Source: Flavobacterium sp. KS-LB2 (lineage in GTDB: Bacteria > Bacteroidota > Bacteroidia > Flavobacteriales > Flavobacteriaceae). From it: a DNA stretch of 64,000 nucleotides. Position numbers and translations under genes: made by a program. The stretch is from positions 3,286,001 through 3,350,000 of the forward strand of contig NZ_CP145904.1 in the NCBI RefSeq assembly GCF_036895565.1, written 5' to 3'. The first letter of the stretch is position 1. Every line of letters starts with the position of its first letter. Under the pieces are notes generated by a model. It searched no databases. It had not been told where the DNA came from and was given only the letters and a program-made list of their open reading frames with translations. Shown piece by piece: positions 1-64,000 of this stretch.

Positions 1-568
1 CTAAAAAACGCATAATTCCCCAAGGATTTTCATTTGAAAGACCGATATGCTTGATTTTTCCTTCTTTAACAAACCCGTCTAATGTTTCCAACACATTGTG
101 AATATTATCTTCCCAAGCATCATCCTGTACTTTAAAACCGCGTTGTCCAAAATAATTGGTTTTGCGTTCTGGCCAGTGCAATTGGTACACATCAATATAA
201 TCCGTTTGTAAGCGCAGTAAACTATTATCCAATGCAAATTTGATACTGGCTGGTGAGAAATCTAACTTTTCTCTCATGTATCCAAAATTTGGATTTGGTC
301 CGGCAATTTTCGACGCCAAAACTATTTCTTCTCTCTTTCCAGTTTTTTTAAACCAAGTTCCAAGGATTTTCTCAGTGCTTCCATAGGTTTCCTGACGCGC
401 CGGAACCGAATACATTTCGGCAGTATCAAAGAAATTAACTCCATTTTCTAAAGCAAAATCCATTTGGGCAAGTCCATCAGCTTCTGTGTTTTGTTGTCCA
501 AAAGTCATGGTTCCAAGGCAAATTTTGCTGACTTTTAGATCAGTATTGGGTAAAGTTGTGTATTTCAT
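1..568 (-). CDS. tas: Tas-like NADP(H)-dependent aldo/keto reductase, 3' end cut by window
   Basis: The ATG is at 568-566 and the frame stays open to the window edge, giving about 189 N-terminal residues; the C-terminus lies outside. The translation begins MKYTTLPNTDLKVSKICLGT and contains GTMTFGQQN, the catalytic-type Asp/Tyr segment FFDTAEMYSVPARQET, the Lys in VLASKIAGP and YQLHWPERKTNYFG. The order and wording closely follow E. coli Tas, an aldo/keto reductase of about 346 residues. The family is a soluble (beta/alpha)8 barrel that reduces carbonyl substrates with NADPH; the physiological substrate of Tas is unclear. The family call is firm, and the Tas subgroup is inferred from the length and wording of these motifs. 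Confidence 0.85.
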   Translation of the reverse strand, partial: MKYTTLPNTDLKVSKICLGTMTFGQQNTEADGLAQMDFALENGVNFFDTAEMYSVPARQETYGSTEKILGTWFKKTGKREEIVLASKIAGPNPNFGYMREKLDFSPASIKFALDNSLLRLQTDYIDVYQLHWPERKTNYFGQRGFKVQDDAWEDNIHNVLETLDGFVKEGKIKHIGLSNENPWGIMRFL

Positions 569-690
569 TTTAAGGAAATTATATTATATTTTCGAAAACA
601 AAGATAAAATTAGTTTGTGGTTTAAATTTACAGTTAACAGAAAATTGAGAAACGTTTATTTAAGACTAAATTCGATATTTAAAAAAATAA

Positions 691-750
691 ACCGCTAATT
701 CGCCAATTAAAAAACCTTCCATCGAAACATAGAATTTGCGAATTAGCGGT
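691..750. repeat. Inverted repeat, 13-bp perfect arms
   Basis: ACCGCTAATTCGC at 691-703 is repeated exactly in inverse at 738-750, around a 34-nt AT-rich loop. It lies between the start of the aldo/keto reductase gene and the stop of the OmpA lipoprotein gene, so it could slow or end transcription of the former's upstream neighbour or simply be a dispersed extragenic element. There is no clean U-tract, so I do not call it a terminator. Confidence 0.6.
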
Positions 751-806
751 AAAAGAAAAGGTCCAAAGTAAAACTCTGAACCTTTCTATCTTTGAACCTT
801 TGAACC

Positions 807-1748
807 TTAATTTATCTCATTCAACATTTCGGCGATTTCGTCTAATCTTGGCGTAAGAATGATTTCTATTCTACGGTTTTTAGCTTTTCCATCAGCGGTT
901 GCATTGCTTGCTAATGGGGAGAATTCTCCTCTTCCAGCCGCAGTAAGATTTTGCTTGTTGATTTTTTTGTTCTCACTCAAAATAGCAACTATTGCTGTCG
1001 CTCTTTTGGTTGATAAATCCCAGTTATCGGCAATTGGACCTGAAGCTGTAAACGCATCATCATCCGTATGACCTTCAATAAGTACGGAAATATCTGGGTT
1101 GTCGCCCAAAACTTTTGCCAATTCTACAACTGCTTTCTTCCCTTCGGAACCTACAGCCCAACTTCCCGAATTAAAAAGTAATTTGTTCTCCATAGAAACA
1201 TACACTTTTCCGTTTTTTTGTTCTACTGTCAACCCTTTTCCTTCAAAACTGTTCAAGGCTTTAGATAAGGTTTCTTTTAGTTTTTTCATGCTGGCTTCTT
1301 TGGCGGCAATCAAATCTTCTAATTCTTGCAAACGTTGTGCGCTTTTGCTCAATCGCTCTTGTTCTAATGCCAATGCTTTTCCTTTCTCGTCTAATTGATC
1401 CAGTAAATCACGGTTTTTCTTCATGTTGCTTTGCAAAGCATCACCGCTATTTTTTTCTAAAGCGGCGTAAGAATCCTGCAAGACTTTGAATTTATTTTGC
1501 GCTGCGGCGTAATCTGCTTTCAATTTATCCAGTTCGGCTTTGGATTTACTCAAATCATTTTTTAAACCATCGCGGTCTAATTCTAATTGGTTTTTAGCTT
1601 TTAGCAAATCGGCATTTTCATCTGCTAAGCTTCTGTTTTCTTTCTTGGAATCAGTGTATTTACTCTCTAAGTCGTTATATATTTTCTTAGATACACAAGA
1701 AGTTGAAAGGGCCAATACTAATAATCCAATGGAAACTCTTCTAATCAT
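807..1748 (-). CDS. OmpA-family lipoprotein with long coiled coil
   Basis: The 313-residue product has a lipoprotein signal peptide (hydrophobic GLLVLALSTSC, with Cys at about residue 18 as the lipidation site). Residues 25-170 are Lys/Glu/Leu-rich heptads typical of a coiled coil. The C-terminal third is an OmpA/MotB peptidoglycan-binding domain with IEGHTDDDAF, an NWDLSTKRA segment and a terminal KNRRIEI. OmpA domains bind diaminopimelate in peptidoglycan, so the protein probably tethers the outer membrane to the wall through a long helical spacer. The ATG at 1748 is followed at once by the signal peptide, which fixes the start. No neighbour suggests a more specific role. Confidence 0.88.
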   Translation of the reverse strand: MIRRVSIGLLVLALSTSCVSKKIYNDLESKYTDSKKENRSLADENADLLKAKNQLELDRDGLKNDLSKSKAELDKLKADYAAAQNKFKVLQDSYAALEKNSGDALQSNMKKNRDLLDQLDEKGKALALEQERLSKSAQRLQELEDLIAAKEASMKKLKETLSKALNSFEGKGLTVEQKNGKVYVSMENKLLFNSGSWAVGSEGKKAVVELAKVLGDNPDISVLIEGHTDDDAFTASGPIADNWDLSTKRATAIVAILSENKKINKQNLTAAGRGEFSPLASNATADGKAKNRRIEIILTPRLDEIAEMLNEIN

Positions 1749-1811
1749 TTTTGTTTGTATTTATGTTGTTTCTAATGTTGTTTTGAAAACAAAATTTCAA
1801 ATTGTATTCGA

Positions 1812-1925
1812 ATGCCCTAGCCCCGATAATCGCTACGTTTCGAGGGAAAAGATTACTCCACCAAGTTACTATTTTTTTGGTGTTCAGTGAATTTCATTTG
1901 CAACGGATAGCGGGAAAAGCTCCTG
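1812..1925. repeat. Dispersed intergenic element, copy A (AGCCCCGATA ... GGATAGCGGGAAAAGCTCC)
   Basis: The left end reads CCCTAGCCCCGATA and the right end CGGATAGCGGGAAAAGCTCC. The same end sequences recur at 19827-19914 and 62415-62491. The interior is longer here and only imperfectly self-complementary: CACCAA and TTGGTG bracket an AT-rich loop near 1859-1881. It lies between two minus-strand genes and contains no convincing ORF. Confidence 0.7.
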
Positions 1926-1931
1926 AAAATG

Positions 1932-2693
1932 TTACTCTATTTCTACCAAAATTGGGCAGTGATCTGAATGTACGGCATCTGATAAAATAACGGCTCTTTT
2001 AAGTTTATGTTTTAAAGAATCACTAACTAAATTATAATCAATGCGCCAACCTTTGTTGTTTCCCCTTGCTCCAGCGCGATAACTCCACCAAGAATATTGG
2101 TGTGGTTCGTTATTAAAGTGGCGAAAACTATCCACAAATCCAGACTTCATAAATCCGTCAAGCCACGCTCTTTCTTGTGGTAAAAACCCAGAAACATTTT
2201 TGTTGCGCACAGGATCATGAATATCGATTGCCTCGTGGCAAATGTTGTAATCTCCGCAAATAATAAGGTTTGGATTTTCTTTTTTAAGTTCGTTGATGTA
2301 GGTTTGAAAATCATCCATAAACATAAATTTATGGCCTAATCGGTCAATATTTGTTCCTGATGGCAAGTACAAACTCATCACAGAGAATCCGTCAAAATCA
2401 GCCCGAAGATTTCTTCCTTCAAAATCCATGTGATGAATTCCGGTGCCATGAACGACATTATTGGGTTTGATTTTCGAAAGAATCGCTACCCCACTGTACC
2501 CCTTTTTTGTTGCTGAATAGTAATACTGGTAAGGATAACCAGCCTTTGTAATGTCGTCTACTGGAATTTGATCCTCAGTAGCTTTAATTTCTTGAAGGCA
2601 AATAATATCCGGATTTGCATGCTGCAACCAGTCTATAAATCCTTTAGAAATGGCAGCTCTGATTCCGTTGACGTTGTATGAAATAATTCTCAT
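1932..2693 (-). CDS. xth: Exodeoxyribonuclease III (AP endonuclease)
   Basis: The 253-residue protein matches the usual length of the Xth/ExoIII family. Visible motifs are the N-terminal Asn of ISYNVNGIRA, the metal-binding Glu of CLQEIKA, a Tyr/Gly-rich YYYSATKKGYSGVAI, GDYNICHEAID, and the C-terminal RIDYNLVS and SDHCPILVE with the catalytic His. The enzyme cleaves DNA at abasic sites and removes 3' blocking groups in base-excision repair, in the cytoplasm. It is read from its own promoter-like TACATTTG box (2720-2713), just upstream of the ATG and back to back with olsF. Confidence 0.95.
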   Translation of the reverse strand: MRIISYNVNGIRAAISKGFIDWLQHANPDIICLQEIKATEDQIPVDDITKAGYPYQYYYSATKKGYSGVAILSKIKPNNVVHGTGIHHMDFEGRNLRADFDGFSVMSLYLPSGTNIDRLGHKFMFMDDFQTYINELKKENPNLIICGDYNICHEAIDIHDPVRNKNVSGFLPQERAWLDGFMKSGFVDSFRHFNNEPHQYSWWSYRAGARGNNKGWRIDYNLVSDSLKHKLKRAVILSDAVHSDHCPILVEIE

Positions 2694-2712
2694 TGAATAT
2701 TTTTTTGAAATT

Positions 2713-2720
2713 CAAATGTA
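2713..2720 (-). promoter_or_regulatory. Bacteroidota -7 box for xth
   Basis: On the minus strand this reads TACATTTG, an exact TAnnTTTG match, 20 nt before the xth ATG. I see no clear -33 TTTG at the usual spacing, so this rests on the -7 element alone. Confidence 0.45.
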
Positions 2721-2772
2721 ACAAAAAACTAGAAGTTTGATTCAGAAAAATAGAGAAAATGGAGTTTTTTGC

Positions 2773-2780
2773 TATCTTTG
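2773..2780 (+). promoter_or_regulatory. Bacteroidota -7 box for olsF
   Basis: TATCTTTG matches TAnnTTTG. It lies inside the first codons of the longest open frame (ATG at 2759), which argues that translation starts downstream at 2810. No clear -33 element is visible. Confidence 0.5.
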
Positions 2781-2809
2781 TTTCTTGCTCTAAAAAAAGA
2801 AAAAAATAC

Positions 2810-4612
2810 ATGGGTTTAGTAACCGCGAAAGAAGTTGCAAAAGCAATAAATGCAGACAAATACGGAGTTCTGGGGACTTTTTCCGGCTGGATGTTAATGA
2901 AGGTGCTAAAAATATCTACCTTAAACAAAGTATACAACAGAAATAAACATTTGAAAGATGTTTCATTTTTGAATGGCGTCCTTGATGATTTACAAATAAA
3001 ATTCGAAATCCCAGAAGAGGATTTAAAACGTTTGCCAAAAGAAGGCGCATATATAACCATTTCAAACCATCCTTTAGGAGGAATTGATGGTGTTTTGTTA
3101 CTGAAATTAATGCTGGAGAGAGAACCTAATTTCAAAATTATTGCGAATTTTCTTTTACATCGCATTGAACCCCTTAAAAAATACATTATGCCGGTAAATC
3201 CTTTTGAAAATCATAAGGATGCGAAATCAAGTGTAGTAGGGATAAAAGAAACTCTGCGCCATTTGAGCGATGGAAAGCCATTAGGAATGTTCCCAGCAGG
3301 AGAAGTTTCTACTTATAAAGACGGAAAATTAATGGTAGACAAACCGTGGGAAGAAGGTGCTATTAAAGTCATTAGAAAAGCACAAGTTCCTGTTGTTCCT
3401 ATTTATTTTCATGCTAAAAACAGCCGATTATTTTATTTACTTTCTAAGATAAGCGGCACGTTTAGAACGGCAAAGCTGCCTTCGGAAGTGTTTAGCCAAA
3501 AACGTCGCGTGATTAAAGTGCGTATTGGCAAACCCATTTCCGTAAGTGAACAAAATGAACACACAACGATTGAGGAGTATTCCGAATTTTTAAGAAAGAA
3601 AACGTATATGTTGGCGAATCCTTTTGAAAAAGAAAGTCATTTTTTACCAACACCTACTTTAAAAATTCCTAAAAGCCCGAAGAAAATTGTTACTGCCGCT
3701 AATCAGGACAAGATGATTAAGGAAGTAGATGCGTTGCGCAGCACTGATTGCCGACTTTTACAAAGTAAAAACTATGAGGTTTTCTTTGCAAGAGCCTCTA
3801 AAATCCCAAATATTCTTCATGAAATAGGTCGTTTACGAGAAATAACATTTCGAGAGGTAGGCGAAGGAACAAATGAACCTATTGACTTAGACAAACACGA
3901 CCAATACTATCATCACCTATTTTTATGGGATGCTGATGCTAATAAAATTGCGGGTGCATACCGAATGGGATTGGGATCAGAAATTTACCCAAAGTATGGT
4001 ATAAATGGTTTTTACCTCAACGATCTTTTCCGATTTGAACCGGAATTATATGACATGATGCATAAATCCATAGAAATGGGCCGTGCTTTTATCATTAAAG
4101 AATACCAACAAAAACCGATGCCACTTTTTCTGCTTTGGAAAGGAATTATGCATACAACTTTGCGCTATCCTGAGCACAAATTTCTACTTGGAGGCGTAAG
4201 TATCAGTAATCAGTTTTCTGATTTTTCAAAATCTTTGATGATTGAATTTATGAAGTCCAATTATTACGATCCATATATTGCGCAATATATTCACCCGAAG
4301 AAAGCCTATAAAGTAAAACTGAAAGATGCTGACAAGGATTTCATTTTTGATGAAGCGGAATCAGATTTGAATAAATTTGATAAAATTATTGACGAACTGG
4401 AGCCGGGCAGTTTGCGTTTGCCAGTTTTGATTAAAAAATACATCAAACAAAATGCAAAAGTAGTTGCCTTTAATGTGGATCCATTGTTTAACAATGCTGT
4501 TGATGGATTGATGTACATTCGAATTGCTGATATTCCAGAAAGTACCATGAAACCTGTGATGGAAGAGTTTCAAGCGGAATTAGAACGAAAATTAGCCGAT
4601 AAAGAAGATTAA
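2810..4612 (+). CDS. olsF: Bifunctional acyltransferase OlsF-type (ornithine lipid synthesis)
   Basis: The 600-residue protein has two acyltransferase modules. The N-terminal half is PlsC/OlsA-like, with the HX4D-type motif NHPLGGIDG near residues 86-94 and FPAGEVS near 160. The C-terminal half (about 310-470) resembles the OlsB/hemolysin GNAT-like N-acyltransferase: LREITFREVGEGTNEPID, YYHHLFLWD, IAGAYRMGLG and EMGRAFI. In OlsF the C-terminal part N-acylates ornithine with a 3-hydroxy fatty acid and the N-terminal part adds a second acyl chain, giving phosphorus-free ornithine lipids. OlsF homologues are known in Flavobacterium. The frame opens at 2759, but a promoter-like box at 2773-2780 and the fit of MGLVTAKEVAKAI favour 2810. 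Glycine or another amino acid is a possible alternative acceptor. Confidence 0.85.
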   Translation: MGLVTAKEVAKAINADKYGVLGTFSGWMLMKVLKISTLNKVYNRNKHLKDVSFLNGVLDDLQIKFEIPEEDLKRLPKEGAYITISNHPLGGIDGVLLLKLMLEREPNFKIIANFLLHRIEPLKKYIMPVNPFENHKDAKSSVVGIKETLRHLSDGKPLGMFPAGEVSTYKDGKLMVDKPWEEGAIKVIRKAQVPVVPIYFHAKNSRLFYLLSKISGTFRTAKLPSEVFSQKRRVIKVRIGKPISVSEQNEHTTIEEYSEFLRKKTYMLANPFEKESHFLPTPTLKIPKSPKKIVTAANQDKMIKEVDALRSTDCRLLQSKNYEVFFARASKIPNILHEIGRLREITFREVGEGTNEPIDLDKHDQYYHHLFLWDADANKIAGAYRMGLGSEIYPKYGINGFYLNDLFRFEPELYDMMHKSIEMGRAFIIKEYQQKPMPLFLLWKGIMHTTLRYPEHKFLLGGVSISNQFSDFSKSLMIEFMKSNYYDPYIAQYIHPKKAYKVKLKDADKDFIFDEAESDLNKFDKIIDELEPGSLRLPVLIKKYIKQNAKVVAFNVDPLFNNAVDGLMYIRIADIPESTMKPVMEEFQAELERKLADKED

Positions 4613-4628
4613 TACCAAGTTGAAAAAC

Positions 4629-4663
4629 ATAAAAAATCCCGTTCTATGAACGGGATTTTTTAT
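4629..4663. terminator. Bidirectional intrinsic terminator
   Basis: A hairpin with arms AATCCCGTTC and GAACGGGATT and a 3-nt loop is flanked by A-runs on the left and T-runs on the right. It sits between the convergent ends of olsF and the DUF2752 gene, so it can serve both. Confidence 0.85.
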
Positions 4664-4673
4664 ATAAACTAAT

Positions 4674-5138
4674 TTACCTCCAAATTGACTCTTTCAAAAT
4701 GGAATCTAAAGAGTTGTTTCTTATAAAAAAAACCAATCTTATAATATGATATCCAACAAGAAAAACACCTAAACCATAGGCTAGTCTTTTATTGTACATA
4801 AAAGTATTAAAATACTCTTTTTTAGTAATTAATTCCGTGGTCAATATAACAATGCTGACAATACTAAATGCAATCACAAAAGGGCCTAATAGATGATAGC
4901 TTATACTCTTGTAAAAATCTCCCTGATAAAAATAAACTAATGATTTTGTAATCCCACAACCTGGACATGGAAAGCCTGTAACCATTTTGAAAGGACACAA
5001 AGACTGATCTGTCTCAAGATGATTATCGCCATTGAAAAACATTAAAAAAAACGGAATCATCAGCGTTAGAACAGCGCCTATAATTCCGTAAATTTTACGT
5101 TTATCTTTTCTATTAATTGTATAATTTATTGATGTCAT
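4674..5138 (-). CDS. DUF2752 membrane protein
   Basis: The 154-residue protein has hydrophobic segments near residues 17-35, 80-105 and 122-142. It carries the DUF2752 signature CPFKMVTGFPCPGCGITKS, a Cys-rich loop between membrane segments. The biochemical role of this family is not established. The start overlaps the end of the upstream DUF4234-like gene by 26 nt, so the pair is probably co-transcribed and translationally coupled. Minus-strand transcription ends at the hairpin 4629-4663. Confidence 0.85.
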   Translation of the reverse strand: MTSINYTINRKDKRKIYGIIGAVLTLMIPFFLMFFNGDNHLETDQSLCPFKMVTGFPCPGCGITKSLVYFYQGDFYKSISYHLLGPFVIAFSIVSIVILTTELITKKEYFNTFMYNKRLAYGLGVFLVGYHIIRLVFFIRNNSLDSILKESIWR

Positions 5139-5496
5139 TTTGAACTATCATTGCAGCAATCATTGGAAAGAAAAGCCCTAAAATAAGTAATAAAACCGTA
5201 TCATCTTTTTGAGCTGCTCCAGATCTATGATACACATCTGGGAGTCCGTCTCTACCTGCCAAATAAAAGAAATAAATATTTACAGGATAGCAACAACCTG
5301 CAAATATGGCGATGGGTTGTGAGATGACTTCTCGTTCAGAAACTGCATTAAAAACTTCTGCAACTTTAATATTCCAATAGATTAAATACAATCCACAGGT
5401 CAAAAACCCAAAAATTAATACTAATACTGGATCTACTTTAAATACTGGAATAGGTTTTCTTGGAGTATTCCAAGTTTCTTGAACAATTTCTTCCAT
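5113..5496 (-). CDS. DUF4234-like small membrane protein
   Basis: The 127-residue product has a polar N-terminus, then three hydrophobic stretches (about 23-42, 59-76 and 100-118) and a polar tail. The first helix, FGFLTCGLYLIYWNIKVAEVFN, has the T-x-G-x-Y-x-x-Y-W pattern seen in DUF4234-type proteins, which often accompany DUF2752 genes. Function is unknown. It overlaps the following DUF2752 gene by 26 nt. The assignment to DUF4234 rests on that helix only. Confidence 0.7.
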   Translation of the reverse strand: MEEIVQETWNTPRKPIPVFKVDPVLVLIFGFLTCGLYLIYWNIKVAEVFNAVSEREVISQPIAIFAGCCYPVNIYFFYLAGRDGLPDVYHRSGAAQKDDTVLLLILGLFFPMIAAMIVQNDINKLYN

Positions 5497-5544
5497 TTTG
5501 GTTTGGTTAAATTTAAGTTAGTAAATATTGAAATTATAAAAAAT

Positions 5545-6894
5545 TTATTGAAAAACTGTATCAATTGGCTCCCAGAGTTCAATCTTATTCCCCTCGATAT
5601 CCAAAATCCAGCCAAATTTTCCATACTCATAAGTCTGCATATCACCCACAATTGTTACACCTTCATCAGATAATTTTTGCAACAAACGTTCTAAATTCTC
5701 CACTCTGAAATTTTGCATGAACTGTTTTTCGCTTGGCGCAAAATAAGTAGTATCCGCTGTAAAAGGCGACCACTGGGTTGAACAATCATTCCCTTCTTTA
5801 TCTTTCCACCAAAAAGTGGAACCATACTCATCGGTTTTAAAGCCCAAGTATTTTCCATACCAAGCCACCAATTCTTTTGAGTTTTTTGATTTAAAAAAGA
5901 AACCTCCAATTCCTGTAACTCGTTTTTCCGGCTCAATAGCTTTGGCTTGACCAAAATATTTTGCTTTTATTTTGTCTACAATCACTTGTGCCAATCGTTC
6001 GTGGCTTTCGAAAGTCCAACCAGCAATATGAGGCGTCAGAATCACATTCTTAGCTTGCAGCAAATATTGGAAGGCCTCTGGCGTATTTTTATCTTGAAAA
6101 AGGGTTTCAAAAGATAATTTCTCATACTCCAAAACATCCAAACCAGCTCCAAGAATTTTACCAGATTTCATAGCTGAAACTAAATCGGCAGTAACAATAT
6201 TCTTGCCACGAGACGTATTTATAATCCAAAAAGGCTTAGTAAACCCATTGATAAAATCAGTATTCACCATTTTATCGGTTTCTGGAGTCCATGGAATATG
6301 AAGACTTACTACAGCTGCTTTTTGTTGCAGTTCTGCCAATGAAACTTGTTTTGCATTAGCATCACCTACATTATCCTGAATATCATAACACAAAACTTCT
6401 ACATCAAAGCCACGCAGTTTTTTAGCAAATGATTTTCCCATATTTCCGTAGCCAATAATCCCAACTGTTTTACCATCGAGTTCATGACCACGATTGCTTT
6501 CCCGGTTCCAGTGTCCTGCACGTATCTCACTATCAGCTTCGTTTAATTTATTGAACAGGGATAAAATCATTCCCAATGCATGCTCAGCAACAGCATTTCT
6601 ATTTCCTTCCGGAGCAGCAATAAGTGTAATGTTTTTGGACTCCGCATAGTCGCAATCGATACTTTCTAATCCAGCACCTACTCGTGCTATGAATTGTAAA
6701 TTAGTAGCTTTGTCCAAGAAAGTCTTATCAATTTTAAAACGACTTCGAATCACAATCCCTTGATAATCTTGAATTTTAGTTTCTATTTCTTCTTTTGACG
6801 ACCTAAAATCGCTGTGGTTTATAAATCCTGATTGCTGTAATTGGTCCCAAAGAACGGGATGGTTGCTGTCTATATGAAGGATTTTAATATCCAT
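5545..6894 (-). CDS. D-2-hydroxyacid dehydrogenase fused to a VOC (glyoxalase-fold) domain
   Basis: This is a continuous frame of 449 residues. Residues 1-310 form a D-isomer 2-hydroxyacid dehydrogenase: a Rossmann motif in VGIIGYGNMGKSFAKKL, the catalytic Arg in NTSRGKNIV, Glu-bearing GAGLDVLEYE and His in LTPHIAGWT. The sequence is closest to SerA/glyoxylate-reductase-like enzymes, which interconvert 2-keto and D-2-hydroxy acids with NAD(P). From about residue 322 (RVTGIGGFFFKSKN) to the end is a complete single VOC module with YFAPSEKQFMQNFRVENLE and DIEGNKIELWEP. In flavobacteria such VOC proteins are usually free-standing, as I recall. The substrate is unknown; phosphoglycerate would need genomic support. 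Confidence 0.85.
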   Translation of the reverse strand: MDIKILHIDSNHPVLWDQLQQSGFINHSDFRSSKEEIETKIQDYQGIVIRSRFKIDKTFLDKATNLQFIARVGAGLESIDCDYAESKNITLIAAPEGNRNAVAEHALGMILSLFNKLNEADSEIRAGHWNRESNRGHELDGKTVGIIGYGNMGKSFAKKLRGFDVEVLCYDIQDNVGDANAKQVSLAELQQKAAVVSLHIPWTPETDKMVNTDFINGFTKPFWIINTSRGKNIVTADLVSAMKSGKILGAGLDVLEYEKLSFETLFQDKNTPEAFQYLLQAKNVILTPHIAGWTFESHERLAQVIVDKIKAKYFGQAKAIEPEKRVTGIGGFFFKSKNSKELVAWYGKYLGFKTDEYGSTFWWKDKEGNDCSTQWSPFTADTTYFAPSEKQFMQNFRVENLERLLQKLSDEGVTIVGDMQTYEYGKFGWILDIEGNKIELWEPIDTVFQ

Positions 6895-7038
6895 AATTAT
6901 TCTTTTTTTGATACTTCAAATTAACAAAAAAATTACGGTTTATTGCTTTAACATCGGAAATTAGAGTTGTAATTCGTAAATTAGCATTCTTAATTTTTTA
7001 TTATAAATGGTATGCTTATAATAAATGAAAACCGACAA

Positions 7039-8202
7039 ATGAAATTAACAAAAACATTCAATGCTTTTTTTGAAAGCGAAAAAGCAGGTGGTCTTTTATT
7101 ACTTTTTGTAACGATTCTCTCTCTTTTCTTGGCCAACTCATCCGTTCAAACCGAATATATTGCTTTTTGGGAAACTAATATTGGTAGTCATTCCATAACC
7201 CATTGGATCAATGATGGCTTAATGGCAATCTTCTTCCTCCTGATTGGTCTAGAATTAGAACGGGAGATGTATCAAGGGGAATTATCCAGTATAAAAAATG
7301 CCGCTTTACCTATTTTTGGAGCCTTAGGCGGAATGGTAGTTCCAGCTGGAATTTTTTTACTATTAAATTTTGGAACCATCACACAAAATGGAGCTGGAAT
7401 CCCTATGGCTACAGATATTGCTTTTGCAATTGGTATTTTATCACTTTTAGGAAATCGCGTTCCTACATCGCTAAAAGTATTTCTAACTGCACTTGCCGTA
7501 ATTGATGATTTAGGCGCCATTATGGTTATCGCCATATTTTATACAGACACTATTGCCTATATGAATTTGTTGATTGCTTTTGCCATTATGGGTGGTTTGT
7601 TTATTTTGAACCGAAGAAAAGTACACAATCTTATTCCTTATTTAATTGGTGGAGCAGCTATGTGGTATTTCATGCTAAATTCAGGGGTTCACGCGACGAT
7701 AACCGGAGTATTATTAGCCTTTGTAATTCCGTTTGGCAATGGAGGTAAAAAAACGTCTTCGTATCGATTGCAGCATTTTCTACATAAACCAGTTGCTTTT
7801 TTTATCCTTCCCTTATTTGCAATAGCGAATACTTGTATTGCCATAAATTCTGATTGGCATGAAGGATTGAATCACCCCAATACAATTGGAATTATACTGG
7901 GCCTTGTCATAGGAAAACCATTAGGGATATGGCTTTTTTCATTCCTTGCGGTAAGTTTAGGGATTTGCACCTTACCTAAAGATTTGAAATGGAGTAACAT
8001 ATTAGGAGCAGGAATGCTAGGCGGAATAGGATTTACAATGTCTATTTTCATTACACTCCTTGCGTTTAAAAATGATGGTGAAGAAGTTATCACCTTTTCT
8101 AAAATTGCGATTCTGATTGCTTCGTTTATTGCAGGAACACTTGGTTTTTTATGGTTAAAGTTCACATTAAAACCTGCTAAAATAAAAAAACCGGCCAACT
8201 AA
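7039..8202 (+). CDS. nhaA: Na+/H+ antiporter NhaA
   Basis: The 387-residue integral membrane protein exchanges external H+ for internal Na+ or Li+ across the inner membrane. Diagnostic motifs are ATDIAFAIG (the Asp corresponding to D133 in E. coli) and ALAVIDDLGAI (the paired ion-binding Asp residues, D163/D164), plus LGIGFTMSIFI near the end. About eleven or twelve hydrophobic helices are visible. The open frame begins at 7012, but MKLTKTFNAFFESEKAGG at 7039 aligns with the E. coli N-terminus, so I prefer 7039; 7012 would add nine residues. It is monocistronic and ends at a strong hairpin terminator. Confidence 0.95.
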   Translation: MKLTKTFNAFFESEKAGGLLLLFVTILSLFLANSSVQTEYIAFWETNIGSHSITHWINDGLMAIFFLLIGLELEREMYQGELSSIKNAALPIFGALGGMVVPAGIFLLLNFGTITQNGAGIPMATDIAFAIGILSLLGNRVPTSLKVFLTALAVIDDLGAIMVIAIFYTDTIAYMNLLIAFAIMGGLFILNRRKVHNLIPYLIGGAAMWYFMLNSGVHATITGVLLAFVIPFGNGGKKTSSYRLQHFLHKPVAFFILPLFAIANTCIAINSDWHEGLNHPNTIGIILGLVIGKPLGIWLFSFLAVSLGICTLPKDLKWSNILGAGMLGGIGFTMSIFITLLAFKNDGEEVITFSKIAILIASFIAGTLGFLWLKFTLKPAKIKKPAN

Positions 8203-8219
8203 AAGTTTTCATTTACTAA

Positions 8220-8253
8220 AAAAGCCTCTCTTACAATTGTAAGAGAGGCTTTT
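8220..8253. terminator. Bidirectional intrinsic terminator after nhaA
   Basis: An almost perfect palindrome (AAGCCTCTCTTACAA and its complement, with no real loop beyond the central TT/AA) has A and T runs at the edges. It separates nhaA from the convergent Dabb-domain gene. Confidence 0.85.
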
Positions 8254-8311
8254 TGCTTTTATAAATAATTATCTTATATTATCAGTTAATCTTTTTTAAA
8301 CTAATTTTTGT

Positions 8312-8692
8312 TTACTTATTAGTCCAATAATCAACAACGGTAACTTTATCTGGTGCCGGACTCAAAACAGCTACAAAAGCTTTATGCTCTGGATGAATAA
8401 GATACGCATCTCTATCAGCTTCGCTATTGAACGTTATGGTAAAACAATGTGTTAAACCATTATTCAAGTTTTCAGGACTGTTGTTAATGCCCCATTCGAA
8501 AGCCTTGATTAGTGTAATTTTATGTTCCAAATTCTTGAAAGCAGTCACTACTTTACCAATAGCTGCAGGATCCGTTCCTTCCTTCCAACCAAATAGTACT
8601 ACATGTCTAAGTTGTTGTTTTGGTTTATCTTCTTGGGCATTCACAGTATAACTTGAAATTAAAATAAGGGTTAAAAGCAGTAGTTTTTTCAT
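8312..8692 (-). CDS. Exported Dabb (A/B barrel) domain protein
   Basis: The 126-residue product has a signal peptide (MKKLLLLTLILISSYTVNAQ) followed by a ferredoxin-like Dabb domain: LRHVVLFGWKEGTD, FEWGINNSPENLNNGLTH, HCFTITFNSEADRDAYL, HPEHKAFV and a closing VVDYW. Dabb proteins form dimeric alpha/beta barrels; their roles range from stress proteins to small-molecule enzymes, so no substrate can be named. The open frame starts at 8716, but the Met at 8692 starts a normal signal peptide and is preferred. It stands alone, convergent with nhaA. Confidence 0.82.
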   Translation of the reverse strand: MKKLLLLTLILISSYTVNAQEDKPKQQLRHVVLFGWKEGTDPAAIGKVVTAFKNLEHKITLIKAFEWGINNSPENLNNGLTHCFTITFNSEADRDAYLIHPEHKAFVAVLSPAPDKVTVVDYWTNK

Positions 8693-8837
8693 GATTTTTT
8701 TATTTAAATATTTCACATTAATCTTCTTGTTGTTCCAGTGACTCTTTATTAATAATCGTATTCACGTGAAGGATAGAAGCAAGCTACCGAAGTAGCGCGT
8801 ATAGCCTGAACGTATTACAAAAAGGGTCATTTTACCG

Positions 8838-9614
8838 TTATCCCTTGATTTGTTTTAATGAAGTTTTGATTCCTCGTATCAAAGACGAACTGAATCCGTG
8901 CATTTCCATTTCGTTCAATCCAGCAATGGTACAGCCTTGTGGTGTGGTGACACGGTCAATTAATTGTTCTGGATGTACTTTTTCTTCTAGTAGCATTTCG
9001 GCAGCGCCTTTTACAGTTTGCGCTGAAATGGCTAATGCAGTTTGCCAGTCAAATCCTATTTCAATTCCCGCTTGCATCGACGCGCGGATATATCGCAACG
9101 CAAAAGCTGTTCCGCTGGCTGCCAAAACGGTTGCCGCATCCATTAATTTTTCGTCAATAATAGGAGCGGTTCCCAAACTCTGAAAAAGGGCGACTACGTC
9201 TTGTGCTTTCTCTTTGTCTTTTTCATGGAATGCAATACAGGTAGCTGATGCGCCAAATTGTGCGGCGATATTAGGCATGATTCTGATCGCACTATTAGCC
9301 GAACCGATTTTGTTTTGCAAATTTTCAATAGACAATCCACTCACTGCGGAAGCGATAATTTTATTGAAAATTTCAGGTAGGATTTCGGCTAAAACAGTAT
9401 CGACTTGGTACGGTTTTATCGTTAAAATAATGATATCAGCTTCCTGAATCTGGAGAATATTATTAGTGGAAACTGTTGCACCTAATTTTTCAAGATACAG
9501 AATACTGGATGTGTTTCTTCGGGTTATAGTAACTCGATTTTCTGGTGAAAATTTTGATAATCCTAATGCGATAGAAACACCTAAGTTTCCTCCGCCAATG
9601 ATGTGTACTTTCAT
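8838..9614 (-). CDS. proC: Pyrroline-5-carboxylate reductase
   Basis: The 258-residue protein has the N-terminal Rossmann motif VHIIGGGNLGVSIALGL, the NADPH-site pattern ITRRN, LTIKPYQV and the ProC C-terminal signature VTTPQGCTIAGLNEME. It catalyses the last step of proline synthesis, reducing 1-pyrroline-5-carboxylate to proline in the cytoplasm. Length is normal for the family. No other proline genes are adjacent; the next upstream gene is mgtE, separated by about 150 nt with a hairpin repeat. Confidence 0.93.
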   Translation of the reverse strand: MKVHIIGGGNLGVSIALGLSKFSPENRVTITRRNTSSILYLEKLGATVSTNNILQIQEADIIILTIKPYQVDTVLAEILPEIFNKIIASAVSGLSIENLQNKIGSANSAIRIMPNIAAQFGASATCIAFHEKDKEKAQDVVALFQSLGTAPIIDEKLMDAATVLAASGTAFALRYIRASMQAGIEIGFDWQTALAISAQTVKGAAEMLLEEKVHPEQLIDRVTTPQGCTIAGLNEMEMHGFSSSLIRGIKTSLKQIKG

Positions 9615-9625
9615 GCTGGTTGTGG

Positions 9626-9676
9626 TTTTTCCTCTCCCTAACCCCTATCCAAAAGGTAGCGTTCTGTTAGGGAAAA
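9626..9676. repeat. Intergenic hairpin (CCCTAAC ... GTTAGGG)
   Basis: TTTTTCC-CCCTAAC at 9626-9642 pairs with GTTAGGGAAAA at 9666-9676. It lies just upstream of proC within a pyrimidine-rich spacer behind mgtE. It may be an mgtE terminator for minus-strand transcription or a dispersed element. Confidence 0.45.
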
Positions 9677-9761
9677 GTGTTGGTTGTGTAGTTATAGTTG
9701 TATTAGTTCGTCCTTTAATTCCCTTTCAATATTCTATTCTCTTTATTCTATCCTCTTTCTC

Positions 9762-11114
9762 TTAAAACCCTAAAATCATTTTTGCTATCGAAAAATAAAT
9801 CAGAATTCCGCAAATATCATTGCTCGTTGTGATGAACGGTCCAGTAGCCAAAGCAGGGTCAATACCAAATTTATCCAGTAATAACGGAACAAAAGTTCCT
9901 ATTAATGAAGCAATAATAATTACCGACATCAATGCTACGGTAACAATAATTCCAATTATAATTTCAACATTCAACAGAAAATGACTTCCTAAAAATAATA
10001 TTGTAGCCAAAATAAGTCCGTTTAATAAACTTAGTGATACTTCTTTTACCAATCTATTAAATAACGATCCACTCAACGTATTGTTTGCCAAACCCTGCAC
10101 AATAATTGCTGAGGATTGTACGCCAACATTTCCTGCCATGGCGGCAATCAATGGCGTAAAAAAGAACAAATTGCCATGTTCAAGCATCGCACCTTCAAAT
10201 AATCCTAGCACTTTTACGGAAATAAAACCACCTAAAAGAGCCAAAACTAGCCAAGGCAAACGTGCTTTTGTATGTTCAAAAATACTGTCATCTGCTTCTA
10301 CGTCTTGTGAGATACCCGCAGCCAACTGGTAATCCTCATCGGCTTCGTCCTTGATTACATCTACAATGTCATCAATGGTGATTCGGCCTACTAAGCGTCC
10401 TAACTCATCTACAACTGGAATGGCCTCTAAATCGTATTTTTGCATGATTCGCGCCACCTCAACATCTTCAGTATCTACTTTAACTGAGTTCAATTTTCTG
10501 ATATAAACATCGTTAATAGGCGTTCTAGAAGAAGTGGTCAATAAATCCTTAAGTGACAAACGTCCTTTGAGTCGGTCCTCATCATCTACGACATAAATCG
10601 AGTGCACTCTGGAAATATTTTCGGCCTGAATTCGCATTTCTTTTACACACGTAAGCACATTCCAATTTTCATTGACTTTAACCAATTCCTTGTGCATGAT
10701 TCCACCTGCGGTATCTTCGTCATAACGCAATAAGTCAACAATATCTTTGGCATGCTCAACATCCTGAAGTTCTGATATTACTTCAGCTTTCAAATCTTGT
10801 GAAAGCTCTGCAATAATATCAGCTGCATCATTGGTTTCCAGCTCATCTAATTCTTCCGCAATCTCTTTTGGCGAAAGCCTGCTTAATATATTTTCGCGCA
10901 AATCATCTTCTAATTCCAGAAGAATTTCGGCGGTTTTTTCACTGTCTAAAACTTTAAAAATATAGGTTGCTTCATTAAAATCAAGCTCATCTAGAATTTC
11001 AGCAATATCAGCATGGTGCATGTCATTCAATAAAACTTCCAGCTGCTGGTCGTTTTTGCTTTGAATGAGTTGCTCTAATTCCTGAATTAGTACTTTGCTG
11101 ATTTTAAACTCCAT
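9762..11114 (-). CDS. mgtE: Magnesium transporter MgtE
   Basis: The 450-residue protein has the three-part MgtE layout: an acidic helical N-domain (about 1-130), two CBS domains (about 135-255, with [10 protein letters not shown] and [14 protein letters not shown]), a connecting helix and five transmembrane helices carrying [17 protein letters not shown], the GNxGxQ-type selectivity region. MgtE is a dimeric Mg2+ channel in the inner membrane that closes when Mg2+ binds the cytosolic domains. The ATG lies inside the end of rsmA (11-nt overlap), so the two are transcribed together. The same rsmA-mgtE order occurs in other flavobacteria, as I recall. Confidence 0.94.
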
Positions 11115-11883
11115 CGGCTTCTATTTTTTGGGTAAGTTCAATGAACTGTTCTACATTTAATTGTTCTGGTCGAAGGTTGAAAATTTCATCTTCTCTCAAA
11201 CTATCGGACAAATTTAAGGTTTTTAAACTATTTCGTAACGTTTTACGTCGTTGTTGAAAAGCGGTTTTTACTACGGTGAAAAACAACTTTTCGCCACATG
11301 GCAAACTGTAATCTTTCTTCCTGCGCAAACGTAAAACACCTGATTTTACCTTTGGTGGCGGAATAAAAACATTTTCATCTACCGTGAATAAATATTCGGC
11401 ATCGTAAAAGGCTTGAACCAAAACCGATAGAATTCCATAGGCTTTTGTTCCTTTTTTTTCACAAATACGCTGCGCCACTTCTTTCTGGAACATTCCAGCA
11501 AATTCGGGAATCTGATCGCGGTATTCCAAAGTTCTAAACACAATTTGTGTCGAAATATTATACGGAAAATTCCCAATGATTGCGAATTGTTTCCCTTCGA
11601 AAATTTCGTTAACGTTGTATTTCAGGAAATCTTTAGAAATGATTCTGTCTTTTAATTTTGGATAATTTTGATCCAAATAGGTCACTGATTCCGTATCGAT
11701 TTCAATAACGTAGGTATTCACTGGTTTATCCAATAAATATTTTGTCAAAACACCCATTCCCGGACCTATCTCCAGTACATCATCATATCCTTCTAAATTC
11801 AACGTGTCGGCAATATCTTTTGCAATGCTTTCGTCTTTAAGAAAGTGCTGTCCGAGGTGTTTTTTGGCTGTTACTTTTTCCAT
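11104..11883 (-). CDS. rsmA: 16S rRNA (adenine1518/1519-N6)-dimethyltransferase
   Basis: The 259-residue protein is KsgA/RsmA. It has the N-terminal [12 protein letters not shown] motif, the SAM-binding [11 protein letters not shown], an acidic residue in YVIEIDTE, and the catalytic NFPYN (family N-L/F-P-Y). It dimethylates two adjacent adenines in helix 45 of 16S rRNA during small-subunit maturation. The start at 11883 directly precedes the conserved motif. The gene overlaps mgtE downstream by 11 nt. Confidence 0.95.
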
Positions 11884-11903
11884 TTTTTATTTTTTTCCAC
11901 GAA

Positions 11904-11919
11904 TCCCGAAGCTTCGGGA
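11904..11919. repeat. Perfect 16-bp palindrome TCCCGAAGCTTCGGGA
   Basis: It lies in the 198-nt spacer between the rsmA start and the DUF4286 stop. Similar TCCCGA/TCGGGA hairpins occur at 57942-57957, so it is probably part of a dispersed extragenic family. Confidence 0.5.
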
Positions 11920-12056
11920 ACTAAGGCTCAAAGTGTATTTTTTATCTATTTTCTGAATTGGGGATCGTAATTTGCGCCCTTTAATTATACTGTTTTTACA
12001 ATCTCAACTTTGCAAATTGTGAATTCAAGTTGTAATTCAAAAGACAACCTGAATGT

Positions 12057-12080
12057 AATTGCTTCTTTCCTCGCAATGAC
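12057..12080. repeat. Half copy of a GTCATTGcGAGGAA..AAGCAAT dispersed repeat
   Basis: The reverse complement reads GTCATTGCGAGGAAAGAAGC and continues AATT. It matches the repeat at 57875-57897 with three mismatches in the shared 23 positions. It abuts the stop codon of the DUF4286 gene. Confidence 0.6.
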
Positions 12081-12081
12081 T

Positions 12082-12393
12082 CTAATAATCTGCGATCAAT
12101 TCTAGTTCTGTTCTAAAAGCAAGCATTTTATCTCCAAATAATTTCGCTCCTTCTTCACGAAAACCTGGCGCATCCTGTTGATAATATCTCTCCAGAGTTT
12201 CTTTGCTATCCGTTGTATATTGCACCGAATACGTTACGCCGCCCATTTCTTCTTCAATTAAAACACGAACCATTCTGGCCGCGGTGAATTTTCCTGTAGC
12301 CAAAATTTCAGGAATGTGCTTGTGTTGCATCCAAATCATCCATTGATCGTGAACGCTTTCGTGTATGTTTGTGGTAACGTTGTATAGTATCAT
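12082..12393 (-). CDS. DUF4286 family protein
   Basis: The 103-residue protein starts MILYNVTTNIHESVHDQWM and contains HIPEILATGKF, YSVQYTTDS and RYYQQDAPGFREEG, the hallmark segments of DUF4286. This family has a small ferredoxin-like fold similar to Dabb proteins, is nearly universal in Bacteroidota, and has no established function. There is no signal peptide, so it is presumably cytoplasmic. It stands between a TPR-protein operon and rsmA-mgtE with spacers on both sides. Confidence 0.85.
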   Translation of the reverse strand: MILYNVTTNIHESVHDQWMIWMQHKHIPEILATGKFTAARMVRVLIEEEMGGVTYSVQYTTDSKETLERYYQQDAPGFREEGAKLFGDKMLAFRTELELIADY

Positions 12394-12485
12394 TTTTTTG
12401 TAGTATAAATTTAAATAGATTGCTAATTTTTCTTTCTTTCTAAATCTGCAATCTAAAATCGTTAATCATAAATCTAAAATCCTCT

Positions 12486-14261
12486 TTAAAGATTCGTATC
12501 TCCTCGCAACTGCCTGAATTTCTTTCTTGCTTCTACAAAATAAATACTGTCCTGATGATTGAACAATATCTTTTCATAGAGCGGTTTTGCTTTTTCAGGC
12601 AGTGATTGTTTATTGTAAATTTCTGCCGAAAAATACAAGGCTTCGTCTATATAAATTCCGTCGCTATGTTGGTCTATAATCATTTGGTATTGGCTTAAAG
12701 CCAAAGCAAAATCGCCTTTCTTTTCGTATATTTTACCTAATCGCAACAAGGTCGCAGCCTCAATTTCTTGTCCTTTATGATTTTTCAAAATCGTCTGAAA
12801 CTGCGTTACCGCTTCCTGATTCCTGTTTTGATACAACAGATAATCTCCTTTTGCAAATTGTTTCAAAGCCGTTTGTGTCGAATCAGCTGCAGTATTGTCG
12901 TTTATCAATAGAAAATATTCCAAAGCGTCATTCGCAATCAACTGCGTATTCGCTGATTTCAATTCCTTAAACTGTTTCAATGCCCACGCAAAATCAGTTT
13001 TGAAATAACTTGTTTTTGCGGCTTTCAAACTGGCTTCATGGGCCATTACATCATTCTTCAAATCCAATTCTATCTGCGAATAATAGATCAAAGCCTGATT
13101 AAATTTTTCCTCGAAAAGCAGAATATCTGCAAGTTCCATTTTGGCATAAGCCACTTGATAATCGTTCAACTGCAATTCCAGCGCTCTCTTGACAATTGCC
13201 TTTCCTTCTTCTGGTTTTTTCAAGCTAAATGCTGTGAAATGTGCCTGAATCAGCTGCAAAGATAAGGTAAAAGGACTTATTTCAAATTGCTTTAATAAAG
13301 CGTCTAATTCTGTGCTGATAGATGTAAAGTCTTTTTCAGACGCTTTTTCAATTTTCATCGTAAGCAAATACGAGTTCGCTTGGATAATCAATTCTAAATC
13401 CTGTGTATTTTCTAATACAAAGCCTAATATTTCCTTAGCTGCTTCCTGATTCTCTTCTTCAATCGCCAGTTGTCCTAAATTCACAATATTGGCAAGCGTT
13501 TCTGGATTGCGTTTGTAAATGGCTTTTTCCTGAATAAATGCTTTTTCGAACTCTTTCTGCTGTACATAAAACCAACTTAAATAATGATTCCAGAATATAT
13601 CTTGATTTTTCTGGGTTCTTAGAATTAGTGCCTTACGCAAGAGTTCATTGAAGTTTGCGTCTCCTTCATCAACCATAAAACGAACCAGTTGGTTTTGGAT
13701 TCGAATAGAGTTTTGAGGATTGGCAAACGCTTCATCCAGAAAAGTAGCAATCATCATTTCCATATTAGACAATTGACCGTAAAGCAACCCTATTTGATAA
13801 TTGAAATTAAAATTTGGTTCTAGTTCTGTTGCAGTTTGGTAGGATTTCAGCGCATAATCTAACAACACTTTCTTTTCAAAAGCATTTGAAATTCCGTACA
13901 CTTCATTTGGATTTTTCCTAATTCTATCCAAGGCCTGATCGTAGTATGTCTTGGCTTTAGCATCGTTTTTTTGCAACTGAAAATTATAGCCTAATTCTAC
14001 AAGTATGTTTCCTTGATTGTATTTTATAAGTCGTTGTTGAAGCGCTTTTTCGGCACTTTCAAACTGTTGCAATTGCTGGGAACAATCGATTATTCTTAAA
14101 AAATACTGTGAATTTAATGGAATCTCTTGCAGTAACTCTTCGTAGCTAATTTTTGCTTTTTCAAAATCGCCTTTGTCATAATAATACTGTGCTAATTGTT
14201 CGTTTTGTGAAAAACAAACCAATGAAAAAAACAGGGTAATATGTAGAAAGAGTTTTTTCAT
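12486..14261 (-). CDS. Exported tetratricopeptide-repeat protein
   Basis: The product of 591 residues begins with a signal peptide (MKKLFLHITLFFSLVCFSQ) and is otherwise almost entirely TPR-like helix pairs. Clear units are LAQYYYDKGDFEKAKISYEE near the N-terminus and LLRLGKIYEKKGDFALALSQ and YFSAEIYNKQSLPEKAKPLY near the C-terminus. It is probably a periplasmic scaffold. The ATG is one base after the stop of the preceding gene, so the two are translationally coupled; the longer frame from 14282 would overlap that gene and spoil the signal peptide. Partners and function are not evident. Confidence 0.85.
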   Translation of the reverse strand: MKKLFLHITLFFSLVCFSQNEQLAQYYYDKGDFEKAKISYEELLQEIPLNSQYFLRIIDCSQQLQQFESAEKALQQRLIKYNQGNILVELGYNFQLQKNDAKAKTYYDQALDRIRKNPNEVYGISNAFEKKVLLDYALKSYQTATELEPNFNFNYQIGLLYGQLSNMEMMIATFLDEAFANPQNSIRIQNQLVRFMVDEGDANFNELLRKALILRTQKNQDIFWNHYLSWFYVQQKEFEKAFIQEKAIYKRNPETLANIVNLGQLAIEEENQEAAKEILGFVLENTQDLELIIQANSYLLTMKIEKASEKDFTSISTELDALLKQFEISPFTLSLQLIQAHFTAFSLKKPEEGKAIVKRALELQLNDYQVAYAKMELADILLFEEKFNQALIYYSQIELDLKNDVMAHEASLKAAKTSYFKTDFAWALKQFKELKSANTQLIANDALEYFLLINDNTAADSTQTALKQFAKGDYLLYQNRNQEAVTQFQTILKNHKGQEIEAATLLRLGKIYEKKGDFALALSQYQMIIDQHSDGIYIDEALYFSAEIYNKQSLPEKAKPLYEKILFNHQDSIYFVEARKKFRQLRGDTNL

Positions 14262-14262
14262 A

Positions 14263-14946
14263 TTATTGCCATCCAAAATCAATATTTTTTTCTATGTTAC
14301 TGAAGGTTAATTCATTTTTAGCATCGATTTTAGACCATTGAGTCTTGGCTTTGCTTTTTTTAGGAAAAAACTCATTTTCTCCTTTAGTGATACTTTTCTT
14401 TTTGGTTAAGAAATTATAACTTGATTCTTCAATTTCTCCCGATGATCTATGAATTGAAAAAGTATCATATCCAATAAGTACAAATTGATTGTTTTGAAAT
14501 CTAAACGTATAATCATTAACGTTTATTTCCCAAGACCCACAACTCAAGAAATATCTTAGAGATAATTTCAACAAACCTCTAGAAATTTGAATGCCTTTAC
14601 CGCTCAAAAAGGGATCCTCAAGACAAGTACTTTCTATATCTCCTTCAGGATGAATAGCAATTTTATTTTTTTTATCTAAATAAAACTTGTTTTCACTATT
14701 CTTAAATAAAACTAATAAAAACCTTGGATTAGTATTTAAAGTAGTTTCTCCTAAACCGTCATTCGCAATAAAATTTTCTTTATTTGTATCTTCTATGACT
14801 AAAACTAAATCATCTATTTTATCCGCATTTAAATCTCCTTGTGTTTTAGCAATTACCTTCCAATTTTTAGGCACGAAATCCATTTCGTTTTGGGCGAAAG
14901 CAAATAGCGAGAAAAACAAAGTACCATACAAAAAAATATTTTTCAT
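14263..14946 (-). CDS. Exported protein of unknown function
   Basis: The 227-residue product has a signal peptide (MKNIFLYGTLFFSLFAFAQ). Residues 35-55 read TQGDLNADKIDDLVLVIED, which resembles a single FG-GAP/EF-type loop (D-x-N-x-D-x-x-D-D) found in integrin-like repeats and many Bacteroidota exported proteins. The rest is beta-rich with two Cys. I do not recognise the family. It is the first gene of a two-gene unit with the TPR protein, which starts one base after its stop, so they may act together in the periplasm. Confidence 0.75.
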   Translation of the reverse strand: MKNIFLYGTLFFSLFAFAQNEMDFVPKNWKVIAKTQGDLNADKIDDLVLVIEDTNKENFIANDGLGETTLNTNPRFLLVLFKNSENKFYLDKKNKIAIHPEGDIESTCLEDPFLSGKGIQISRGLLKLSLRYFLSCGSWEINVNDYTFRFQNNQFVLIGYDTFSIHRSSGEIEESSYNFLTKKKSITKGENEFFPKKSKAKTQWSKIDAKNELTFSNIEKNIDFGWQ

Positions 14947-14952
14947 CTTGAA

Positions 14953-15037
14953 AGTGTTCAGTATTCAGTGTTCAGTTTGCTAAACGGTGTATTGTCCAAA
15001 AAGCTAACTGAACACCGATCACTGAGGACTGAACACT
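14953..15037. repeat. Large imperfect inverted repeat built of CAGTgTTCAGT units
   Basis: The left arm (14953-14977, AGTGTTCAGTATTCAGTGTT...) pairs with the right arm (15006-15037, which ends GGACTGAACACT). TTCAGT or ACTGAA recurs five times. It fills the spacer behind serS and in front of the small exported protein, and could end serS-distal transcription or be a dispersed element. Confidence 0.6.
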
Positions 15038-15039
15038 AA

Positions 15040-16311
15040 TTAATTTATAATATCAAACCCACAGTACGGACGCAAAACCTCAGGAATTACGATCCCCTCT
15101 GGAGTTTGGTAATTTTCTAAAATTCCAGCTAAAACTCTTGGCAAAGCCAATGCACTTCCGTTTAAAGTGTGTGCCAATTGATTTTTTCCGTCTTTATCTT
15201 TGAAACGCAATTTCAAACGATTCGCTTGAAAAGTCTCAAAATTAGAAACCGAACTGATTTCTAACCAACGATCCTGCGCTGTAGAAAACACTTCAAAATC
15301 ATACGTCAAAGCCGATGTGAAACCCATATCACCACCACAAAGACGCAATATTCTATATGGTAATTTCAATTCTTGTAATATATTTTTAACGTGTTCTACC
15401 ATTCCGTCCAACGCTTCATACGATTTATCAGGATGTTCAACACGTACAATTTCGACTTTATCAAATTGATGCAAACGGTTCAATCCACGTACATGCGCAC
15501 CGTAAGAACCTGCTTCACGACGGAAACATGGCGTGTAAGCTGTAGTTAAAACTGGCAATTCACTTTCGTTTAAAATTACATCACGAAACAAATTCGTCAC
15601 AGGAACCTCAGCCGTTGGAATCAAGTACAAATCATCGGTTTTATCATGGTACATTTGCCCTTCTTTGTCTGGCAATTGTCCCGTTCCATAAGCCGACGCT
15701 TCATTTACCATGTGCGGAACCTGAACTTCATTGTATCCTGCAGCCGTATTTTTATCCAAGAAATAATTGATCAAGGCACGTTGTAATCGTGCTCCTTTTC
15801 CTTTATAAACCGGAAATCCTGCACCCGTGATTTTTACACCCAATTCAAAATCGATGATGTCGTATTTTTTTACTAATTCCCAATGTGGTTGTGCTCCTTC
15901 ATACAAAACTGGAATCTCTCCTTCTTCAAAAACGTTTAGGTTTTCCTCTGGTGTTTTTCCAATAGGAACAATATCCGCAGGAAGATTAGGCAATGTATAT
16001 AATTTTTCTAAAAGTTCAGCGGCAAGTACTTCAGCAGTTTCCGCTAGCACTTTGCTTTTCTCTTTGTTTAAAATGGTTTTTTCTTTTAAGATTGCGGCTT
16101 TGGCTTTCTCGCCACTTTTCATCAATTCACCAATATCTTTGGATAATTTATTAGATTCGGATAAAATATTGTCAAGTTCCACTTGCGTAGCCCGACGTTT
16201 TTCATCCAGTTGTACCACCTCTTCAACAACACTTGTAGCATCGATGTTTCTCTTTGCCAAAGCCTTGATTACTTTTTCTTGATTCTCTCTAATAAATGCG
16301 ATTTGTAACAT
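15040..16311 (-). CDS. serS: Seryl-tRNA synthetase
   Basis: The 423-residue class II synthetase has an N-terminal helical arm (about 27-110, Lys/Glu-rich coiled coil that contacts the tRNA variable arm). It carries motif 2 (FRREAGSYGAHVRGLNRLHQF) and motif 3-type LEISSVSNFETFQANRLKLRF with NGSALALPRVLAGILE. It charges tRNA-Ser in the cytoplasm. The open frame reaches 16353, but a TAAATTTG promoter box lies across that start, and MLQIAFIRENQEKV is the family N-terminus, so 16311 is chosen. Confidence 0.95.
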   Translation of the reverse strand: MLQIAFIRENQEKVIKALAKRNIDATSVVEEVVQLDEKRRATQVELDNILSESNKLSKDIGELMKSGEKAKAAILKEKTILNKEKSKVLAETAEVLAAELLEKLYTLPNLPADIVPIGKTPEENLNVFEEGEIPVLYEGAQPHWELVKKYDIIDFELGVKITGAGFPVYKGKGARLQRALINYFLDKNTAAGYNEVQVPHMVNEASAYGTGQLPDKEGQMYHDKTDDLYLIPTAEVPVTNLFRDVILNESELPVLTTAYTPCFRREAGSYGAHVRGLNRLHQFDKVEIVRVEHPDKSYEALDGMVEHVKNILQELKLPYRILRLCGGDMGFTSALTYDFEVFSTAQDRWLEISSVSNFETFQANRLKLRFKDKDGKNQLAHTLNGSALALPRVLAGILENYQTPEGIVIPEVLRPYCGFDIIN

Positions 16312-16350
16312 AGCTTGATTTTTTTGCGCTAACTTTTTTAATAATGGAAG

Positions 16351-16358
16351 CAAATTTA
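16351..16358 (-). promoter_or_regulatory. Bacteroidota -7 box for serS
   Basis: On the minus strand it reads TAAATTTG (TAnnTTTG). A TTTG lies 24 bp upstream at 16386-16383, slightly farther than the usual spacing. Its position excludes the upstream in-frame start at 16353. Confidence 0.5.
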
Positions 16359-16489
16359 AGGAAATGTTTGATAGTAACGGAACAAAGTACGGAACAAAGT
16401 TGAGAGGAAAAGCGATTTCGCTGTAGTAAAAAAAACAGAGCTTATAAATCGAACGTATTTGCTAGTTAAAAAGCATTTGTAGTTTGCTA

Positions 16490-17878
16490 TTATTCATTAG
16501 GAATACTAAACATAAAGGTACATCCTTCGTTTTCCTTGCTATGAACCGAAATAGAGCCTTGATGCTTCTCTACAAAATCTTTACACAACATAAGACCAAG
16601 ACCTGTGCCCAATTCTTCATGAGTTCCTGTAGTCGATTTTTTACTGTTAATATCAAAAAGCGTATTGATATTTTCAGACGATAGACCAATACCGTTGTCT
16701 TTTACATAAAACACGAATTGTTTTCTTTCTTTGTCCATCGAGATCGTTACTTGGCCGTTAGTATTGGTGAATTTTATCGCATTCGAAATTAAATTCCGAA
16801 AAATAGTTTCAAGCATATTAGCATCAGCCGTAACAAATTGTTCTAGTGGAATTTCAGACTTGATGGTAATGCTTTTATACTCGGCATGTTTCGATAGTAA
16901 TGAGATGGTTCTATTAACAATGGCACTTACTTCAACTTTTGATGGGTTAAAATCAATACGTCCGGTTTGTGATTGTGCCCATGAAAGCAGGTTTTCTAAG
17001 AGAGAAAATGTATTCTTTGAGGATTGGTAAATCAGCTGAATAAACTCCTCACGTTCTTCATTAACAATGTTGTTTTCCTTTTCCAGTAACATTTCAGACA
17101 AACCCAAAATTCCATTAAAAGAACCTCTTAAATCGTGTGCTATTATAGAGAAAAAAGCATCTTTATCGCTCAATAGTTTTTTTATTTGAATCTCCTTTTC
17201 CTCTTGCAGCAACAATAAATATCCTACTCCACTGCTTATTAGAACCAGAAAAGTAATGAGAAAAACCATTTTCTGAGTAACGTCTGTCGAGTATAAACTT
17301 GTAGTTGTGTTAATCAAAGGGTAAATGATCCTAAAGAGCAAGACCACTAAGATTATCCCGTAATTGCACGCTAATAATCTCCTAAACAAACTAGTATGCA
17401 ATTCTTTAAAAAATAGATACGTAGGCATCACTAACAAAATAAAAAAGAAAAAAGATGCTGCAGACACCCTTATATTACTATCGTATTCGAGCCAAACTAC
17501 AATATAAAAACCTAGCAAAGCAATGATAAAAAGCACTAGTTGTATTAAGTGATTTTTTCTAGTACTTATTTTGACAATCATTAACATAGCAATAGACTCA
17601 AAATAATAACTCACAAAAAACAATGTATTGGGTACTAGGAAATTGATAGGACTATAACTCACAGTATCTGTCCTTACAAAAAAGGCTAGCCACCCAACAG
17701 CTTGAAAAATCTTGGAAAAACCAAATATTAAAAAGTGTTTTCTAGTATCGTTACGAAAATTAGAAAGTAAAAAAATAAATACAAGAATGGCAAGGGTAAA
17801 ATTTCCCCAAAATAAAAAACCCATTGCACTCCGTATGTCAAGCGTAAATAATTTTAAAATTTGATTTAGAACTTCCAT
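16490..17878 (-). CDS. Membrane sensor histidine kinase without adjacent response regulator
   Basis: The 462-residue protein has about seven hydrophobic helices in residues 15-230, with very short loops and no large periplasmic domain. A short coiled linker leads to a HisKA domain (FFSIIAHDLRGSFNGILGLSE, phospho-His in AHDLR) and a HATPase_c domain with NLISNAIKFTN (N box), VKDNGIGLS (G1) and GTGLGLMLCKDFVEKH (G2). All catalytic motifs look intact. The signal may be sensed in or near the membrane. No receiver-domain gene lies nearby, so its partner must be elsewhere. A TAATTTTG box (17919-17912) could be its promoter. Confidence 0.9.
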   Translation of the reverse strand: MEVLNQILKLFTLDIRSAMGFLFWGNFTLAILVFIFLLSNFRNDTRKHFLIFGFSKIFQAVGWLAFFVRTDTVSYSPINFLVPNTLFFVSYYFESIAMLMIVKISTRKNHLIQLVLFIIALLGFYIVVWLEYDSNIRVSAASFFFFILLVMPTYLFFKELHTSLFRRLLACNYGIILVVLLFRIIYPLINTTTSLYSTDVTQKMVFLITFLVLISSGVGYLLLLQEEKEIQIKKLLSDKDAFFSIIAHDLRGSFNGILGLSEMLLEKENNIVNEEREEFIQLIYQSSKNTFSLLENLLSWAQSQTGRIDFNPSKVEVSAIVNRTISLLSKHAEYKSITIKSEIPLEQFVTADANMLETIFRNLISNAIKFTNTNGQVTISMDKERKQFVFYVKDNGIGLSSENINTLFDINSKKSTTGTHEELGTGLGLMLCKDFVEKHQGSISVHSKENEGCTFMFSIPNE

Positions 17879-17987
17879 TTTTATAGTTATTAAAAAACAT
17901 ATCGGTCTTTACAAAATTAAGCATATTATACGTACAAAAATGAAATTAAAAAACTATTTATCAACTGATTTAACAGAACGAGAACGA

Positions 17988-18527
17988 CTAAGTCCTCTTG
18001 ATTTCATGACCCACAAATTCTTCCAAAACTGCAAACATATCGTCAACCGAAAGCACTTCTAAATCAGGATGGGTTTTTAAGAAATCAGCATTCAAATTCA
18101 CTAGATTTTCTTCCAGTTCAAAAAAAGTGTCGTTGTTGAGCAAATCTCTAATCGGGTTTACGCCTTCGAGTTTTCCTTTGAAGAATTTTTCTCTTTTTAC
18201 GCTACTCATTAATTTTACTTTTTTGGATTGTTGTTGGAACAATTCCAAATGCTTTTCCGCGCCAATTAATGCCAAACCTTCTTCTATTAATTCGTTTAGT
18301 TCTTTATTCCAACGGGAATTATACACAAATTGCGCAAAATTTCCTTCGGTGTATTGTGAAGTATAATAATCTAAATAATAACTCATTATGGCGTCTTCGT
18401 GAATCAAATCATCGTTTACGCCTTCCTCGCGCATTAAGTTGATTACCGAAATATTAGAGTGAATTACATCTTGGGGGTTCTCACTGTTAAAGGCTGTTTC
18501 TGAAATAATTATTCTACCGAATTCCAT
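17988..18527 (-). CDS. DMP19/DUF4375-like protein
   Basis: The soluble, acidic 179-residue protein has no signal peptide or membrane segment. The stretch MSYYLDYYTSQYTEGNFAQFVYNS matches the core motif of DMP19/DUF4375 proteins (YY.. G-F-x-Q-F/Y-x-Y-N). Members are DNA-mimic or uncharacterised cytoplasmic proteins; Neisseria DMP19 mimics DNA and binds a transcription factor, but this similarity does not show the same role here. The family assignment is moderate and function is unknown. It has no operon partner. Confidence 0.7.
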   Translation of the reverse strand: MEFGRIIISETAFNSENPQDVIHSNISVINLMREEGVNDDLIHEDAIMSYYLDYYTSQYTEGNFAQFVYNSRWNKELNELIEEGLALIGAEKHLELFQQQSKKVKLMSSVKREKFFKGKLEGVNPIRDLLNNDTFFELEENLVNLNADFLKTHPDLEVLSVDDMFAVLEEFVGHEIKRT

Positions 18528-18595
18528 TTGTTTTGTATTTGAATATGTGCTGCAAATTTCGGGTAAATAAAAACAGAAATGAAATACAATGCGAT

Positions 18596-18766
18596 TTATA
18601 TGCTATCAGATTCGTTACTATTCTTTTTCTGATTCATTTTTGTAACCAAAGCTTTCAAACGTGCTGCTTTTTCTTTTTTTTCTTCTTGCAATTTCGCCTT
18701 TTTCCGATTCAGCAATTTGGTGTGTAAAGCCTTATTTTTGGTATTTTTTTCGGGTCCTTTGGGCAT
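18596..18766 (-). CDS. Small, highly basic Lys-rich protein
   Basis: The 56-residue product starts MPKGPEKNTKNKALHTKLLN and is made mostly of Lys, Glu, Ala and Leu, with a predicted single helix in the middle. I have seen near-identical N-termini in other flavobacterial small proteins, but no function is assigned. The longer frame to 18796 overlaps a TATCTTTG promoter box (18801-18794), so 18766 is the likely start. A nucleic-acid-associated role is possible from composition only. Confidence 0.6.
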   Translation of the reverse strand: MPKGPEKNTKNKALHTKLLNRKKAKLQEEKKEKAARLKALVTKMNQKKNSNESDSI

Positions 18767-18793
18767 GAGTTGAAATCTTTTTAATTGTGTTTG

Positions 18794-18801
18794 CAAAGAT
18801 A
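18794..18801 (-). promoter_or_regulatory. Bacteroidota -7 box for the small Lys-rich protein
   Basis: The minus strand reads TATCTTTG, an exact TAnnTTTG match about 28 nt upstream of the ATG at 18766. Confidence 0.45.
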
Positions 18802-18889
18802 AAAAAACGACTTAAATAAAGCCGCTTCTCAACTGATTTGATAACCACAAAATAGTATGAGCACAGCACTCAAACTTCCTCGAAAAAAA

Positions 18890-19612
18890 TTACTTACTAA
18901 AAAAGAATTCATGTATTGCAATTATCTCATTTCTTCCTATTTGAACTAAATCGTTAGTTTCTTTTAGAAAAATCCCTAAAGACCTTTCATTATAGATAAA
19001 TTTCATTTCATTTGAATAATCTGTAACAACGTACATATCGCCAGATAATTCAAAAAATGGAACAACAAGCTTTCCATTAACTTTAACTCCTTTATTTACT
19101 ATTTTGCCTTCAACTAATCTGTCTTTCACTAATTTATTATCATTAACGCCAGAAGCCACTTTAACGTAAGAAGTCATCATATTTATCCATTCGCTTTCAT
19201 CTACTAAATACCATTTCACTTTATCAAAATTAACTCCATTCTCATTTACCCAGCCATTACTAGTAAACCCAAACAACACTTGTTTTTTACCATCGAGAAC
19301 AGGCTTTTCTTGTGGCTTAAACTCCTGAATATTATACAGTATAACAGAAACTGAAGACATATCTTTTAATTTCTTTCCATCAAACGCTAATGTTTTTAAT
19401 GAGAAGCTAGTCAACTCAGGGTGATTATTTAGTATCCATTGCGTCGCTTTTAATTCCGCCTGCTCTTTCATTTGCTCAACTGCAATAATACCAGCACCAA
19501 TTGCCGCGATACCAGCAATAGCAGCAACGGCCGCAGTACCATTATTTTGAGCGTCCGCTTTTTTAGGAAGCAATAGGAGTACGATTATCAGAAATGTAAT
19601 TAATTTTCTCAT
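18890..19612 (-). CDS. Exported protein of unknown function
   Basis: The 240-residue product has a signal peptide ending near ADAQ (residues 19-22). A short Ala/Gly/Ile-rich hydrophobic stretch follows (AAVAAIAGIAAIGAGIIAVEQ, residues 27-47) that could act as a membrane hairpin. The rest is a mixed alpha/beta soluble domain with few Cys. No family is recognised. It is monocistronic, divergent from metG across a repeat-rich spacer. Confidence 0.7.
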   Translation of the reverse strand: MRKLITFLIIVLLLLPKKADAQNNGTAAVAAIAGIAAIGAGIIAVEQMKEQAELKATQWILNNHPELTSFSLKTLAFDGKKLKDMSSVSVILYNIQEFKPQEKPVLDGKKQVLFGFTSNGWVNENGVNFDKVKWYLVDESEWINMMTSYVKVASGVNDNKLVKDRLVEGKIVNKGVKVNGKLVVPFFELSGDMYVVTDYSNEMKFIYNERSLGIFLKETNDLVQIGRNEIIAIHEFFFSK

Positions 19613-19765
19613 TTTTCAAATTGTGTTATTTTATCAACCCAGCAACTATTACTGTTTGTTTGTCAAATTTATCAAGACTAAAAAGCATTTCCTTACGGTT
19701 TTCCTCATTTTCATTAGAAAAATTTATGATCAGTTTGTTGCTTTGCTAAAGAAAAAATCTCTATT

Positions 19766-19806
19766 ACGAGATCAATTTGATGAGATTTCTCCTTCGCCGG
19801 AATGAC
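19766..19806. repeat. Dispersed extragenic repeat (GTCATTCCGGCGAAGGAGAAATCTC family)
   Basis: The reverse complement reads GTCATTCCGGCGAAGGAGAA and continues ATCTCATCAAATTGATCTC. The wording is familiar as an intergenic repeat in Bacteroidota genomes; only one copy is in this window, so the family assignment rests on memory. GAGATCAATTTGATGAGAT within it is partly self-complementary. Confidence 0.45.
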
Positions 19807-19826
19807 AAATGTTGTAGGAATTCTAA

Positions 19827-19914
19827 ATGCCCTAGCCCCGATAGCAGTGAAAATCCTTATTGTTTTTGCTGCCAAAAACAATAAGATTGTAACGTATAGC
19901 GGGAAATAGCTCCT
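19827..19914. repeat. Dispersed intergenic element, copy B with perfect inner hairpin
   Basis: The outer ends are CCCTAGCCCCGATAGCAG and TATAGCGGGAAATAGCTCC. The interior holds a perfect 13-bp stem, CTTATTGTTTTTG (19856-19868) and its complement (19873-19885), with a 4-nt CTGC loop. The outer ends match copy C (62415-62491) closely, but the stem sequences of the two copies are unrelated. Confidence 0.8.
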
Positions 19915-19916
19915 AA

Positions 19917-19940
19917 TCCTTCGACTTCGCTCAGGATGAC
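19917..19940. repeat. Dispersed extragenic repeat (TCATCCTGAGCGAAGTCGAAGGA)
   Basis: The minus-strand reading GTCATCCTGAGCGAAGTCGA, continuing AGGA, is a sequence I recall as widely repeated between genes in Bacteroidota. It ends 15 nt before the -7 box of metG, occupying the place where a -33 element would lie. Confidence 0.5.
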
Positions 19941-19954
19941 AATAAATAATTACT

Positions 19955-19962
19955 TATTTTTG
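19955..19962 (+). promoter_or_regulatory. Bacteroidota -7 box for metG
   Basis: TATTTTTG lies 20 nt before the ATG of metG. The -33 position is occupied by the end of the repeat at 19917-19940 and shows no TTTG. Confidence 0.5.
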
Positions 19963-19981
19963 CACTCAATAAAATTGAATC

Positions 19982-22042
19982 ATGATACAGAATCCAAAAA
20001 GATATACAATTACAGCGGCATTGCCTTATACGAACGGACCGATTCACATTGGCCATTTGGCGGGGGTTTACGTGCCTTCTGATATTTATTCCCGTTACTT
20101 GCGTTTGCAAGGAAGAGACGTTTTGTTTGTGTGCGGAAGTGACGAGCACGGCGTGGCCATTTCGATGAAAGCCAAAAAAGAAGGCATTACGCCACAGGAA
20201 GTAATCGATAAATATGATGGAATAATCCGTAAATCGTTCTCTGATTTTGGAATTTCGTTTGATAATTATTCCAGAACTTCGGCTAAAATTCATCATGATA
20301 CGGCTTCAGAATTTTTCAGAAAACTGTATGAACAAGGTGATTTTATTGAGGAAGTAACCGAGCAATTGTATGATGCAAAAGCAGATCAGTTCTTGGCAGA
20401 CCGTTTTGTGGTAGGAACTTGCCCAAAATGTGGCAACGAAGAAGCCTACGGTGACCAATGCGAAAAATGCGGTTCAACCCTGAACGCTACGGATTTAATC
20501 AATCCAAAATCGACAATAACTGGAGAAACTCCGATTTTGAAATCGACGAAACACTGGTTTTTGCCTTTGGATCGTTATGAAGATTTCTTGAAAGAATGGA
20601 TTCTCGTTGGACATAAAAATGACTGGAAACCGAATGTTTACGGGCAAGTAAAATCGTGGATTGACGGCGGATTAGAACCTCGTGCGGTAACTCGTGACTT
20701 AGATTGGGGAATTGACGTTCCTGTTGAAGGTGCCGAAGGAAAAAAATTATATGTGTGGTTTGATGCGCCGATTGGCTATATTTCATCTACCAAAGAATGG
20801 GCTTTGCGCGAAGGAAAGGATTGGGAACCGTACTGGAAAGATCAAGATACGAAACTGGTTCACTTTATTGGGAAAGACAATATTGTTTTCCATTGCATCA
20901 TTTTCCCCGCGATGTTAAAAGCTGAAGGAAGTTATATTTTACCGGATAATGTGCCTGCAAATGAGTTCTTGAACTTAGAAGGAAACAAATTATCTACGTC
21001 TAAAAACTGGGCGGTTTGGTTGCACGAATATTTAGAAGAATTCCCAAATCAGCAAGATGTTTTGCGTTATGCGTTGACATCAAACGCTCCTGAAACCAAG
21101 GATAATGATTTTACCTGGAAAGATTTTCAGGCGAGAAACAATAATGAATTGGTGGCGATTTACGGGAATTTCATTAATCGTGTCGTGGTTTTAACCAATA
21201 AATATTACAACGGAATTGTTCCGCAGCCGAACGAACTTTCGGAAGTAGACGAAGCGACTTTAACAGAATTGAAAGCCTATCCAGCTGTGATTTCGAGTTC
21301 TGTGGAACGTTATAGATTTCGTGAAGCATTGAGCGAATTGATGAATGTAGCTCGATTAGGAAATAAATATTTAGCCGATGAAGAGCCTTGGAAAGTGATC
21401 AAAGACAATCCAGAACGCGTTCAAACACAAATGTATGTGGCGTTGCAAATTGCTGCGGCTTTAAGTTCACTTTGCGAACCTTTCTTACCCTTTACCGCTA
21501 AAAAATTATCAAGAATTCTAAAAATAGAAAGTCCGTTGAACTGGAATACGATTGCTCAAAATTCTGATTTGATTCCAGCAGGACACCAAATTGGCGAAGC
21601 GGAATTATTGTTTGCTAAAATTGAAGACGAGGAAATCCAAAAACAAATCGACAAACTGGAAGCAACTAAAACTGCCAATACTGCCGAAAACAAAAAAGCA
21701 GAACCACAAAAAGAAGCGATTCAATTTGAGGATTTTGCCAAAATGGATATTCGTACAGGAACCATCTTGGAAGCGGAAAAAATGCCAAAAGCCAGCAAAC
21801 TTTTGATTTTAAAAGTAGATACTGGAATTGATGTTCGCACTATTGTTTCAGGAATTGCCGAGAGTTTTAAACCAGAAGATATTATTGGTAAAAAAGTTAC
21901 TGTTTTAGTGAATTTGGCTCCAAGAAACCTTCGTGGCGTAGAAAGTCAAGGAATGATTTTGATGACTACGAATGCTGAAGGGAAACTGGTTTTTGTAAAT
22001 CCAGATACCGATGGCGTTGCAAACGGAGAGACAATAAATTAA
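19982..22042 (+). CDS. metG: Methionyl-tRNA synthetase with C-terminal tRNA-binding domain
   Basis: The 686-residue class I synthetase has a HIGH motif in [14 protein letters not shown], a four-Cys zinc knuckle ([18 protein letters not shown]), KLSTS in [11 protein letters not shown] (family KMSKS) and an anticodon-binding helical domain. A Lys/Ala-rich linker leads to a C-terminal EMAP-II/Trbp111-like domain (from about residue 575: [20 protein letters not shown]), which binds tRNA and dimerises. It charges initiator and elongator tRNA-Met. The length fits the long bacterial form. An EamA transporter gene follows after 12 nt, so the two may share a transcript. Confidence 0.96.
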
Positions 22043-22054
22043 GGAATTTATAAA

Positions 22055-22951
22055 ATGAAAATAAAAAAGCCGCAATTAGCTTTAATTGTTGGAATAATCT
22101 GCATTTCGATATTTCCAATATTAATAAAACTTCGGTTAACACCCGGGCTAATTTCGGCTTTTTATAGAATGGCAATTGCAGCAACCTTGCTACTGCCTTA
22201 TGTCATAATTACAAAAAAATTCAAGCTCCCAACAATCAAGCTCTTAATTCCTGCTATAATTTGCGGAATTTTATTTGCCTCAGATGTTGCCGTTTGGAAT
22301 ATTGCCATCCAAGAATCTAGCGCTACTCAGGCTTCACTGCTTACTAATTTATCGCCGCTTTGGGTAGGCATAGGCTCCTTCTTATTTTTAAAAACTAAAC
22401 CCGCTCTTAATTTCTGGATTGGAACCCTAGTCTCATTATTCGGAATGATTATGCTGGTTGGTTTCGAGTTTTTTATCAAACTGAATTTCGACACCGCTTT
22501 TCTTTTAGCAGTACTGTCGGGTATTTTATATGCTATTTACTTACTGGTCAGCAAAAAAGTACTTTCTAAAGTGGATGTCCTTTCGTTCATGACCATCAGT
22601 CTCATTTCTTCAAGCCTATATTTAGGAATTCTCTGTTTAATGCTAGAAGAACCTTTTTCCGGATTTTCTGATGCTGGTTGGCTGGTCCTGTTGATCCAGG
22701 CAATAGTTTGCCAATTATTAGCATGGCTATCGCTCAGTTATGCAACACAACACATGCGCGCCACAAGAGTGTCTTTGAGTTTGCTCAGTCAAGCCGTTTT
22801 GACTTCTATTTTAGCTTGGTTGTTTTTAGATGAAATAATCACACTGCAAATGATTATCGGAGGAATTATTTTACTTTTGGGAATCCGAATCACCTTTTAT
22901 TCTAAATCAATTTCAATGAAAAAAGTCTTTTCCAAAGCAGGGGAAAGTTAA
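22055..22951 (+). CDS. EamA/DMT-family transporter
   Basis: The 298-residue protein shows ten hydrophobic helices in two similar halves, the EamA layout. Recognisable pieces are ISAFYRMAIAATLLLPY in the first half, QASLLTNLSPLWVGI, and the second-half VSLSLLSQAVLTSILAWLFLDE. Members export amino acids or other metabolites across the inner membrane by proton or gradient coupling; the substrate cannot be inferred. It follows metG by 12 nt and precedes the HAD gene by 35 nt, so all three may be co-transcribed. Confidence 0.88.
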   Translation: MKIKKPQLALIVGIICISIFPILIKLRLTPGLISAFYRMAIAATLLLPYVIITKKFKLPTIKLLIPAIICGILFASDVAVWNIAIQESSATQASLLTNLSPLWVGIGSFLFLKTKPALNFWIGTLVSLFGMIMLVGFEFFIKLNFDTAFLLAVLSGILYAIYLLVSKKVLSKVDVLSFMTISLISSSLYLGILCLMLEEPFSGFSDAGWLVLLIQAIVCQLLAWLSLSYATQHMRATRVSLSLLSQAVLTSILAWLFLDEIITLQMIIGGIILLLGIRITFYSKSISMKKVFSKAGES

Positions 22952-22986
22952 AAGTAAAACTCAATACTTATCAAAATAAAATAAAA

Positions 22987-23673
22987 ATGAACCTAAAAGT
23001 AATTGCTTTCGACGCTGACGACACCTTATTTATCAATGAAACTTATTTTGATGAAACCGAGAAGAAATTCTGTGGTTTGATGGAAGATTATTTGTCACAT
23101 CAAGGAATTTCCAAAGAATTATTTAAAGTTGAAATTGACAATCTGAAATTATACGGTTATGGAATCAAAGGCTACATTCTCTCGATGATTGAGGCTGCGA
23201 TGACTATTTCGAATAATACACTTCCTATAGAAATTATTGAAAAAATCATTCAATACGGAAAAGAATTACTGGAAAAACCGATTGTTTTGTTGGAAGGTGT
23301 TGAGGAAACTTTAGCCGCTTTACACGGAAAATACAAATTAGTAGTTGCCACCAAAGGCGATTTATTAGACCAACGAAGAAAGTTACACAATTCAGGTTTG
23401 GGTCATTATTTTCATCACATCGAAGTCATGTCTGACAAGCAAGAAGTTGATTATACCGACTTGATAAAACGATTAGAAATACAACCTTCGGAATTTTTTA
23501 TGATTGGCAATTCCTTAAAATCAGATGTCTTGCCTGTTTTAGCTATTGGCGGTCACGCAGTTCATATTCCATTTCATACCACATGGGCACATGAAAAAAT
23601 TGACCATAAAGTGGAACACGAAAATTTCAGCTCTTTTGAAAAAATAACAGAAGTTTTGAAAATGTTGGAATAA
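22987..23673 (+). CDS. HAD-family hydrolase
   Basis: The 228-residue protein has the HAD motif I FDADDTLF (nucleophile Asp at residue 9), motif II threonine in VVATKGD, motif III Lys near YTDLIKRL, and motif IV MIGNSLKSDV. A helical cap lies between motifs I and II (type C1). These are phosphatases or related phosphotransfer enzymes acting on small phosphorylated compounds. The substrate is unknown. It stands last in the metG-EamA-HAD series. Confidence 0.88.
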   Translation: MNLKVIAFDADDTLFINETYFDETEKKFCGLMEDYLSHQGISKELFKVEIDNLKLYGYGIKGYILSMIEAAMTISNNTLPIEIIEKIIQYGKELLEKPIVLLEGVEETLAALHGKYKLVVATKGDLLDQRRKLHNSGLGHYFHHIEVMSDKQEVDYTDLIKRLEIQPSEFFMIGNSLKSDVLPVLAIGGHAVHIPFHTTWAHEKIDHKVEHENFSSFEKITEVLKMLE

Positions 23674-24019
23674 TTAAAAAATATTAATAAAAAAACTACT
23701 AAACTTACTTATAACTAAGCCATTAAACCTCTTAAAAACATCGTTCATACCAATTCTTTTTTTAATTTAAATTACTCCTTTTTAATAGAAAAAAGTGACT
23801 TAACTAAAGTAAATGAGCGTTTATTTATTTATTTAACATTTTTTTAAAAAAATAATTTTTTTCTTATATTTTTGGTAAAACATTGATTTTTAGATTATTA
23901 TTGCGAAAAAGAAATTTCATTTTTTATAAGATTATTATTAATGTTTACATAATTAACAGTTACGGTTTTTTAATTAAAAATTGTGATGTAAATTTGTACC
24001 GAATTTAAAGAATAAAATT
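23674..24019 (+). promoter_or_regulatory. AT-rich leader of the OmpA-type gene with two -7 boxes
   Basis: The 346-nt spacer has no ORF and is extremely A/T-rich. Two exact TAnnTTTG boxes are visible: TATTTTTG at 23867-23874 and TAAATTTG at 23989-23996, the latter 24 nt before the ATG. A run of T at 23964-23971 lies in the -33 area of the proximal box. The long AT-rich upstream region would suit a highly expressed outer-membrane protein gene. I see no riboswitch-like structure. Confidence 0.55.
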
Positions 24020-25285
24020 ATGAAAAAAATCATACTTACGTTAGTTTTTGCCTCTGCAATGACAACTTTGAGTGCTCAAACAGAAAATGTAGAAAGCGCA
24101 AGTACAGGAAATGACTTTAACAAATGGTCTATTGAGTTAGCTGGTGGTTTTAATAAGCCAACCCGAAAAATGACGCCAGGATATAGAACGTCAGTAGTAA
24201 GCCCATATGTTGCTGATCTTGGAGTTAGATACATGGTTAATAACAAATTTGGTTTTAAAGCTGATTTTGGATACAACAGTTTCACAGAAGGTGATAACTC
24301 AGCTGCATTTGATACAAAATATTACAGAGTAGACTTGCAAGGTGTTGCTAACTTAGGAAGAATCATGAGTTTTGAAACTTGGACTAAATCTATTGGTTTA
24401 TTAGGTCATGCTGGAGTTGGTTTGTCATTTTTAGAAAGAAAAGACCCTACTTATGCAAAAGATAGAATGGGTAACTTGATGGCTGGTATTACAGGTCAAA
24501 TCAAATTATCTAATAGAGTATCATTAACGGGTGATTTCACAACTATAGTTCATGGTAGACAATTTTATGCTTTTGACGGAGCTAGTTCAGGAAGTTCTAA
24601 AGGAATTTCTGGACCTCTTTTCAATGGTACAGTAGGTTTAACAGTTTACCTAGGTAAAAACGAAAAACATGCTGACTGGGTTTTCGATAATGAGGATAAG
24701 TTTGATGCAATTGACGCAAGATTCATGGCTATCGAAAATAAAATGTTAGACACGGATAAAGATGGTGTAGCAGATTATTTAGATGAAGAAGCTAATACAC
24801 CTGCAGGTGCAATGGTTGATACTAAAGGAAGATCAATTGACAAGAACAACAACAAAGTTGCTGATGATACTGAAGCATACATTTTGAAAAACTATGCTGC
24901 AAATACTGGTGATGGTTCTGTTGTTTACAACAATGATTTGATCAAAAGTTTAATCAACGGTGGTTATGTTGCAGTTTATTTTGATTACAACAAATCAACA
25001 CCAACAAATGTTTCTACAGAAGGTACTGATTTCATCTTAACGTACTTAAGAAATAATCCTACTGCTTCAGTTGACATTATTGGTCACGCTGACGAATTAG
25101 GAAGATCTGCATACAATGATAAATTATCTGCTGCAAGAGCAAATAATGTAAAAAATACTTTAGTAAAAGCTAATATCGATGCATCAAGACTGAATGTAGT
25201 TGCTGCTGGTGAAGATACTTCAGTAGATAAAAATTCTGACGCTGCAAGAAAATTAGTAAGAAGAGTTACTTTTATAGTAAAATAA
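24020..25285 (+). CDS. Major OmpA-family outer-membrane protein
   Basis: The 421-residue protein has a signal peptide (MKKIILTLVFASAMTTLSAQ). Residues 30-215 form an N-terminal beta-barrel with alternating aromatic and polar residues. A calcium-type thrombospondin-3-like linker follows (DTDKDGVADYLDEE near 247-260). The C-terminal OmpA domain (about 300-421) has IIGHADELGRSAYNDKLSAAR and ends KLVRRVTFIVK. Such proteins link the outer membrane to peptidoglycan and are often abundant surface antigens in flavobacteria. The strong terminator after the gene and AT-rich leader before it suggest an isolated, well expressed unit. Confidence 0.92.
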   Translation: MKKIILTLVFASAMTTLSAQTENVESASTGNDFNKWSIELAGGFNKPTRKMTPGYRTSVVSPYVADLGVRYMVNNKFGFKADFGYNSFTEGDNSAAFDTKYYRVDLQGVANLGRIMSFETWTKSIGLLGHAGVGLSFLERKDPTYAKDRMGNLMAGITGQIKLSNRVSLTGDFTTIVHGRQFYAFDGASSGSSKGISGPLFNGTVGLTVYLGKNEKHADWVFDNEDKFDAIDARFMAIENKMLDTDKDGVADYLDEEANTPAGAMVDTKGRSIDKNNNKVADDTEAYILKNYAANTGDGSVVYNNDLIKSLINGGYVAVYFDYNKSTPTNVSTEGTDFILTYLRNNPTASVDIIGHADELGRSAYNDKLSAARANNVKNTLVKANIDASRLNVVAAGEDTSVDKNSDAARKLVRRVTFIVK

Positions 25286-25303
25286 TTCTTTCTCAATAAG
25301 TTC

Positions 25304-25338
25304 AAAAACCCTAAAGGAAATTCTTTTAGGGTTTTTTT
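25304..25338 (+). terminator. Intrinsic terminator of the OmpA-type gene
   Basis: AAAAACCCTAAA and TTTAGGGTTTTT form a 12-bp stem around GGAAATTCT, followed by a T-run. It lies 19 nt after the stop codon. Confidence 0.85.
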
Positions 25339-25429
25339 TATACATTTTCATACCGCATGAAAATTTTTTTCCCCATGCTTTAAACTAAAGATTATACTGA
25401 AACGGATTTAAGATTTAAAAGATTAGCCT

Positions 25430-25437
25430 TACTTTTG
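25430..25437 (+). promoter_or_regulatory. Bacteroidota -7 box for the CAT-like gene
   Basis: TACTTTTG matches TAnnTTTG. Its final TTG (25435) is the first base triplet of the longest open frame, so that frame start is unlikely to be used and translation probably begins at the in-frame TTG 25459. Confidence 0.5.
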
Positions 25438-25458
25438 AAGATAAATAAATTCCCCATT

Positions 25459-26088
25459 TTGAAAACCCTTTTAGATATAGAAAATTGGCCTAGAAAAGAA
25501 CACTTTCATTTTTTCAGACAATTTGAAGAACCTTTCTTTGGTGCCACAGTTGAAATTGACTGTACAAAAGCTTATGCTATTGCAAAGGATATAAATGTAT
25601 CCTTTTTCATCTATTATTTACACAAAACCTTGGTTGCCGTTAATGCTACCGAATCGTTTCGCTATAGGATTTCCGATGATAAAATATATGTTTGTGACCA
25701 GATTGATGTTTCTGCTACTATTGGCCGAGAGGACGGGAGTTTTGGATTCTCTTTAATCGAATACAATGCAAATTTTGAGATTTTTACCGCAAATGCCTTA
25801 GCAGAAATCGATAGAATACAAAACACAACCGGACTTTTTACCCGAACGTTTAATGAAGACAACGTGGTTCACTTTTCGGCGATTCCGTGGTTGGATTTCA
25901 CTTCATTGTCACACGCTAGAAGCTATACTTTTCCCGACAGTTGTCCAAAAATTTCTTTTGGAAAAATGAAAATTGCAGAAAACGGTAAGAGAACCATGCC
26001 ATTGTCCATTCATGTGCATCATGGATTAATAGACGGTTTGCATTTAGGTCAATTTGTAGATTTTTTACAAAACATTATGAATCAGTAA
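25459..26088 (+). CDS. Chloramphenicol acetyltransferase-like protein
   Basis: The 209-residue product has the classical CAT layout: an N-terminal LDIENWPRKEHFHFFRQFEEPFF, FFIYYLHKTLVAVN, RYRISDDKIYVCDQIDVSAT, and the catalytic VHHGLIDGLHLGQFVDFLQ, in which the first His of HHxxxDG is the general base. CAT trimers transfer acetyl from acetyl-CoA to chloramphenicol; chromosomal homologues may act on other hydroxyl compounds, so resistance should not be assumed. There is no ATG near the N-terminus; the TTG at 25459 fits the family start MKTLLDIENW, while 25435 lies inside a promoter box. Neighbours give no resistance context. Confidence 0.85.
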   Translation: MKTLLDIENWPRKEHFHFFRQFEEPFFGATVEIDCTKAYAIAKDINVSFFIYYLHKTLVAVNATESFRYRISDDKIYVCDQIDVSATIGREDGSFGFSLIEYNANFEIFTANALAEIDRIQNTTGLFTRTFNEDNVVHFSAIPWLDFTSLSHARSYTFPDSCPKISFGKMKIAENGKRTMPLSIHVHHGLIDGLHLGQFVDFLQNIMNQ

Positions 26089-26128
26089 TTTATGTTTTTT
26101 TTTGTAACTTTACTTAAAACATACTGCC

Positions 26129-26635
26129 ATGCTATCAAAAAATATAGAATACGCGCTGAACAATCAGATTCGAATTGAAGCTGAATCATCACAAACCTAT
26201 CTTTCTATGGCTTCATGGGCAGAAACTCATGGTTTAGAAGGAATTTCAAAATTCATGTATGCACAATCTGATGAAGAAAGAGCACACATGCTAAAACTAA
26301 TCCGCTACGTAAACGATCGAGGTGGTCATGCTAAAGTAAGTGAATTAAAAGCACCGAAAACTAGCTATGGAACATTTAAGGAAATGTTTGAAGAACTTTA
26401 TAAACATGAAGTTTTTGTTTCTGATTCAATTAACAAACTAGTTGACGTTTCGTTTTCTGAAAAAGATTATGCCACACACAACTTCTTGCAATGGTATGTA
26501 GCCGAACAAATTGAAGAAGAAGCTCAAGCAAAACTTATTTTGGATAAAATAAACTTAATAGGAGACGACAAAGGTGGTTTGTATTTATTTGACAGAGATA
26601 TGCAACAACTAACTTTAGATACTACATCCAAATAA
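26129..26635 (+). CDS. ftnA: Ferritin
   Basis: The 168-residue four-helix protein has ferroxidase ligands in EAESSQTYLSMASWAE, SDEERAHMLKLIRYVNDRGG and the third-helix VAEQIEEEAQAKLI. It matches bacterial non-haem ferritin FtnA rather than bacterioferritin, since no haem Met environment is evident. It oxidises Fe(II) and stores it as a mineral in a 24-mer shell in the cytoplasm. It sits 13 kb from the feoAB uptake genes, so no operon link is visible. Confidence 0.93.
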   Translation: MLSKNIEYALNNQIRIEAESSQTYLSMASWAETHGLEGISKFMYAQSDEERAHMLKLIRYVNDRGGHAKVSELKAPKTSYGTFKEMFEELYKHEVFVSDSINKLVDVSFSEKDYATHNFLQWYVAEQIEEEAQAKLILDKINLIGDDKGGLYLFDRDMQQLTLDTTSK

Positions 26636-26679
26636 TCAAATATAATCTAGACTACAACTTGATTTTAATTTTTTAGAAA

Positions 26680-26850
26680 TTGAGTAAAAAAAAGAAAAAT
26701 AAGGATAAAAATAAGGATAAAAAAAAGTTCCTTAAAAATGGATCTGATAAAGAAAACCTGAAGTCCAAGTGTTGTGAAAAATATAAAAAAGGAGAACATA
26801 ATCGTTGTGAAAACTGTCCTAAATTTGATCTAATCAAAAAAGCAAAATAA
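26680..26850 (+). CDS. Small Lys-rich protein with four-Cys motif
   Basis: A frame with a TTG start encodes 56 residues. A very Lys/Asn/Asp-rich N-terminus (SKKKKNKDKNKDKKKF) is followed by KCCEKYKKGEHNRCENCPKF. The spacing CC-x10-C-x2-C suggests a small zinc- or metal-binding site. Similar small Bacteroidota proteins with a CCEKYKKG...CPxF core exist, as I recall, without known function. No ATG is available upstream in frame. The gene lies between the ferritin gene and a hairpin terminator. Its coding nature is inferred from this motif and the terminator placement. Confidence 0.65.
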   Translation: MSKKKKNKDKNKDKKKFLKNGSDKENLKSKCCEKYKKGEHNRCENCPKFDLIKKAK

Positions 26851-26886
26851 ACAGTGCCTGCAATAGCATCGGTATTGGTAATCCAT

Positions 26887-26921
26887 AAAAAAACCATCGA
26901 TGCTAATTCGATGGTTTTTTT
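26887..26921. terminator. Intrinsic terminator between small Cys protein and ssb
   Basis: AAAAACCATCGA and TCGATGGTTTTT form a 12-bp stem around TGCTAAT with A/T flanks. It can serve both converging transcripts. Confidence 0.85.
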
Positions 26922-26977
26922 GTTTGATCTTCTGACACAGCTTAAAGCATTATAACAGCCTTAAAATGAATACTATA

Positions 26978-27301
26978 TTATTTTCCCAAGAGCAAAACTT
27001 CATTAGCAACAATTTCAGTAACATAGCGTTTCTCACCATTTTTGTCGTCATAACTTCTATGGGTTAGCTTTCCTTCGATTCCTATTTCCTTTCCTTTAAT
27101 CACATATTTTTCAATAATATCAGCCGTTTTCCCCCAAGCGGTAACACGATGCCATTCGGTTTGTTCTACTTTATCCCCGTTTTCTTTATAATAGACATCA
27201 TTAGTGGCTATGCTTACGGTTGCTAATTTTTTTCCTCCGTCTAAAGTTTTTACTTCTGGATCTTGACCTACTCTTCCGATTAATTGTACTCTGTTTTTCA
27301 T
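26978..27301 (-). CDS. ssb: Short single-stranded DNA-binding protein
   Basis: The 107-residue protein is the SSB OB-fold: KNRVQLIGRVGQDPEVKTLDGG, LATVSIATNDVYY, TEWHRVTAWGKTADIIEKY and GKLTHRSYDDKNGEKRYVTEIVA. It coats single-stranded DNA as a tetramer. It ends right after the OB-fold (NEVLLLGK) and so lacks the Gly/Pro linker and the acidic C-terminal tip (DDDIPF type) that recruits repair and replication proteins. It is therefore probably a secondary SSB, for example for competence or stress; a full-length copy would be expected elsewhere. Confidence 0.9.
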   Translation of the reverse strand: MKNRVQLIGRVGQDPEVKTLDGGKKLATVSIATNDVYYKENGDKVEQTEWHRVTAWGKTADIIEKYVIKGKEIGIEGKLTHRSYDDKNGEKRYVTEIVANEVLLLGK

Positions 27302-27439
27302 GGCGTGTAAATTTAAATATTAGTGTATATAATTTATATGTTAAAACGTTCATTCGAATCAACATGGCAAAGATGCGATAGGTTCAAATCTTTATTCGGT
27401 TGCTAACTACTTACTTTCGGTTGTAACTATTTGTAAACG

Positions 27440-27469
27440 TTTGTAAATGGGAAAAATTAGTTACATTTG
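27440..27469 (+). promoter_or_regulatory. Bacteroidota promoter TTTG-N18-TACATTTG
   Basis: A -33 TTTG at 27440-27443 and a -7 TACATTTG at 27462-27469 are 18 bp apart, and the ATG of the GNAT-nitrilase gene follows 17 nt later. TTTGTAAA-like words repeat three times just upstream. Confidence 0.65.
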
Positions 27470-27486
27470 TTGAAAATCAACTTTTT

Positions 27487-29016
27487 ATGCAAGCCAAAAT
27501 AAACAAAGTAGAATTACGAAATCTAGCTTTTGATGATTACAAAGAACTTAAAAATTCGATGGTTGAATCCTATCCAGAAATGGTAGGTTCGTACTGGAGA
27601 GAACATCACATAGAAAAAATATTGAGCATTTTCCCAGAAGGACAACTCGTGATTTTAGTAGATGGAAAAGTAGTTGGCTCAGCATTATCGCTAATTGTTG
27701 ATGAAAGTTTAGTGGATAAAAACCATAATTACGCTGACATAACTGGAAAATATACTTTTTCGACTCACAATCCAAAAGGAGATGTTTTATACGGAATAGA
27801 TGTTTTTATACATCCAAATTACAGAGGACTACGCCTTGGAAGACGTTTATATGATGCCCGAAAAGAGTTGTGTGAGCAACTGAATTTAAAAGCCATCGTT
27901 TTTGCCGGAAGAATACCTAATTACGGTCAACATGCTGAAAAACTCACTCCAAAAAATTACATCGAAAAAGTAAAACGAAAAGAGCTACACGACCCCGTTC
28001 TTTCTTTTCAATTGAGTAACGATTTCCACGTGATTCGAGTAATGAAAAATTATCTGGAAGGAGACACAGACTCTAAGGAATTTGCTGTTTTATTGGAATG
28101 GAATAACATCTATTATGACGAAAGTCCAAAATTAATAAACCTCAAAAAAAGCGTCATCCGCTTGGGATTGGTGCAGTGGCAAATGCGTCAACTGAATAAT
28201 CTAGAAGCTTTATTTGAACAATGCGAATTTTTTGTAGACGTCGTTTCAGGATATGGAAGTGATTTTGCACTGTTTCCAGAACTGTTTACGGCACCTTTAA
28301 TGGCGGATTACAATCACTTATCAGAAGCCGATGCGATAAGGGAATTAGCCAAACATACAGAGCCTATTCACAAACGTTTCCAAGAATTAGCTATTTCTTA
28401 CAACATCAACATCATTACGGGAAGCATGCCGTATTTAGAGAACGGCACGTTATATAATGTTGGTTTTCTTTGCAAAAGAGACGGAACTTCAGAGATGTAT
28501 GCCAAAATTCACGTTACTCCAAACGAGGTGCAACATTGGGGAATGACTGGCGGATCTCAAATTAAAACATTTGACACCGATTGTGGAAAAATAGGAATCA
28601 TGATTTGTTACGACGTTGAATTTCCAGAACTTTCAAGATTATTGGCAGATGAAGGAATGAATATTTTATTTGTACCGTTCTTAACTGATACTCAAAATGC
28701 CTATACCAGAGTCAAACACTGCGCACAAGCAAGAGCGATAGAAAACGAATGTTATGTAGCTATTGCAGGTTGTGTGGGAAATCTTCCAAAGGTGAACAAC
28801 ATGGACATTCAATATGCACAATCAGCAGTATTTACTCCTTCTGACTTTGCTTTTCCAAGTAACGGAATCAAAGCCGAAGCCACACCAAATACAGAAATGA
28901 CACTGATTGTAGACGTAGATTTAGATTTACTGAAAGAACTTCACGAACATGGAAGCGTACGAATTCTAAAAGATCGTAGAACTGATTTATACGACATCAA
29001 AAAAATAAATCCATGA
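27487..29016 (+). CDS. Fused GNAT acetyltransferase and carbon-nitrogen hydrolase
   Basis: The 509-residue protein has an N-terminal GNAT domain (about 1-200) with the acetyl-CoA loop HPNYRGLRLGRRLYDAR and a C-terminal nitrilase-superfamily domain (about 225-505). The nitrilase triad is visible: Glu in LFPELFTAP, Lys in YAKIHVTPNE and Cys in GIMICYDVEFPE. This bifunctional architecture is widespread in Bacteroidota, but its substrate is unknown; amide hydrolysis or transamidation linked to N-acetylation is plausible. It overlaps the next gene by 4 nt (ATGA). Confidence 0.9.
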   Translation: MQAKINKVELRNLAFDDYKELKNSMVESYPEMVGSYWREHHIEKILSIFPEGQLVILVDGKVVGSALSLIVDESLVDKNHNYADITGKYTFSTHNPKGDVLYGIDVFIHPNYRGLRLGRRLYDARKELCEQLNLKAIVFAGRIPNYGQHAEKLTPKNYIEKVKRKELHDPVLSFQLSNDFHVIRVMKNYLEGDTDSKEFAVLLEWNNIYYDESPKLINLKKSVIRLGLVQWQMRQLNNLEALFEQCEFFVDVVSGYGSDFALFPELFTAPLMADYNHLSEADAIRELAKHTEPIHKRFQELAISYNINIITGSMPYLENGTLYNVGFLCKRDGTSEMYAKIHVTPNEVQHWGMTGGSQIKTFDTDCGKIGIMICYDVEFPELSRLLADEGMNILFVPFLTDTQNAYTRVKHCAQARAIENECYVAIAGCVGNLPKVNNMDIQYAQSAVFTPSDFAFPSNGIKAEATPNTEMTLIVDVDLDLLKELHEHGSVRILKDRRTDLYDIKKINP

Positions 29017-29363
29017 ACAAAACCTGCTTAGAATGTGGAGAAAAGATTGTAGGACGGGAAGACAAAAAATTCTGCAGTGACGGCTGCCGAAATGCCTATA
29101 ATAATAAAATAAACAAAGACAGTACTAATTTTATGCGCAACATCAACAATAAGTTGCGCAAAAATTACCGCATTCTATCTGAAATTAATATCGACGGAAA
29201 GTCCAAAACTACTCGGGCAAAACTCCTGAGCAAAGGCTTTGATTTTGAATTTTTTACGAATATTTTACAAACCAAAACTGGAAATACCTACTATTTCCTA
29301 TATGACCAAGGCTATATGCTTTTGGACAATGATTTTTATATGCTAGTCAAAAAAGACATTTAA
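29013..29363 (+). CDS. Zinc-ribbon protein (DUF2116-like)
   Basis: The 116-residue protein begins with a four-Cys ribbon, CLECGEKIVGREDKKFCSDGCRNAYNN, resembling the DUF2116/MYM-type small zinc ribbons. The remaining 80 residues are helical and end in a YYFLYDQGYML beta segment. Function is unknown; a nucleic-acid or protein contact role is possible. The start codon overlaps the stop of the GNAT-nitrilase gene, so expression is coupled. Confidence 0.78.
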   Translation: MNKTCLECGEKIVGREDKKFCSDGCRNAYNNKINKDSTNFMRNINNKLRKNYRILSEINIDGKSKTTRAKLLSKGFDFEFFTNILQTKTGNTYYFLYDQGYMLLDNDFYMLVKKDI

Positions 29364-29394
29364 ATACCACAACCCCAAACCTATCTAACCAAAA

Positions 29395-31785
29395 ATGAAA
29401 AAAGATTATTCCTCAATTTTTGCCAGTTTATTTCTCCTAGGAATTCTAGGATTGATTTACTTTACCATGATGCCACATTGGACTTCAGATGAAGAAGGCT
29501 CTCTTTCTGAATTTTCGACCAAAAGAGCTTTAAACCAAGTAGAAGCCATTTCAAAACAACCTCATTATGTTGGTTCCAAAGAACATGAAGTGGTTGCTAA
29601 TTATCTCGTAAAAGAGCTGAACAAGTTAGGACTGGAAACTTCTGTTCAAGAAGGATATACCTTGAGTGATTGGGGAAATTTAGTACAATCAAAAAACATA
29701 TTGGCTCGAATAAAAGGAACTTCTAATTCTAAAGCGTTGTTATTGCTTTCCCATTATGACAGCGCACCACATTCTTACTCTAAGGGCGCAAGTGACGCAG
29801 GTTCCGGCGTAGCGACGATTCTGGAGAGTGTTCGTGCTTTTTTATATTCCAAAACCCCACATAAAAACGATATCATTATTCTGTTTTCAGATGCGGAAGA
29901 ATTAGGGTTAAATGGCGCAGCATTATTTGTAACCAAACACCATTGGGCAAAAGAAATAGGTTTGGTGCTTAATTTTGAAGCGCGTGGTTCATCCGGACCT
30001 AGCTATATGTTGATGGAAACCAACAAGGGAAATGCAGGATTAGTAAAAGAGTTTGCTGCTGCAAAAGCGACTTTTCCCGTTTCAAATTCCTTGATGTACA
30101 GCATTTATAAAATGTTACCAAACGATACTGATTTGACTGTTTTCAGAGAACAAGGAAATATTCAAGGGTATAATTTTGCTTTTATTGATGACCATTTTAA
30201 TTATCATACTGCTCAGGACGACATCAATCATTTGAACAAAAATACATTAGCACATCAAGGCACGTATTTAATGCCATTGCTGAACTATTTCTCAAATGCC
30301 GATTTAAATACGACTCAAGCCAGCGAAGATTACGTCTATTTTACCATTCCATATACATTTATAAGTTATCCTTTCAGCTGGGTTTTACCAATGGTGGTAA
30401 TCGCATTAGCACTATTTATTTTTCTACTTTTTTTAGGACGAGCCAAGCGCATCTTATCTTTCCGCGAAATTGGAAAAGGATTTATTCCGTTTTTTGGTTC
30501 CCTGATTATTACTGGATTAATTACTTTTTTTGGATGGAAAGGATTATTAGCCGTTTACCCGCAATACAATGATTTACTCAACGGATTTACATATAACGGA
30601 CACGCTTACATTGCAGCATTTGTACTTCTGGCTTTGGCGATAAGCCTAGTGTTTTACAACCGTTTTTCTGCCAAGAAAGTGACTATGAATCATTATGTAG
30701 CACCATTATTTATTTGGATTGTGATTAATGGAGGGCTAGCTTTCAGTTTACAAGGAGCTGGATTTTTGATTATTCCGGTCTATTTTGGATTATTTTTATT
30801 CGCTGCATTTATTATTACCCAAAAATCCCGCAAAATACTAAGTCTTATTTTTAGCATTCCGGCCTTGATAATCATAGCGCCATTCATACAGATGTTTCCT
30901 ATTGGTTTGGGATTAAAAGTGTTGTTTGGAAGTGCAATTCTTACCGTTTTGACATTCACATTATTGTTGCCTGTTTTTGGGACTTTCGCCAAAAAAGGAA
31001 TCTGGTCTTTAGTGTTTTTTGTGCTTGCCATTGGCTTTTTTGTGAAAGCGCATTCTGAATCTGGTTACGAATATGGAAAAGCCAAATCAAACAGCTTATT
31101 GTATGTCTATGATGCAGATACGGACAAAGCCAATTGGGTTACGTATGACACCAATCTTGATTCCTGGACCAAAAGCTATTTAGGTGAAAACCCAAAAGAC
31201 GCATCCATTTTGAACGAAACACCATTGTTCAGCAAATATAATTCTGGTTTTACGTATGCTGCCGAAGCTCCTAAAAAAGACATTCTAAAACCAAGTATAG
31301 CGTTTCTTGAAGACAGAATTGTAGGCAATCAAAGGTATTTGAGAATAAAAATTTCCCCGAATCGAAACGTCAACCGCTATGATATTTTTGCCAATGAAAA
31401 AATGGCGATTCATAATTTCAAAGCGAATGGCGTGACCACATTAGGCCAGAAAAATTCACTTTACCAACGTAAAGGGAAGAAAATATTGAGTTATTATGTC
31501 GTTGGAAACGCACCTTTGGAAATGCAGTTCAGTGTAAATTCCTCAACGGTTTTTGATATGGAATTGATGGAAAGTTCTTTTGATTTAATGACTAATCCTT
31601 TATTTGGAATAGCCAAAAGAGAAAATTGGATGATGCCAACACCTTTTGTTTTGAATGATGCGGTAGTAATCAAACAAAAAATAAAACCAACACCAGTTGT
31701 GGTTGCAAATGCTTTGGATACAGCTATCAATCCTATGGCTAAAGATAGTTTGAAAGTTGTGAAAGACAGTTTGAAAGTCAAATAA
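29395..31785 (+). CDS. Membrane-anchored M28 aminopeptidase
   Basis: The 796-residue protein has an N-terminal membrane anchor (about 9-26) followed by an M28 zinc-peptidase domain (about 45-305). Metal ligands are visible in LLLSHYDSAPHS, GASDAGSG, FSDAEELGLNGA, NFEARGSSG and HFNYHTAQDD. A long C-terminal part has eight or nine transmembrane helices (about 320-545) and a final extracytoplasmic beta-rich domain. The architecture recalls eukaryotic Ermp1/Pff1-type M28 proteins. It probably trims peptides in the periplasm. A short spacer of 31 nt follows the zinc-ribbon gene. Confidence 0.88.
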   Translation: MKKDYSSIFASLFLLGILGLIYFTMMPHWTSDEEGSLSEFSTKRALNQVEAISKQPHYVGSKEHEVVANYLVKELNKLGLETSVQEGYTLSDWGNLVQSKNILARIKGTSNSKALLLLSHYDSAPHSYSKGASDAGSGVATILESVRAFLYSKTPHKNDIIILFSDAEELGLNGAALFVTKHHWAKEIGLVLNFEARGSSGPSYMLMETNKGNAGLVKEFAAAKATFPVSNSLMYSIYKMLPNDTDLTVFREQGNIQGYNFAFIDDHFNYHTAQDDINHLNKNTLAHQGTYLMPLLNYFSNADLNTTQASEDYVYFTIPYTFISYPFSWVLPMVVIALALFIFLLFLGRAKRILSFREIGKGFIPFFGSLIITGLITFFGWKGLLAVYPQYNDLLNGFTYNGHAYIAAFVLLALAISLVFYNRFSAKKVTMNHYVAPLFIWIVINGGLAFSLQGAGFLIIPVYFGLFLFAAFIITQKSRKILSLIFSIPALIIIAPFIQMFPIGLGLKVLFGSAILTVLTFTLLLPVFGTFAKKGIWSLVFFVLAIGFFVKAHSESGYEYGKAKSNSLLYVYDADTDKANWVTYDTNLDSWTKSYLGENPKDASILNETPLFSKYNSGFTYAAEAPKKDILKPSIAFLEDRIVGNQRYLRIKISPNRNVNRYDIFANEKMAIHNFKANGVTTLGQKNSLYQRKGKKILSYYVVGNAPLEMQFSVNSSTVFDMELMESSFDLMTNPLFGIAKRENWMMPTPFVLNDAVVIKQKIKPTPVVVANALDTAINPMAKDSLKVVKDSLKVK

Positions 31786-31797
31786 TTTAAACACAAA

Positions 31798-32601
31798 ATG
31801 ACAAAAATTAGTATTCTGGGTTGTGGCTGGTTGGGTTTTCCTTTGGCGAAAGCTTTACTTTCAAAAGGATTTTCAGTAAACGGTTCGACGACTTCGACAG
31901 AGAAATTAGCCGTATTGGAAAATGCAGGAATTCAACCTTTTTTAATTGCGCTTTCAGAAAATAAAACGACTGGGAATCTAACTGATTTTCTGGAGAATTC
32001 TGAAATTTTAATCATCGATGTTCCGCCAAAACTTCGCGGTTCAGGAACAGAAAATTTTGTTTCGAAGATTAGAAATGTAATTCCGTTTATAGAAAAATCA
32101 TCAGTCGAAAAAGTGCTTTTCATCAGTTCAACATCGGTCTATAATGATGATGGTGCTTTTGTTACTGAAGAAACAATCCCGAAACCGGATACTGAAGGCG
32201 GCAAACAATTACTGGAAACCGAACAGCTTTTGCAAAGCAATATAAACTTCAAAACAACGGTATTGCGTTTTGGCGGCTTAATTGGCGAAGACCGTCATCC
32301 GATAAAATTCCTAGCTGGCCGTGAAAATTTAGACAATTCTGATGCACCGATTAATTTAATTCATCAGGAAGATTGTGTGGGTATTATTCTAAAAATCATT
32401 GAAAATGATGTGTGGAATGAAACCTTCAATGCGGTCGCTCCATCTCATCCTTCAAGAGAAATGTATTATACTCAGAAAGCACTAGACTTGAATTTGGCTT
32501 TGCCAAAATTTAATCATAAAAATCCATCTATAGGAAAAACAATTTTGAGTACTAAAATAGAAACCGTTTTAAATTATACTTTTACACAACCAAATTTATA
32601 A
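31798..32601 (+). CDS. NAD(P)-dependent epimerase/dehydratase family protein
   Basis: The 267-residue protein has an N-terminal Rossmann motif (ISILGCGWLGFPLAKALL), a VLFISSTSVYND segment with the Ser/Tyr region of extended SDRs, and TVLRFGGLIGEDRHP. It resembles YeeZ-type atypical SDRs, whose substrates are not established. There is no signal peptide. The gene follows the M28 peptidase by 12 nt and precedes an EamA transporter by 1 nt, so it is in a shared transcript. Confidence 0.85.
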   Translation: MTKISILGCGWLGFPLAKALLSKGFSVNGSTTSTEKLAVLENAGIQPFLIALSENKTTGNLTDFLENSEILIIDVPPKLRGSGTENFVSKIRNVIPFIEKSSVEKVLFISSTSVYNDDGAFVTEETIPKPDTEGGKQLLETEQLLQSNINFKTTVLRFGGLIGEDRHPIKFLAGRENLDNSDAPINLIHQEDCVGIILKIIENDVWNETFNAVAPSHPSREMYYTQKALDLNLALPKFNHKNPSIGKTILSTKIETVLNYTFTQPNL

Positions 32602-32602
32602 C

Positions 32603-33532
32603 GTGAGAACTAAAATTAAAAATGCCGTTTCGTCTAAAGTTAATGCTATTGGATTGCCTATTTTAGCTTTGTGCTGGGTTAGTTTTTTTTGGGGAACTAC
32701 TTGGATTGCTTCAAAAGAGGGCGTAAAACACATGCCAGCTTTACAGCTCGCTGCCATTAGACAATTCATTGGCGGATTGCTATATATTTCTTTTTTCCTA
32801 TTCAAAAAAACACCTTGGCCAAAAGGAAAACAATGGAAAACCATTATTATTTTAAGCATCCTTAATTTTGTTTTGAGTAACGGATTAAGCACTTGGGGAG
32901 TGAAATACATCAGTAGCGGACTTGGAGCAATCATTGGCGCTATTGTTCCTTTATGGATTGTAATTATTACTTTTTTTAAGGGAGAACGATTGGCTCGATT
33001 AACGGTTATTGGTTTAATTATTAGTTTTGGTGGCGTTTGCGTTATCTTTTATGATCATTTGAGTGATTTTATGATTCCTGATTTTAGATTTGGGATTATA
33101 TTGTCATTAATAGCTACGTTAACTTGGGCATTTGGCTCGTTATATACAAAGAAAAAAGCAGCTAGTTTTAATCCTTATTTTAGTTTGGGACTGCAAATGT
33201 TTATATCCAGTATTTTAATTTTTGCGTACAATGGAGCAACGGGAACTTCTGTTAGTTTGAGTGCTATTCCAGCTATTTCGTGGTGGTCTATTGCTTATTT
33301 AGTTGTTTTTGGTTCTGTACTTACTTTCATTGCCTTTATCTATGCGCTTCAAAATCTTCCTGCTGAAATAAGCAGTATTTATGCCTATATCAACCCAATT
33401 ATAGCCGTGATTCTAGGTGCTGTGATTTTTGGTGAAGTCCTCAATGCTGCCATTGCAATAGGCGGTGGCGTTACATTGTTTGGATTGTATCTGGTGAATT
33501 ATTCGTTGAGGAAAGGCCGGAAAATAGTATAG
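32603..33532 (+). CDS. EamA/DMT-family transporter
   Basis: The 309-residue protein has ten hydrophobic helices in duplicated halves. It contains FFWGTTWIASKEGVKHMPAL (EamA start), LQLAAIRQFIGGLLY and the second-half LPAEISSIYAYINPIIAVILG. The start is a GTG placed one base after the stop of the epimerase gene, which supports translational coupling. It exports an unknown metabolite. It is a paralogue of the EamA gene at 22055 but diverged. Confidence 0.88.
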   Translation: MRTKIKNAVSSKVNAIGLPILALCWVSFFWGTTWIASKEGVKHMPALQLAAIRQFIGGLLYISFFLFKKTPWPKGKQWKTIIILSILNFVLSNGLSTWGVKYISSGLGAIIGAIVPLWIVIITFFKGERLARLTVIGLIISFGGVCVIFYDHLSDFMIPDFRFGIILSLIATLTWAFGSLYTKKKAASFNPYFSLGLQMFISSILIFAYNGATGTSVSLSAIPAISWWSIAYLVVFGSVLTFIAFIYALQNLPAEISSIYAYINPIIAVILGAVIFGEVLNAAIAIGGGVTLFGLYLVNYSLRKGRKIV

Positions 33533-33693
33533 CAAACTTCTATTTAAAAAATCAAAGTCTTCGCTGTTCAAAGCTATAAATTGTCTTGATTAGTAACCAA
33601 ATACAACAATTATATTTAGTCGTAGTATATAAATAGTAATGCTTTTACAAAATATCACTAAAAGTGGGTATTTTATTTACATTCTATTTTTTA

Positions 33694-33701
33694 TAGGTTT
33701 G
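33694..33701 (+). promoter_or_regulatory. Possible -7 box upstream of the repeat-controlled lipoprotein gene
   Basis: TAGGTTTG matches TAnnTTTG, 37 nt before the ATG at 33738. No -33 TTTG is clear. Confidence 0.35.
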
Positions 33702-33743
33702 TATTTACTTAAGAAGTAATAACTTTTGAATAAAATTATGAAA

Positions 33744-33769
33744 CAAACCACAAACCACAAACCACAAAC
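33744..33769 (+). repeat. 7-bp tandem repeat (CAAACCA)x3 plus partial copy, in start region
   Basis: Three full CAAACCA units at 33744-33764 are followed by CAAAC. The tract begins two codons after an ATG (33738). With the present copy number that ATG runs into a TAA at 33783. Removing one 7-bp unit joins the ATG in frame to a normal lipoprotein signal peptide, and adding two units would also restore the phase. The unit length is not a multiple of three, so slippage would switch the frame. Confidence 0.85.
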
Positions 33770-33807
33770 TAAAAAACTACATTAATAAGTTACTACTCTT
33801 ATTTGTT

Positions 33808-35715
33808 GTGGCCTTTACGCTGAGTAATTGCACTCAAGATACTTTAGACAAAGATGAAAACTCTACTATTGAAGCTTCAAAAAATGAAATCTCATTCAAA
33901 GAGTTTAAAAACAAAACTGGATTAAAAAATTTTAAAAAAACCATTAGTTTACCAGGAGAATCTCTAAACGACCAAGCAAAAAAAACTGGTCAAAATCATA
34001 GCGTTTTAAATGATTTTAATATTGATACTACTTATATTAAACAATGTATAATACAAAATAAAACGACATACACTTTTAAAATTATTCCAAAAATAATTAC
34101 CAGAAATAGTATTTTTAATCTTGTCGTGTATAATAAGGATGGCGTTTGGGAGACATCAATCATCGAAATGATACCTACAAAACAAAATTTAAAAGACCTT
34201 ATTACAGGTAATACAAAACAATTTAGAGGTAAAATGAGACTTGTTTATCAGTCAACTCAAAATCAAAAAAACAGCACTAAATTATCAGAAAGAGCGTCAG
34301 ATATAGGTACCGGCTACACTACCATTTTTGTGACTGGAAATAGGCATTGCACACGTGACGGAGATTGCTTAAGCGGCATCTGTGACAACTGTAATCGCTG
34401 TGTAGACTATTACGCTTTTAGAGTACCTGTACAAGGTGAAGCTGTAGAAGCTCTTGTAGAATCTCCAAATTTTGGATCTCAAGGTGGTGGTGGAAATGGC
34501 GTTAATTTAACTGATCCTAGCGGTTATGTTATAGACCCTAACTTATTTGATTTAACTGACCCAAGAGCTTATCTTATGCTACAAAAGGCAGAGTACGCTG
34601 CAGCATTTTGGGCTGAACTTCCAGATACTTTAAAAACATGGGCAGTTGATAATGTAGATCAATACACTACTATTCTTAATTTATATTTAAATAATGTTAC
34701 GCCAGAAAATAAAGTTATTGCTATGGAGCAAATCAATTTAAGTTTTCAACAAAACAACATTGATGTTTCATGGGAAGAATATAAAGAAATACATGATTAT
34801 CTTACCAATAGTTCAGATCCACTAAAAAATGAAATTGTAAAAAACTGGGTTAGTATAAAAAAAGAACTACTATTAAGACCTGCCCTATTACTTAATATCC
34901 CTTGCAGTGAAATTCCGAAATGGCAAGAACTAATACAGTTCACACCACCTCAATCAGTAAAAAATAAAATACAATCTCTAGATAATCAATCATTATTTAC
35001 TGATTACAAAATTCAATATTTAGAACATGCAAAAGGTGCAGCTATAAATTTAGATTATTTTCCGGTTACAATTAACAGTTTACCAACAAACCCAAATACT
35101 GGGCAAAAATTCTCACCAAAAGAATTTTTAAATTATGTTCGCTTAAAAATTAATTCTTTTGTAGACACTACCATTTCAAGTTTTAGCCCAACAACATTAA
35201 GTACAGGGACTAATGAAACACAATTATGGAACTCTACAAATCCCCTTGGTGCTATCATTCATATTAACATACCCTTACCTGCTGGTGACGGCTCTGTTAT
35301 ATGTTCTGAAACAGACCCTAATCATTGGATTTTTACAACACTTGAAGTCCCTTATTGGCCAGGAAACAACAACAACGACGATGGTATTCATCCTGTGAGT
35401 GGAAATAGGGAGTTCGGCTTAATAGAAAATTCAAACGGCACCTTTACTTTCTACACTCGTGGAGTGGATAGAATGACTGATGGGTTTGACTCAACTATTG
35501 CTGAAAACGGTAACATATTTTTTGGAAGTCCTTTTGCTAAACCTGATATATTGTGGAATAGTTTAAAGACAAAAATATTTAACTTTGTACAAAATAACGG
35601 AGGTAATTCCGTAGCGCCAACAACCTCTCAAAATAAAATTTATAGACCAGATTGGACAAAAGTTCGTCAAGTTTTAAGAGGAGAGGTATCGATAAATAAT
35701 TTAGGCTGTAATTAG
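33808..35715 (+). CDS. Large putative lipoprotein of unknown function, start out of frame (possibly phase-OFF)
   Basis: The open frame codes for 635 residues from a GTG at 33808, but that codon lies inside a signal peptide. Upstream in-frame codons read NYINKLLLLFVVAFTLSNC, a typical lipobox, without any ATG. The nearest ATG (33738) is out of frame because of a 7-bp repeat tract. The mature protein has a charged N-terminus, a Cys-rich patch (CTRDGDCLSGICDNCNRC, about residues 188-205), a Gly-rich hinge (SQGGGGNG), a helical middle and a beta-rich C-terminus with HPVSGNREFGL and FYTRGVDRMTDGFD. I do not recognise a named family. It is probably exposed at the outer membrane. A membrane protein gene follows after 10 nt. 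Confidence 0.75.
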   Translation: MAFTLSNCTQDTLDKDENSTIEASKNEISFKEFKNKTGLKNFKKTISLPGESLNDQAKKTGQNHSVLNDFNIDTTYIKQCIIQNKTTYTFKIIPKIITRNSIFNLVVYNKDGVWETSIIEMIPTKQNLKDLITGNTKQFRGKMRLVYQSTQNQKNSTKLSERASDIGTGYTTIFVTGNRHCTRDGDCLSGICDNCNRCVDYYAFRVPVQGEAVEALVESPNFGSQGGGGNGVNLTDPSGYVIDPNLFDLTDPRAYLMLQKAEYAAAFWAELPDTLKTWAVDNVDQYTTILNLYLNNVTPENKVIAMEQINLSFQQNNIDVSWEEYKEIHDYLTNSSDPLKNEIVKNWVSIKKELLLRPALLLNIPCSEIPKWQELIQFTPPQSVKNKIQSLDNQSLFTDYKIQYLEHAKGAAINLDYFPVTINSLPTNPNTGQKFSPKEFLNYVRLKINSFVDTTISSFSPTTLSTGTNETQLWNSTNPLGAIIHINIPLPAGDGSVICSETDPNHWIFTTLEVPYWPGNNNNDDGIHPVSGNREFGLIENSNGTFTFYTRGVDRMTDGFDSTIAENGNIFFGSPFAKPDILWNSLKTKIFNFVQNNGGNSVAPTTSQNKIYRPDWTKVRQVLRGEVSINNLGCN

Positions 35716-35725
35716 AAATTTGATC

Positions 35726-36196
35726 ATGGAAAAATATATAAATCGTTTAAAAAATACATTTTTAATATTTGGTTGTTTGACTTTGATTTTATTTTTACTG
35801 CACGAAAACAAACTACTTGTTCATGATATTAAGGGCTATCTAATGGCATTTGAAACTATATTGTTTTTTATTTTCATAGTTTCACTATATTCATTCTTTA
35901 TTTTATCAGATATTCAAAAAGACAAATTTATTTATCTGAGTTGGTTCAATTATATTCTACTAATTGCTTCTCTTTTATCTTTTAGCTACTGGGGTATAAT
36001 CTATCAAGATGCATTAGCGCTTCTTTTTCCGGCTTATTTTGCAATTATGACTATAATTAATTTAATAGTAATGTCAATCGTCTATCTAATCAAAAAAACA
36101 GGAGGTCAATATTTTTTTAAAGATTGGATTTTTTTTGTGGGCTTGATCGTTTTTTATATTGCCTATGGTATTATAAACAGGGAAATTAATTCTTAA
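35726..36196 (+). CDS. Five-helix membrane protein behind the lipoprotein gene
   Basis: The 156-residue product is almost wholly hydrophobic, with segments near residues 10-25, 40-60, 72-90, 95-116 and 126-145. It has Lys-rich loops and a short polar tail. The ATG at 35726 is preferred over a TTG at 35720. No family is recognised. It lies 10 nt after the lipoprotein gene and so is probably co-transcribed; a partner or immunity-type role is conceivable but only from position. Confidence 0.75.
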   Translation: MEKYINRLKNTFLIFGCLTLILFLLHENKLLVHDIKGYLMAFETILFFIFIVSLYSFFILSDIQKDKFIYLSWFNYILLIASLLSFSYWGIIYQDALALLFPAYFAIMTIINLIVMSIVYLIKKTGGQYFFKDWIFFVGLIVFYIAYGIINREINS

Positions 36197-36398
36197 ACAA
36201 AGAAAAAGCGGTTTTAAATTTTATTTACAACCGCTATAATTACAACATAAGTATACAGATTTATCAACTTTCGCCTATTGAACAAGTAGCATTCAGTATT
36301 ATGAAAACAAGCTTTAGGGTTTGTAATGTGACTTAATGGGTCTTTTCTGCAACGATAAAATTTATGTATCACTATTACAGTGCAGAACAATTAGTTCA

Positions 36399-36430
36399 TA
36401 AAAAAACCCATTCTTGCGAATGGGTTTTGC
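36399..36430. terminator. Intrinsic terminator, M13 peptidase / lipoprotein unit
   Basis: AAAACCCATTC and GAATGGGTTTT form an 11-bp stem around TTGC with A/T flanks. It lies between convergent genes, closest to the M13 peptidase stop. Confidence 0.8.
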
Positions 36431-36446
36431 TATAAATAGAAGTCAA

Positions 36447-38510
36447 TTACCAGATTCTTACACGCTTTTCAGGTGCAATATACATTCCGTCAGTTGCTTT
36501 GATATCGAACGCTTTATAGAACGTATCTATATTTTGCAAAGGAACATAAGCACGATACATTCCTGGAGAATGCGGGTCTGTTTTTACTTGATTTTTCAAG
36601 GCTTCATCACGCATTTTTGAACGCCAGATAGTTGACCAAGAAATAAAGAAACGTTGTTCTGGAGTATATCCGTCGATTAATCCCGGATTTCCGTTTTCTT
36701 TCAAATACAATTGTAAACCATCATAAGCAGCATTTACACCACCTAAATCTCCAATATTTTCACCCAATGTAAATTTACCATCTACGAAAGTTCCTGGAAT
36801 TGGTTCCAACGCACTGTACTGAGCAGCAAGTGCTCCAGTCAAAGCTGAGAATTGTTTCAAATCTTCGGCAGTCCACCAGTCTACTAAGTTTCCATCAGCA
36901 TTGTAACGGGAACCTGAATCGTCAAAACCATGAGATATTTCATGCCCAATAACCCCACCGATTCCACCATAATTTACGGCTTCATCCGCTTGGTAATTGT
37001 AAAAAGGCGGTTGCAAAATAGCTGCCGGAAATACAATTTCATTGTTTGATGGATTGTAATACGCGTTTACCGTTTGTGGTGACATTCCCCATCTTTCTTT
37101 ATCAACAGGCTTTTTCAACTCGGCTAAGTTTTCTTCAAAACGCCATTTTGCCATGTTTTTAGCATTTTCAAAATAGGTTCCACCTTCTTCTGGACTTTTA
37201 ATCGTCAAGGCTGAATAATCTTTCCATTTGTCAGGATAACCAATTTTAATTCTTGATTTATGCAATTTAGCAAGCGCGCTTACTTTTGTTTCTGCAGACA
37301 TCCAAGATAAATTATTGATTCTGTTTTCGAAAGCCAAGAAGATGTTTTTAATCATTTTTTCAGCTTTTACTTTGGCTTCAGCCGGAAATTTTTTCTCTAC
37401 ATATAATTTCCCTAAAGCTTCTCCAACTGCTCCATTGATGGTTTGAAGTGCTCTTTCATCACGTGGTCTCTGGCTTACAGCACCCGTTAACGTTCTTCCG
37501 TAAAACTCCCAGTTGGCGTTTTCAATTTCAGTTGATAATTGACTAGAAGCTCTGTTCAACAAACTCCAACGCATGTAGGCTTTCCATTCGTCTACTTTGT
37601 TTTCTTTCAACATACTTTCTAGCGCCGTCATGTATTTAGGTTGCGATACAATCACGGTATCTACTTTTGTTAGTCCAATTTTTGTGAAATAATTATTCCA
37701 ATTGATAGACGGAGTTAATTTACTCAATTCAGCCAAAGTCATTGGATTGTATGACTTACGACGGTCTCTACGTTCTACTCTATCCAATCTTGGTTTAGAC
37801 ATTGCAGTTTCAAGAGCTAGTATTTTCTCCGCATTTAGTTTGGCAACAGCCGGTTTATCACCTAGATATTGCAACATTTTAGCAACGTGTAAAACATATT
37901 TTGCACGTTTCTCTTTAGAATCGGCATCATCAGAAACATAATAATCTCTATCTGGCAAACCTACGCCACCTGGACCTAAATTAATCACGTTTCTACTACT
38001 GTTCTTTGCATCTGTTCCTACACCAGCACCCATAAATCCGATGCCACCAAAAGGTTCCATTTCAATTAATAATGCTTCTAAATCTTTAGCGTTTTTAACT
38101 GCGTCAATTTTCTTAAGATACGGTTTCAAAGGAGCAATACCCATCTTATTTCTTCCTACAGTATCTAAAATAGATTTGTATAAATTAATGGCTTTCCCTT
38201 GGTCTGTATTCGATTTGTAGCTTGGATTGGTAGTGGCTTCTTTTAAAATTGCCAATGCATCTGCATCTGTTCTTTGACGCAATTCGTCAAAACTACCCCA
38301 ACGAGTTCTGTCTCCTGGAATTTCCGTATTGTCCAACCAAGTTCCATTCACATAACGAAAGAAATCGTTACTTGGTTTCACGTTTTTATCCATGTAATTC
38401 ACATTGATTCCCGGTTCTTTAGCTGCCGGAGCATTCTGAGCTTGACTCACCGCAAAACCCATGATTGCGGGAATCACAAAAAGCAATTGCTTATTGCTGG
38501 TTTTTTTCAT
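36447..38510 (-). CDS. pepO: M13-family metallopeptidase (neprilysin/PepO-like)
   Basis: The 687-residue protein has a signal peptide (about 1-24, ending VSQAQ). The M13 N-terminal domain starts with NDFFRYVNGTWLDNTEIPGDR, and the catalytic domain has zinc motif VIGHEISHGFDDSG (HExxH), the third ligand Glu in FTLGENIGDLGGV, NAYYNPSNNEIVFPAAIL and the final RVRIW (usually C-x-V/I-W). It is a periplasmic or surface zinc endopeptidase for short peptides. It is transcribed alone from a TAGCTTTG box upstream. Confidence 0.93.
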   Translation of the reverse strand: MKKTSNKQLLFVIPAIMGFAVSQAQNAPAAKEPGINVNYMDKNVKPSNDFFRYVNGTWLDNTEIPGDRTRWGSFDELRQRTDADALAILKEATTNPSYKSNTDQGKAINLYKSILDTVGRNKMGIAPLKPYLKKIDAVKNAKDLEALLIEMEPFGGIGFMGAGVGTDAKNSSRNVINLGPGGVGLPDRDYYVSDDADSKEKRAKYVLHVAKMLQYLGDKPAVAKLNAEKILALETAMSKPRLDRVERRDRRKSYNPMTLAELSKLTPSINWNNYFTKIGLTKVDTVIVSQPKYMTALESMLKENKVDEWKAYMRWSLLNRASSQLSTEIENANWEFYGRTLTGAVSQRPRDERALQTINGAVGEALGKLYVEKKFPAEAKVKAEKMIKNIFLAFENRINNLSWMSAETKVSALAKLHKSRIKIGYPDKWKDYSALTIKSPEEGGTYFENAKNMAKWRFEENLAELKKPVDKERWGMSPQTVNAYYNPSNNEIVFPAAILQPPFYNYQADEAVNYGGIGGVIGHEISHGFDDSGSRYNADGNLVDWWTAEDLKQFSALTGALAAQYSALEPIPGTFVDGKFTLGENIGDLGGVNAAYDGLQLYLKENGNPGLIDGYTPEQRFFISWSTIWRSKMRDEALKNQVKTDPHSPGMYRAYVPLQNIDTFYKAFDIKATDGMYIAPEKRVRIW

Positions 38511-38536
38511 TTTTTTTAGTTTTTTAGTTATCTTAA

Positions 38537-38544
38537 CAAAGCTA
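38537..38544 (-). promoter_or_regulatory. Bacteroidota -7 box for the M13 peptidase gene
   Basis: The minus strand reads TAGCTTTG (TAnnTTTG), 27 nt before the ATG. No -33 element is clear. Confidence 0.45.
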
Positions 38545-38721
38545 TTAATAAATAATTTGATTTTTAGTTAAAATCTATTATTTACTAATACATGTTTTTT
38601 GACTCCAAAATTTATAAAAGGTTTAATCAAAAAAGACATTAATTTTACATCCTTTATTTCTAAGGAAATCTACCTAAAATAAGATTGTGTTAATTTGAAT
38701 TAAAAATAAAACTCGTTTTCG

Positions 38722-38729
38722 TATTTTTG
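38722..38729 (+). promoter_or_regulatory. Bacteroidota -7 box for the SCO-family gene
   Basis: TATTTTTG matches TAnnTTTG. A TTTG at 38694-38697 lies 24 bp upstream. The box covers a TTG (38727) that opens the longest frame, so the ATG at 38745 is the likely start. Confidence 0.5.
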
Positions 38730-38744
38730 CATGAAAATAGCATT

Positions 38745-39410
38745 ATGTTAGAATTTCTCAAAAAATACCGAATCTTTTTCGGAGTCTTCATTGTTCTTTC
38801 AGCAATCATTTTATCTTTATTTTATTCGGCTTTAAAGCCAAAAAAAACACTACCTATTTACAATCCAGTAGATGTAAATCCAGAACTAGTAGATAGTACC
38901 GTTCAATACATAAGCAAATACCACACGATTGCTGATTTTTCATTTACCAATCAAAACGGAAAAACCATAACCCAAAAAGATTATGAAGGCAAAATATATG
39001 TGGCTGATTTTTTCTTCACCACTTGCGGCTCTATTTGTCCTAAGATGACCACCAATTTATCTGACGTGCAAAAAGCGTTTGTCAATAATCCAAAGGTAAA
39101 ATTGCTATCATTTACCGTTTTCCCTGAGACGGATAGCGTTCCAGTTTTGAAGGCTTACGCCAAAAAACATCAGGTTGATGATACAAAATGGAATTTAGTC
39201 ACTGGAGACAAAAAAGAAATTTATACGATGGCCCGAAAATCATACTTGGCAGTAAAGCTGGGCAAACCAAGTGAACTTTACGATATGGTTCATACCGAAA
39301 ATTTTGTTTTGGTAGACACCAAAAAAAGAGTTCGTGGATTTTATGACGGAACTAATAAAGAGGACATCAAGCGCCTAATCGAAGACATTACTTTTTTAAG
39401 TAACGAATAA
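38745..39410 (+). CDS. SCO1/SenC-family copper-binding protein
   Basis: The 221-residue protein has an N-terminal membrane anchor (about 10-30) and a thioredoxin-fold domain with the Cu-site TTCGSICPKM (C-x3-C) and the distal His in MVHTENFVLVD. SCO proteins deliver copper to the CuA site of cytochrome c oxidase or act as thiol-disulfide chaperones, facing the periplasm. No oxidase genes are in the window. The start was moved from 38727 to 38745 because of the promoter box. Confidence 0.9.
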   Translation: MLEFLKKYRIFFGVFIVLSAIILSLFYSALKPKKTLPIYNPVDVNPELVDSTVQYISKYHTIADFSFTNQNGKTITQKDYEGKIYVADFFFTTCGSICPKMTTNLSDVQKAFVNNPKVKLLSFTVFPETDSVPVLKAYAKKHQVDDTKWNLVTGDKKEIYTMARKSYLAVKLGKPSELYDMVHTENFVLVDTKKRVRGFYDGTNKEDIKRLIEDITFLSNE

Positions 39411-39545
39411 AGTCCTTTTAACTGATGATAAATCACTTATAATCTGATTGAAAAGCCCGCAAAACAAACTAAAGGCCTAGTCTTAAAATTTATCCAAAAA
39501 AACTACAAAATTGAGAATTATCATTTTTTTTAGTATTATAATATG

Positions 39546-39553
39546 TACTTTTG
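39546..39553 (+). promoter_or_regulatory. Bacteroidota -7 box for feoAB
   Basis: TACTTTTG matches TAnnTTTG, 26 nt upstream of the feoA start codon. The -33 area is a T-run instead of a clear TTTG. Confidence 0.5.
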
Positions 39554-39567
39554 CAATCTTAATTCAA

Positions 39568-39578
39568 TCTAAATAAGA
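39568..39578 (+). promoter_or_regulatory. Candidate metal-responsive operator TCTAAATAAGA (feoA)
   Basis: TCTAAATAAGA is a degenerate inverted repeat (TCT-N5-AGA). The identical 11-mer lies within the promoter of the FecA-like receptor (41987-41997). Here it is in the expected 5' leader, directly before the start codon. It is proposed as a site for the DtxR/MntR-type regulator encoded at 44926. Confidence 0.45.
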
Positions 39579-39579
39579 C

Positions 39580-39819
39580 TTGCAAACAACGATACATTCT
39601 CTAAAAAAAGGTGAAAAGGCCATTATCAAAGATTTTGATATTGACCTTGTTCCATTAAAATTATTGGAAATGGGTTGTTTACCAGGAAATATGGTTGAAC
39701 TCCTTCAAATTGCTCCTTTTGGCGATCCTTTATACCTTAACATTAATGGTTCACATGTTGCTATCCGAGTAGAAACTGCTCGTGAGATTGAAGTTGAAAT
39801 ACTAAAAACCAACTTATAA
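39580..39819 (+). CDS. feoA: Ferrous iron transport protein FeoA
   Basis: The 79-residue SH3-like protein has the FeoA pattern SLKKGEKAIIKDF, LKLLEMGCLPGNMVELLQIAPFGDPLYLNINGSHVAIRVETAREIEV. FeoA is a small cytosolic partner thought to tune FeoB. The start is a TTG: no ATG occurs in frame before the middle of the domain, and the TTG gives the full family N-terminus. The stop overlaps the feoB ATG by one base (TAATG), so translation is coupled. Confidence 0.92.
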   Translation: MQTTIHSLKKGEKAIIKDFDIDLVPLKLLEMGCLPGNMVELLQIAPFGDPLYLNINGSHVAIRVETAREIEVEILKTNL

Positions 39820-41918
39820 TGACCAATCAAAATATCAATGTTGCTTTAATCGGGAATCCTAATACGGGTAAAACTTCCGTTTTTAATCAGTTGACAGGAC
39901 TGAATCAACAAGTGGGAAATTACCCTGGAATTACGGTTGAAAAAAAGATTGGTTTTTGTAAATTACCCAATAATGTAAAAGCAAACATTCTGGATTTACC
40001 TGGAACATACAGCTTGAATGCTAGCTCCATTGATGAAAATGTAGTCATTGAATTATTACTCAATAAAAACGATAAATTATATCCTGATGTAGCACTTGTG
40101 GTTACTGACGTTGAAAATCTAAAACGAAATTTACTGCTTTTCACCCAAATAAAAGATCTTGAAATTCCAACAATATTAGTCATCAACATGGCCGATAGAA
40201 TGAAATTTAAAGGAATCACTCTAGACATTCCGTATCTTGAAGAGCACTTAAAAACAAAAATTGCGCTTATTAGTTCAAGAAAAGGGTTTGGGATTGATGA
40301 ATTAAAAAGATTGATTGTCAGTTACAAAACCATCTCAAGTGAACCATGTTTGAATGCTTCAAGTATAGATCCAGAATATTTCAATACGCTCCGCAAAACA
40401 TTTCCCAACCAGCTTTTGTATAAATTATGGTTGGTCATCACTCAAGATGTTAACTTCTTGAATTTAGATCGAAATGAAATTCGAAATTCATTCACTAAAT
40501 CGCATTCTGATTTAAAGCGTTTGCAACAAAAAGAAACCATAAAACGCTATCAATTCATCAATGATGTCTTGAAACAAGGACTAAAAATTGACACCACTAT
40601 TGCTAAAGATTTCCGTAGCAAACTGGATCGTGTTCTGACACACAAAGTATGGGGATATGTAATTTTCTTCCTGATTTTGTTTGTTATTTTCCAATCTATT
40701 TTCGAATGGTCTAAAATTCCAATGGATTTTATCGATGCTTCTTTTGCATCATTGAGCACAATTGCTGCCGAAGAATTGCCAGCTGGAGTTTTGACCAATT
40801 TAATTTCGCAGGGTATCATTCCCGGAATAGGAGGAATTTTGATATTTATTCCACAAATTGCCTTCCTGTTTATGTTTATTTCGATTCTTGAAGAAAGTGG
40901 TTATATGAGCCGAGTAGTTTTCCTGATGGATAAAATCATGCGAAAATTTGGTTTATCAGGTAAAAGTGTGGTACCGCTTATTTCTGGTACCGCCTGCGCT
41001 ATTCCAGCAATTATGGCGACTCGAAATATCGAAAACTGGAAAGAAAGATTAATCACCATTCTGGTAACACCTTTTACAACCTGCTCTGCAAGACTTCCGG
41101 TTTACGCTATTATTATTGCCTTAGTAATTCCAGATACTCGCGTTTTTGGTTTTCTGAACATGCAAGGAATGACCTTGATGTTGTTGTACCTTCTAGGTTT
41201 TGGAATGGCTATTTTTTCTGCTTACATTTTGAATAAAATCCTTAAAATAAAAGGAAAAACATACTTCGTGGTAGAAATGCCAAATTACAAATTACCGCTT
41301 TTCAAGAACGTCGGAATCAATGTTATCGAGAAAACGAAAGCTTTTATTTTTGGTGCGGGAAAAATTATCTTAGCGATTTCTATTGTATTGTGGTTTTTAG
41401 CCTCTTATGGGCCGGGTGAAAAGTTCAATAATGCCGAAAACATTGTCATTCAAAATAACTTGAAAAATCCTTTGGCTACAGCCGAATTTGAAAATGCTGT
41501 TGCTTCACAAAAACTCGAAAACTCCTATATTGGCTTAATGGGAAAAACCATTGAACCAGCCATTTCTCCTTTAGGTTACGATTGGAAAATAGGAATTGCG
41601 ATTATTAGTTCGTTTGCGGCACGAGAAGTTTTTGTTGGAACCTTAGCTACAATTTATAGTGTGGGCGGAAGCGAAAATGAAGTGACAATCAAGAACAAAA
41701 TGGCCGCCGAGATCAATCCTGTAACTGGAGAAAAGATTTTCAACTTTGCCTCTGGAATATCATTGCTGTTGTTTTATGCTTTTGCCATGCAATGCGCCAG
41801 TACGCTTGCAGTTACTAAAAAAGAAACGAATTCTTGGAAATGGCCAGCAGGACAATTAATCTTCATGTCTGGGTTTGCATATGTGGTAGCATTGATAGCC
41901 TATCAAATTCTAAAATAG
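39819..41918 (+). CDS. feoB: Ferrous iron transporter FeoB
   Basis: The 699-residue protein has an N-terminal G domain with G1 GNPNTGKTS, G3 DLPGTYSL and G4 NMAD. A helical GDI-like domain follows (about 165-260), then eight or more transmembrane helices with two Gate domains, including GTACAIPAIMATR and TTCSARLPVYAII with their conserved Cys residues. It imports Fe(II) across the inner membrane in a GTP-dependent manner. It is coupled to feoA and probably shares metal regulation through the candidate operator upstream. Confidence 0.96.
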   Translation: MTNQNINVALIGNPNTGKTSVFNQLTGLNQQVGNYPGITVEKKIGFCKLPNNVKANILDLPGTYSLNASSIDENVVIELLLNKNDKLYPDVALVVTDVENLKRNLLLFTQIKDLEIPTILVINMADRMKFKGITLDIPYLEEHLKTKIALISSRKGFGIDELKRLIVSYKTISSEPCLNASSIDPEYFNTLRKTFPNQLLYKLWLVITQDVNFLNLDRNEIRNSFTKSHSDLKRLQQKETIKRYQFINDVLKQGLKIDTTIAKDFRSKLDRVLTHKVWGYVIFFLILFVIFQSIFEWSKIPMDFIDASFASLSTIAAEELPAGVLTNLISQGIIPGIGGILIFIPQIAFLFMFISILEESGYMSRVVFLMDKIMRKFGLSGKSVVPLISGTACAIPAIMATRNIENWKERLITILVTPFTTCSARLPVYAIIIALVIPDTRVFGFLNMQGMTLMLLYLLGFGMAIFSAYILNKILKIKGKTYFVVEMPNYKLPLFKNVGINVIEKTKAFIFGAGKIILAISIVLWFLASYGPGEKFNNAENIVIQNNLKNPLATAEFENAVASQKLENSYIGLMGKTIEPAISPLGYDWKIGIAIISSFAAREVFVGTLATIYSVGGSENEVTIKNKMAAEINPVTGEKIFNFASGISLLLFYAFAMQCASTLAVTKKETNSWKWPAGQLIFMSGFAYVVALIAYQILK

Positions 41919-41982
41919 AGCATTTCAGCTTCAAATTTCAGCACTGAACAAACGTTAAATCTGGTTATTATATTATTTTTAA

Positions 41983-42014
41983 TTTGTCTAAATAAGATTT
42001 GTGTTTTACTTTTG
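41983..42014 (+). promoter_or_regulatory. Promoter of the FecA-like receptor, TTTG-N20-TACTTTTG
   Basis: The -33 TTTG (41983-41986) and -7 TACTTTTG (42007-42014) are 20 bp apart. The ATG follows at 42039. The candidate operator TCTAAATAAGA fills the space just behind the -33 element, a typical repressor position. Confidence 0.7.
41987..41997 (+). promoter_or_regulatory. Candidate metal-responsive operator TCTAAATAAGA (receptor promoter)
   Basis: It is identical to the 11-mer before feoA and lies between the -33 and -7 elements. The extended word TTTGTCTAAAT also occurs at 47613-47623, upstream of the second receptor. Confidence 0.5.
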
Positions 42015-42028
42015 CACCGTAGAACCAA

Positions 42029-42039
42029 TCTAAATAAAA
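42029..42039 (+). promoter_or_regulatory. Second TCTAAATAAAA motif at the receptor start codon
   Basis: CAATCTAAATAA directly precedes the ATG, as CAATCTAAATAAGA directly precedes the feoA start codon. The last base overlaps the ATG. Confidence 0.35.
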
Positions 42040-44267
42040 TGAGAAATAGTTTACTTGCCGCTTCTTTACTAGTTACTACTTTTGTATTTGCACAAAAAAA
42101 AGAGCTTTCAAAAACTCAAAAAGATAGTATCGAAAGTTTAAATGAAGTTATTATTACCACCGATGCTATTGTAGGAAGTAAATTCAAAGCAAAAAACAAA
42201 GCGGGTTCCACTTATTTTATTTCTCCAAAAGAATTAAAAAGCTTTAACTATGATGATGTTTCTAGAATTTTAAGAACAGTTCCAGGAGTTACAATTCAGG
42301 AAGAAGATGGTTTTGGTTTACGACCAAACATTGGTATGAGAGGAACTAGCCCAAATAGAAGTGAGAAAATCACTTTGATGGAAGATGGAATTCTAATTGC
42401 TCCAGCTCCTTATGCCGCTCCAGCAGCTTATTATTTTCCAACAGTAAACAGAATGCAATCATTCGAAATATTGAAAGGCGGTAGCCAAATTCAATATGGT
42501 CCTTATACAACAGGAGGCGCTATAAATATGGTTTCGACCCAAATTCCAAGCCGTTTTTCGGGACGAATTATCGCTAGTATTGGTAGCTTTAATACTAAAA
42601 AAACCTATGTAAACATTGGTGATGAACATAAAAACTTTGGTTACGTATTAGAATACAACAACCGAAATTCAGATGGATTCAAAAAAATTGACAATAGCTC
42701 AAAAAACACCGGTTTTCAAGGAAATGATTATGTGGCTAAATTTAGAGTAAATACAAATGCTAATGCAAAAGTATACCAATCACTTACGGCAAAAATACAG
42801 TACAGCGAAGACTTAGCAAACGAAACATACCTTGGACTAACTGATACAGATTATGGTGCAAATCCCTTTAGAAGATATGTTGGCTCCAATGAAGATTATA
42901 TCGATACTGAACACCGTCAAATCATGTTAACACATTTAATTAAACCTTCTCAAAATCTTAGCATTACCACAAAAGCCTACAAAAACGATTTTGCTAGAAA
43001 CTGGTACAAATTAGATGCTTTACGTTTAGGAACATCTAGAGTAAGTATTAATAGTATTCTAGAAGATCCCGTTCGATTTAATGCAGAATATAGAGCAGTA
43101 ACAGGAGTTGACAATACGATTGATAATGCTTTACTGGTAAAAGCAAACAATAGAGAATACGAAGCAAAAGGGATACAAACCGTTGCAAACTATACTTTTG
43201 AAACAGGGAAAGTAAAACATGATATTGATTTTGGTATTCGCTACCATGAGGATTATGAAGATCGTTTTCAATGGGTAGATGGATACGCCATCCAAAACGG
43301 AGTGATGAATAGAACGAGTAGTGGAATTCCTGGAACTGATGCTAACAGAATCACAAAAGCGCAAGCCGTTGCTGCACATGTACTTTATAATTTGAACATT
43401 GATCGATTTACTTTTACACCTGGAATCCGCTATGAAGATATTAAATTAAATTCACTGAATTACGGTACAAATGACGTTAATAGAGTTGGTACAGCTTTGG
43501 CCAAAGCCAATAACAACATCAATGTATGGATTCCAGGAATGGGAATTTTGTACAAGATAAATGATGATTATAATGTATTTACAAGTATTCACAAAGGCTT
43601 TTCACCTCCAGGCATAACCGCAGGTGAAGATGCCGAAAATAGCTTAAACACGGAATTAGGTTTTCGCTTCCGTAAAAATGCATTACAAGGAGAAATCATT
43701 GGGTATTATAATAATTTTTCAAATCTTCAAGGTTCAGATTCCATGTCAGGTGGTGGAACAGGCACTGGTGACTTATTCAATGCTGGTGCAGCTGTCGTAA
43801 AAGGAATTGAATTACTGGCAACCTATGACGTTATCAACAACCGAGAAAAAGGGTTTAAAGTACCCGTAACCGTTTCTTACACTTTAACGGATACCGAATT
43901 GAAAAACAATTTTAACAGCACGATTTGGGGAACTGTAGAAAATGGAGATGAAATTCCATACATTGCCAAAAATCAAATTGCCATTACCACAGCATTTGAA
44001 ACTGAAAAACTCAATTTTGCCCTTAGCGGAAAATATGTTGATGCTTTTAGAACTTTAGCCGGAAATGGAACGATTCCAGCTGCTAATAAAGTACCTTCAA
44101 ACTTTATTATTGATTTCTCAGCTAAATACCATCTTACAAACAACATCAGTTTGATGGGTAACATTATAAATTTATTAGACAAAGAATATGCTGTTTCAAG
44201 AGTTCCAGCGGGATTAAGACCAGGTCAACCTTTTGGAATTAACTTTGGAATCATGGCTCAGTTGTAA
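42039..44267 (+). CDS. TonB-dependent receptor, FecA-like
   Basis: The 742-residue outer-membrane protein has a signal peptide (MRNSLLAASLLVTTFVFAQ), a short SLNEVIITTDA TonB-box region and a plug domain with LRTVPGVTIQEEDGFGLRPNIGMRGTSPNRSEK and GSQIQYGPYTTGGAIN. A 22-strand-type barrel follows, ending NFGIMAQL. The plug wording is that of FecA/YncD-like receptors for ferric siderophores or citrate. The position behind feoAB and the shared operator-like motif point to iron uptake. The start is placed at 42039 because 42012 lies within the promoter box. Confidence 0.9.
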   Translation: MRNSLLAASLLVTTFVFAQKKELSKTQKDSIESLNEVIITTDAIVGSKFKAKNKAGSTYFISPKELKSFNYDDVSRILRTVPGVTIQEEDGFGLRPNIGMRGTSPNRSEKITLMEDGILIAPAPYAAPAAYYFPTVNRMQSFEILKGGSQIQYGPYTTGGAINMVSTQIPSRFSGRIIASIGSFNTKKTYVNIGDEHKNFGYVLEYNNRNSDGFKKIDNSSKNTGFQGNDYVAKFRVNTNANAKVYQSLTAKIQYSEDLANETYLGLTDTDYGANPFRRYVGSNEDYIDTEHRQIMLTHLIKPSQNLSITTKAYKNDFARNWYKLDALRLGTSRVSINSILEDPVRFNAEYRAVTGVDNTIDNALLVKANNREYEAKGIQTVANYTFETGKVKHDIDFGIRYHEDYEDRFQWVDGYAIQNGVMNRTSSGIPGTDANRITKAQAVAAHVLYNLNIDRFTFTPGIRYEDIKLNSLNYGTNDVNRVGTALAKANNNINVWIPGMGILYKINDDYNVFTSIHKGFSPPGITAGEDAENSLNTELGFRFRKNALQGEIIGYYNNFSNLQGSDSMSGGGTGTGDLFNAGAAVVKGIELLATYDVINNREKGFKVPVTVSYTLTDTELKNNFNSTIWGTVENGDEIPYIAKNQIAITTAFETEKLNFALSGKYVDAFRTLAGNGTIPAANKVPSNFIIDFSAKYHLTNNISLMGNIINLLDKEYAVSRVPAGLRPGQPFGINFGIMAQL

Positions 44268-44287
44268 AAATTTGTAATTAGTTTAAC

Positions 44288-44317
44288 GCAAAAAGCAACC
44301 ATTCTGGGTTGCTTTTT
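44288..44317 (+). terminator. Intrinsic terminator after the FecA-like receptor
   Basis: AAAAAGCAACC and GGGTTGCTTTTT form a stem around ATTCT with a T-rich tail, 20 nt after the stop codon. Confidence 0.8.
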
Positions 44318-44331
44318 CTTATATTTATAGT

Positions 44332-44460
44332 ATGGATATTCAAGAAATTTTGGCTTTTTTAGCACTTGGAATTGCCCTTGCATTTTTGATTAAAAAATTC
44401 TTTATCAAAAAGAAAAAATCAGATAAAAACTGCGGCAGTGGCGATTGTGGTTGTAGTTAA
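44332..44460 (+). CDS. FeoB-associated Cys-rich membrane protein
   Basis: The 42-residue product has one N-terminal transmembrane helix (ILAFLALGIALAFLI), a Lys-rich stretch (KKFFIKKKKSDK) and a short Cys tail (NCGSGDCGCS). This is the pattern of the small FeoB-associated Cys-rich proteins, thought to replace FeoC in many bacteria; a role in iron delivery or redox sensing is inferred in the literature. It lies behind a terminator and thus may have its own promoter. It is convergent with the next gene, with stops two bases apart. Confidence 0.85.
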   Translation: MDIQEILAFLALGIALAFLIKKFFIKKKKSDKNCGSGDCGCS

Positions 44461-44462
44461 GA

Positions 44463-44879
44463 CTAGTTGTAGTAGCCTATTTTAATCCTATATTCATTAG
44501 GATTAATTTCAACCCCTTCTTTTGGATAAGGAAAAACACTAACACTTTTTACATTTTTCTGTTTTTCAGGCAAATATTTAGAAAACCATTGTTTATTTCC
44601 CTCTTGATCTTTTATTGAAAAAACCATCATATGCTCCTCCAATAATTTTGAATCTTTGTAAACAGCTACTACAGTAGAAACTTCTCCAGCCCAAATACAT
44701 GCAACACCTTCTGGGCAACGGGAATCATTAACAATCGCTTTTAAAACCAGAGTATATCCCTTTTTATTAAGGCACATTTTCTGAGTTATTTTTAGAAATC
44801 GAACCTTTTCAATTTTGGTTTTTTGACCGAAAGTTATCATACTAAAAATCAAAAAAAACAGTAGTAATGATTTTTTCAT
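44463..44879 (-). CDS. Exported protein with DSRCP...CIWAGE motif
   Basis: The 138-residue product has a signal peptide (MKKSLLLFFLIFSMITFGQ). The central NDSRCPEGVACIWAGEVSTVVAV is a motif I have seen in a family of small exported beta-sandwich proteins of unknown function; the two Cys probably form a disulfide. It lies between the Cys-rich Feo protein and the DtxR-type regulator, so a metal-related role is possible only by position. Confidence 0.72.
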   Translation of the reverse strand: MKKSLLLFFLIFSMITFGQKTKIEKVRFLKITQKMCLNKKGYTLVLKAIVNDSRCPEGVACIWAGEVSTVVAVYKDSKLLEEHMMVFSIKDQEGNKQWFSKYLPEKQKNVKSVSVFPYPKEGVEINPNEYRIKIGYYN

Positions 44880-44925
44880 ATTCTTTCCTTTTAAAATGGT
44901 TTCTCCAAAGATAAGTACTAAACAC

Positions 44926-45579
44926 TTATGACACCTTCACAAAAAGGTTGCTTGCAATTTTATTCGAAATTGTTAATTCCTTTTGGTCTACTTTTATTTT
45001 CAGAGACAAATCGAAACTTTCCTTGCTTATGATTTCGATTTTAGAACCCAATGCGATTCCTTGTTTGTCTAAATATTTTAGAAATTCTGACGAAGTATCT
45101 TTAACGCCCACACAAATACCCGTTTGGTTTTCATGTAACTCAGAGAGCAACTGTTTTTCGATTTTAACTATTTGGCCATTTGCATCGGGAATGGGATCTC
45201 CATGCGGATCTTCGGTGGGATTCCCCAGAAAATCATCTAGTTTGTTGATGAGTTTTTCGGATTTAATGTGTTCTAATTGTTCTGCAATATCATGAACCTC
45301 ATCCCAGGAAAAATCTAACTTGTCAACTAAAAAAACCTCCCACAACCGGTGTTTCCTCACAATCATTTTTGCGGCTATTTTACCGTGATTGGTCAATGAA
45401 ACCCCTTGGTATTTTTTATAATTTACCAAGTCTTTTTCCGCTAATTTCTTAAGCATATCAGTCACTGATGACGCTTTAGTTTCCATTTTTTCGGCAATAG
45501 CATTGGTGCTTATTTCTGAATCTGAAATAATGGTAAGATGGTATATGGTTTTAAGATAATTTTCTTCTGAAAAGGTCAT
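44926..45579 (-). CDS. DtxR/MntR-family metal-dependent regulator
   Basis: The 217-residue protein has an N-terminal winged helix (FSEENYLKTIYHLTIISDSEISTNAIAEKMETKASSVTDMLKKL), a dimerisation and metal-binding region with RKHRLWEVFLVDKLDFSWDEVHDIAEQLEHI (His/Glu ligands) and NPTEDPHGDPIPD, and a C-terminal FeoA/SH3-like domain. Members bind Fe(II) or Mn(II) and then repress uptake genes. Neighbouring feoAB, the receptors and the Nramp transporter are the obvious targets. Fe versus Mn specificity cannot be decided from sequence alone. Confidence 0.93.
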   Translation of the reverse strand: MTFSEENYLKTIYHLTIISDSEISTNAIAEKMETKASSVTDMLKKLAEKDLVNYKKYQGVSLTNHGKIAAKMIVRKHRLWEVFLVDKLDFSWDEVHDIAEQLEHIKSEKLINKLDDFLGNPTEDPHGDPIPDANGQIVKIEKQLLSELHENQTGICVGVKDTSSEFLKYLDKQGIALGSKIEIISKESFDLSLKIKVDQKELTISNKIASNLFVKVS

Positions 45580-45653
45580 AGGATTATTGATTGATGATGG
45601 CTTCGCCAGTTAGAGCAAAGCTCTCGGGTTACGATTTATGATTGCAGAGGTAC

Positions 45654-45661
45654 CAAATATA
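45654..45661 (-). promoter_or_regulatory. Bacteroidota -7 box for the DtxR-type regulator
   Basis: The minus strand reads TATATTTG (TAnnTTTG) about 75 nt before the ATG, in the spacer behind the Nramp gene. If used, the regulator has a leader and its own promoter. Confidence 0.4.
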
Positions 45662-45678
45662 GAAACTGCAACTGAGAA

Positions 45679-47550
45679 CTACTTTTTTACAATAAGTAGC
45701 GGAATAGAAATTTTGTGACGCAATTTGTCAACCGTAGTTCCAAAGACTAAATCCTTGAATCCCGTATGACCGTGCGTTCCCATAACTAAAATATCAAAAT
45801 TCCCTGAATTGATTAGCACCGGAATCACTTTGTTTGGTTTTCCAAAGCCTAATTGTATCGCTACTTTAAATCCTTTTTCAGTCAGTATTGCTTTGTATTC
45901 TTCTAATAATTTTTCGTCTACTAACGTTTCGTGGTCGTCAATGTGTTCTCCATAAATCATAGCACCAACGGTTTCTACCACATGAATCAAAGTATATTGC
46001 GCTTCTATTCCGCCTAGTTCAAAAGCGTTATTTAAAGCCACCTCATCTGCACTCGAGAAATCTACGGAAACTGCAATATTCTTTTTTGTATAACTTCCCA
46101 CTTTAGAAAATTGCAATTTTAAACTATGAGGCGAATGATTTTGGATGTCTATTTTAGATTTAGCAATAAAAGGCTTGAACACGATATAAAGCAACAAAAT
46201 CAAAAAACTTATGGCCAGTGGCACAACGGTTAACCACAGTAAAAGTGGATTTTCGGAAGTTTCAAGCCAGCCAACTATTTCATCAAAAACCAATTTGGCG
46301 TTAAGTGAAACAATAATGGTTGCGATAATCCAAGAAGCGATTTGGGTAATTCTCCCAATATGAAATCCTTTCATTTTTGATTTATCACTTACAAAATGAA
46401 TCAACGGAATAATGGCAAAACCCAGTTGTAAACTCAAAATAACCTGACTCAAAATCAGTAATTTTCCCGTCACACTTTCTCCATAAATTGTAATTACGAT
46501 AACCGCAGGAACAATAGCAATCAATCGGGTAATAATTCTTCGAACCCATGGCTGAATACGTAAATTAAGATAGCCTTCCATCACAATTTGACCTGCCAAT
46601 GTTCCTGTAATTGTGGAACTCTGCCCGGCAGCAATCAGCGCTACCGCAAACAATATAGGTGCCAATTTACTTCCTAAAAGCGGTTCCAGAAAGCGATGGG
46701 CATCTTGAATTTCTGCCACTTCAAACATTCCGTTTCTATAAAATGTGGCTGCTGCCAAGATTAAAATAGCTGCATTCACTAAAAAAGCCAAGTTTAATGC
46801 AATAGTAGAATCGATGAAATTGTATTTCAAAGCCTGCTTAATTCCGACTGTCGTTCTTTCGAATTTTCTGGTTTGCACCAATGAGGAATGCAAGTATAAA
46901 TTGTGTGGCATAACTGTAGCGCCAATAATACCAATGGCGATGTATAATGCTGCTTCATTGGGCATCGACGGAATTAATCCAAACAATACTTTATCCAGTT
47001 CTGGCTGGGCAAATATCATTTCAAAAATAAAGGAAAATCCAATGATAGCAACCAATACAATGATAAACGCTTCCATCTTTCGGATGCCTTTATTGATTAG
47101 GAATAACAACAAAAAAGTATCCAAAACAGTAATCAAAACTCCTTCAATCAACGGAATATCAAACAGTAAATTAATACCGATTGCCATTCCTAAAACCTCA
47201 GCAAGATCGCAGGCTGCGATGGCAATTTCGGCAAGGAAATACAATATATAATTGATAAATGGCGAATAGGTTTCTCGGGAGGCTTGCGCCAAATCACGTT
47301 GGGTAACAATCCCCAGTCGGGCACTCAAGCTTTGCAACAACAGAGCCATAATATTACTCATCAATAAAACCCAAAGTAAGGCATACCCAAATTGACTTCC
47401 GCCTGCAATATCTGTAGCCCAGTTTCCCGGATCCATATAACCCACGCTAATTAAATAAGCTGGGCCAAAAAAAGCGAGGATTTTTCGGAATACTGATTTC
47501 TTGTTTAGCGTAGAAACGGATTGGTTTACTTCTTCTAAAGATTTACTCAT
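45679..47550 (-). CDS. mntH: Nramp Mn2+/Fe2+ transporter fused to a UspA domain
   Basis: The 623-residue protein is an Nramp transporter (about 1-465, eleven or so helices) with metal-site motifs GYMDPGNWATD (DPGN, helix 1) and TVMPHNLYLHSSL (MPH, helix 6). It is joined to a C-terminal universal stress protein domain (about 480-623: KNIAVSVDFSSADEVALNNAFELG, VMGTHGHTGFKDLVFGTTVDKL). Nramp proteins import Mn2+ or Fe2+ with protons. The UspA part may sense nucleotide or couple uptake to stress. It is divergent from the second receptor and downstream of it lies the DtxR-type regulator on the same strand. Confidence 0.92.
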   Translation of the reverse strand: MSKSLEEVNQSVSTLNKKSVFRKILAFFGPAYLISVGYMDPGNWATDIAGGSQFGYALLWVLLMSNIMALLLQSLSARLGIVTQRDLAQASRETYSPFINYILYFLAEIAIAACDLAEVLGMAIGINLLFDIPLIEGVLITVLDTFLLLFLINKGIRKMEAFIIVLVAIIGFSFIFEMIFAQPELDKVLFGLIPSMPNEAALYIAIGIIGATVMPHNLYLHSSLVQTRKFERTTVGIKQALKYNFIDSTIALNLAFLVNAAILILAAATFYRNGMFEVAEIQDAHRFLEPLLGSKLAPILFAVALIAAGQSSTITGTLAGQIVMEGYLNLRIQPWVRRIITRLIAIVPAVIVITIYGESVTGKLLILSQVILSLQLGFAIIPLIHFVSDKSKMKGFHIGRITQIASWIIATIIVSLNAKLVFDEIVGWLETSENPLLLWLTVVPLAISFLILLLYIVFKPFIAKSKIDIQNHSPHSLKLQFSKVGSYTKKNIAVSVDFSSADEVALNNAFELGGIEAQYTLIHVVETVGAMIYGEHIDDHETLVDEKLLEEYKAILTEKGFKVAIQLGFGKPNKVIPVLINSGNFDILVMGTHGHTGFKDLVFGTTVDKLRHKISIPLLIVKK

Positions 47551-47568
47551 GATATTAAGTTATTGATA

Positions 47569-47598
47569 CAAATGTAATTAAAAAATTTGTTTTGCAAA
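47569..47598 (-). promoter_or_regulatory. Promoter of the Nramp gene, TTTG-N18-TACATTTG
   Basis: On the minus strand, TTTG (47598-47595) and TACATTTG (47576-47569) are 18 bp apart, 18 nt before the ATG. It overlaps the -33 region of the divergent receptor promoter. Confidence 0.65.
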
Positions 47599-47616
47599 AT
47601 ATAATTTTTAGCTTTG
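47586..47616 (+). promoter_or_regulatory. Promoter of the second receptor, TTTG-N19-TAGCTTTG
   Basis: The -33 TTTG at 47586-47589 and the -7 TAGCTTTG at 47609-47616 are 19 bp apart. The box covers the TTG (47614) that opens the longest frame, which argues for the GTG at 47638 as start codon. Confidence 0.65.
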
Positions 47617-47630
47617 TCTAAATTTAATTT
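47617..47630 (+). promoter_or_regulatory. Candidate metal-responsive operator TCTAAATTTAATTT
   Basis: It shares TTTGTCTAAAT (47613-47623) exactly with the FecA-like receptor promoter and lies at the expected transcription start. Confidence 0.4.
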
Positions 47631-47637
47631 AAGTATA

Positions 47638-49914
47638 GTGAAAAATTTATGCGTGTTATTTATTATTATGCTATTTAACTTTGGCTACAGCCAAGAAAAA
47701 ACGAGCCTTTCAGGATTCATTTCATCAGAAAAAAAAGGGATTTCGGATGCCCGTGTTTTTTTAATTGGAACAAAATACACAGCCCAAACGGATAGTTTAG
47801 GAAAGTACAACATCGAAAATGTTGCTGAAGGAAATTATAAAATACAAATTATCGCAACTAGTTTTCAAACTTTAAAAAAGAATATAACTGTCAAAAGTAA
47901 GGAAAACAACATTCTGGATTTTGAACTTTCAAGTACTGAAAACCAACTCAACGAAGTCGTTGTTTCGGGAACTTTAAAAGCAGTAAAAAGATTAGAAAGT
48001 GCCGTTCCAGTAGAGGTTTATTCTCCAATATTCTTCAAAAAAAACCCAACCGCCAGTATTTATGAAGCCTTACAGAATGTAAATGGTGTGCGACCGCAGC
48101 TGAATTGTGGCGTTTGCAATACCGGCGACATCCACATCAACGGGCTAGAAGGTCCTTATACTTTGGTTTTAATCGACGGAATGCCTATTGTGAGTAGTTT
48201 ATCAACAGTCTACGGATTATCGGGAATTCCAAACTCATTGGTGGAACGAATTGAAATCGTAAAAGGTCCCGCTTCCTCATTATATGGTAGTGAAGCCGTG
48301 GGCGGTTTGATTAATATCATCACAAAAAATCCAACAAACGCTCCCCTTTTCTCCGCTGATGTGTTTTCTACTTCTTGGTTGGAAACCAATGTTGATTTAG
48401 GAGTAAAACTCAATGTTGGTAAGAAAGCCACAGCACTTTTAGGTTTAAATTATTTCAGATACAATCAAAAAACAGATAACGATAACGATGGTTTTACAGA
48501 TGTTTCCCTTTCTAACAGAATTTCCCTTTTTCAAAAATGGACTTTCAACAGAAAAGAAAATCGATTGTTTACCATTGCGGCGCGTGGTGTCTATGAAGAC
48601 CGTTTTGGAGGCGATGTGCGTTGGGAGAAAAAACACCGTGGCGGAGACGAAATCTATGGCGAAAGTATTTATACCAAACGAGCAGAATTGATTGGAAGTT
48701 ACCAATTGCCTTTTCAGGAAAAACTGATGCTTTCCTTTTCAGGAAACGTACATTTTCAAGACAGCCGATACGGCACGACGAGTTATATTGCGAATCAAAA
48801 AATTGGTTTTCTACAATTGACTTGGGACAAGAAAATAGGAAAAAATGATTTGCTTACCGGAATTGCCACCCGATACAATTATTACGATGACAACACGCCG
48901 GCAACTTCTAAACTGGGAACCAACAACCCAGAGAAAACCTGGCTACCGGGAATTTTTATTCAAGATGAAATCACGTTTACTGAAAAACACAAGCTGTTAC
49001 TGGGAATGCGTTACGATTACAACTCCATTCACGGAAGCATCTTAACACCAAGAATCGCGTATAAATGGAAATTAGACGACAATAACATCATTCGTTTGAA
49101 TGCAGGAACGGGTTTTAGAGTCGTGAATTTATTTACAGAAGATCACGCTGCTCTGACAGGCGCTCGTGAAATTATAATTGCCAATAACCTAAAGCCAGAA
49201 CAATCCATAAATGCCAATTTGAATTATATAAAGAAAATAAATTTCAATAACGGAACCTTTATTGGTATCGAAACTTCCTTTTTCCATACCCGATTCAGTA
49301 ATAAAATTGTTTCGGATTATGATACTGATCCAAATCAAATCATTTATGACAACATCAACGGTTATGCGATAAGCCAAGGAATCAGTACGAACATCGATTT
49401 CAATTTTCCAAATGGATTAAAGATTATCACTGGCGCCTCTTTGCTTGACAATAAAAACGTTCGAAATGGCCGAAAAGAAACGCCTTTTCTAACCGAAAAA
49501 TTCACGGCAACTTGGAGTATTTCGTATAAAATTCAAGCTATTGATTTGAATGTAGATTACACTGGAAATGTGTATAGCCCGATGCAATTGCCTCTTTTAA
49601 GCGCTTTAGATCCTCGTGCTCCAGAATCACCTTGGTACAGTTTGCAAAACATTCAATTTACGTATTCTGGCTTGAAAAACTTTGAATTCTATGCCGGAAT
49701 TAAAAACCTATTGAACTTTTTGCCTAAACAAAATAACCCATTTTTAATTGCCAGAACCAATGATCCTTTTGATAAAAATGTAATCTACGATACGAACGGA
49801 CAAGTGCTGGCAACACCTGAAAACCCTTATGGATTAACATTTGACACGACTTATGTGTATGGACCTAACCAAGGAATCAGAAGTTTTTTCGGCCTTCGCT
49901 ATTCCTTAAAATAA
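47638..49914 (+). CDS. TonB-dependent receptor with carboxypeptidase-like domain
   Basis: The 758-residue protein has a signal peptide (starting MKNLCVLFIIMLFNFGYSQ from a GTG) and an N-terminal CarboxypepD_reg beta-sandwich (GFISSEKKGISDARVFLIGT). The plug has NGVRPQLNCGVCNTGDIHINGLEGPYTLVLIDGMP and VKGPASSLYGSEAVGGLINIIT, and the barrel follows. The plug's C-x2-C (NCGVC) is unusual for receptors in general. The divergent Nramp transporter and shared operator-like motif suggest a metal or metal-complex cargo. The ATG-start thioredoxin-like gene overlaps its stop by one base. Confidence 0.9.
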   Translation: MKNLCVLFIIMLFNFGYSQEKTSLSGFISSEKKGISDARVFLIGTKYTAQTDSLGKYNIENVAEGNYKIQIIATSFQTLKKNITVKSKENNILDFELSSTENQLNEVVVSGTLKAVKRLESAVPVEVYSPIFFKKNPTASIYEALQNVNGVRPQLNCGVCNTGDIHINGLEGPYTLVLIDGMPIVSSLSTVYGLSGIPNSLVERIEIVKGPASSLYGSEAVGGLINIITKNPTNAPLFSADVFSTSWLETNVDLGVKLNVGKKATALLGLNYFRYNQKTDNDNDGFTDVSLSNRISLFQKWTFNRKENRLFTIAARGVYEDRFGGDVRWEKKHRGGDEIYGESIYTKRAELIGSYQLPFQEKLMLSFSGNVHFQDSRYGTTSYIANQKIGFLQLTWDKKIGKNDLLTGIATRYNYYDDNTPATSKLGTNNPEKTWLPGIFIQDEITFTEKHKLLLGMRYDYNSIHGSILTPRIAYKWKLDDNNIIRLNAGTGFRVVNLFTEDHAALTGAREIIIANNLKPEQSINANLNYIKKINFNNGTFIGIETSFFHTRFSNKIVSDYDTDPNQIIYDNINGYAISQGISTNIDFNFPNGLKIITGASLLDNKNVRNGRKETPFLTEKFTATWSISYKIQAIDLNVDYTGNVYSPMQLPLLSALDPRAPESPWYSLQNIQFTYSGLKNFEFYAGIKNLLNFLPKQNNPFLIARTNDPFDKNVIYDTNGQVLATPENPYGLTFDTTYVYGPNQGIRSFFGLRYSLK

Positions 49915-50381
49915 TGAAGAAAAATCTTTATTTATTGTTGCTTTTATGCTGTGCGATTCCAGCTGGATTTGCGCAGTTGCATTCAGTTTCATTCGAAGAA
50001 ATCGACAGTTTACAACGTATCGAAAAGAGAAAAACGATAGTTTTCATTCAAACCGATTGGTGTCAATTTTGCCATGCGGTGAAAAACACCACTTTCAAAA
50101 ACGAGGAAATCATCAAGGAACTCAACAACACTTTTTATTTTGTTGATTTCAATGCCGAAGAAAAGCGAACAGTAGTTTTCAATAAAACCACTTTTCAATT
50201 CAAACCCAGAGGAAATACTTCCGGAACGCATGAACTGGCCATCGCATTAGGAACAATAAATAAACAACTGAACTTTCCTGTTTTGTGTGTTTTAAACAGT
50301 GAAAACGAGATTATTTTTCAGCACAGTGGCTACTTAAAACCAAAAGAATTAAAGCTAATTTTAGCAAAACTAAAAGAATAA
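49914..50381 (+). CDS. Exported thioredoxin-like protein
   Basis: The 155-residue protein has a signal peptide (about 1-20, ending GFAQ) and a thioredoxin fold with the active site TDWCQFCHAVKN (C-x2-C) and a cis-Pro region near NFPVLCVLN. It resembles DUF255/thioredoxin_7-type exported proteins. It is coupled to the receptor gene through TAATG, so it may reduce a disulfide in the receptor, possibly the plug Cys pair, or in a cargo-handling partner. It is also the last gene of that unit. Confidence 0.87.
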   Translation: MKKNLYLLLLLCCAIPAGFAQLHSVSFEEIDSLQRIEKRKTIVFIQTDWCQFCHAVKNTTFKNEEIIKELNNTFYFVDFNAEEKRTVVFNKTTFQFKPRGNTSGTHELAIALGTINKQLNFPVLCVLNSENEIIFQHSGYLKPKELKLILAKLKE

Positions 50382-50388
50382 AATTGCC

Positions 50389-50396
50389 TATTTTTG
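50389..50396 (+). promoter_or_regulatory. Bacteroidota -7 box for the lycopene cyclase gene
   Basis: TATTTTTG matches TAnnTTTG, 22 nt before the ATG at 50418. It covers the TTG (50394) that opens the longest frame. Confidence 0.45.
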
Positions 50397-50417
50397 GGGG
50401 AAATGTCAAATTCCCAA

Positions 50418-51569
50418 ATGAAACACTACGATTATATTTTTACCGGCGCTGGATTATCGGGTTTGATGACGGTATACAAAATGATTCAATCAGGATCGTT
50501 TACGGACAAAAGTATTTTATTATTGGATGAAAACACAAAAAAAACCAACGATAGAACCTGGTGTTTTTGGAAAACCAACGATTCGGTTTGGGAACAATCA
50601 ATTTCAAAGAAATGGGATTCGGCTTTGTTTGCCAATGAAAACTTTCGCAGGGATTTAGACTTGCAACCGTACGACTACAATATGGTGAAAGGACTGGATT
50701 TTTACAACCAGGTATTTGACTTGCTTTCGAAACAAGAAAACATCACATTCGTAAACCAGAAAGTGTTGGAAATCGAAGAATCCGAAACTATAATTCTGGT
50801 ACAAACCGAAAGTGAATCCTTTTCGTGCTCAAAATTATTCAATAGTATTTACAACAAACACAAAGCAGAAAGTCAGACAAAATATCCAGTTTTACAACAG
50901 CATTTTATTGGTTGGTTTATCAAAAGCGAGCAGCCTGTTTTCAATTCAGAGCAAGCTACTTTCATGGATTTTTCGGTGAAACAAAAAGGAAATACGCGCT
51001 TTATGTACGTGTTACCCACATCAAAAACTGAAGCTTTACTGGAATACACCTTGTTTTCGCACCAGCATTTAAAAAAAGAAGAATACGAAAACGAAATCCA
51101 GCAATACATTGAAAAACTTGGGATAACGAATTATGAAATTGTCGAAAAAGAGCAAGGCAGCATCCCGATGACGTGTTATCCTTTTTGGAAAGCGAATACT
51201 AAAAACGTACTCAATATAGGAACTTCCGGCGGTTGGACAAAAGCGAGCACGGGCTATACTTTCAAAAATTCCGATAAAAAATCAAGTGAATTAGTAGCCT
51301 TTTTGCAAAGGGAAACTGATTTTACGAAATTTCATAGAAAGACAAAATTCTGGTTTTACGATTTGCTTCTGTTAGACATTTTAGACCGAAAAAACGAATT
51401 GGGTTCACACATCTTTTCTTCAATGTTCAAAAAAGGAAATCCAAGCTTGATTTTTAAATTTCTGGACGAAGAAACCTCGCTAAAAGAAGATATTCAGGTG
51501 ATTTTAAAATGTCCAAAAATGCTATTTATAAAAGCAATTTTTCACGTGGCTTTCAAAGCAATGAAATAA
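50418..51569 (+). CDS. crtY: Lycopene cyclase family protein
   Basis: The 383-residue flavoprotein has an N-terminal dinucleotide motif (YIFTGAGLSGLMTVYKM), DENTKKTNDRTWCFWK (the lycopene cyclase DRTWCFW signature), a MFDFSVKQ-like MDFSVKQKGNTRFMYVLPT and IGTSGGWTKASTGYTFKN near the C-terminus. CrtY cyclises lycopene to beta-carotene, a precursor of the zeaxanthin that colours flavobacteria. It stands alone, without other crt genes. An ATG at 50403 is possible, but the promoter box at 50389-50396 and the family N-terminus favour 50418. Confidence 0.88.
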   Translation: MKHYDYIFTGAGLSGLMTVYKMIQSGSFTDKSILLLDENTKKTNDRTWCFWKTNDSVWEQSISKKWDSALFANENFRRDLDLQPYDYNMVKGLDFYNQVFDLLSKQENITFVNQKVLEIEESETIILVQTESESFSCSKLFNSIYNKHKAESQTKYPVLQQHFIGWFIKSEQPVFNSEQATFMDFSVKQKGNTRFMYVLPTSKTEALLEYTLFSHQHLKKEEYENEIQQYIEKLGITNYEIVEKEQGSIPMTCYPFWKANTKNVLNIGTSGGWTKASTGYTFKNSDKKSSELVAFLQRETDFTKFHRKTKFWFYDLLLLDILDRKNELGSHIFSSMFKKGNPSLIFKFLDEETSLKEDIQVILKCPKMLFIKAIFHVAFKAMK

Positions 51570-51626
51570 CAATCAAACTATAACAAAACTTTATAATTGA
51601 ACTTCTATTCTTGACTGTAAACTTTG

Positions 51627-51634
51627 TAACTTTG
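51627..51634 (+). promoter_or_regulatory. Bacteroidota -7 box for the bacilliredoxin gene
   Basis: TAACTTTG matches TAnnTTTG, 36 nt before the ATG. No -33 TTTG sits at the usual distance. Confidence 0.4.
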
Positions 51635-51670
51635 CAGGATAAAATTAATTTTGATTTAAAATAAAAAGAT

Positions 51671-52081
51671 ATGTATCCAGAAGAAATGGTAAAACCAATG
51701 CAAGCGGAATTAACTGCTGCAGGTTTTCAAGATTTACATAGTGCTGAAGCAGTAGAAAACGCAATGAAATTAGAAGGAACAACACTTGTAGTTGTAAATT
51801 CGGTTTGTGGTTGTGCTGCTAGAAACGCACGTCCAGGAGCAAAAATGAGTTTAGATGGCGCTAAAAAACCAGACCATTTAATCACTGTTTTTGCAGGAGT
51901 TGACAAAGATGCAGTTGATGCTGCAAGACAACACATGTTCCCTTTTCCTCCATCATCGCCAAGTATGGCTTTGTTCAAAAACGGAGAATTAGTACACATG
52001 CTAGAGCGTCACCACATTGAAGGTCGCCCAGCAGAACTAATTGCTGAAAACTTGAAAGACGCTTTCAACGAGTATTGCTAA
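51671..52081 (+). CDS. BrxA/BrxB-family bacilliredoxin
   Basis: The 136-residue protein has the diagnostic active site VNSVCGCAARNARPG (C-G-C) and the family sequence PPSSPSMALFKNGELVHMLERHHIEGR. In Firmicutes these enzymes remove bacillithiol from mixed disulfides; Bacteroidota homologues are common, although the thiol used there is not settled here. It is cytoplasmic and monocistronic, followed by a strong terminator. Confidence 0.92.
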   Translation: MYPEEMVKPMQAELTAAGFQDLHSAEAVENAMKLEGTTLVVVNSVCGCAARNARPGAKMSLDGAKKPDHLITVFAGVDKDAVDAARQHMFPFPPSSPSMALFKNGELVHMLERHHIEGRPAELIAENLKDAFNEYC

Positions 52082-52102
52082 AATTTACATTTTAGAATGT
52101 AT

Positions 52103-52138
52103 TAACCCTTTCAGAGTTTAGAACTCTGAAAGGGTTTT
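52103..52138 (+). terminator. Intrinsic terminator of the bacilliredoxin gene
   Basis: AACCCTTTCAGAGTT and its exact complement form a 15-bp stem around TAG, followed by a T-run. Confidence 0.9.
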
Positions 52139-52161
52139 TTATTTATGAACTTTGCGACTTC

Positions 52162-52195
52162 TTTGTGAACTTTGTGGTTAAATTATTTACTTTTG
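52162..52195 (+). promoter_or_regulatory. Promoter of trhO, TTTG-N22-TACTTTTG
   Basis: A -33 TTTG (52162-52165) and a -7 TACTTTTG (52188-52195) are 22 bp apart, 37 nt before the ATG. AACTTTGTG-like words repeat in this spacer. Confidence 0.5.
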
Positions 52196-52232
52196 CAAAA
52201 AATATATTTCTCAACTTAAAACTGTTTATAGC

Positions 52233-53600
52233 ATGCAACTGTATAACACATTAAGCGCAGAGGAAAGAGCCATCATGATTGATGATGCCGGAAAACAACG
52301 TCTTACGCTGTCTTTCTATGCTTATGCGCAAATCTCAAATCCAACACAATTTCGTAACGAATTATTTCTGGCGTGGAACTCTCTTGAAGTTCTGGGCAGA
52401 ATTTATGTAGCCAGTGAGGGAATCAACGCCCAATTATCATTGCCTGCCGATAATTTCTATGCATTCAAAGATTCGATTGAAGTCTATGATTTCATGAAAG
52501 GAATCCGTCTGAATATTGCCGTAGAACAAGATGATCATTCGTTCCTGAAACTGACTGTAAAAGTCCGTGATAAGATTGTAGCTGATGGTTTGAACGATGC
52601 TACTTTTGATGTTACCAATATTGGAATTCATTTGAAGGCGAAAGAATTCAACGAAATTTTAGAAAATCCAGACACTATTGTAGTTGATTTTAGAAATCAT
52701 TATGAAAGTGAAATTGGCTATTTTAAAGGAGCAATTACGCCAGATGTAGATACTTTTAGAGAATCTTTGCCTATAATCAACGAGCAATTACAAGATTTTA
52801 AAGAAGATAAAAACCTAGTCATGTATTGTACCGGAGGAATTCGTTGCGAAAAAGCTTCGGCTTACTTTAAACACCAAGGTTTTAAAAATGTATATCAGCT
52901 GGAAGGCGGAATTATAAATTATGCCAAACAAATAAAGGAAGAAAACCTGGAAAGTAAATTTATAGGTAAGAATTTTGTTTTTGATCACCGCTTGGGCGAA
53001 AGAATCACTGACGATATTGTCTCACAATGCCATCAATGTGGTGAAGCTTGTGATGTGCATACAAATTGCGCGAACGAAGGTTGTCACTTGCTTTTTATCC
53101 AATGTGATTCGTGCAAGGAAAAAATGGAAGGCTGCTGTTCTGCGGAATGTGTGACTGTGATTCATTTGCCAGAAGATGAACAAAAAGCAATTCGAAGAGG
53201 CATTAAAAACGGCAATAAGATTTTCAAAAAAGGAAAATCAGACGTTTTGACTTTCAAAAACAATGAAGAAACGCATGGTGTTTTTGTTGCTGAAAAACCA
53301 TCTAAAAATGCTAGAACTGGCGTTAAAAAAGAGGTAAAAATTAAAAAACAATATATCGGAAAAGGAACTCATTTTTTTCCAAAACCAAGTATTGGTCAGT
53401 TTCTAATTGAAGAAAACGAGATTAAAATTGGCGATACCATTTTAATAAAAGGAACTACAACTGGCGAACAACAACTAGTAATCGAAGAAATGCTAGTGAA
53501 TGATTTAGTACAAGAAACAGCAATTGTTGGAGATACCTGTACATTCAAATTGCCATTTAGAATTCGATTATCGGATAAATTATATAAGATAATAGCCTAA
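52233..53600 (+). CDS. trhO: tRNA uridine(34) hydroxylase TrhO (rhodanese family)
   Basis: The 455-residue protein has an N-terminal acylphosphatase-like domain with [17 protein letters not shown], a rhodanese domain with active site [14 protein letters not shown] (Cys nucleophile), and a Cys-rich zinc region ([41 protein letters not shown]). TrhO uses oxygen to hydroxylate U34 of certain tRNAs. The last 100 or so residues, after the Cys-rich region, form a Lys-rich linker and a beta domain ([19 protein letters not shown]) not present in E. coli YceA, as far as I recall. Confidence 0.9.
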
Positions 53601-53621
53601 TATTTAGAATAAAATTCAATA

Positions 53622-53662
53622 AAAATAACCCATTACAATCTGATTTGTAATGGGTTATTTTA
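53622..53662 (+). terminator. Intrinsic terminator of trhO
   Basis: AAATAACCCATTACAA and TTGTAATGGGTTATTTT form a 15- to 16-bp stem around TCTGAT with a T-rich tail. Confidence 0.88.
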
Positions 53663-53785
53663 GTATAAATTTATGATGTATTAGCGCAAATAGGCATTGT
53701 TCCATAAAATTAAAAAATACTATCTTTACACATTAAACGTTTTAAGAACTTAAGTTGTGCTCGTCGCAACACTACATATAAGATT

Positions 53786-55090
53786 ATGGCATGTACAAGT
53801 TGTTCAACTTCTGATGGTGGTGCACCAAAGGGTTGTAAAAATAATGGGACTTGCGGCACCGATAGCTGCAATAAATTAACGGTTTTCGATTGGCTTTCAA
53901 ATATGAGTTTGCCTAATGGCGACGCCCCTTTTGACTGTGTTGAAGTACGTTTCAAAAACGGAAGAAAAGAATTTTACCGCAATACAGAGAAACTAACGTT
54001 AAGCATGGGCGACATTGTTGCTACCGTAGCTTCGCCAGGTCATGACATAGGGATTGTAACACTTACGGGTGAGTTAGTTCGCATCCAAATGAAGAAAAAA
54101 GGAGCCAATCCTGCAAGCAATGAAATTCCAAAAATCTATAGAAAAGCCTCTCAAAAAGATATTGATATTTGGTCAACAGCCCGCGACCGCGAAGAGCCAA
54201 TGAAGGTTCGTGCCCGTGAACTAGCGATTGCTCAAAAGCTGGAAATGAAAATTTCGGATATTGAATTTCAAGGAGACGGATCAAAAGCTACGTTTTATTA
54301 TACCGCAAATGATCGTATTGATTTTAGAGCCTTAATTAAAGATTTCGCTAAAGAATTCAGTACACGTATCGAAATGAAACAAGTTGGTTTCCGACAAGAA
54401 GCAGCTCGTTTAGGCGGAATAGGTTCTTGTGGAAGAGAACTGTGTTGCTCTACTTGGCTGACGGATTTTAGAAGTGTAAACACCTCAGCTGCACGTTACC
54501 AACAACTGTCTTTGAATCCACAAAAACTGGCGGGACAATGCGGAAAATTAAAATGCTGCTTGAACTACGAGTTGGATACGTACATGGATGCGTTGAAAGA
54601 TTTCCCCGATTTCGAAACAAAATTAGTGACTGAAAAAGGAGATGCCATTTGCCAGAAACAAGATATTTTCAAAGGATTAATGTGGTTTGCCTACACCAAT
54701 AATTTCGCTAATTGGCATGTGCTGAAAATTGAGCAAGTCAAAGAAATTGTAGCCGAAAACAAACTAAAAAACAAAGTTTCTTCATTAGAAGATTATGCTA
54801 TCGAGATTATTGCTGAGCCAGAGAAAAACTTCAATAACGCAATGGGTCAGGAAAGTTTAACCCGTTTTGATCAGCCAAAACCAAAGAAAAAACAACATAA
54901 AAAACGCAAACCTGCTGGAGAAAATGTAATTGTTGCTAATGCCAATAGACCGGCAAATAATAAAATAACTAGCAACAAAACACAAAACACCAATAAACCC
55001 GCAAACAACAATCGGCCAGCTCCTGCTGATAAAAAGCCTGCTGAGCCTAGAAAACCTATAATTATTACAAAAAATGTGGATAAAAAATAG
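53786..55090 (+). CDS. ricT: RicT/PSP1-domain protein
   Basis: The 434-residue protein starts with a Cys-rich segment (MACTSCSTSDGG, CKNNGTCGTDSC) and contains the PSP1 core: DRIDFRALIKDFAKEFSTRIEMKQVGFRQEAARLGGIGSCGRELCCSTWL and KLAGQCGKLKCCLNYE. The last 80 residues are a disordered Lys/Asn/Pro tail. In Bacillus, RicT (YaaT) with RicA/RicF forms an iron-sulfur complex that affects RNase Y mRNA processing and phosphorelay; its role in Bacteroidota is not known. Its 3' end overlaps gldH by 17 nt. Confidence 0.9.
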   Translation: MACTSCSTSDGGAPKGCKNNGTCGTDSCNKLTVFDWLSNMSLPNGDAPFDCVEVRFKNGRKEFYRNTEKLTLSMGDIVATVASPGHDIGIVTLTGELVRIQMKKKGANPASNEIPKIYRKASQKDIDIWSTARDREEPMKVRARELAIAQKLEMKISDIEFQGDGSKATFYYTANDRIDFRALIKDFAKEFSTRIEMKQVGFRQEAARLGGIGSCGRELCCSTWLTDFRSVNTSAARYQQLSLNPQKLAGQCGKLKCCLNYELDTYMDALKDFPDFETKLVTEKGDAICQKQDIFKGLMWFAYTNNFANWHVLKIEQVKEIVAENKLKNKVSSLEDYAIEIIAEPEKNFNNAMGQESLTRFDQPKPKKKQHKKRKPAGENVIVANANRPANNKITSNKTQNTNKPANNNRPAPADKKPAEPRKPIIITKNVDKK

Positions 55091-55553
55091 CGCTTTACTT
55101 CTTTTAGTTGTGATTCTCTTTTCTTCATGTGATAAAAAAAGAGTTTTTGATGAATATAAATCTGTGGGTAATGCGTGGCATAAGGACAGTATTGTAACCT
55201 TCAATTTACCGGAATTAGATTCAACAAAACGGTATAATTTGTTTATAAATGTTAGAGACAATAACAATTATCAATACAACAATCTTTTTTTGATTGTGGC
55301 AATGGAATTACCAAATGGCTTCACAAAAGTAGACACGCTTGAATACCAAATGGCAGATCCTGATGGAACACTTTTGGGTAATGGTTTTTCGGACATAAAA
55401 GAAAGCAAGCTTTTTTACAAGGAAAATGTACGGTTCAAATCAAAATACAAAGTATCTATCAAACATGCTGTTAGAGAAAACGGGAAAGTTCCCGGAGTTA
55501 CCGCTTTAGATGGAATTACAGAAGTAGGCTTTAGAATAGAAAAAAAAGAATAA
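55074..55553 (+). CDS. gldH: Gliding-motility lipoprotein GldH
   Basis: The 159-residue protein has a lipoprotein signal (WIKNSALLLLVVILFSSC, Cys at about 19) and the GldH sequence features WHKDSIVTFNLPELDSTKRYN, RDNNNYQYNNLFLIV and VRENGKVPGVTALDGITEVG. GldH is required for gliding in Flavobacterium johnsoniae and, with other Gld proteins, for the type IX secretion and adhesin-movement machinery. The overlap with ricT indicates coupled translation, a combination I recall in other flavobacteria. Confidence 0.92.
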   Translation: MWIKNSALLLLVVILFSSCDKKRVFDEYKSVGNAWHKDSIVTFNLPELDSTKRYNLFINVRDNNNYQYNNLFLIVAMELPNGFTKVDTLEYQMADPDGTLLGNGFSDIKESKLFYKENVRFKSKYKVSIKHAVRENGKVPGVTALDGITEVGFRIEKKE

Positions 55554-55562
55554 AATAGTATT

Positions 55563-57872
55563 ATGGCTATCAAAAAAAATAACAATCAGACAAAAAACAT
55601 TGATAAGGACATCACTTACTACAAAAAGAAATTTTGGAAAATATTCTTTTATGGAATGGGTGCGGTCGGTTTGTTTTTCTTATTTGCTTCCTGGGGGCTT
55701 TTTGGTTCGATGCCTTCTTTTGAAGATTTAGAAAACCCGGATTCTAACTTGGCTACCGAAATTATATCAGCTGATGGGGTGGTTTTAGGTAAATATTTTG
55801 AAAAAAACAGGTCTCAATTACGCTATTCAGACTTACCTAAAAACCTCGTACAAGCATTAATCGCTACTGAAGATGCTCGGTTTTATGAGCATTCTGGTAT
55901 TGACGGACGAGGAACTTTAAGAGCTATTTCTAGTTTAGGAACCAGCGGTGGAGCCAGTACGTTGACACAACAATTAGCCAAGCAATTATTCCACGGAGAA
56001 GGATCTAAATTCCTGCCTTTTAGAATTGTACAAAAAATAAAAGAGTGGATTATCGCCATTCGACTAGAAAGACAATACACTAAAAATGAAATCATTGCGA
56101 TGTACTGTAACGTGTATGATTTTGGAAACAATTCTGTTGGAGTAAGTTCAGCCGCTAAAACCTATTTCTCCAAAGAACCTAAGGATTTAACCATCAGCGA
56201 ATCGGCAATATTAGTGGGAATGTTTAAAAACTCTGGTTTATACAACCCTGTTCGAAACCCACAAGGTGTAAAAAACCGAAGAAACGTTGTGCTTTTGCAA
56301 ATGGAAAAAGGAAAAATCATTTCAAAAGAAGAAAAAGAAAGATTACAAAGTTTACCAATCAAATTAAACTTTAAATTAGAAACGCATAAAGACGGTACCG
56401 CTACTTATTTCAGAGAATACCTTAGGGATTACATGAAAAAATGGGCAGAAGAAAATAAAAAACCGGATGGCTCAGATTACGATATTTACAAAGACGGTCT
56501 GAAAATTTATACTACCATTGATTCTAGAATGCAATTGCATGCGGAAGAAGCGGTTACTGCACATATGGCAAACCTTCAAGAAGAATTTTTTAATCAATCT
56601 AAAGACAATAAAAACGCTCCGTTTGTTAATATTTCTGCGGTAGAAACACAACGAATTCTGAATCAGGCAATGAAATCATCTAACCGATGGGCTGTGATGA
56701 AATCAATGGATAAAAGCGAAGAAGAAATTATAAAATCGTTCAGCGAAAAAGCAAAAATGACGGTCTTTTCTTGGAAGGGAGAAAAAGACACCATCATGAC
56801 ACCATTAGACTCAATACGTTATTACAAGCACTTTTTGCAATCCGGATTAATGGCAATGGAACCACAAACTGGTAATATAAAAGCTTGGGTAGGTGGTATC
56901 AATTACAAATACTTTCAATACGACCACGTAGGACAAGGGGCGAGACAAGTAGGCTCAACCTTCAAACCATTTGTTTACGCAACTGCTATCGAACAGTTGA
57001 ACATGTCTCCGTGTGACTCTATTGTTGATGGACCTTTCATGATTAGAAAAGGCCGCCATCATGTTACCGAAGATTGGGAACCTAAAAATTCTGACAATAA
57101 ATACCGCGGAATGGTTACCCTAAAAAGAGGTTTGGCTAACTCGATAAATACAGTTTCAGCCAAATTAATTGACAAAGTAGGACCAGAAGCCGTGATTGAT
57201 TTAACCCATAAATTAGGTGTTAAATCCGAAATTGTAAATCAACCATCTATTGCACTTGGAGCTGTAGAAATAACCGTAGAAGACATGGTTGCAGCCTACA
57301 GCACTTTTGCGAATCAAGGGGTATATATGAAACCACAATTTATCTCTAAAATTGAAGATAAGAGTGGCGTTATCATCTACGAACCCATTCCAGAATCTCA
57401 CGATGTTTTAAATAAAGACATCGCTTATGCAGTCATCAAATTACTAGAAGGTGTAACCGAAGGCGGTTCTGGAGATCGTTTGCGTACTACTGGTGGCGGT
57501 AACGGTGATAATCGTTGGACAGGCTATCCTTATCAATTTAAAAATCCTATTGCAGGAAAAACAGGTACTACTCAAAACCAGTCTGATGGTTGGTTTATGG
57601 GAATGGTTCCTAATCTTGTAACTGGAGTTTGGGTAGGTTGCGAGGATCGTTCCGCTCGTTTTAAAAGTATCACGTATGGTCAGGGAGCCACAGCTGCATT
57701 GCCGGTTTGGGGGTATTTCATGAAATTATGTTACGAAGATCCAGCCCTTAAAGTTTCTAAAGAATCTTTTGAAAGACCAGCCAATCTTTCTATAAAAGTA
57801 GATTGTTACGTCCCTAAAAAAGTAGTAGATACAACTGCTGTAGAACAAGATACTGAAGAATTTGAATTATAA
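55563..57872 (+). CDS. Penicillin-binding protein 1A (class A)
   Basis: The 769-residue bifunctional peptidoglycan synthase has a transmembrane anchor (about 30-52). The glycosyltransferase domain (about 65-240) contains ATEDARFYEHSGIDGRG, TLTQQLAKQLF and EIIAMYCNVYDFGN; the transpeptidase domain contains the active Ser in GSTFKPF, SxN in SIN (SINTVSAK) and KTGTT. It polymerises and cross-links glycan strands in the periplasm. It lies 9 nt after gldH and is likely in the same transcript. Confidence 0.94.
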   Translation: MAIKKNNNQTKNIDKDITYYKKKFWKIFFYGMGAVGLFFLFASWGLFGSMPSFEDLENPDSNLATEIISADGVVLGKYFEKNRSQLRYSDLPKNLVQALIATEDARFYEHSGIDGRGTLRAISSLGTSGGASTLTQQLAKQLFHGEGSKFLPFRIVQKIKEWIIAIRLERQYTKNEIIAMYCNVYDFGNNSVGVSSAAKTYFSKEPKDLTISESAILVGMFKNSGLYNPVRNPQGVKNRRNVVLLQMEKGKIISKEEKERLQSLPIKLNFKLETHKDGTATYFREYLRDYMKKWAEENKKPDGSDYDIYKDGLKIYTTIDSRMQLHAEEAVTAHMANLQEEFFNQSKDNKNAPFVNISAVETQRILNQAMKSSNRWAVMKSMDKSEEEIIKSFSEKAKMTVFSWKGEKDTIMTPLDSIRYYKHFLQSGLMAMEPQTGNIKAWVGGINYKYFQYDHVGQGARQVGSTFKPFVYATAIEQLNMSPCDSIVDGPFMIRKGRHHVTEDWEPKNSDNKYRGMVTLKRGLANSINTVSAKLIDKVGPEAVIDLTHKLGVKSEIVNQPSIALGAVEITVEDMVAAYSTFANQGVYMKPQFISKIEDKSGVIIYEPIPESHDVLNKDIAYAVIKLLEGVTEGGSGDRLRTTGGGNGDNRWTGYPYQFKNPIAGKTGTTQNQSDGWFMGMVPNLVTGVWVGCEDRSARFKSITYGQGATAALPVWGYFMKLCYEDPALKVSKESFERPANLSIKVDCYVPKKVVDTTAVEQDTEEFEL

Positions 57873-57874
57873 AA

Positions 57875-57925
57875 GTCATTGTGAGGAACAAAGCAATCAC
57901 ATATCGAGAGGTTGCTTCGTTCTTC
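57875..57925. repeat. Dispersed repeat with hairpin (GTCATTGtGAGGAACAAAGCAATC ... )
   Basis: GAGGAACAAAGCAATC (57883-57898) pairs imperfectly, with G-T pairs, with GGTTGCTTCGTTCTTC (57910-57925). A half copy is at 12057-12080 on the other strand. A TCCCGA/TCGGGA hairpin follows at 57942-57957. It directly follows the PBP stop codon and could act as its terminator. Confidence 0.65.
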
Positions 57926-58034
57926 TTAATAACAGAATCTCTCCCGAAAAATCGGGACTATCTGTACTTAGGTATTCGCACTTAAAACTTAATTAATCAA
58001 TAGATTAAAATACGATAAATAGCAACTCATTTTT

Positions 58035-58736
58035 ATGATTAACAAAAAAGTAAACAACGTTCAAGATGCCCTTCAAGGAATTGAAAACGGTATGACTATT
58101 ATGCTTGGTGGCTTTGGGTTATGTGGTATTCCAGAGAATTCTATCGCCGAATTAGTAAAAAAAGAAACGACAGATTTAACCTGTATTTCAAATAATGCAG
58201 GTGTTGATGATTTTGGACTTGGACTGCTTTTGAAAAAGCGCCAAATTAAGAAGATGATTTCTTCTTATGTAGGTGAAAATGCAGAATTTGAACGTCAGAT
58301 GCTTTCAGGAGAATTAGACGTAGAGTTGACTCCACAAGGAACACTCGCTGAAAAATGTCGCGCAGCTCAAGCCGGAATTCCCGCTTTCTTTACTCCTGCA
58401 GGATATGGAACAGAAGTAGCTGAAGGCAAAGAAGTTCGCGAATTCAACGGGAAAATGCATATCATGGAATTAGCCTATAAAGCTGATTTTGCTATTGTAA
58501 AAGCTTGGAAAGGTGACGAAGCTGGAAACCTAATTTTCAAAGGAACCGCTCGTAACTTTAATGCTAGCATGGCGGGAGCAGCAAAAATTACAATCGCAGA
58601 AGTCGAAGAATTATTGCCTGTAGGAAGTTTAGATCCAAATGAAATTCATATTCCTGGAATACTTGTAAGTAGAATTTTTCAAGGAGAAAAATATGAGAAA
58701 AGAATTGAACAACTGACAGTAAGAAAAATTTTCTAA
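58035..58736 (+). CDS. scoA: 3-oxoacid CoA-transferase subunit A
   Basis: The 233-residue protein has the subunit A pattern of class I CoA transferases: [19 protein letters not shown] [57 protein letters not shown] and [18 protein letters not shown]. It binds CoA and with subunit B moves CoA between succinate and acetoacetate (or a related 3-oxoacid) in ketone-body or fatty-acid use. Subunit B follows after 2 nt. The substrate pair is by family analogy. Confidence 0.93.
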
Positions 58737-58738
58737 CC

Positions 58739-59398
58739 ATGGCTTTAGATAAAAATCAAATTGCAAAACGCATTGCAAAAGAATTAAAACACAACTACTA
58801 CGTGAATCTTGGAATTGGAATTCCAACATTAGTAGCCAATTATATTCCTGAGGGAATTGACGTTGAATTTCAAAGTGAAAACGGCGTTCTTGGAATGGGG
58901 CCTTTCCCTTTTGAAGGCGAAGAAGATGCGGACATCATCAATGCAGGAAAACAAACCATCACTACATTGCCTGGCGCATCCTTCTTTGACTCGGCATTGA
59001 GTTTTGGAATGATTCGCTCCCAAAAAGTAGATCTAACTATTCTAGGTGCTATGGAAGTAGCCGAAAATGGAGATATTGCCAACTGGAAAATTCCAGGTAA
59101 AATGGTCAAAGGAATGGGTGGTGCAATGGATTTAGTGGCTTCTGCCGAGAATATTATTGTTGCCATGATGCACGTTAACAAAGCTGGAGAATCAAAAATC
59201 CTTAAAAAATGTACCTTACCATTAACAGGCGTAGGCTGCGTTAAAAAAGTTGTTACTGAATTAGCAGTTTTAGAAATAACACCCCAGGGTTTCAAACTAT
59301 TGGAACGCGCACCAGGTGTAACCGTAGAGCATATCATTGCTTCTACTGAAGCTAATTTAATCATTGAAGGTGAAATTCCTGAAATGGAAATGGAGTAA
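58739..59398 (+). CDS. scoB: 3-oxoacid CoA-transferase subunit B
   Basis: The 219-residue protein has VNLGIGIPTLVANYIP and the catalytic Glu in FQSENGVLGMGPFP, with INAGKQTITTLPGASFFDSA and a MVKGMGGAMDLVASA loop. The Glu forms the glutamyl-CoA thioester intermediate. It forms the enzyme with subunit A, encoded 2 nt upstream. The unit ends at a hairpin terminator. Confidence 0.94.
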   Translation: MALDKNQIAKRIAKELKHNYYVNLGIGIPTLVANYIPEGIDVEFQSENGVLGMGPFPFEGEEDADIINAGKQTITTLPGASFFDSALSFGMIRSQKVDLTILGAMEVAENGDIANWKIPGKMVKGMGGAMDLVASAENIIVAMMHVNKAGESKILKKCTLPLTGVGCVKKVVTELAVLEITPQGFKLLERAPGVTVEHIIASTEANLIIEGEIPEMEME

Positions 59399-59417
59399 TA
59401 AGGAAGCTTAAAAAACA

Positions 59418-59462
59418 TAAAAAAACCACAGTATCAAATATATTAAGACTGTGGTTTTTTTT
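59418..59462. terminator. Intrinsic terminator between scoB and the SpmAB-like gene
   Basis: AAAAAACCACAGT and ACTGTGGTTTTTT form a 13-bp stem with a 15-nt loop, followed by T-runs. It serves the convergent genes on both sides. Confidence 0.85.
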
Positions 59463-59512
59463 ATGTTCTGTTTTTACTACTTTCCGGAAATCAACTTCTT
59501 TAGAAACTATTT

Positions 59513-60952
59513 CTAAAAAAACCAGCTGGCTACAAAAATTGCCGTAATCACACAAATCACATCCACCAAAAGCATCGTTCCTAGAGCATAACGGGTATTT
59601 TTGATATTTACCGAACCAAAGTAAACAGCAATCACATAAAAAGTGCTTTCTGCGCTACATTGAAAAATGCTGCTCAACCGTCCTGTCATAGAATCAGCGC
59701 CAAAAGTATTCATTGAATCAATCAAAAATCCTCTTGATCCGGCAGAACTAAAGGGACGAAGTAATGCTACTGGCAAGGCATCTGTAATTTGCTTACTTAC
59801 TCCCATATTAGAAAAAATGAAAGCAATCCAGTTGCTAATAATTTCAAATAAACCACTGTTTCTGAATAAAGAAATGGCAACTAACATTCCCAATACATAA
59901 GGAAAAATAGTCACTCCTGTTTTTACACCATTATTAGCTCCTACTACAAAAGCCTCGAAAACTGTAGTTTTGGCCTCCGTAAATTTCTTCTCTTTGATAA
60001 AGGAAAATATCAACGTAAAAGCAATTATCCCCACCAATATTAAAGCAGAAAGATTAGAGGTAAAATAGTTTTTCCCAATCAAATCCAAATGATTTACATA
60101 CATCAATAAACCAATTATTGCGGCAATTAATGCCATCAAAGCCACAACTAAAGAAGCACTCTTAAAATTAATTTTTTGCTTGATTCCAACAATTAAAAAA
60201 GCGGCAATTGTACCAATAAAAGAGGTGATAATGCAAGGTAACATCACATCTGCAGGGTTTGCGGCACCGGCAGCAGCACGATAGCCAATAATAGAAGTGG
60301 CTATTAAGGTTAAACCAGAAGCATGCAAACACATGAACATAATTTGAGCATCGCTTGCCTTATCTTTTTCAGGATTTATTTCTTGTAAACTCTCCATCGC
60401 TTTTAGACCAAAAGGCGTAGCTGCTGAATCTAACCCTAGGAAATTAGCAGCGAAATTTAATGTCATATATGAAATAGAAGGGTGATCTTTTGGAATACTA
60501 GGAAACACCTTTACAAATACTGGGCTCAATACTTTAGCCAATTTCCCAGAGGCTCCAGAAATGATTAAAAGCTCCATCAGTCCACAGAAAAAAGCCAAAT
60601 ATGCCATTAACGGAAGGATCAAATCCAATAAAGTGCTTTTGCACGTTGGCAATAATCCATCTGATTTTTGAACGCCACTATAAATTTTTACTGTTTTATT
60701 TTTAAAAACATAAGTTGTATCTGCATTTAGCGTATCACGATTGATAATCATGGTTTGATCTGGCGCTTTTTTGATACTATCTTTGATAAAAGCAGGAATT
60801 TGTTCGATGTATTTTTCAGAAACCAGAATTGGGTCGTCTTTCTTCCCATTCAAAACGTGATCTATAGTATAACTGTCTCCAGCAAACAAACTAAACACTA
60901 CAAATACTATTGCTGAAATAAAAATGACCAACCAAAATCTACTCAATACCAT
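59513..60952 (-). CDS. Fused SpmA/SpmB-like nucleoside-recognition membrane protein
   Basis: The 479-residue protein has two Gate (nucleoside-recognition) domains separated by several helices. The first half is SpmA-like (PLMAYLAFFCGLMELLIISGASGKLAKVLSPV, NFAANFLGLDSAATPFGLKAM) and the second SpmB-like (NGVKTGVTIFPYVLGMLVAISLFRNSGL, LLRPFSSAGSRGFLID). In Bacillus SpmA and SpmB are separate proteins linked to spore dehydration. This organism type does not sporulate, so the fused protein probably transports a small solute. An internal periplasmic stretch lies near residues 25-95. Confidence 0.85.
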   Translation of the reverse strand: MVLSRFWLVIFISAIVFVVFSLFAGDSYTIDHVLNGKKDDPILVSEKYIEQIPAFIKDSIKKAPDQTMIINRDTLNADTTYVFKNKTVKIYSGVQKSDGLLPTCKSTLLDLILPLMAYLAFFCGLMELLIISGASGKLAKVLSPVFVKVFPSIPKDHPSISYMTLNFAANFLGLDSAATPFGLKAMESLQEINPEKDKASDAQIMFMCLHASGLTLIATSIIGYRAAAGAANPADVMLPCIITSFIGTIAAFLIVGIKQKINFKSASLVVALMALIAAIIGLLMYVNHLDLIGKNYFTSNLSALILVGIIAFTLIFSFIKEKKFTEAKTTVFEAFVVGANNGVKTGVTIFPYVLGMLVAISLFRNSGLFEIISNWIAFIFSNMGVSKQITDALPVALLRPFSSAGSRGFLIDSMNTFGADSMTGRLSSIFQCSAESTFYVIAVYFGSVNIKNTRYALGTMLLVDVICVITAIFVASWFF

Positions 60953-60988
60953 AATTTATAATTTTTGTAAATGTAATTATTTATTAAC

Positions 60989-61022
60989 AAACCCAATCAG
61001 GGTTTTGAATCCTGATTGGGTT
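60989..61022 (-). terminator. Intrinsic terminator of the exonuclease gene
   Basis: AACCCAATCAGG and CCTGATTGGGTT form a 12-bp stem with a 9-nt loop, just after the exonuclease stop codon on the minus strand. Confidence 0.75.
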
Positions 61023-61029
61023 ATGATAG

Positions 61030-61743
61030 TTAAACGTGAATAATCTCCTCCTCTATCAACAAATCCTCTCGTCGTAATCTCAAGAAAATTTGCGCCACTG
61101 CGATTGTATCTTTCTCACAATAAGTCACAATGCGATCAATGTCTTTATCTACATAAAAAACATGTCCTACTTGGCTACCGTCGATATCGCCTTTTGGAGA
61201 AGGGATTCCAAGGACTTTACACATCAATTTCAACGAAGTAAAATGTTTGTAATCGCCAAATTTCCATAATTCCAAGGTATCTAAATGTGGAATTTCCCAA
61301 GGTTTTTTTCCAAACAAATTCAGTTTGTTCGGAATGGCAATTTGGTTGATAATCATCCGTCGGGCAAGAAAGGGAATATCAAATTCTTTGGCATTGTGCC
61401 CACACAAAACATGTTGTGGCTGGTTGAAATGATTGTTTAATAAGTTATTGAAATCAAGTAATATTTTCTTTTCTTCTCCAAAGAAAGAAGTTACTCTAAA
61501 ATTCCGAATATCGCCTTTGATGGTAAAATAACCCACTGAAATACATACAATTTTACCAAACTCAGCCCAAATTCCCGCACGATCATAAAAATCTTCGGGT
61601 GTGTATTCATCTTTACGCTGGTATTGCGTTTTGTGTTCCCACAGCTCTTTCATTTCAGAATCTAACGCATTGAAATCTTCGGCTTCTGGAACGGTTTCTA
61701 TATCAAGAAACAGAATGTTATTGAGATTTATTTTTTCTATCAT
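61030..61743 (-). CDS. Predicted 3'-5' exonuclease (PolB-like DnaQ fold)
   Basis: The 237-residue protein has the DEDD-type motifs: Exo I FLDIETVPE, Exo II VLCGHNAKEFDIPFLARRM and Exo III VTYCEKDTIAVAQ. LDTLELWKFGDYKHFTSLKLMCKVLGI lies between. It resembles the stand-alone exonuclease related to the proofreading domain of family B polymerases. It probably acts on DNA ends in repair; substrate preference is unknown. A TCT-rich spacer with short direct repeats separates it from ogt. Confidence 0.88.
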   Translation of the reverse strand: MIEKINLNNILFLDIETVPEAEDFNALDSEMKELWEHKTQYQRKDEYTPEDFYDRAGIWAEFGKIVCISVGYFTIKGDIRNFRVTSFFGEEKKILLDFNNLLNNHFNQPQHVLCGHNAKEFDIPFLARRMIINQIAIPNKLNLFGKKPWEIPHLDTLELWKFGDYKHFTSLKLMCKVLGIPSPKGDIDGSQVGHVFYVDKDIDRIVTYCEKDTIAVAQIFLRLRREDLLIEEEIIHV

Positions 61744-61750
61744 TTCTATG

Positions 61751-61790
61751 GCACGCAGATGACGCGGATTTTACGGATTTACACGGATTT
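61751..61790. repeat. Short direct repeat cluster (aCGGATTT x3)
   Basis: GCACGCAGATGACGCGGATT is followed by TTACGGATTT and ACACGGATTT; the CGGATTT word occurs three times. The wording matches an intergenic repeat I recall in Bacteroidota. Confidence 0.45.
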
Positions 61791-61824
61791 CTCTGACGAA
61801 TATAAGATATTTATTCATAAACAA

Positions 61825-62295
61825 CTAAAACAAACTTTGTTGCGTAGTAGGATTTTCATGTTCGAGCAACCATTTTTTGCGCCATAATCCTCCTGCATAT
61901 CCTGTCAATGAACCATCTGTTCCAATGACTCTGTGACAGGGAACTACAATCCACAACGGATTTTTCCCATTAGCAGAGGCTACTGCGCGAATCGCTTTAA
62001 CGTCGCCTAAAATTTTGGACTGTTCGAGATATGTTCTGGTTTTTCCGTATGGAATGGCTATTAATGCTTTCCAAACTTTTTGTTGAAATTCAGTTCCTTT
62101 TGGATTAAGTTTAAAATCAAAATCGGTTCGTTTTCCTTCAAAATACTCATGGAGTTGTAAGACCGCTTCTTGCAAAACAGCTGGGATTGTGTTAGAAATC
62201 TTGCCTTCATCAGTAACTGAAATTACCGAAATTCCGTTTTCATCACCAATGATTCTGGCAATTCCTAAAGGTGTTTTAATGTAAGCTGTTTCCAT
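61825..62295 (-). CDS. ogt: Methylated-DNA-[protein]-cysteine S-methyltransferase
   Basis: The 156-residue protein has the active site IVVPCHRVIGTDGSLTGYAGGLWRKKWLLEHE (Cys acceptor in PCHR), a Tyr/Arg helix region YGKTRTYLEQSKIL and ASANGKNPLW. It takes the alkyl group from O6-alkylguanine to its own Cys in a suicide reaction, restoring DNA. It matches the Ogt/MGMT type without an Ada N-terminal domain. The exonuclease gene downstream on the same strand may be unlinked in role. Confidence 0.94.
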   Translation of the reverse strand: METAYIKTPLGIARIIGDENGISVISVTDEGKISNTIPAVLQEAVLQLHEYFEGKRTDFDFKLNPKGTEFQQKVWKALIAIPYGKTRTYLEQSKILGDVKAIRAVASANGKNPLWIVVPCHRVIGTDGSLTGYAGGLWRKKWLLEHENPTTQQSLF

Positions 62296-62377
62296 TTTTT
62301 AAGGATAAAAATAATTTCTCTTGTTCTCAAAGTAGAAAAGATTCAGAACGGAACAAAAGTAGAAGGTTTTGAGTATA

Positions 62378-62411
62378 AAAAAACCACGCGTTGTAACGAA
62401 TGGTTTTTTTA
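62378..62411 (-). terminator. Terminator-like hairpin next to dispersed element C
   Basis: AAAAAACCA and TGGTTTTTT pair around a 14-nt loop, with T-runs on both strands. It lies after the cytochrome gene (minus strand) and could end its transcript. Confidence 0.6.
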
Positions 62412-62414
62412 TTT

Positions 62415-62491
62415 TAGCCCCGATAGCAGCGGTATCCTTTTATGTCCGCCGCAGCGGACATAAAAGATATAGCGGATAGCGGGATTAGCTC
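62415..62491. repeat. Dispersed intergenic element, copy C with perfect inner hairpin
   Basis: The ends are AGCCCCGATAGCAG and TAGCGGATAGCGGGATTAGCTC. The interior is a perfect 13-bp stem, CTTTTATGTCCGC (62437-62449) and its complement (62454-62466), with a CGCA loop. The layout equals copy B, with a different stem sequence. Confidence 0.8.
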
Positions 62492-62507
62492 ATGAAAAAT
62501 ATCAGGA

Positions 62508-62894
62508 TCATTTCAGATGCGAGTATACATAGGCTTCTAAGGCTTTCAATTCGTCATCAGACATGGCTTTTGTAACAGCGAAGTTTGTTTTCATGACTTC
62601 GTACTGGCTTGGGTCAACAATAGGCTCTCCTTCACCTTTTAAAAACGTTACAATGCTTGCGTTTTTATCTTTGTAAATCTTAGCAATATCCTGCAGGCTT
62701 GGTCCTATCACTTTCTTGTCTACTTGATGGCATGCCACGCAATTTCCCTTTCCTTTGAAAATTTCCTCCCCTAATTCAGCTGGAGTTTGGGCAATTTCTT
62801 CGGTAGTAGTTGGGTATAAGGGTTCTTTTTTGACTTCTTCTTTTTTACAAGAAGCAAAGGCTAAAACGGCAAATAAAAACAGCGTCTTTCTCAT
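62508..62894 (-). CDS. Lipoprotein c-type cytochrome
   Basis: The 128-residue protein has a lipoprotein signal (LFLFAVLAFASC, Cys at about 16), a Lys/Glu-rich linker and one haem c site, CVACHQ. The segment EEIFKGKGNCVACHQVDKKVIGPSLQDIA is typical of small class I cytochromes, and a Met near YEVMKTNF may be the sixth ligand. It probably carries electrons at the membrane surface in the periplasm. Neighbours do not indicate its redox partners. Confidence 0.9.
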   Translation of the reverse strand: MRKTLFLFAVLAFASCKKEEVKKEPLYPTTTEEIAQTPAELGEEIFKGKGNCVACHQVDKKVIGPSLQDIAKIYKDKNASIVTFLKGEGEPIVDPSQYEVMKTNFAVTKAMSDDELKALEAYVYSHLK

Positions 62895-62933
62895 GTTAAT
62901 TTCTTTTATGATTCTTTTCTAAAGTAGTAAAAA

Positions 62934-63443
62934 TTACCAACCAACATATTTGGGTGGTTGAATTTGATTCAGATTCAAATATACTAAAATTTGCGCTCGG
63001 TGATGCGTAACATGATCTTGCATCAAATTGAGTATTTGCAATTTTGATTTTGGACCAGCAAAAAAAGCTACTTTTTGGGATAATTCAGCATCATTGGTTT
63101 TTTGTACAAATGCCTTTGCTTTATCAAAAGAGTTTTTTATTTCTTGGATGATTTGCGCTTTAGAGAGTCCTTTTACGGCTTCTTTTTTCACATATTTCTC
63201 TTCCGAAAAATGCGTTGTACTCAACCAATCCATATTCTCTTGTATGTGAAATAATTGTTCTCTAAATGACATTTCCCGCTCGGCAGGTTTGTAATCATAT
63301 TTATCTTCCGGCATGGCTTGTGCAACGGCTACTAAATAATCTTTGGAATTATCCCATTTCTCGATGAAAGTAGCAATTACTTCAACTTGTGCAAAAATGC
63401 TATTGGAAAGCAATAAAACCACTATTATTAAACATTTTTTCAT
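62934..63443 (-). CDS. Exported DinB-like protein
   Basis: The 169-residue protein has a signal peptide (MKKCLIIVVLLLSNSIFAQ) and a DinB/YfiT four-helix domain with the metal-ligand pattern HIQENMDWL and DHVTHHRAQILVYLNL (His-x3-His). Metal-dependent thiol transferases belong to this fold, but exported forms have no assigned role. The open frame extends to 63521 but overlaps hemB; the Met at 63443, two bases past the hemB stop, starts the signal peptide. Confidence 0.85.
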   Translation of the reverse strand: MKKCLIIVVLLLSNSIFAQVEVIATFIEKWDNSKDYLVAVAQAMPEDKYDYKPAEREMSFREQLFHIQENMDWLSTTHFSEEKYVKKEAVKGLSKAQIIQEIKNSFDKAKAFVQKTNDAELSQKVAFFAGPKSKLQILNLMQDHVTHHRAQILVYLNLNQIQPPKYVGW

Positions 63444-63445
63444 TT

Positions 63446-64000
<555 letters not shown>

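What the first reader, a model, noticed from the sequence alone, without database searches (positions are those of the whole stretch)
33738..33830. A 7-bp repeat tract puts a lipoprotein signal peptide out of frame; one unit fewer would restore it
Seen: an ATG at 33738 is followed by (CAAACCA)x3 plus CAAAC and runs into a TAA at 33783. In another frame the sequence reads an excellent lipoprotein signal peptide (KLLLLFVVAFTLSNC) joined to a 1.9-kb open frame without any upstream ATG. Removing exactly one 7-bp unit links the ATG to that signal peptide in frame (M-K-Q-T-T-N-H-K-L-K-N...), because a change of -7 moves the phase by the required amount; +14 would too. A non-triplet short tandem repeat in the first codons is the classic arrangement for slipped-strand phase variation of surface proteins. 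Inference: this gene is phase-variable and caught OFF, or has recently been disrupted. The long intact downstream frame argues against old decay.
Basis: partly seen in the sequence, partly recalled or inferred. Interest (0 to 1): 0.85.

Follow-up and report, generated by a model that had tools for sequence, protein, structure and literature searches.

The report
Switchable surface toxin gene in Flavobacterium
A short DNA stutter right after the start signal has put a probable bacterial surface-toxin gene out of frame, and relatives carry different stutters at the same place, so this weapon family is probably switched on and off at random from cell to cell.

Summary
A perfect 7-bp repeat (33743-33769, 3.9 copies) follows ATG 33738, whose frame ends at 33783; a 1.97-kb frame with a lipoprotein signal peptide lies in another frame, with no start codon before GTG 33808.

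Of 31 homologous loci examined, 8 carry a non-triplet repeat before the lipobox, of very different kinds (7-mers, (GAAA)n, a 5-mer, (AC)n, poly-G). Five more loci were found by repeat or promoter; 12 of these 13 are out of frame. At the syntenic locus of another species the tract is twice as long.

The gene looks like a polymorphic toxin: a conserved lipoprotein N-terminus, a swappable C-terminus (Tae4 amidase in relatives) and a downstream membrane protein that is probably its immunity. The syntenic relative carries another C-terminus and keeps a remnant of this one beside the homologue of its neighbour gene.

Also found: a 20-bp promoter element (33653-33672) at fixed spacing from a Flavobacterium -7 box, present in 94 of 329 genomes of the genus.

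Switching within a population, surface display, toxicity and immunity were not tested. Verdict: a phase-variable, probably antibacterial, lipoprotein polymorphic toxin caught OFF; new variant of a known kind.

The parts
33653..33672 (+). conserved 20-bp promoter element TATCACTAAAAGTGGGTATT
   Evidence: Identical before the second repeat locus of this genome; 7 sites in the genome at up to 3 mismatches, 0 for the reversed pattern; in 94 of 329 genus genomes.
33694..33701 (+). -7 box TAGGTTTG (TAnnTTTG), 21 nt after the element
   Evidence: Sequence; same spacing in 34 of 156 sites with an exact TAnnTTTG; consensus from PMC9723704, passages.
33738..33785 (+). ATG and its short frame (15 codons, TAA 33783-33785) in the present, OFF, state
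33743..33769 (+). 7-bp tandem repeat, 3.9 copies (phase-variation tract)
33742..35715 (+). open frame of the lipoprotein (stop to stop); lipobox Cys codon 33829-33831
33829..34818 (+). conserved N-terminal part of the mature lipoprotein
   Evidence: Matches in 26 of 398 genus genomes to the query 33781-34800; relatives with the same part carry other C-termini.
34819..35712 (+). C-terminal domain, putative toxin; predicted helix-grip (START/Bet v 1-like) fold
   Evidence: In 12 of 398 genus genomes; model pLDDT 88.4, pTM 0.88; fold comparison.
35726..36196 (+). downstream membrane protein, five hydrophobic segments; candidate immunity gene with its own ATG
   Evidence: Follows a homologous C-terminus in G036 and G295; hydrophobicity.
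32603..33532 (+). upstream flank: EamA transporter, conserved in synteny with G036
36447..38510 (-). downstream flank: M13 peptidase, conserved in synteny with G036

Best explanation
This is a contingency locus. The repeat just inside the reading frame gains or loses units when DNA strands slip, so the ATG is in frame with the lipoprotein in some cells and out of frame in others; the sequenced genome is OFF. When ON, the gene makes a lipid-anchored, probably surface-exposed protein whose conserved N-terminal part presents a swappable C-terminal toxin domain to neighbouring bacteria. The membrane protein encoded 10 nt downstream, with its own start, is probably the immunity protein. A genus-wide 20-bp promoter element adds a second layer of control. 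Shown by sequence comparison: the repeat and frames, repeats at homologous starts, the different tract at a syntenic locus, C-terminal replacement there, linkage of C-terminus and downstream gene in two other genomes, and the fixed spacing of the element to a -7 box. Inferred: slippage within a population, surface display, toxicity, immunity, and a regulator binding the element.
For: 8 of 31 homologous loci carry non-triplet repeats of unrelated kinds before the lipobox; with five more loci, 13 in all, 12 are out of frame and 1 in frame. Second locus of the same design in the same genome. Tract 27 nt against 54 nt at the syntenic locus. In-frame homologues P0013, P0040, P0043. No conserved alternative start. 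Tae4 C-termini on the same N-terminus. Syntenic C-terminal replacement with a remnant of the window-type C-terminus and the homologue of the downstream gene left behind.
Against: One in frame of 13 is fewer than the third expected (P 0.039, relatedness not corrected). 23 of 31 homologous loci have no repeat. G036 has TTG in place of ATG. The C-terminus matches no known toxin family and its predicted fold is that of ligand-binding proteins. Of 12 genomes with the C-terminus only 3 have a match to the downstream protein, and 3 genomes have that protein without the C-terminus in the regions compared.
Confidence: 0.72

Rival explanations
1. Decay: the gene is a recent or old pseudogene here and the repeat is incidental.
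For: The gene is out of frame in the only genome of this species at hand, and 12 of 13 repeat-bearing loci are out of frame.
Against: The large frame is intact over 657 codons; unrelated repeats sit at homologous starts in other species; a second locus of the same design is in the genome.
Confidence: 0.12
2. The true start lies after the repeat (GTG 33808 or a non-standard codon such as ATT 33781), so the repeat is in the leader and does not switch the frame.
For: P0001, 95% identical, was called from the equivalent of GTG 33808, and several other homologues were called from inside the signal peptide.
Against: A start at GTG 33808 removes about half of the signal peptide; in-frame start codons after the repeat are at scattered positions in the 12 out-of-frame loci, and some have none before the Cys. 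GTG 33808 has G at -3, ATG 33738 has A at -3 and -6, which favour initiation in F. johnsoniae (PMC6847099, passages); ATG 33738 lacks A at -12 and -13, which that paper also lists.
Confidence: 0.08
3. Phase-variable, but not a toxin: a surface lipoprotein with a ligand-binding C-terminus, the downstream gene being a partner and not immunity.
For: Helix-grip fold; no toxin family match; the downstream protein is missing in 9 of 12 genomes with the C-terminus.
Against: The same N-terminus carries Tae4 amidase domains above Pfam's cut-off in P0013, P0016 and P0017; the C-terminus is exchanged at a syntenic site with the old piece left beside the homologue of its neighbour gene.
Confidence: 0.15
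4. Programmed translational frameshifting on the A-rich repeat lets the ribosome reach the lipoprotein frame, without DNA switching.
For: Nearly all repeat-bearing loci are out of frame (12 of 13).
Against: Both wrong frames occur (7 and 5 loci) and the repeats have no shared slip sequence.
Confidence: 0.04

Closest known systems
Simple-sequence-repeat contingency genes of Neisseria, Haemophilus and Campylobacter (e.g. PMC5320596, PMC8437040, listings only)
   Same: Non-triplet repeat at the 5' end of a surface-protein gene; unit number sets the frame.
   Different: Here the genes look like interbacterial toxins of Flavobacterium, and the repeat kinds differ from locus to locus at one position.
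Polymorphic toxin systems (PMC3482391, passages), including lipobox-bearing APD1/APD2 proteins of Amoebophilus
   Same: Conserved N-terminal part, variable C-terminal domain, neighbouring immunity gene, left-over cassettes; lipobox anchoring in APD proteins.
   Different: The passages read do not mention phase variation (0 occurrences of the term in the text held); APD proteins are predicted to act on the eukaryotic host.
SitA lipoprotein toxins of Myxococcus (PMC5562445, PMC8546572, passages)
   Same: Lipoproteins with polymorphic C-terminal toxin domains and cognate immunity genes downstream.
   Different: SitA toxins are delivered by TraA-dependent outer-membrane exchange with sitB upstream; here an EamA transporter gene lies upstream and delivery is unknown. 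In the passages read, phase variation occurs only in a reference title.
BSAP surface-lipoprotein pore-forming toxins of Bacteroidales (PMC12853789, passages)
   Same: Antibacterial lipoprotein toxins of the same phylum displayed at the surface.
   Different: BSAPs have MACPF domains; no Pfam MACPF match was found here. No C-terminal cassette exchange is described in the passages read.
FSD adhesin genes of Ornithobacterium hominis (PMC13183296, passages)
   Same: Variable surface-gene family of a member of the same order (order recalled) with a putative phase-variation mechanism.
   Different: Adhesins, not toxin-immunity loci.

Membership tests
SSR phase-variable (contingency) gene | Non-triplet tandem repeat within the start of the coding frame | tested here: met
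   33743-33769, 3.9 x 7 bp, 2 nt after ATG 33738.
SSR phase-variable (contingency) gene | Tract length differs between related alleles | tested here: met
   27 nt here, 54 nt at the syntenic locus of another species.
SSR phase-variable (contingency) gene | In-frame and out-of-frame alleles exist within one species or population | tested here: inconclusive
   In-frame homologues exist in other species or metagenomes, but no pair from one species was found; nearest 88% identity. No reads available.
Polymorphic toxin system | Conserved N-terminal part joined to different C-terminal domains | tested here: met
   Tae4 in P0013, P0016, P0017; replacement at the syntenic locus.
Polymorphic toxin system | Cognate immunity gene next to the C-terminus | tested here: inconclusive
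   The downstream protein is linked to the homologous C-terminus in G036 and G295; 9 of 12 genomes with the C-terminus have no match to it.
Polymorphic toxin system | Left-over C-terminus and immunity cassettes near the locus | tested here: met
   Remnant of the window-type C-terminus, homologue of its neighbour and a Tae4-like remnant in G036.
Polymorphic toxin system | Toxic C-terminal domain | not testable with these tools
   No family match for this C-terminus.
Surface lipoprotein with export signal (LES) | Signal peptide, lipobox Cys and an acidic export signal after it | tested here: inconclusive
   Signal peptide and Cys are present; TQDTL after the Cys is only loosely like SDDFE of F. 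johnsoniae (PMC5080379, passages).
Type VI secretion effector | Type VI secretion system in the genome | tested here: inconclusive
   No VipB (PF05943) match in G000; only 1 of 14 control genomes, E. coli, matched, so sensitivity for Bacteroidetes systems is unknown.
SitA | TraA-dependent delivery and sitB upstream | not tested
   No TraA search was made; the upstream gene is an EamA transporter.

The most novel reading that the evidence does not exclude
A genus-wide weapon system in Flavobacterium: C-terminus-swapping surface-lipoprotein toxins switched at random by repeats that arose several times at the same position of the gene, under a shared undescribed promoter element, while the immunity gene keeps its own start. 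A population would then be mostly disarmed but immune, with a few armed cells: bet-hedging or division of labour in conflict between bacteria.
Probability: 0.4. Interest if true: 0.85.

Novelty: new variant of a known kind. Interest (0 to 1): 0.72.

Why it matters
Repeat-driven phase variation is classically described for surface antigens and modification enzymes of host-adapted pathogens, and in Bacteroidetes mainly as DNA inversion (both recalled). Here it seems to govern an interbacterial toxin family of the genus Flavobacterium, and repeats of unrelated units sit at one position of homologous genes, which is natural evidence for selection on switching. Because the probable immunity gene has its own start, the system makes a clear prediction (an immune but unarmed majority) that tract counting and competition can test. 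The 20-bp element gives a handle on a regulon that also precedes other kinds of genes.

Tried and rejected
Start at GTG 33808: rejected as the main start. Incidental frameshift: not favoured because homologous starts carry repeats. Programmed frameshifting: not favoured because both wrong frames occur. Type VI secretion as delivery route: one sheath model found nothing in this genome, with doubtful sensitivity; left open. RNA element at the start: no Rfam family at its gathering score between 33530 and 33850; the one match at E 0.9 is far below its cut-off. Named genomes: two genome-contig scans returned no relative, so names rest on equal contig lengths. No family of NCBIfam above cut-off, and none of PADLOC, for the window protein; Pfam gave nothing above cut-off for it or for the downstream protein. 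The reversed-pattern control of the 7-mer search is uninformative, as the degenerate pattern also fits many arrays backwards. Of the 30 array loci fetched, 5 lie at a start of this kind (L075, L081, L090, L093, L097); many of the others are not next to an ATG or a lipoprotein frame. A search for the element by its letters gave one unrelated paper. Other toxin folds are not excluded.

Full report
OBSERVATION. The finding is exact. ATG 33738 is followed by a perfect 7-bp tandem repeat (33743-33769, 3.9 copies) and its frame ends after 15 codons at TAA 33783. The long frame 33742-35715 codes a lipoprotein signal peptide with the lipobox Cys at 33829-33831 and has no ATG, GTG or TTG before GTG 33808. 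No 7-mer run of 20 nt or more arose in 100 Markov sequences made from the window. In 464 kb of this genome (window plus 20 stretches, 13.6%) two ATG-adjacent non-triplet repeats precede a frame of at least 100 aa: this one and a second, at G000:C1:3382550, which is again an ATG, a 7-mer array and an out-of-frame lipoprotein.

ORGANISM. The window lies in a single-contig genome of 3,408,714 bp. The species is not known.

HOMOLOGOUS STARTS. A query of the N-terminal part has matches in 26 of 398 genus genomes, this one included. I examined 31 loci (dropped: L008 and L009 as duplicates, L006 with the C-terminus only, L030 and L031 as doubtful). In 8 of 31 a non-triplet repeat (A and T runs not counted) lies within 130 nt before the lipobox: ACAAACC x3.9 and x7.7, ACAAAGC x5.0, AAACCAA x4.4, GAAA x7.8, ACAAA x4.2, AC x11.5 and ten G. 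The other 23 have an in-frame ATG before the Cys and no such repeat. A repeat-first search (44 of 398 genomes; 30 loci fetched) and an element-first census added L118 (this genome), L075 (G254), L097 (G154) and two loci in G223 about 3.7 kb apart with (AAAC)n. Of these 13 loci, 12 are out of frame with the start codon before the repeat (offset 1 in 7, offset 2 in 5) and 1 (G330) is in frame. With one third expected in frame, 1 or fewer of 13 has P 0.039 (relatedness not corrected); OFF may be favoured, which the simplest model does not explain. In G036 the codon is TTG.

WHICH START. In the 12 out-of-frame loci the in-frame start codons after the repeat are at scattered positions, inside the signal peptide or beyond the Cys. 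ATG 33738 has A at -3 and -6, which favour initiation in F. johnsoniae, but not at -12 and -13 (PMC6847099, passages); GTG 33808 has G at -3. Of 116 proteins returned by two searches and read at their N-termini, P0013, P0040 and P0043 start with a repeat-coded stretch in frame with the signal peptide, and at least 13 start inside the signal peptide, as gene callers do when the ATG is out of frame. No in-frame and out-of-frame pair from one species was found; the nearest, P0044 and P0048, is 88% identical.

WHAT THE GENE IS. Proteins with the same N-terminus end in a Tae4 amidase domain above Pfam's cut-off (P0013, P0016, P0017), and the window's C-terminus occurs behind other N-termini. In the family of the second locus, P0040, P0043 and P0046 are each 92-95% identical to P0060 over 312 residues and differ after that, and P0071 ends in a Peptidase_M91 domain just above cut-off (27 bits against 25). 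The clearest case is the syntenic locus of G036. Between homologues of the EamA gene (78%) and the M13 peptidase gene (85%) lie the repeat-bearing lipoprotein N-terminus (65%) with a Tae4 C-terminus, a small lipoprotein-like gene, a remnant of the window-type C-terminus (78% over 89 residues), the homologue of the window's downstream gene (61%), a Tae4-like remnant (by eye) and a further small protein. This is the signature of C-terminal replacement with old cassettes left behind. The tract is 27 nt here and 54 nt there.

PROMOTER ELEMENT. The 20-bp sequence at 33653-33672 recurs before the second locus and, with up to 2 mismatches in 17, before the repeat genes of G036, G128, G315, G201, G254 and G154. 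Among the 31 loci, 5 of 8 with a repeat and 0 of 23 without have it (at most 3 mismatches; Fisher P 0.0003, relatedness not corrected). This genome has 7 sites at up to 3 mismatches, 6 of them at up to 1, and none for the reversed pattern. In the genus 94 of 329 genomes have it, with no reversed match in the rows listed. Only part of the places was listed; from those I took 118 regions besides the loci, giving 156 distinct sites. Their profile is AAWATCACTAAAAGTGGGTATTGT followed at fixed spacing by TA-nn-TTT; an exact TAnnTTTG begins 21 nt after the 19-bp core in 34 of 156. TAnnTTTG is the -7 box of the primary sigma factor (PMC9723704, passages). So the element belongs to a promoter, probably as a regulator site or an extended -33 region. 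By a mechanical rule 125 of 156 sites precede a frame of at least 60 aa; the largest groups are a protein of about 100 aa (22), a membrane protein of about 105 aa (17) and delta-60-repeat-like proteins (14, name recalled). Of 161 sites (six repeat loci added to the set scanned), 10 have a repeat followed by a frame of at least 60 aa, and by eye all 10 are lipoproteins of this kind. Repeats are thus not a general trait of genes with the element.

MECHANISM. Best explanation: slipped-strand contingency control of a lipoprotein polymorphic toxin, layered on promoter control. Shown by comparison: frames, repeats at homologous starts, different tract at a syntenic site, C-terminal replacement, linkage, promoter element. 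Inferred: slippage in one population, surface display (TQDTL after the Cys is only loosely like the SDDFE signal of PMC5080379, passages), toxicity, immunity, delivery.

NOVELTY. Repeat-based phase variation, polymorphic toxins and lipoprotein toxins are each known. Ten paper searches were made; no listing named a phase-variable polymorphic toxin. One search found 22 papers with both terms and listed 20; I opened six of them and read passages only, so the other 16 were not opened. Other papers were also read in passages only. Within that limit the combination, the unrelated repeats at one position and the promoter element appear new. I rate it a new variant of a known kind.

Noticed in passing
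window 33653-33672; L119-L155; L156-L273: A 20-bp element at fixed spacing from a TAnnTTTG box occurs in 94 of 329 Flavobacterium genomes before many kinds of genes; the regulator is unknown.
   Followed up: partly
L118 2550-4916 (G000:C1:3382550): Second repeat-bearing out-of-frame lipoprotein in the same genome, with an HEVIH motif in the C-terminal part (by eye; weak M35 match below cut-off) and a small protein with a signal-peptide-like start downstream.
   Followed up: partly
P0001 against window 34819-35712: The closest relative has an identical C-terminus (100%) but a less conserved N-terminal part (92% over the aligned part), as if the C-terminus had been exchanged recently.
   Followed up: no
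L234 and L235 (G223:C35): Two lipoprotein genes about 3.7 kb apart, each with the promoter element and its own (AAAC)n tract of different length (8.5 and 11.2 units).
   Followed up: no
L153 (G272:C1): The element precedes a VgrG-like gene (recognised by eye, no family search), hinting at a link with type VI secretion in some species.
   Followed up: no
window 19830-19910 and 62412-62490: Two Flavo-1 RNA elements (RF01705) above gathering score.
   Followed up: no
L077, L080, L083 and others: Long 7-mer arrays (AAACCCA, AAACCCC, AAACCAA types) away from starts of this kind in several genomes.
   Followed up: no
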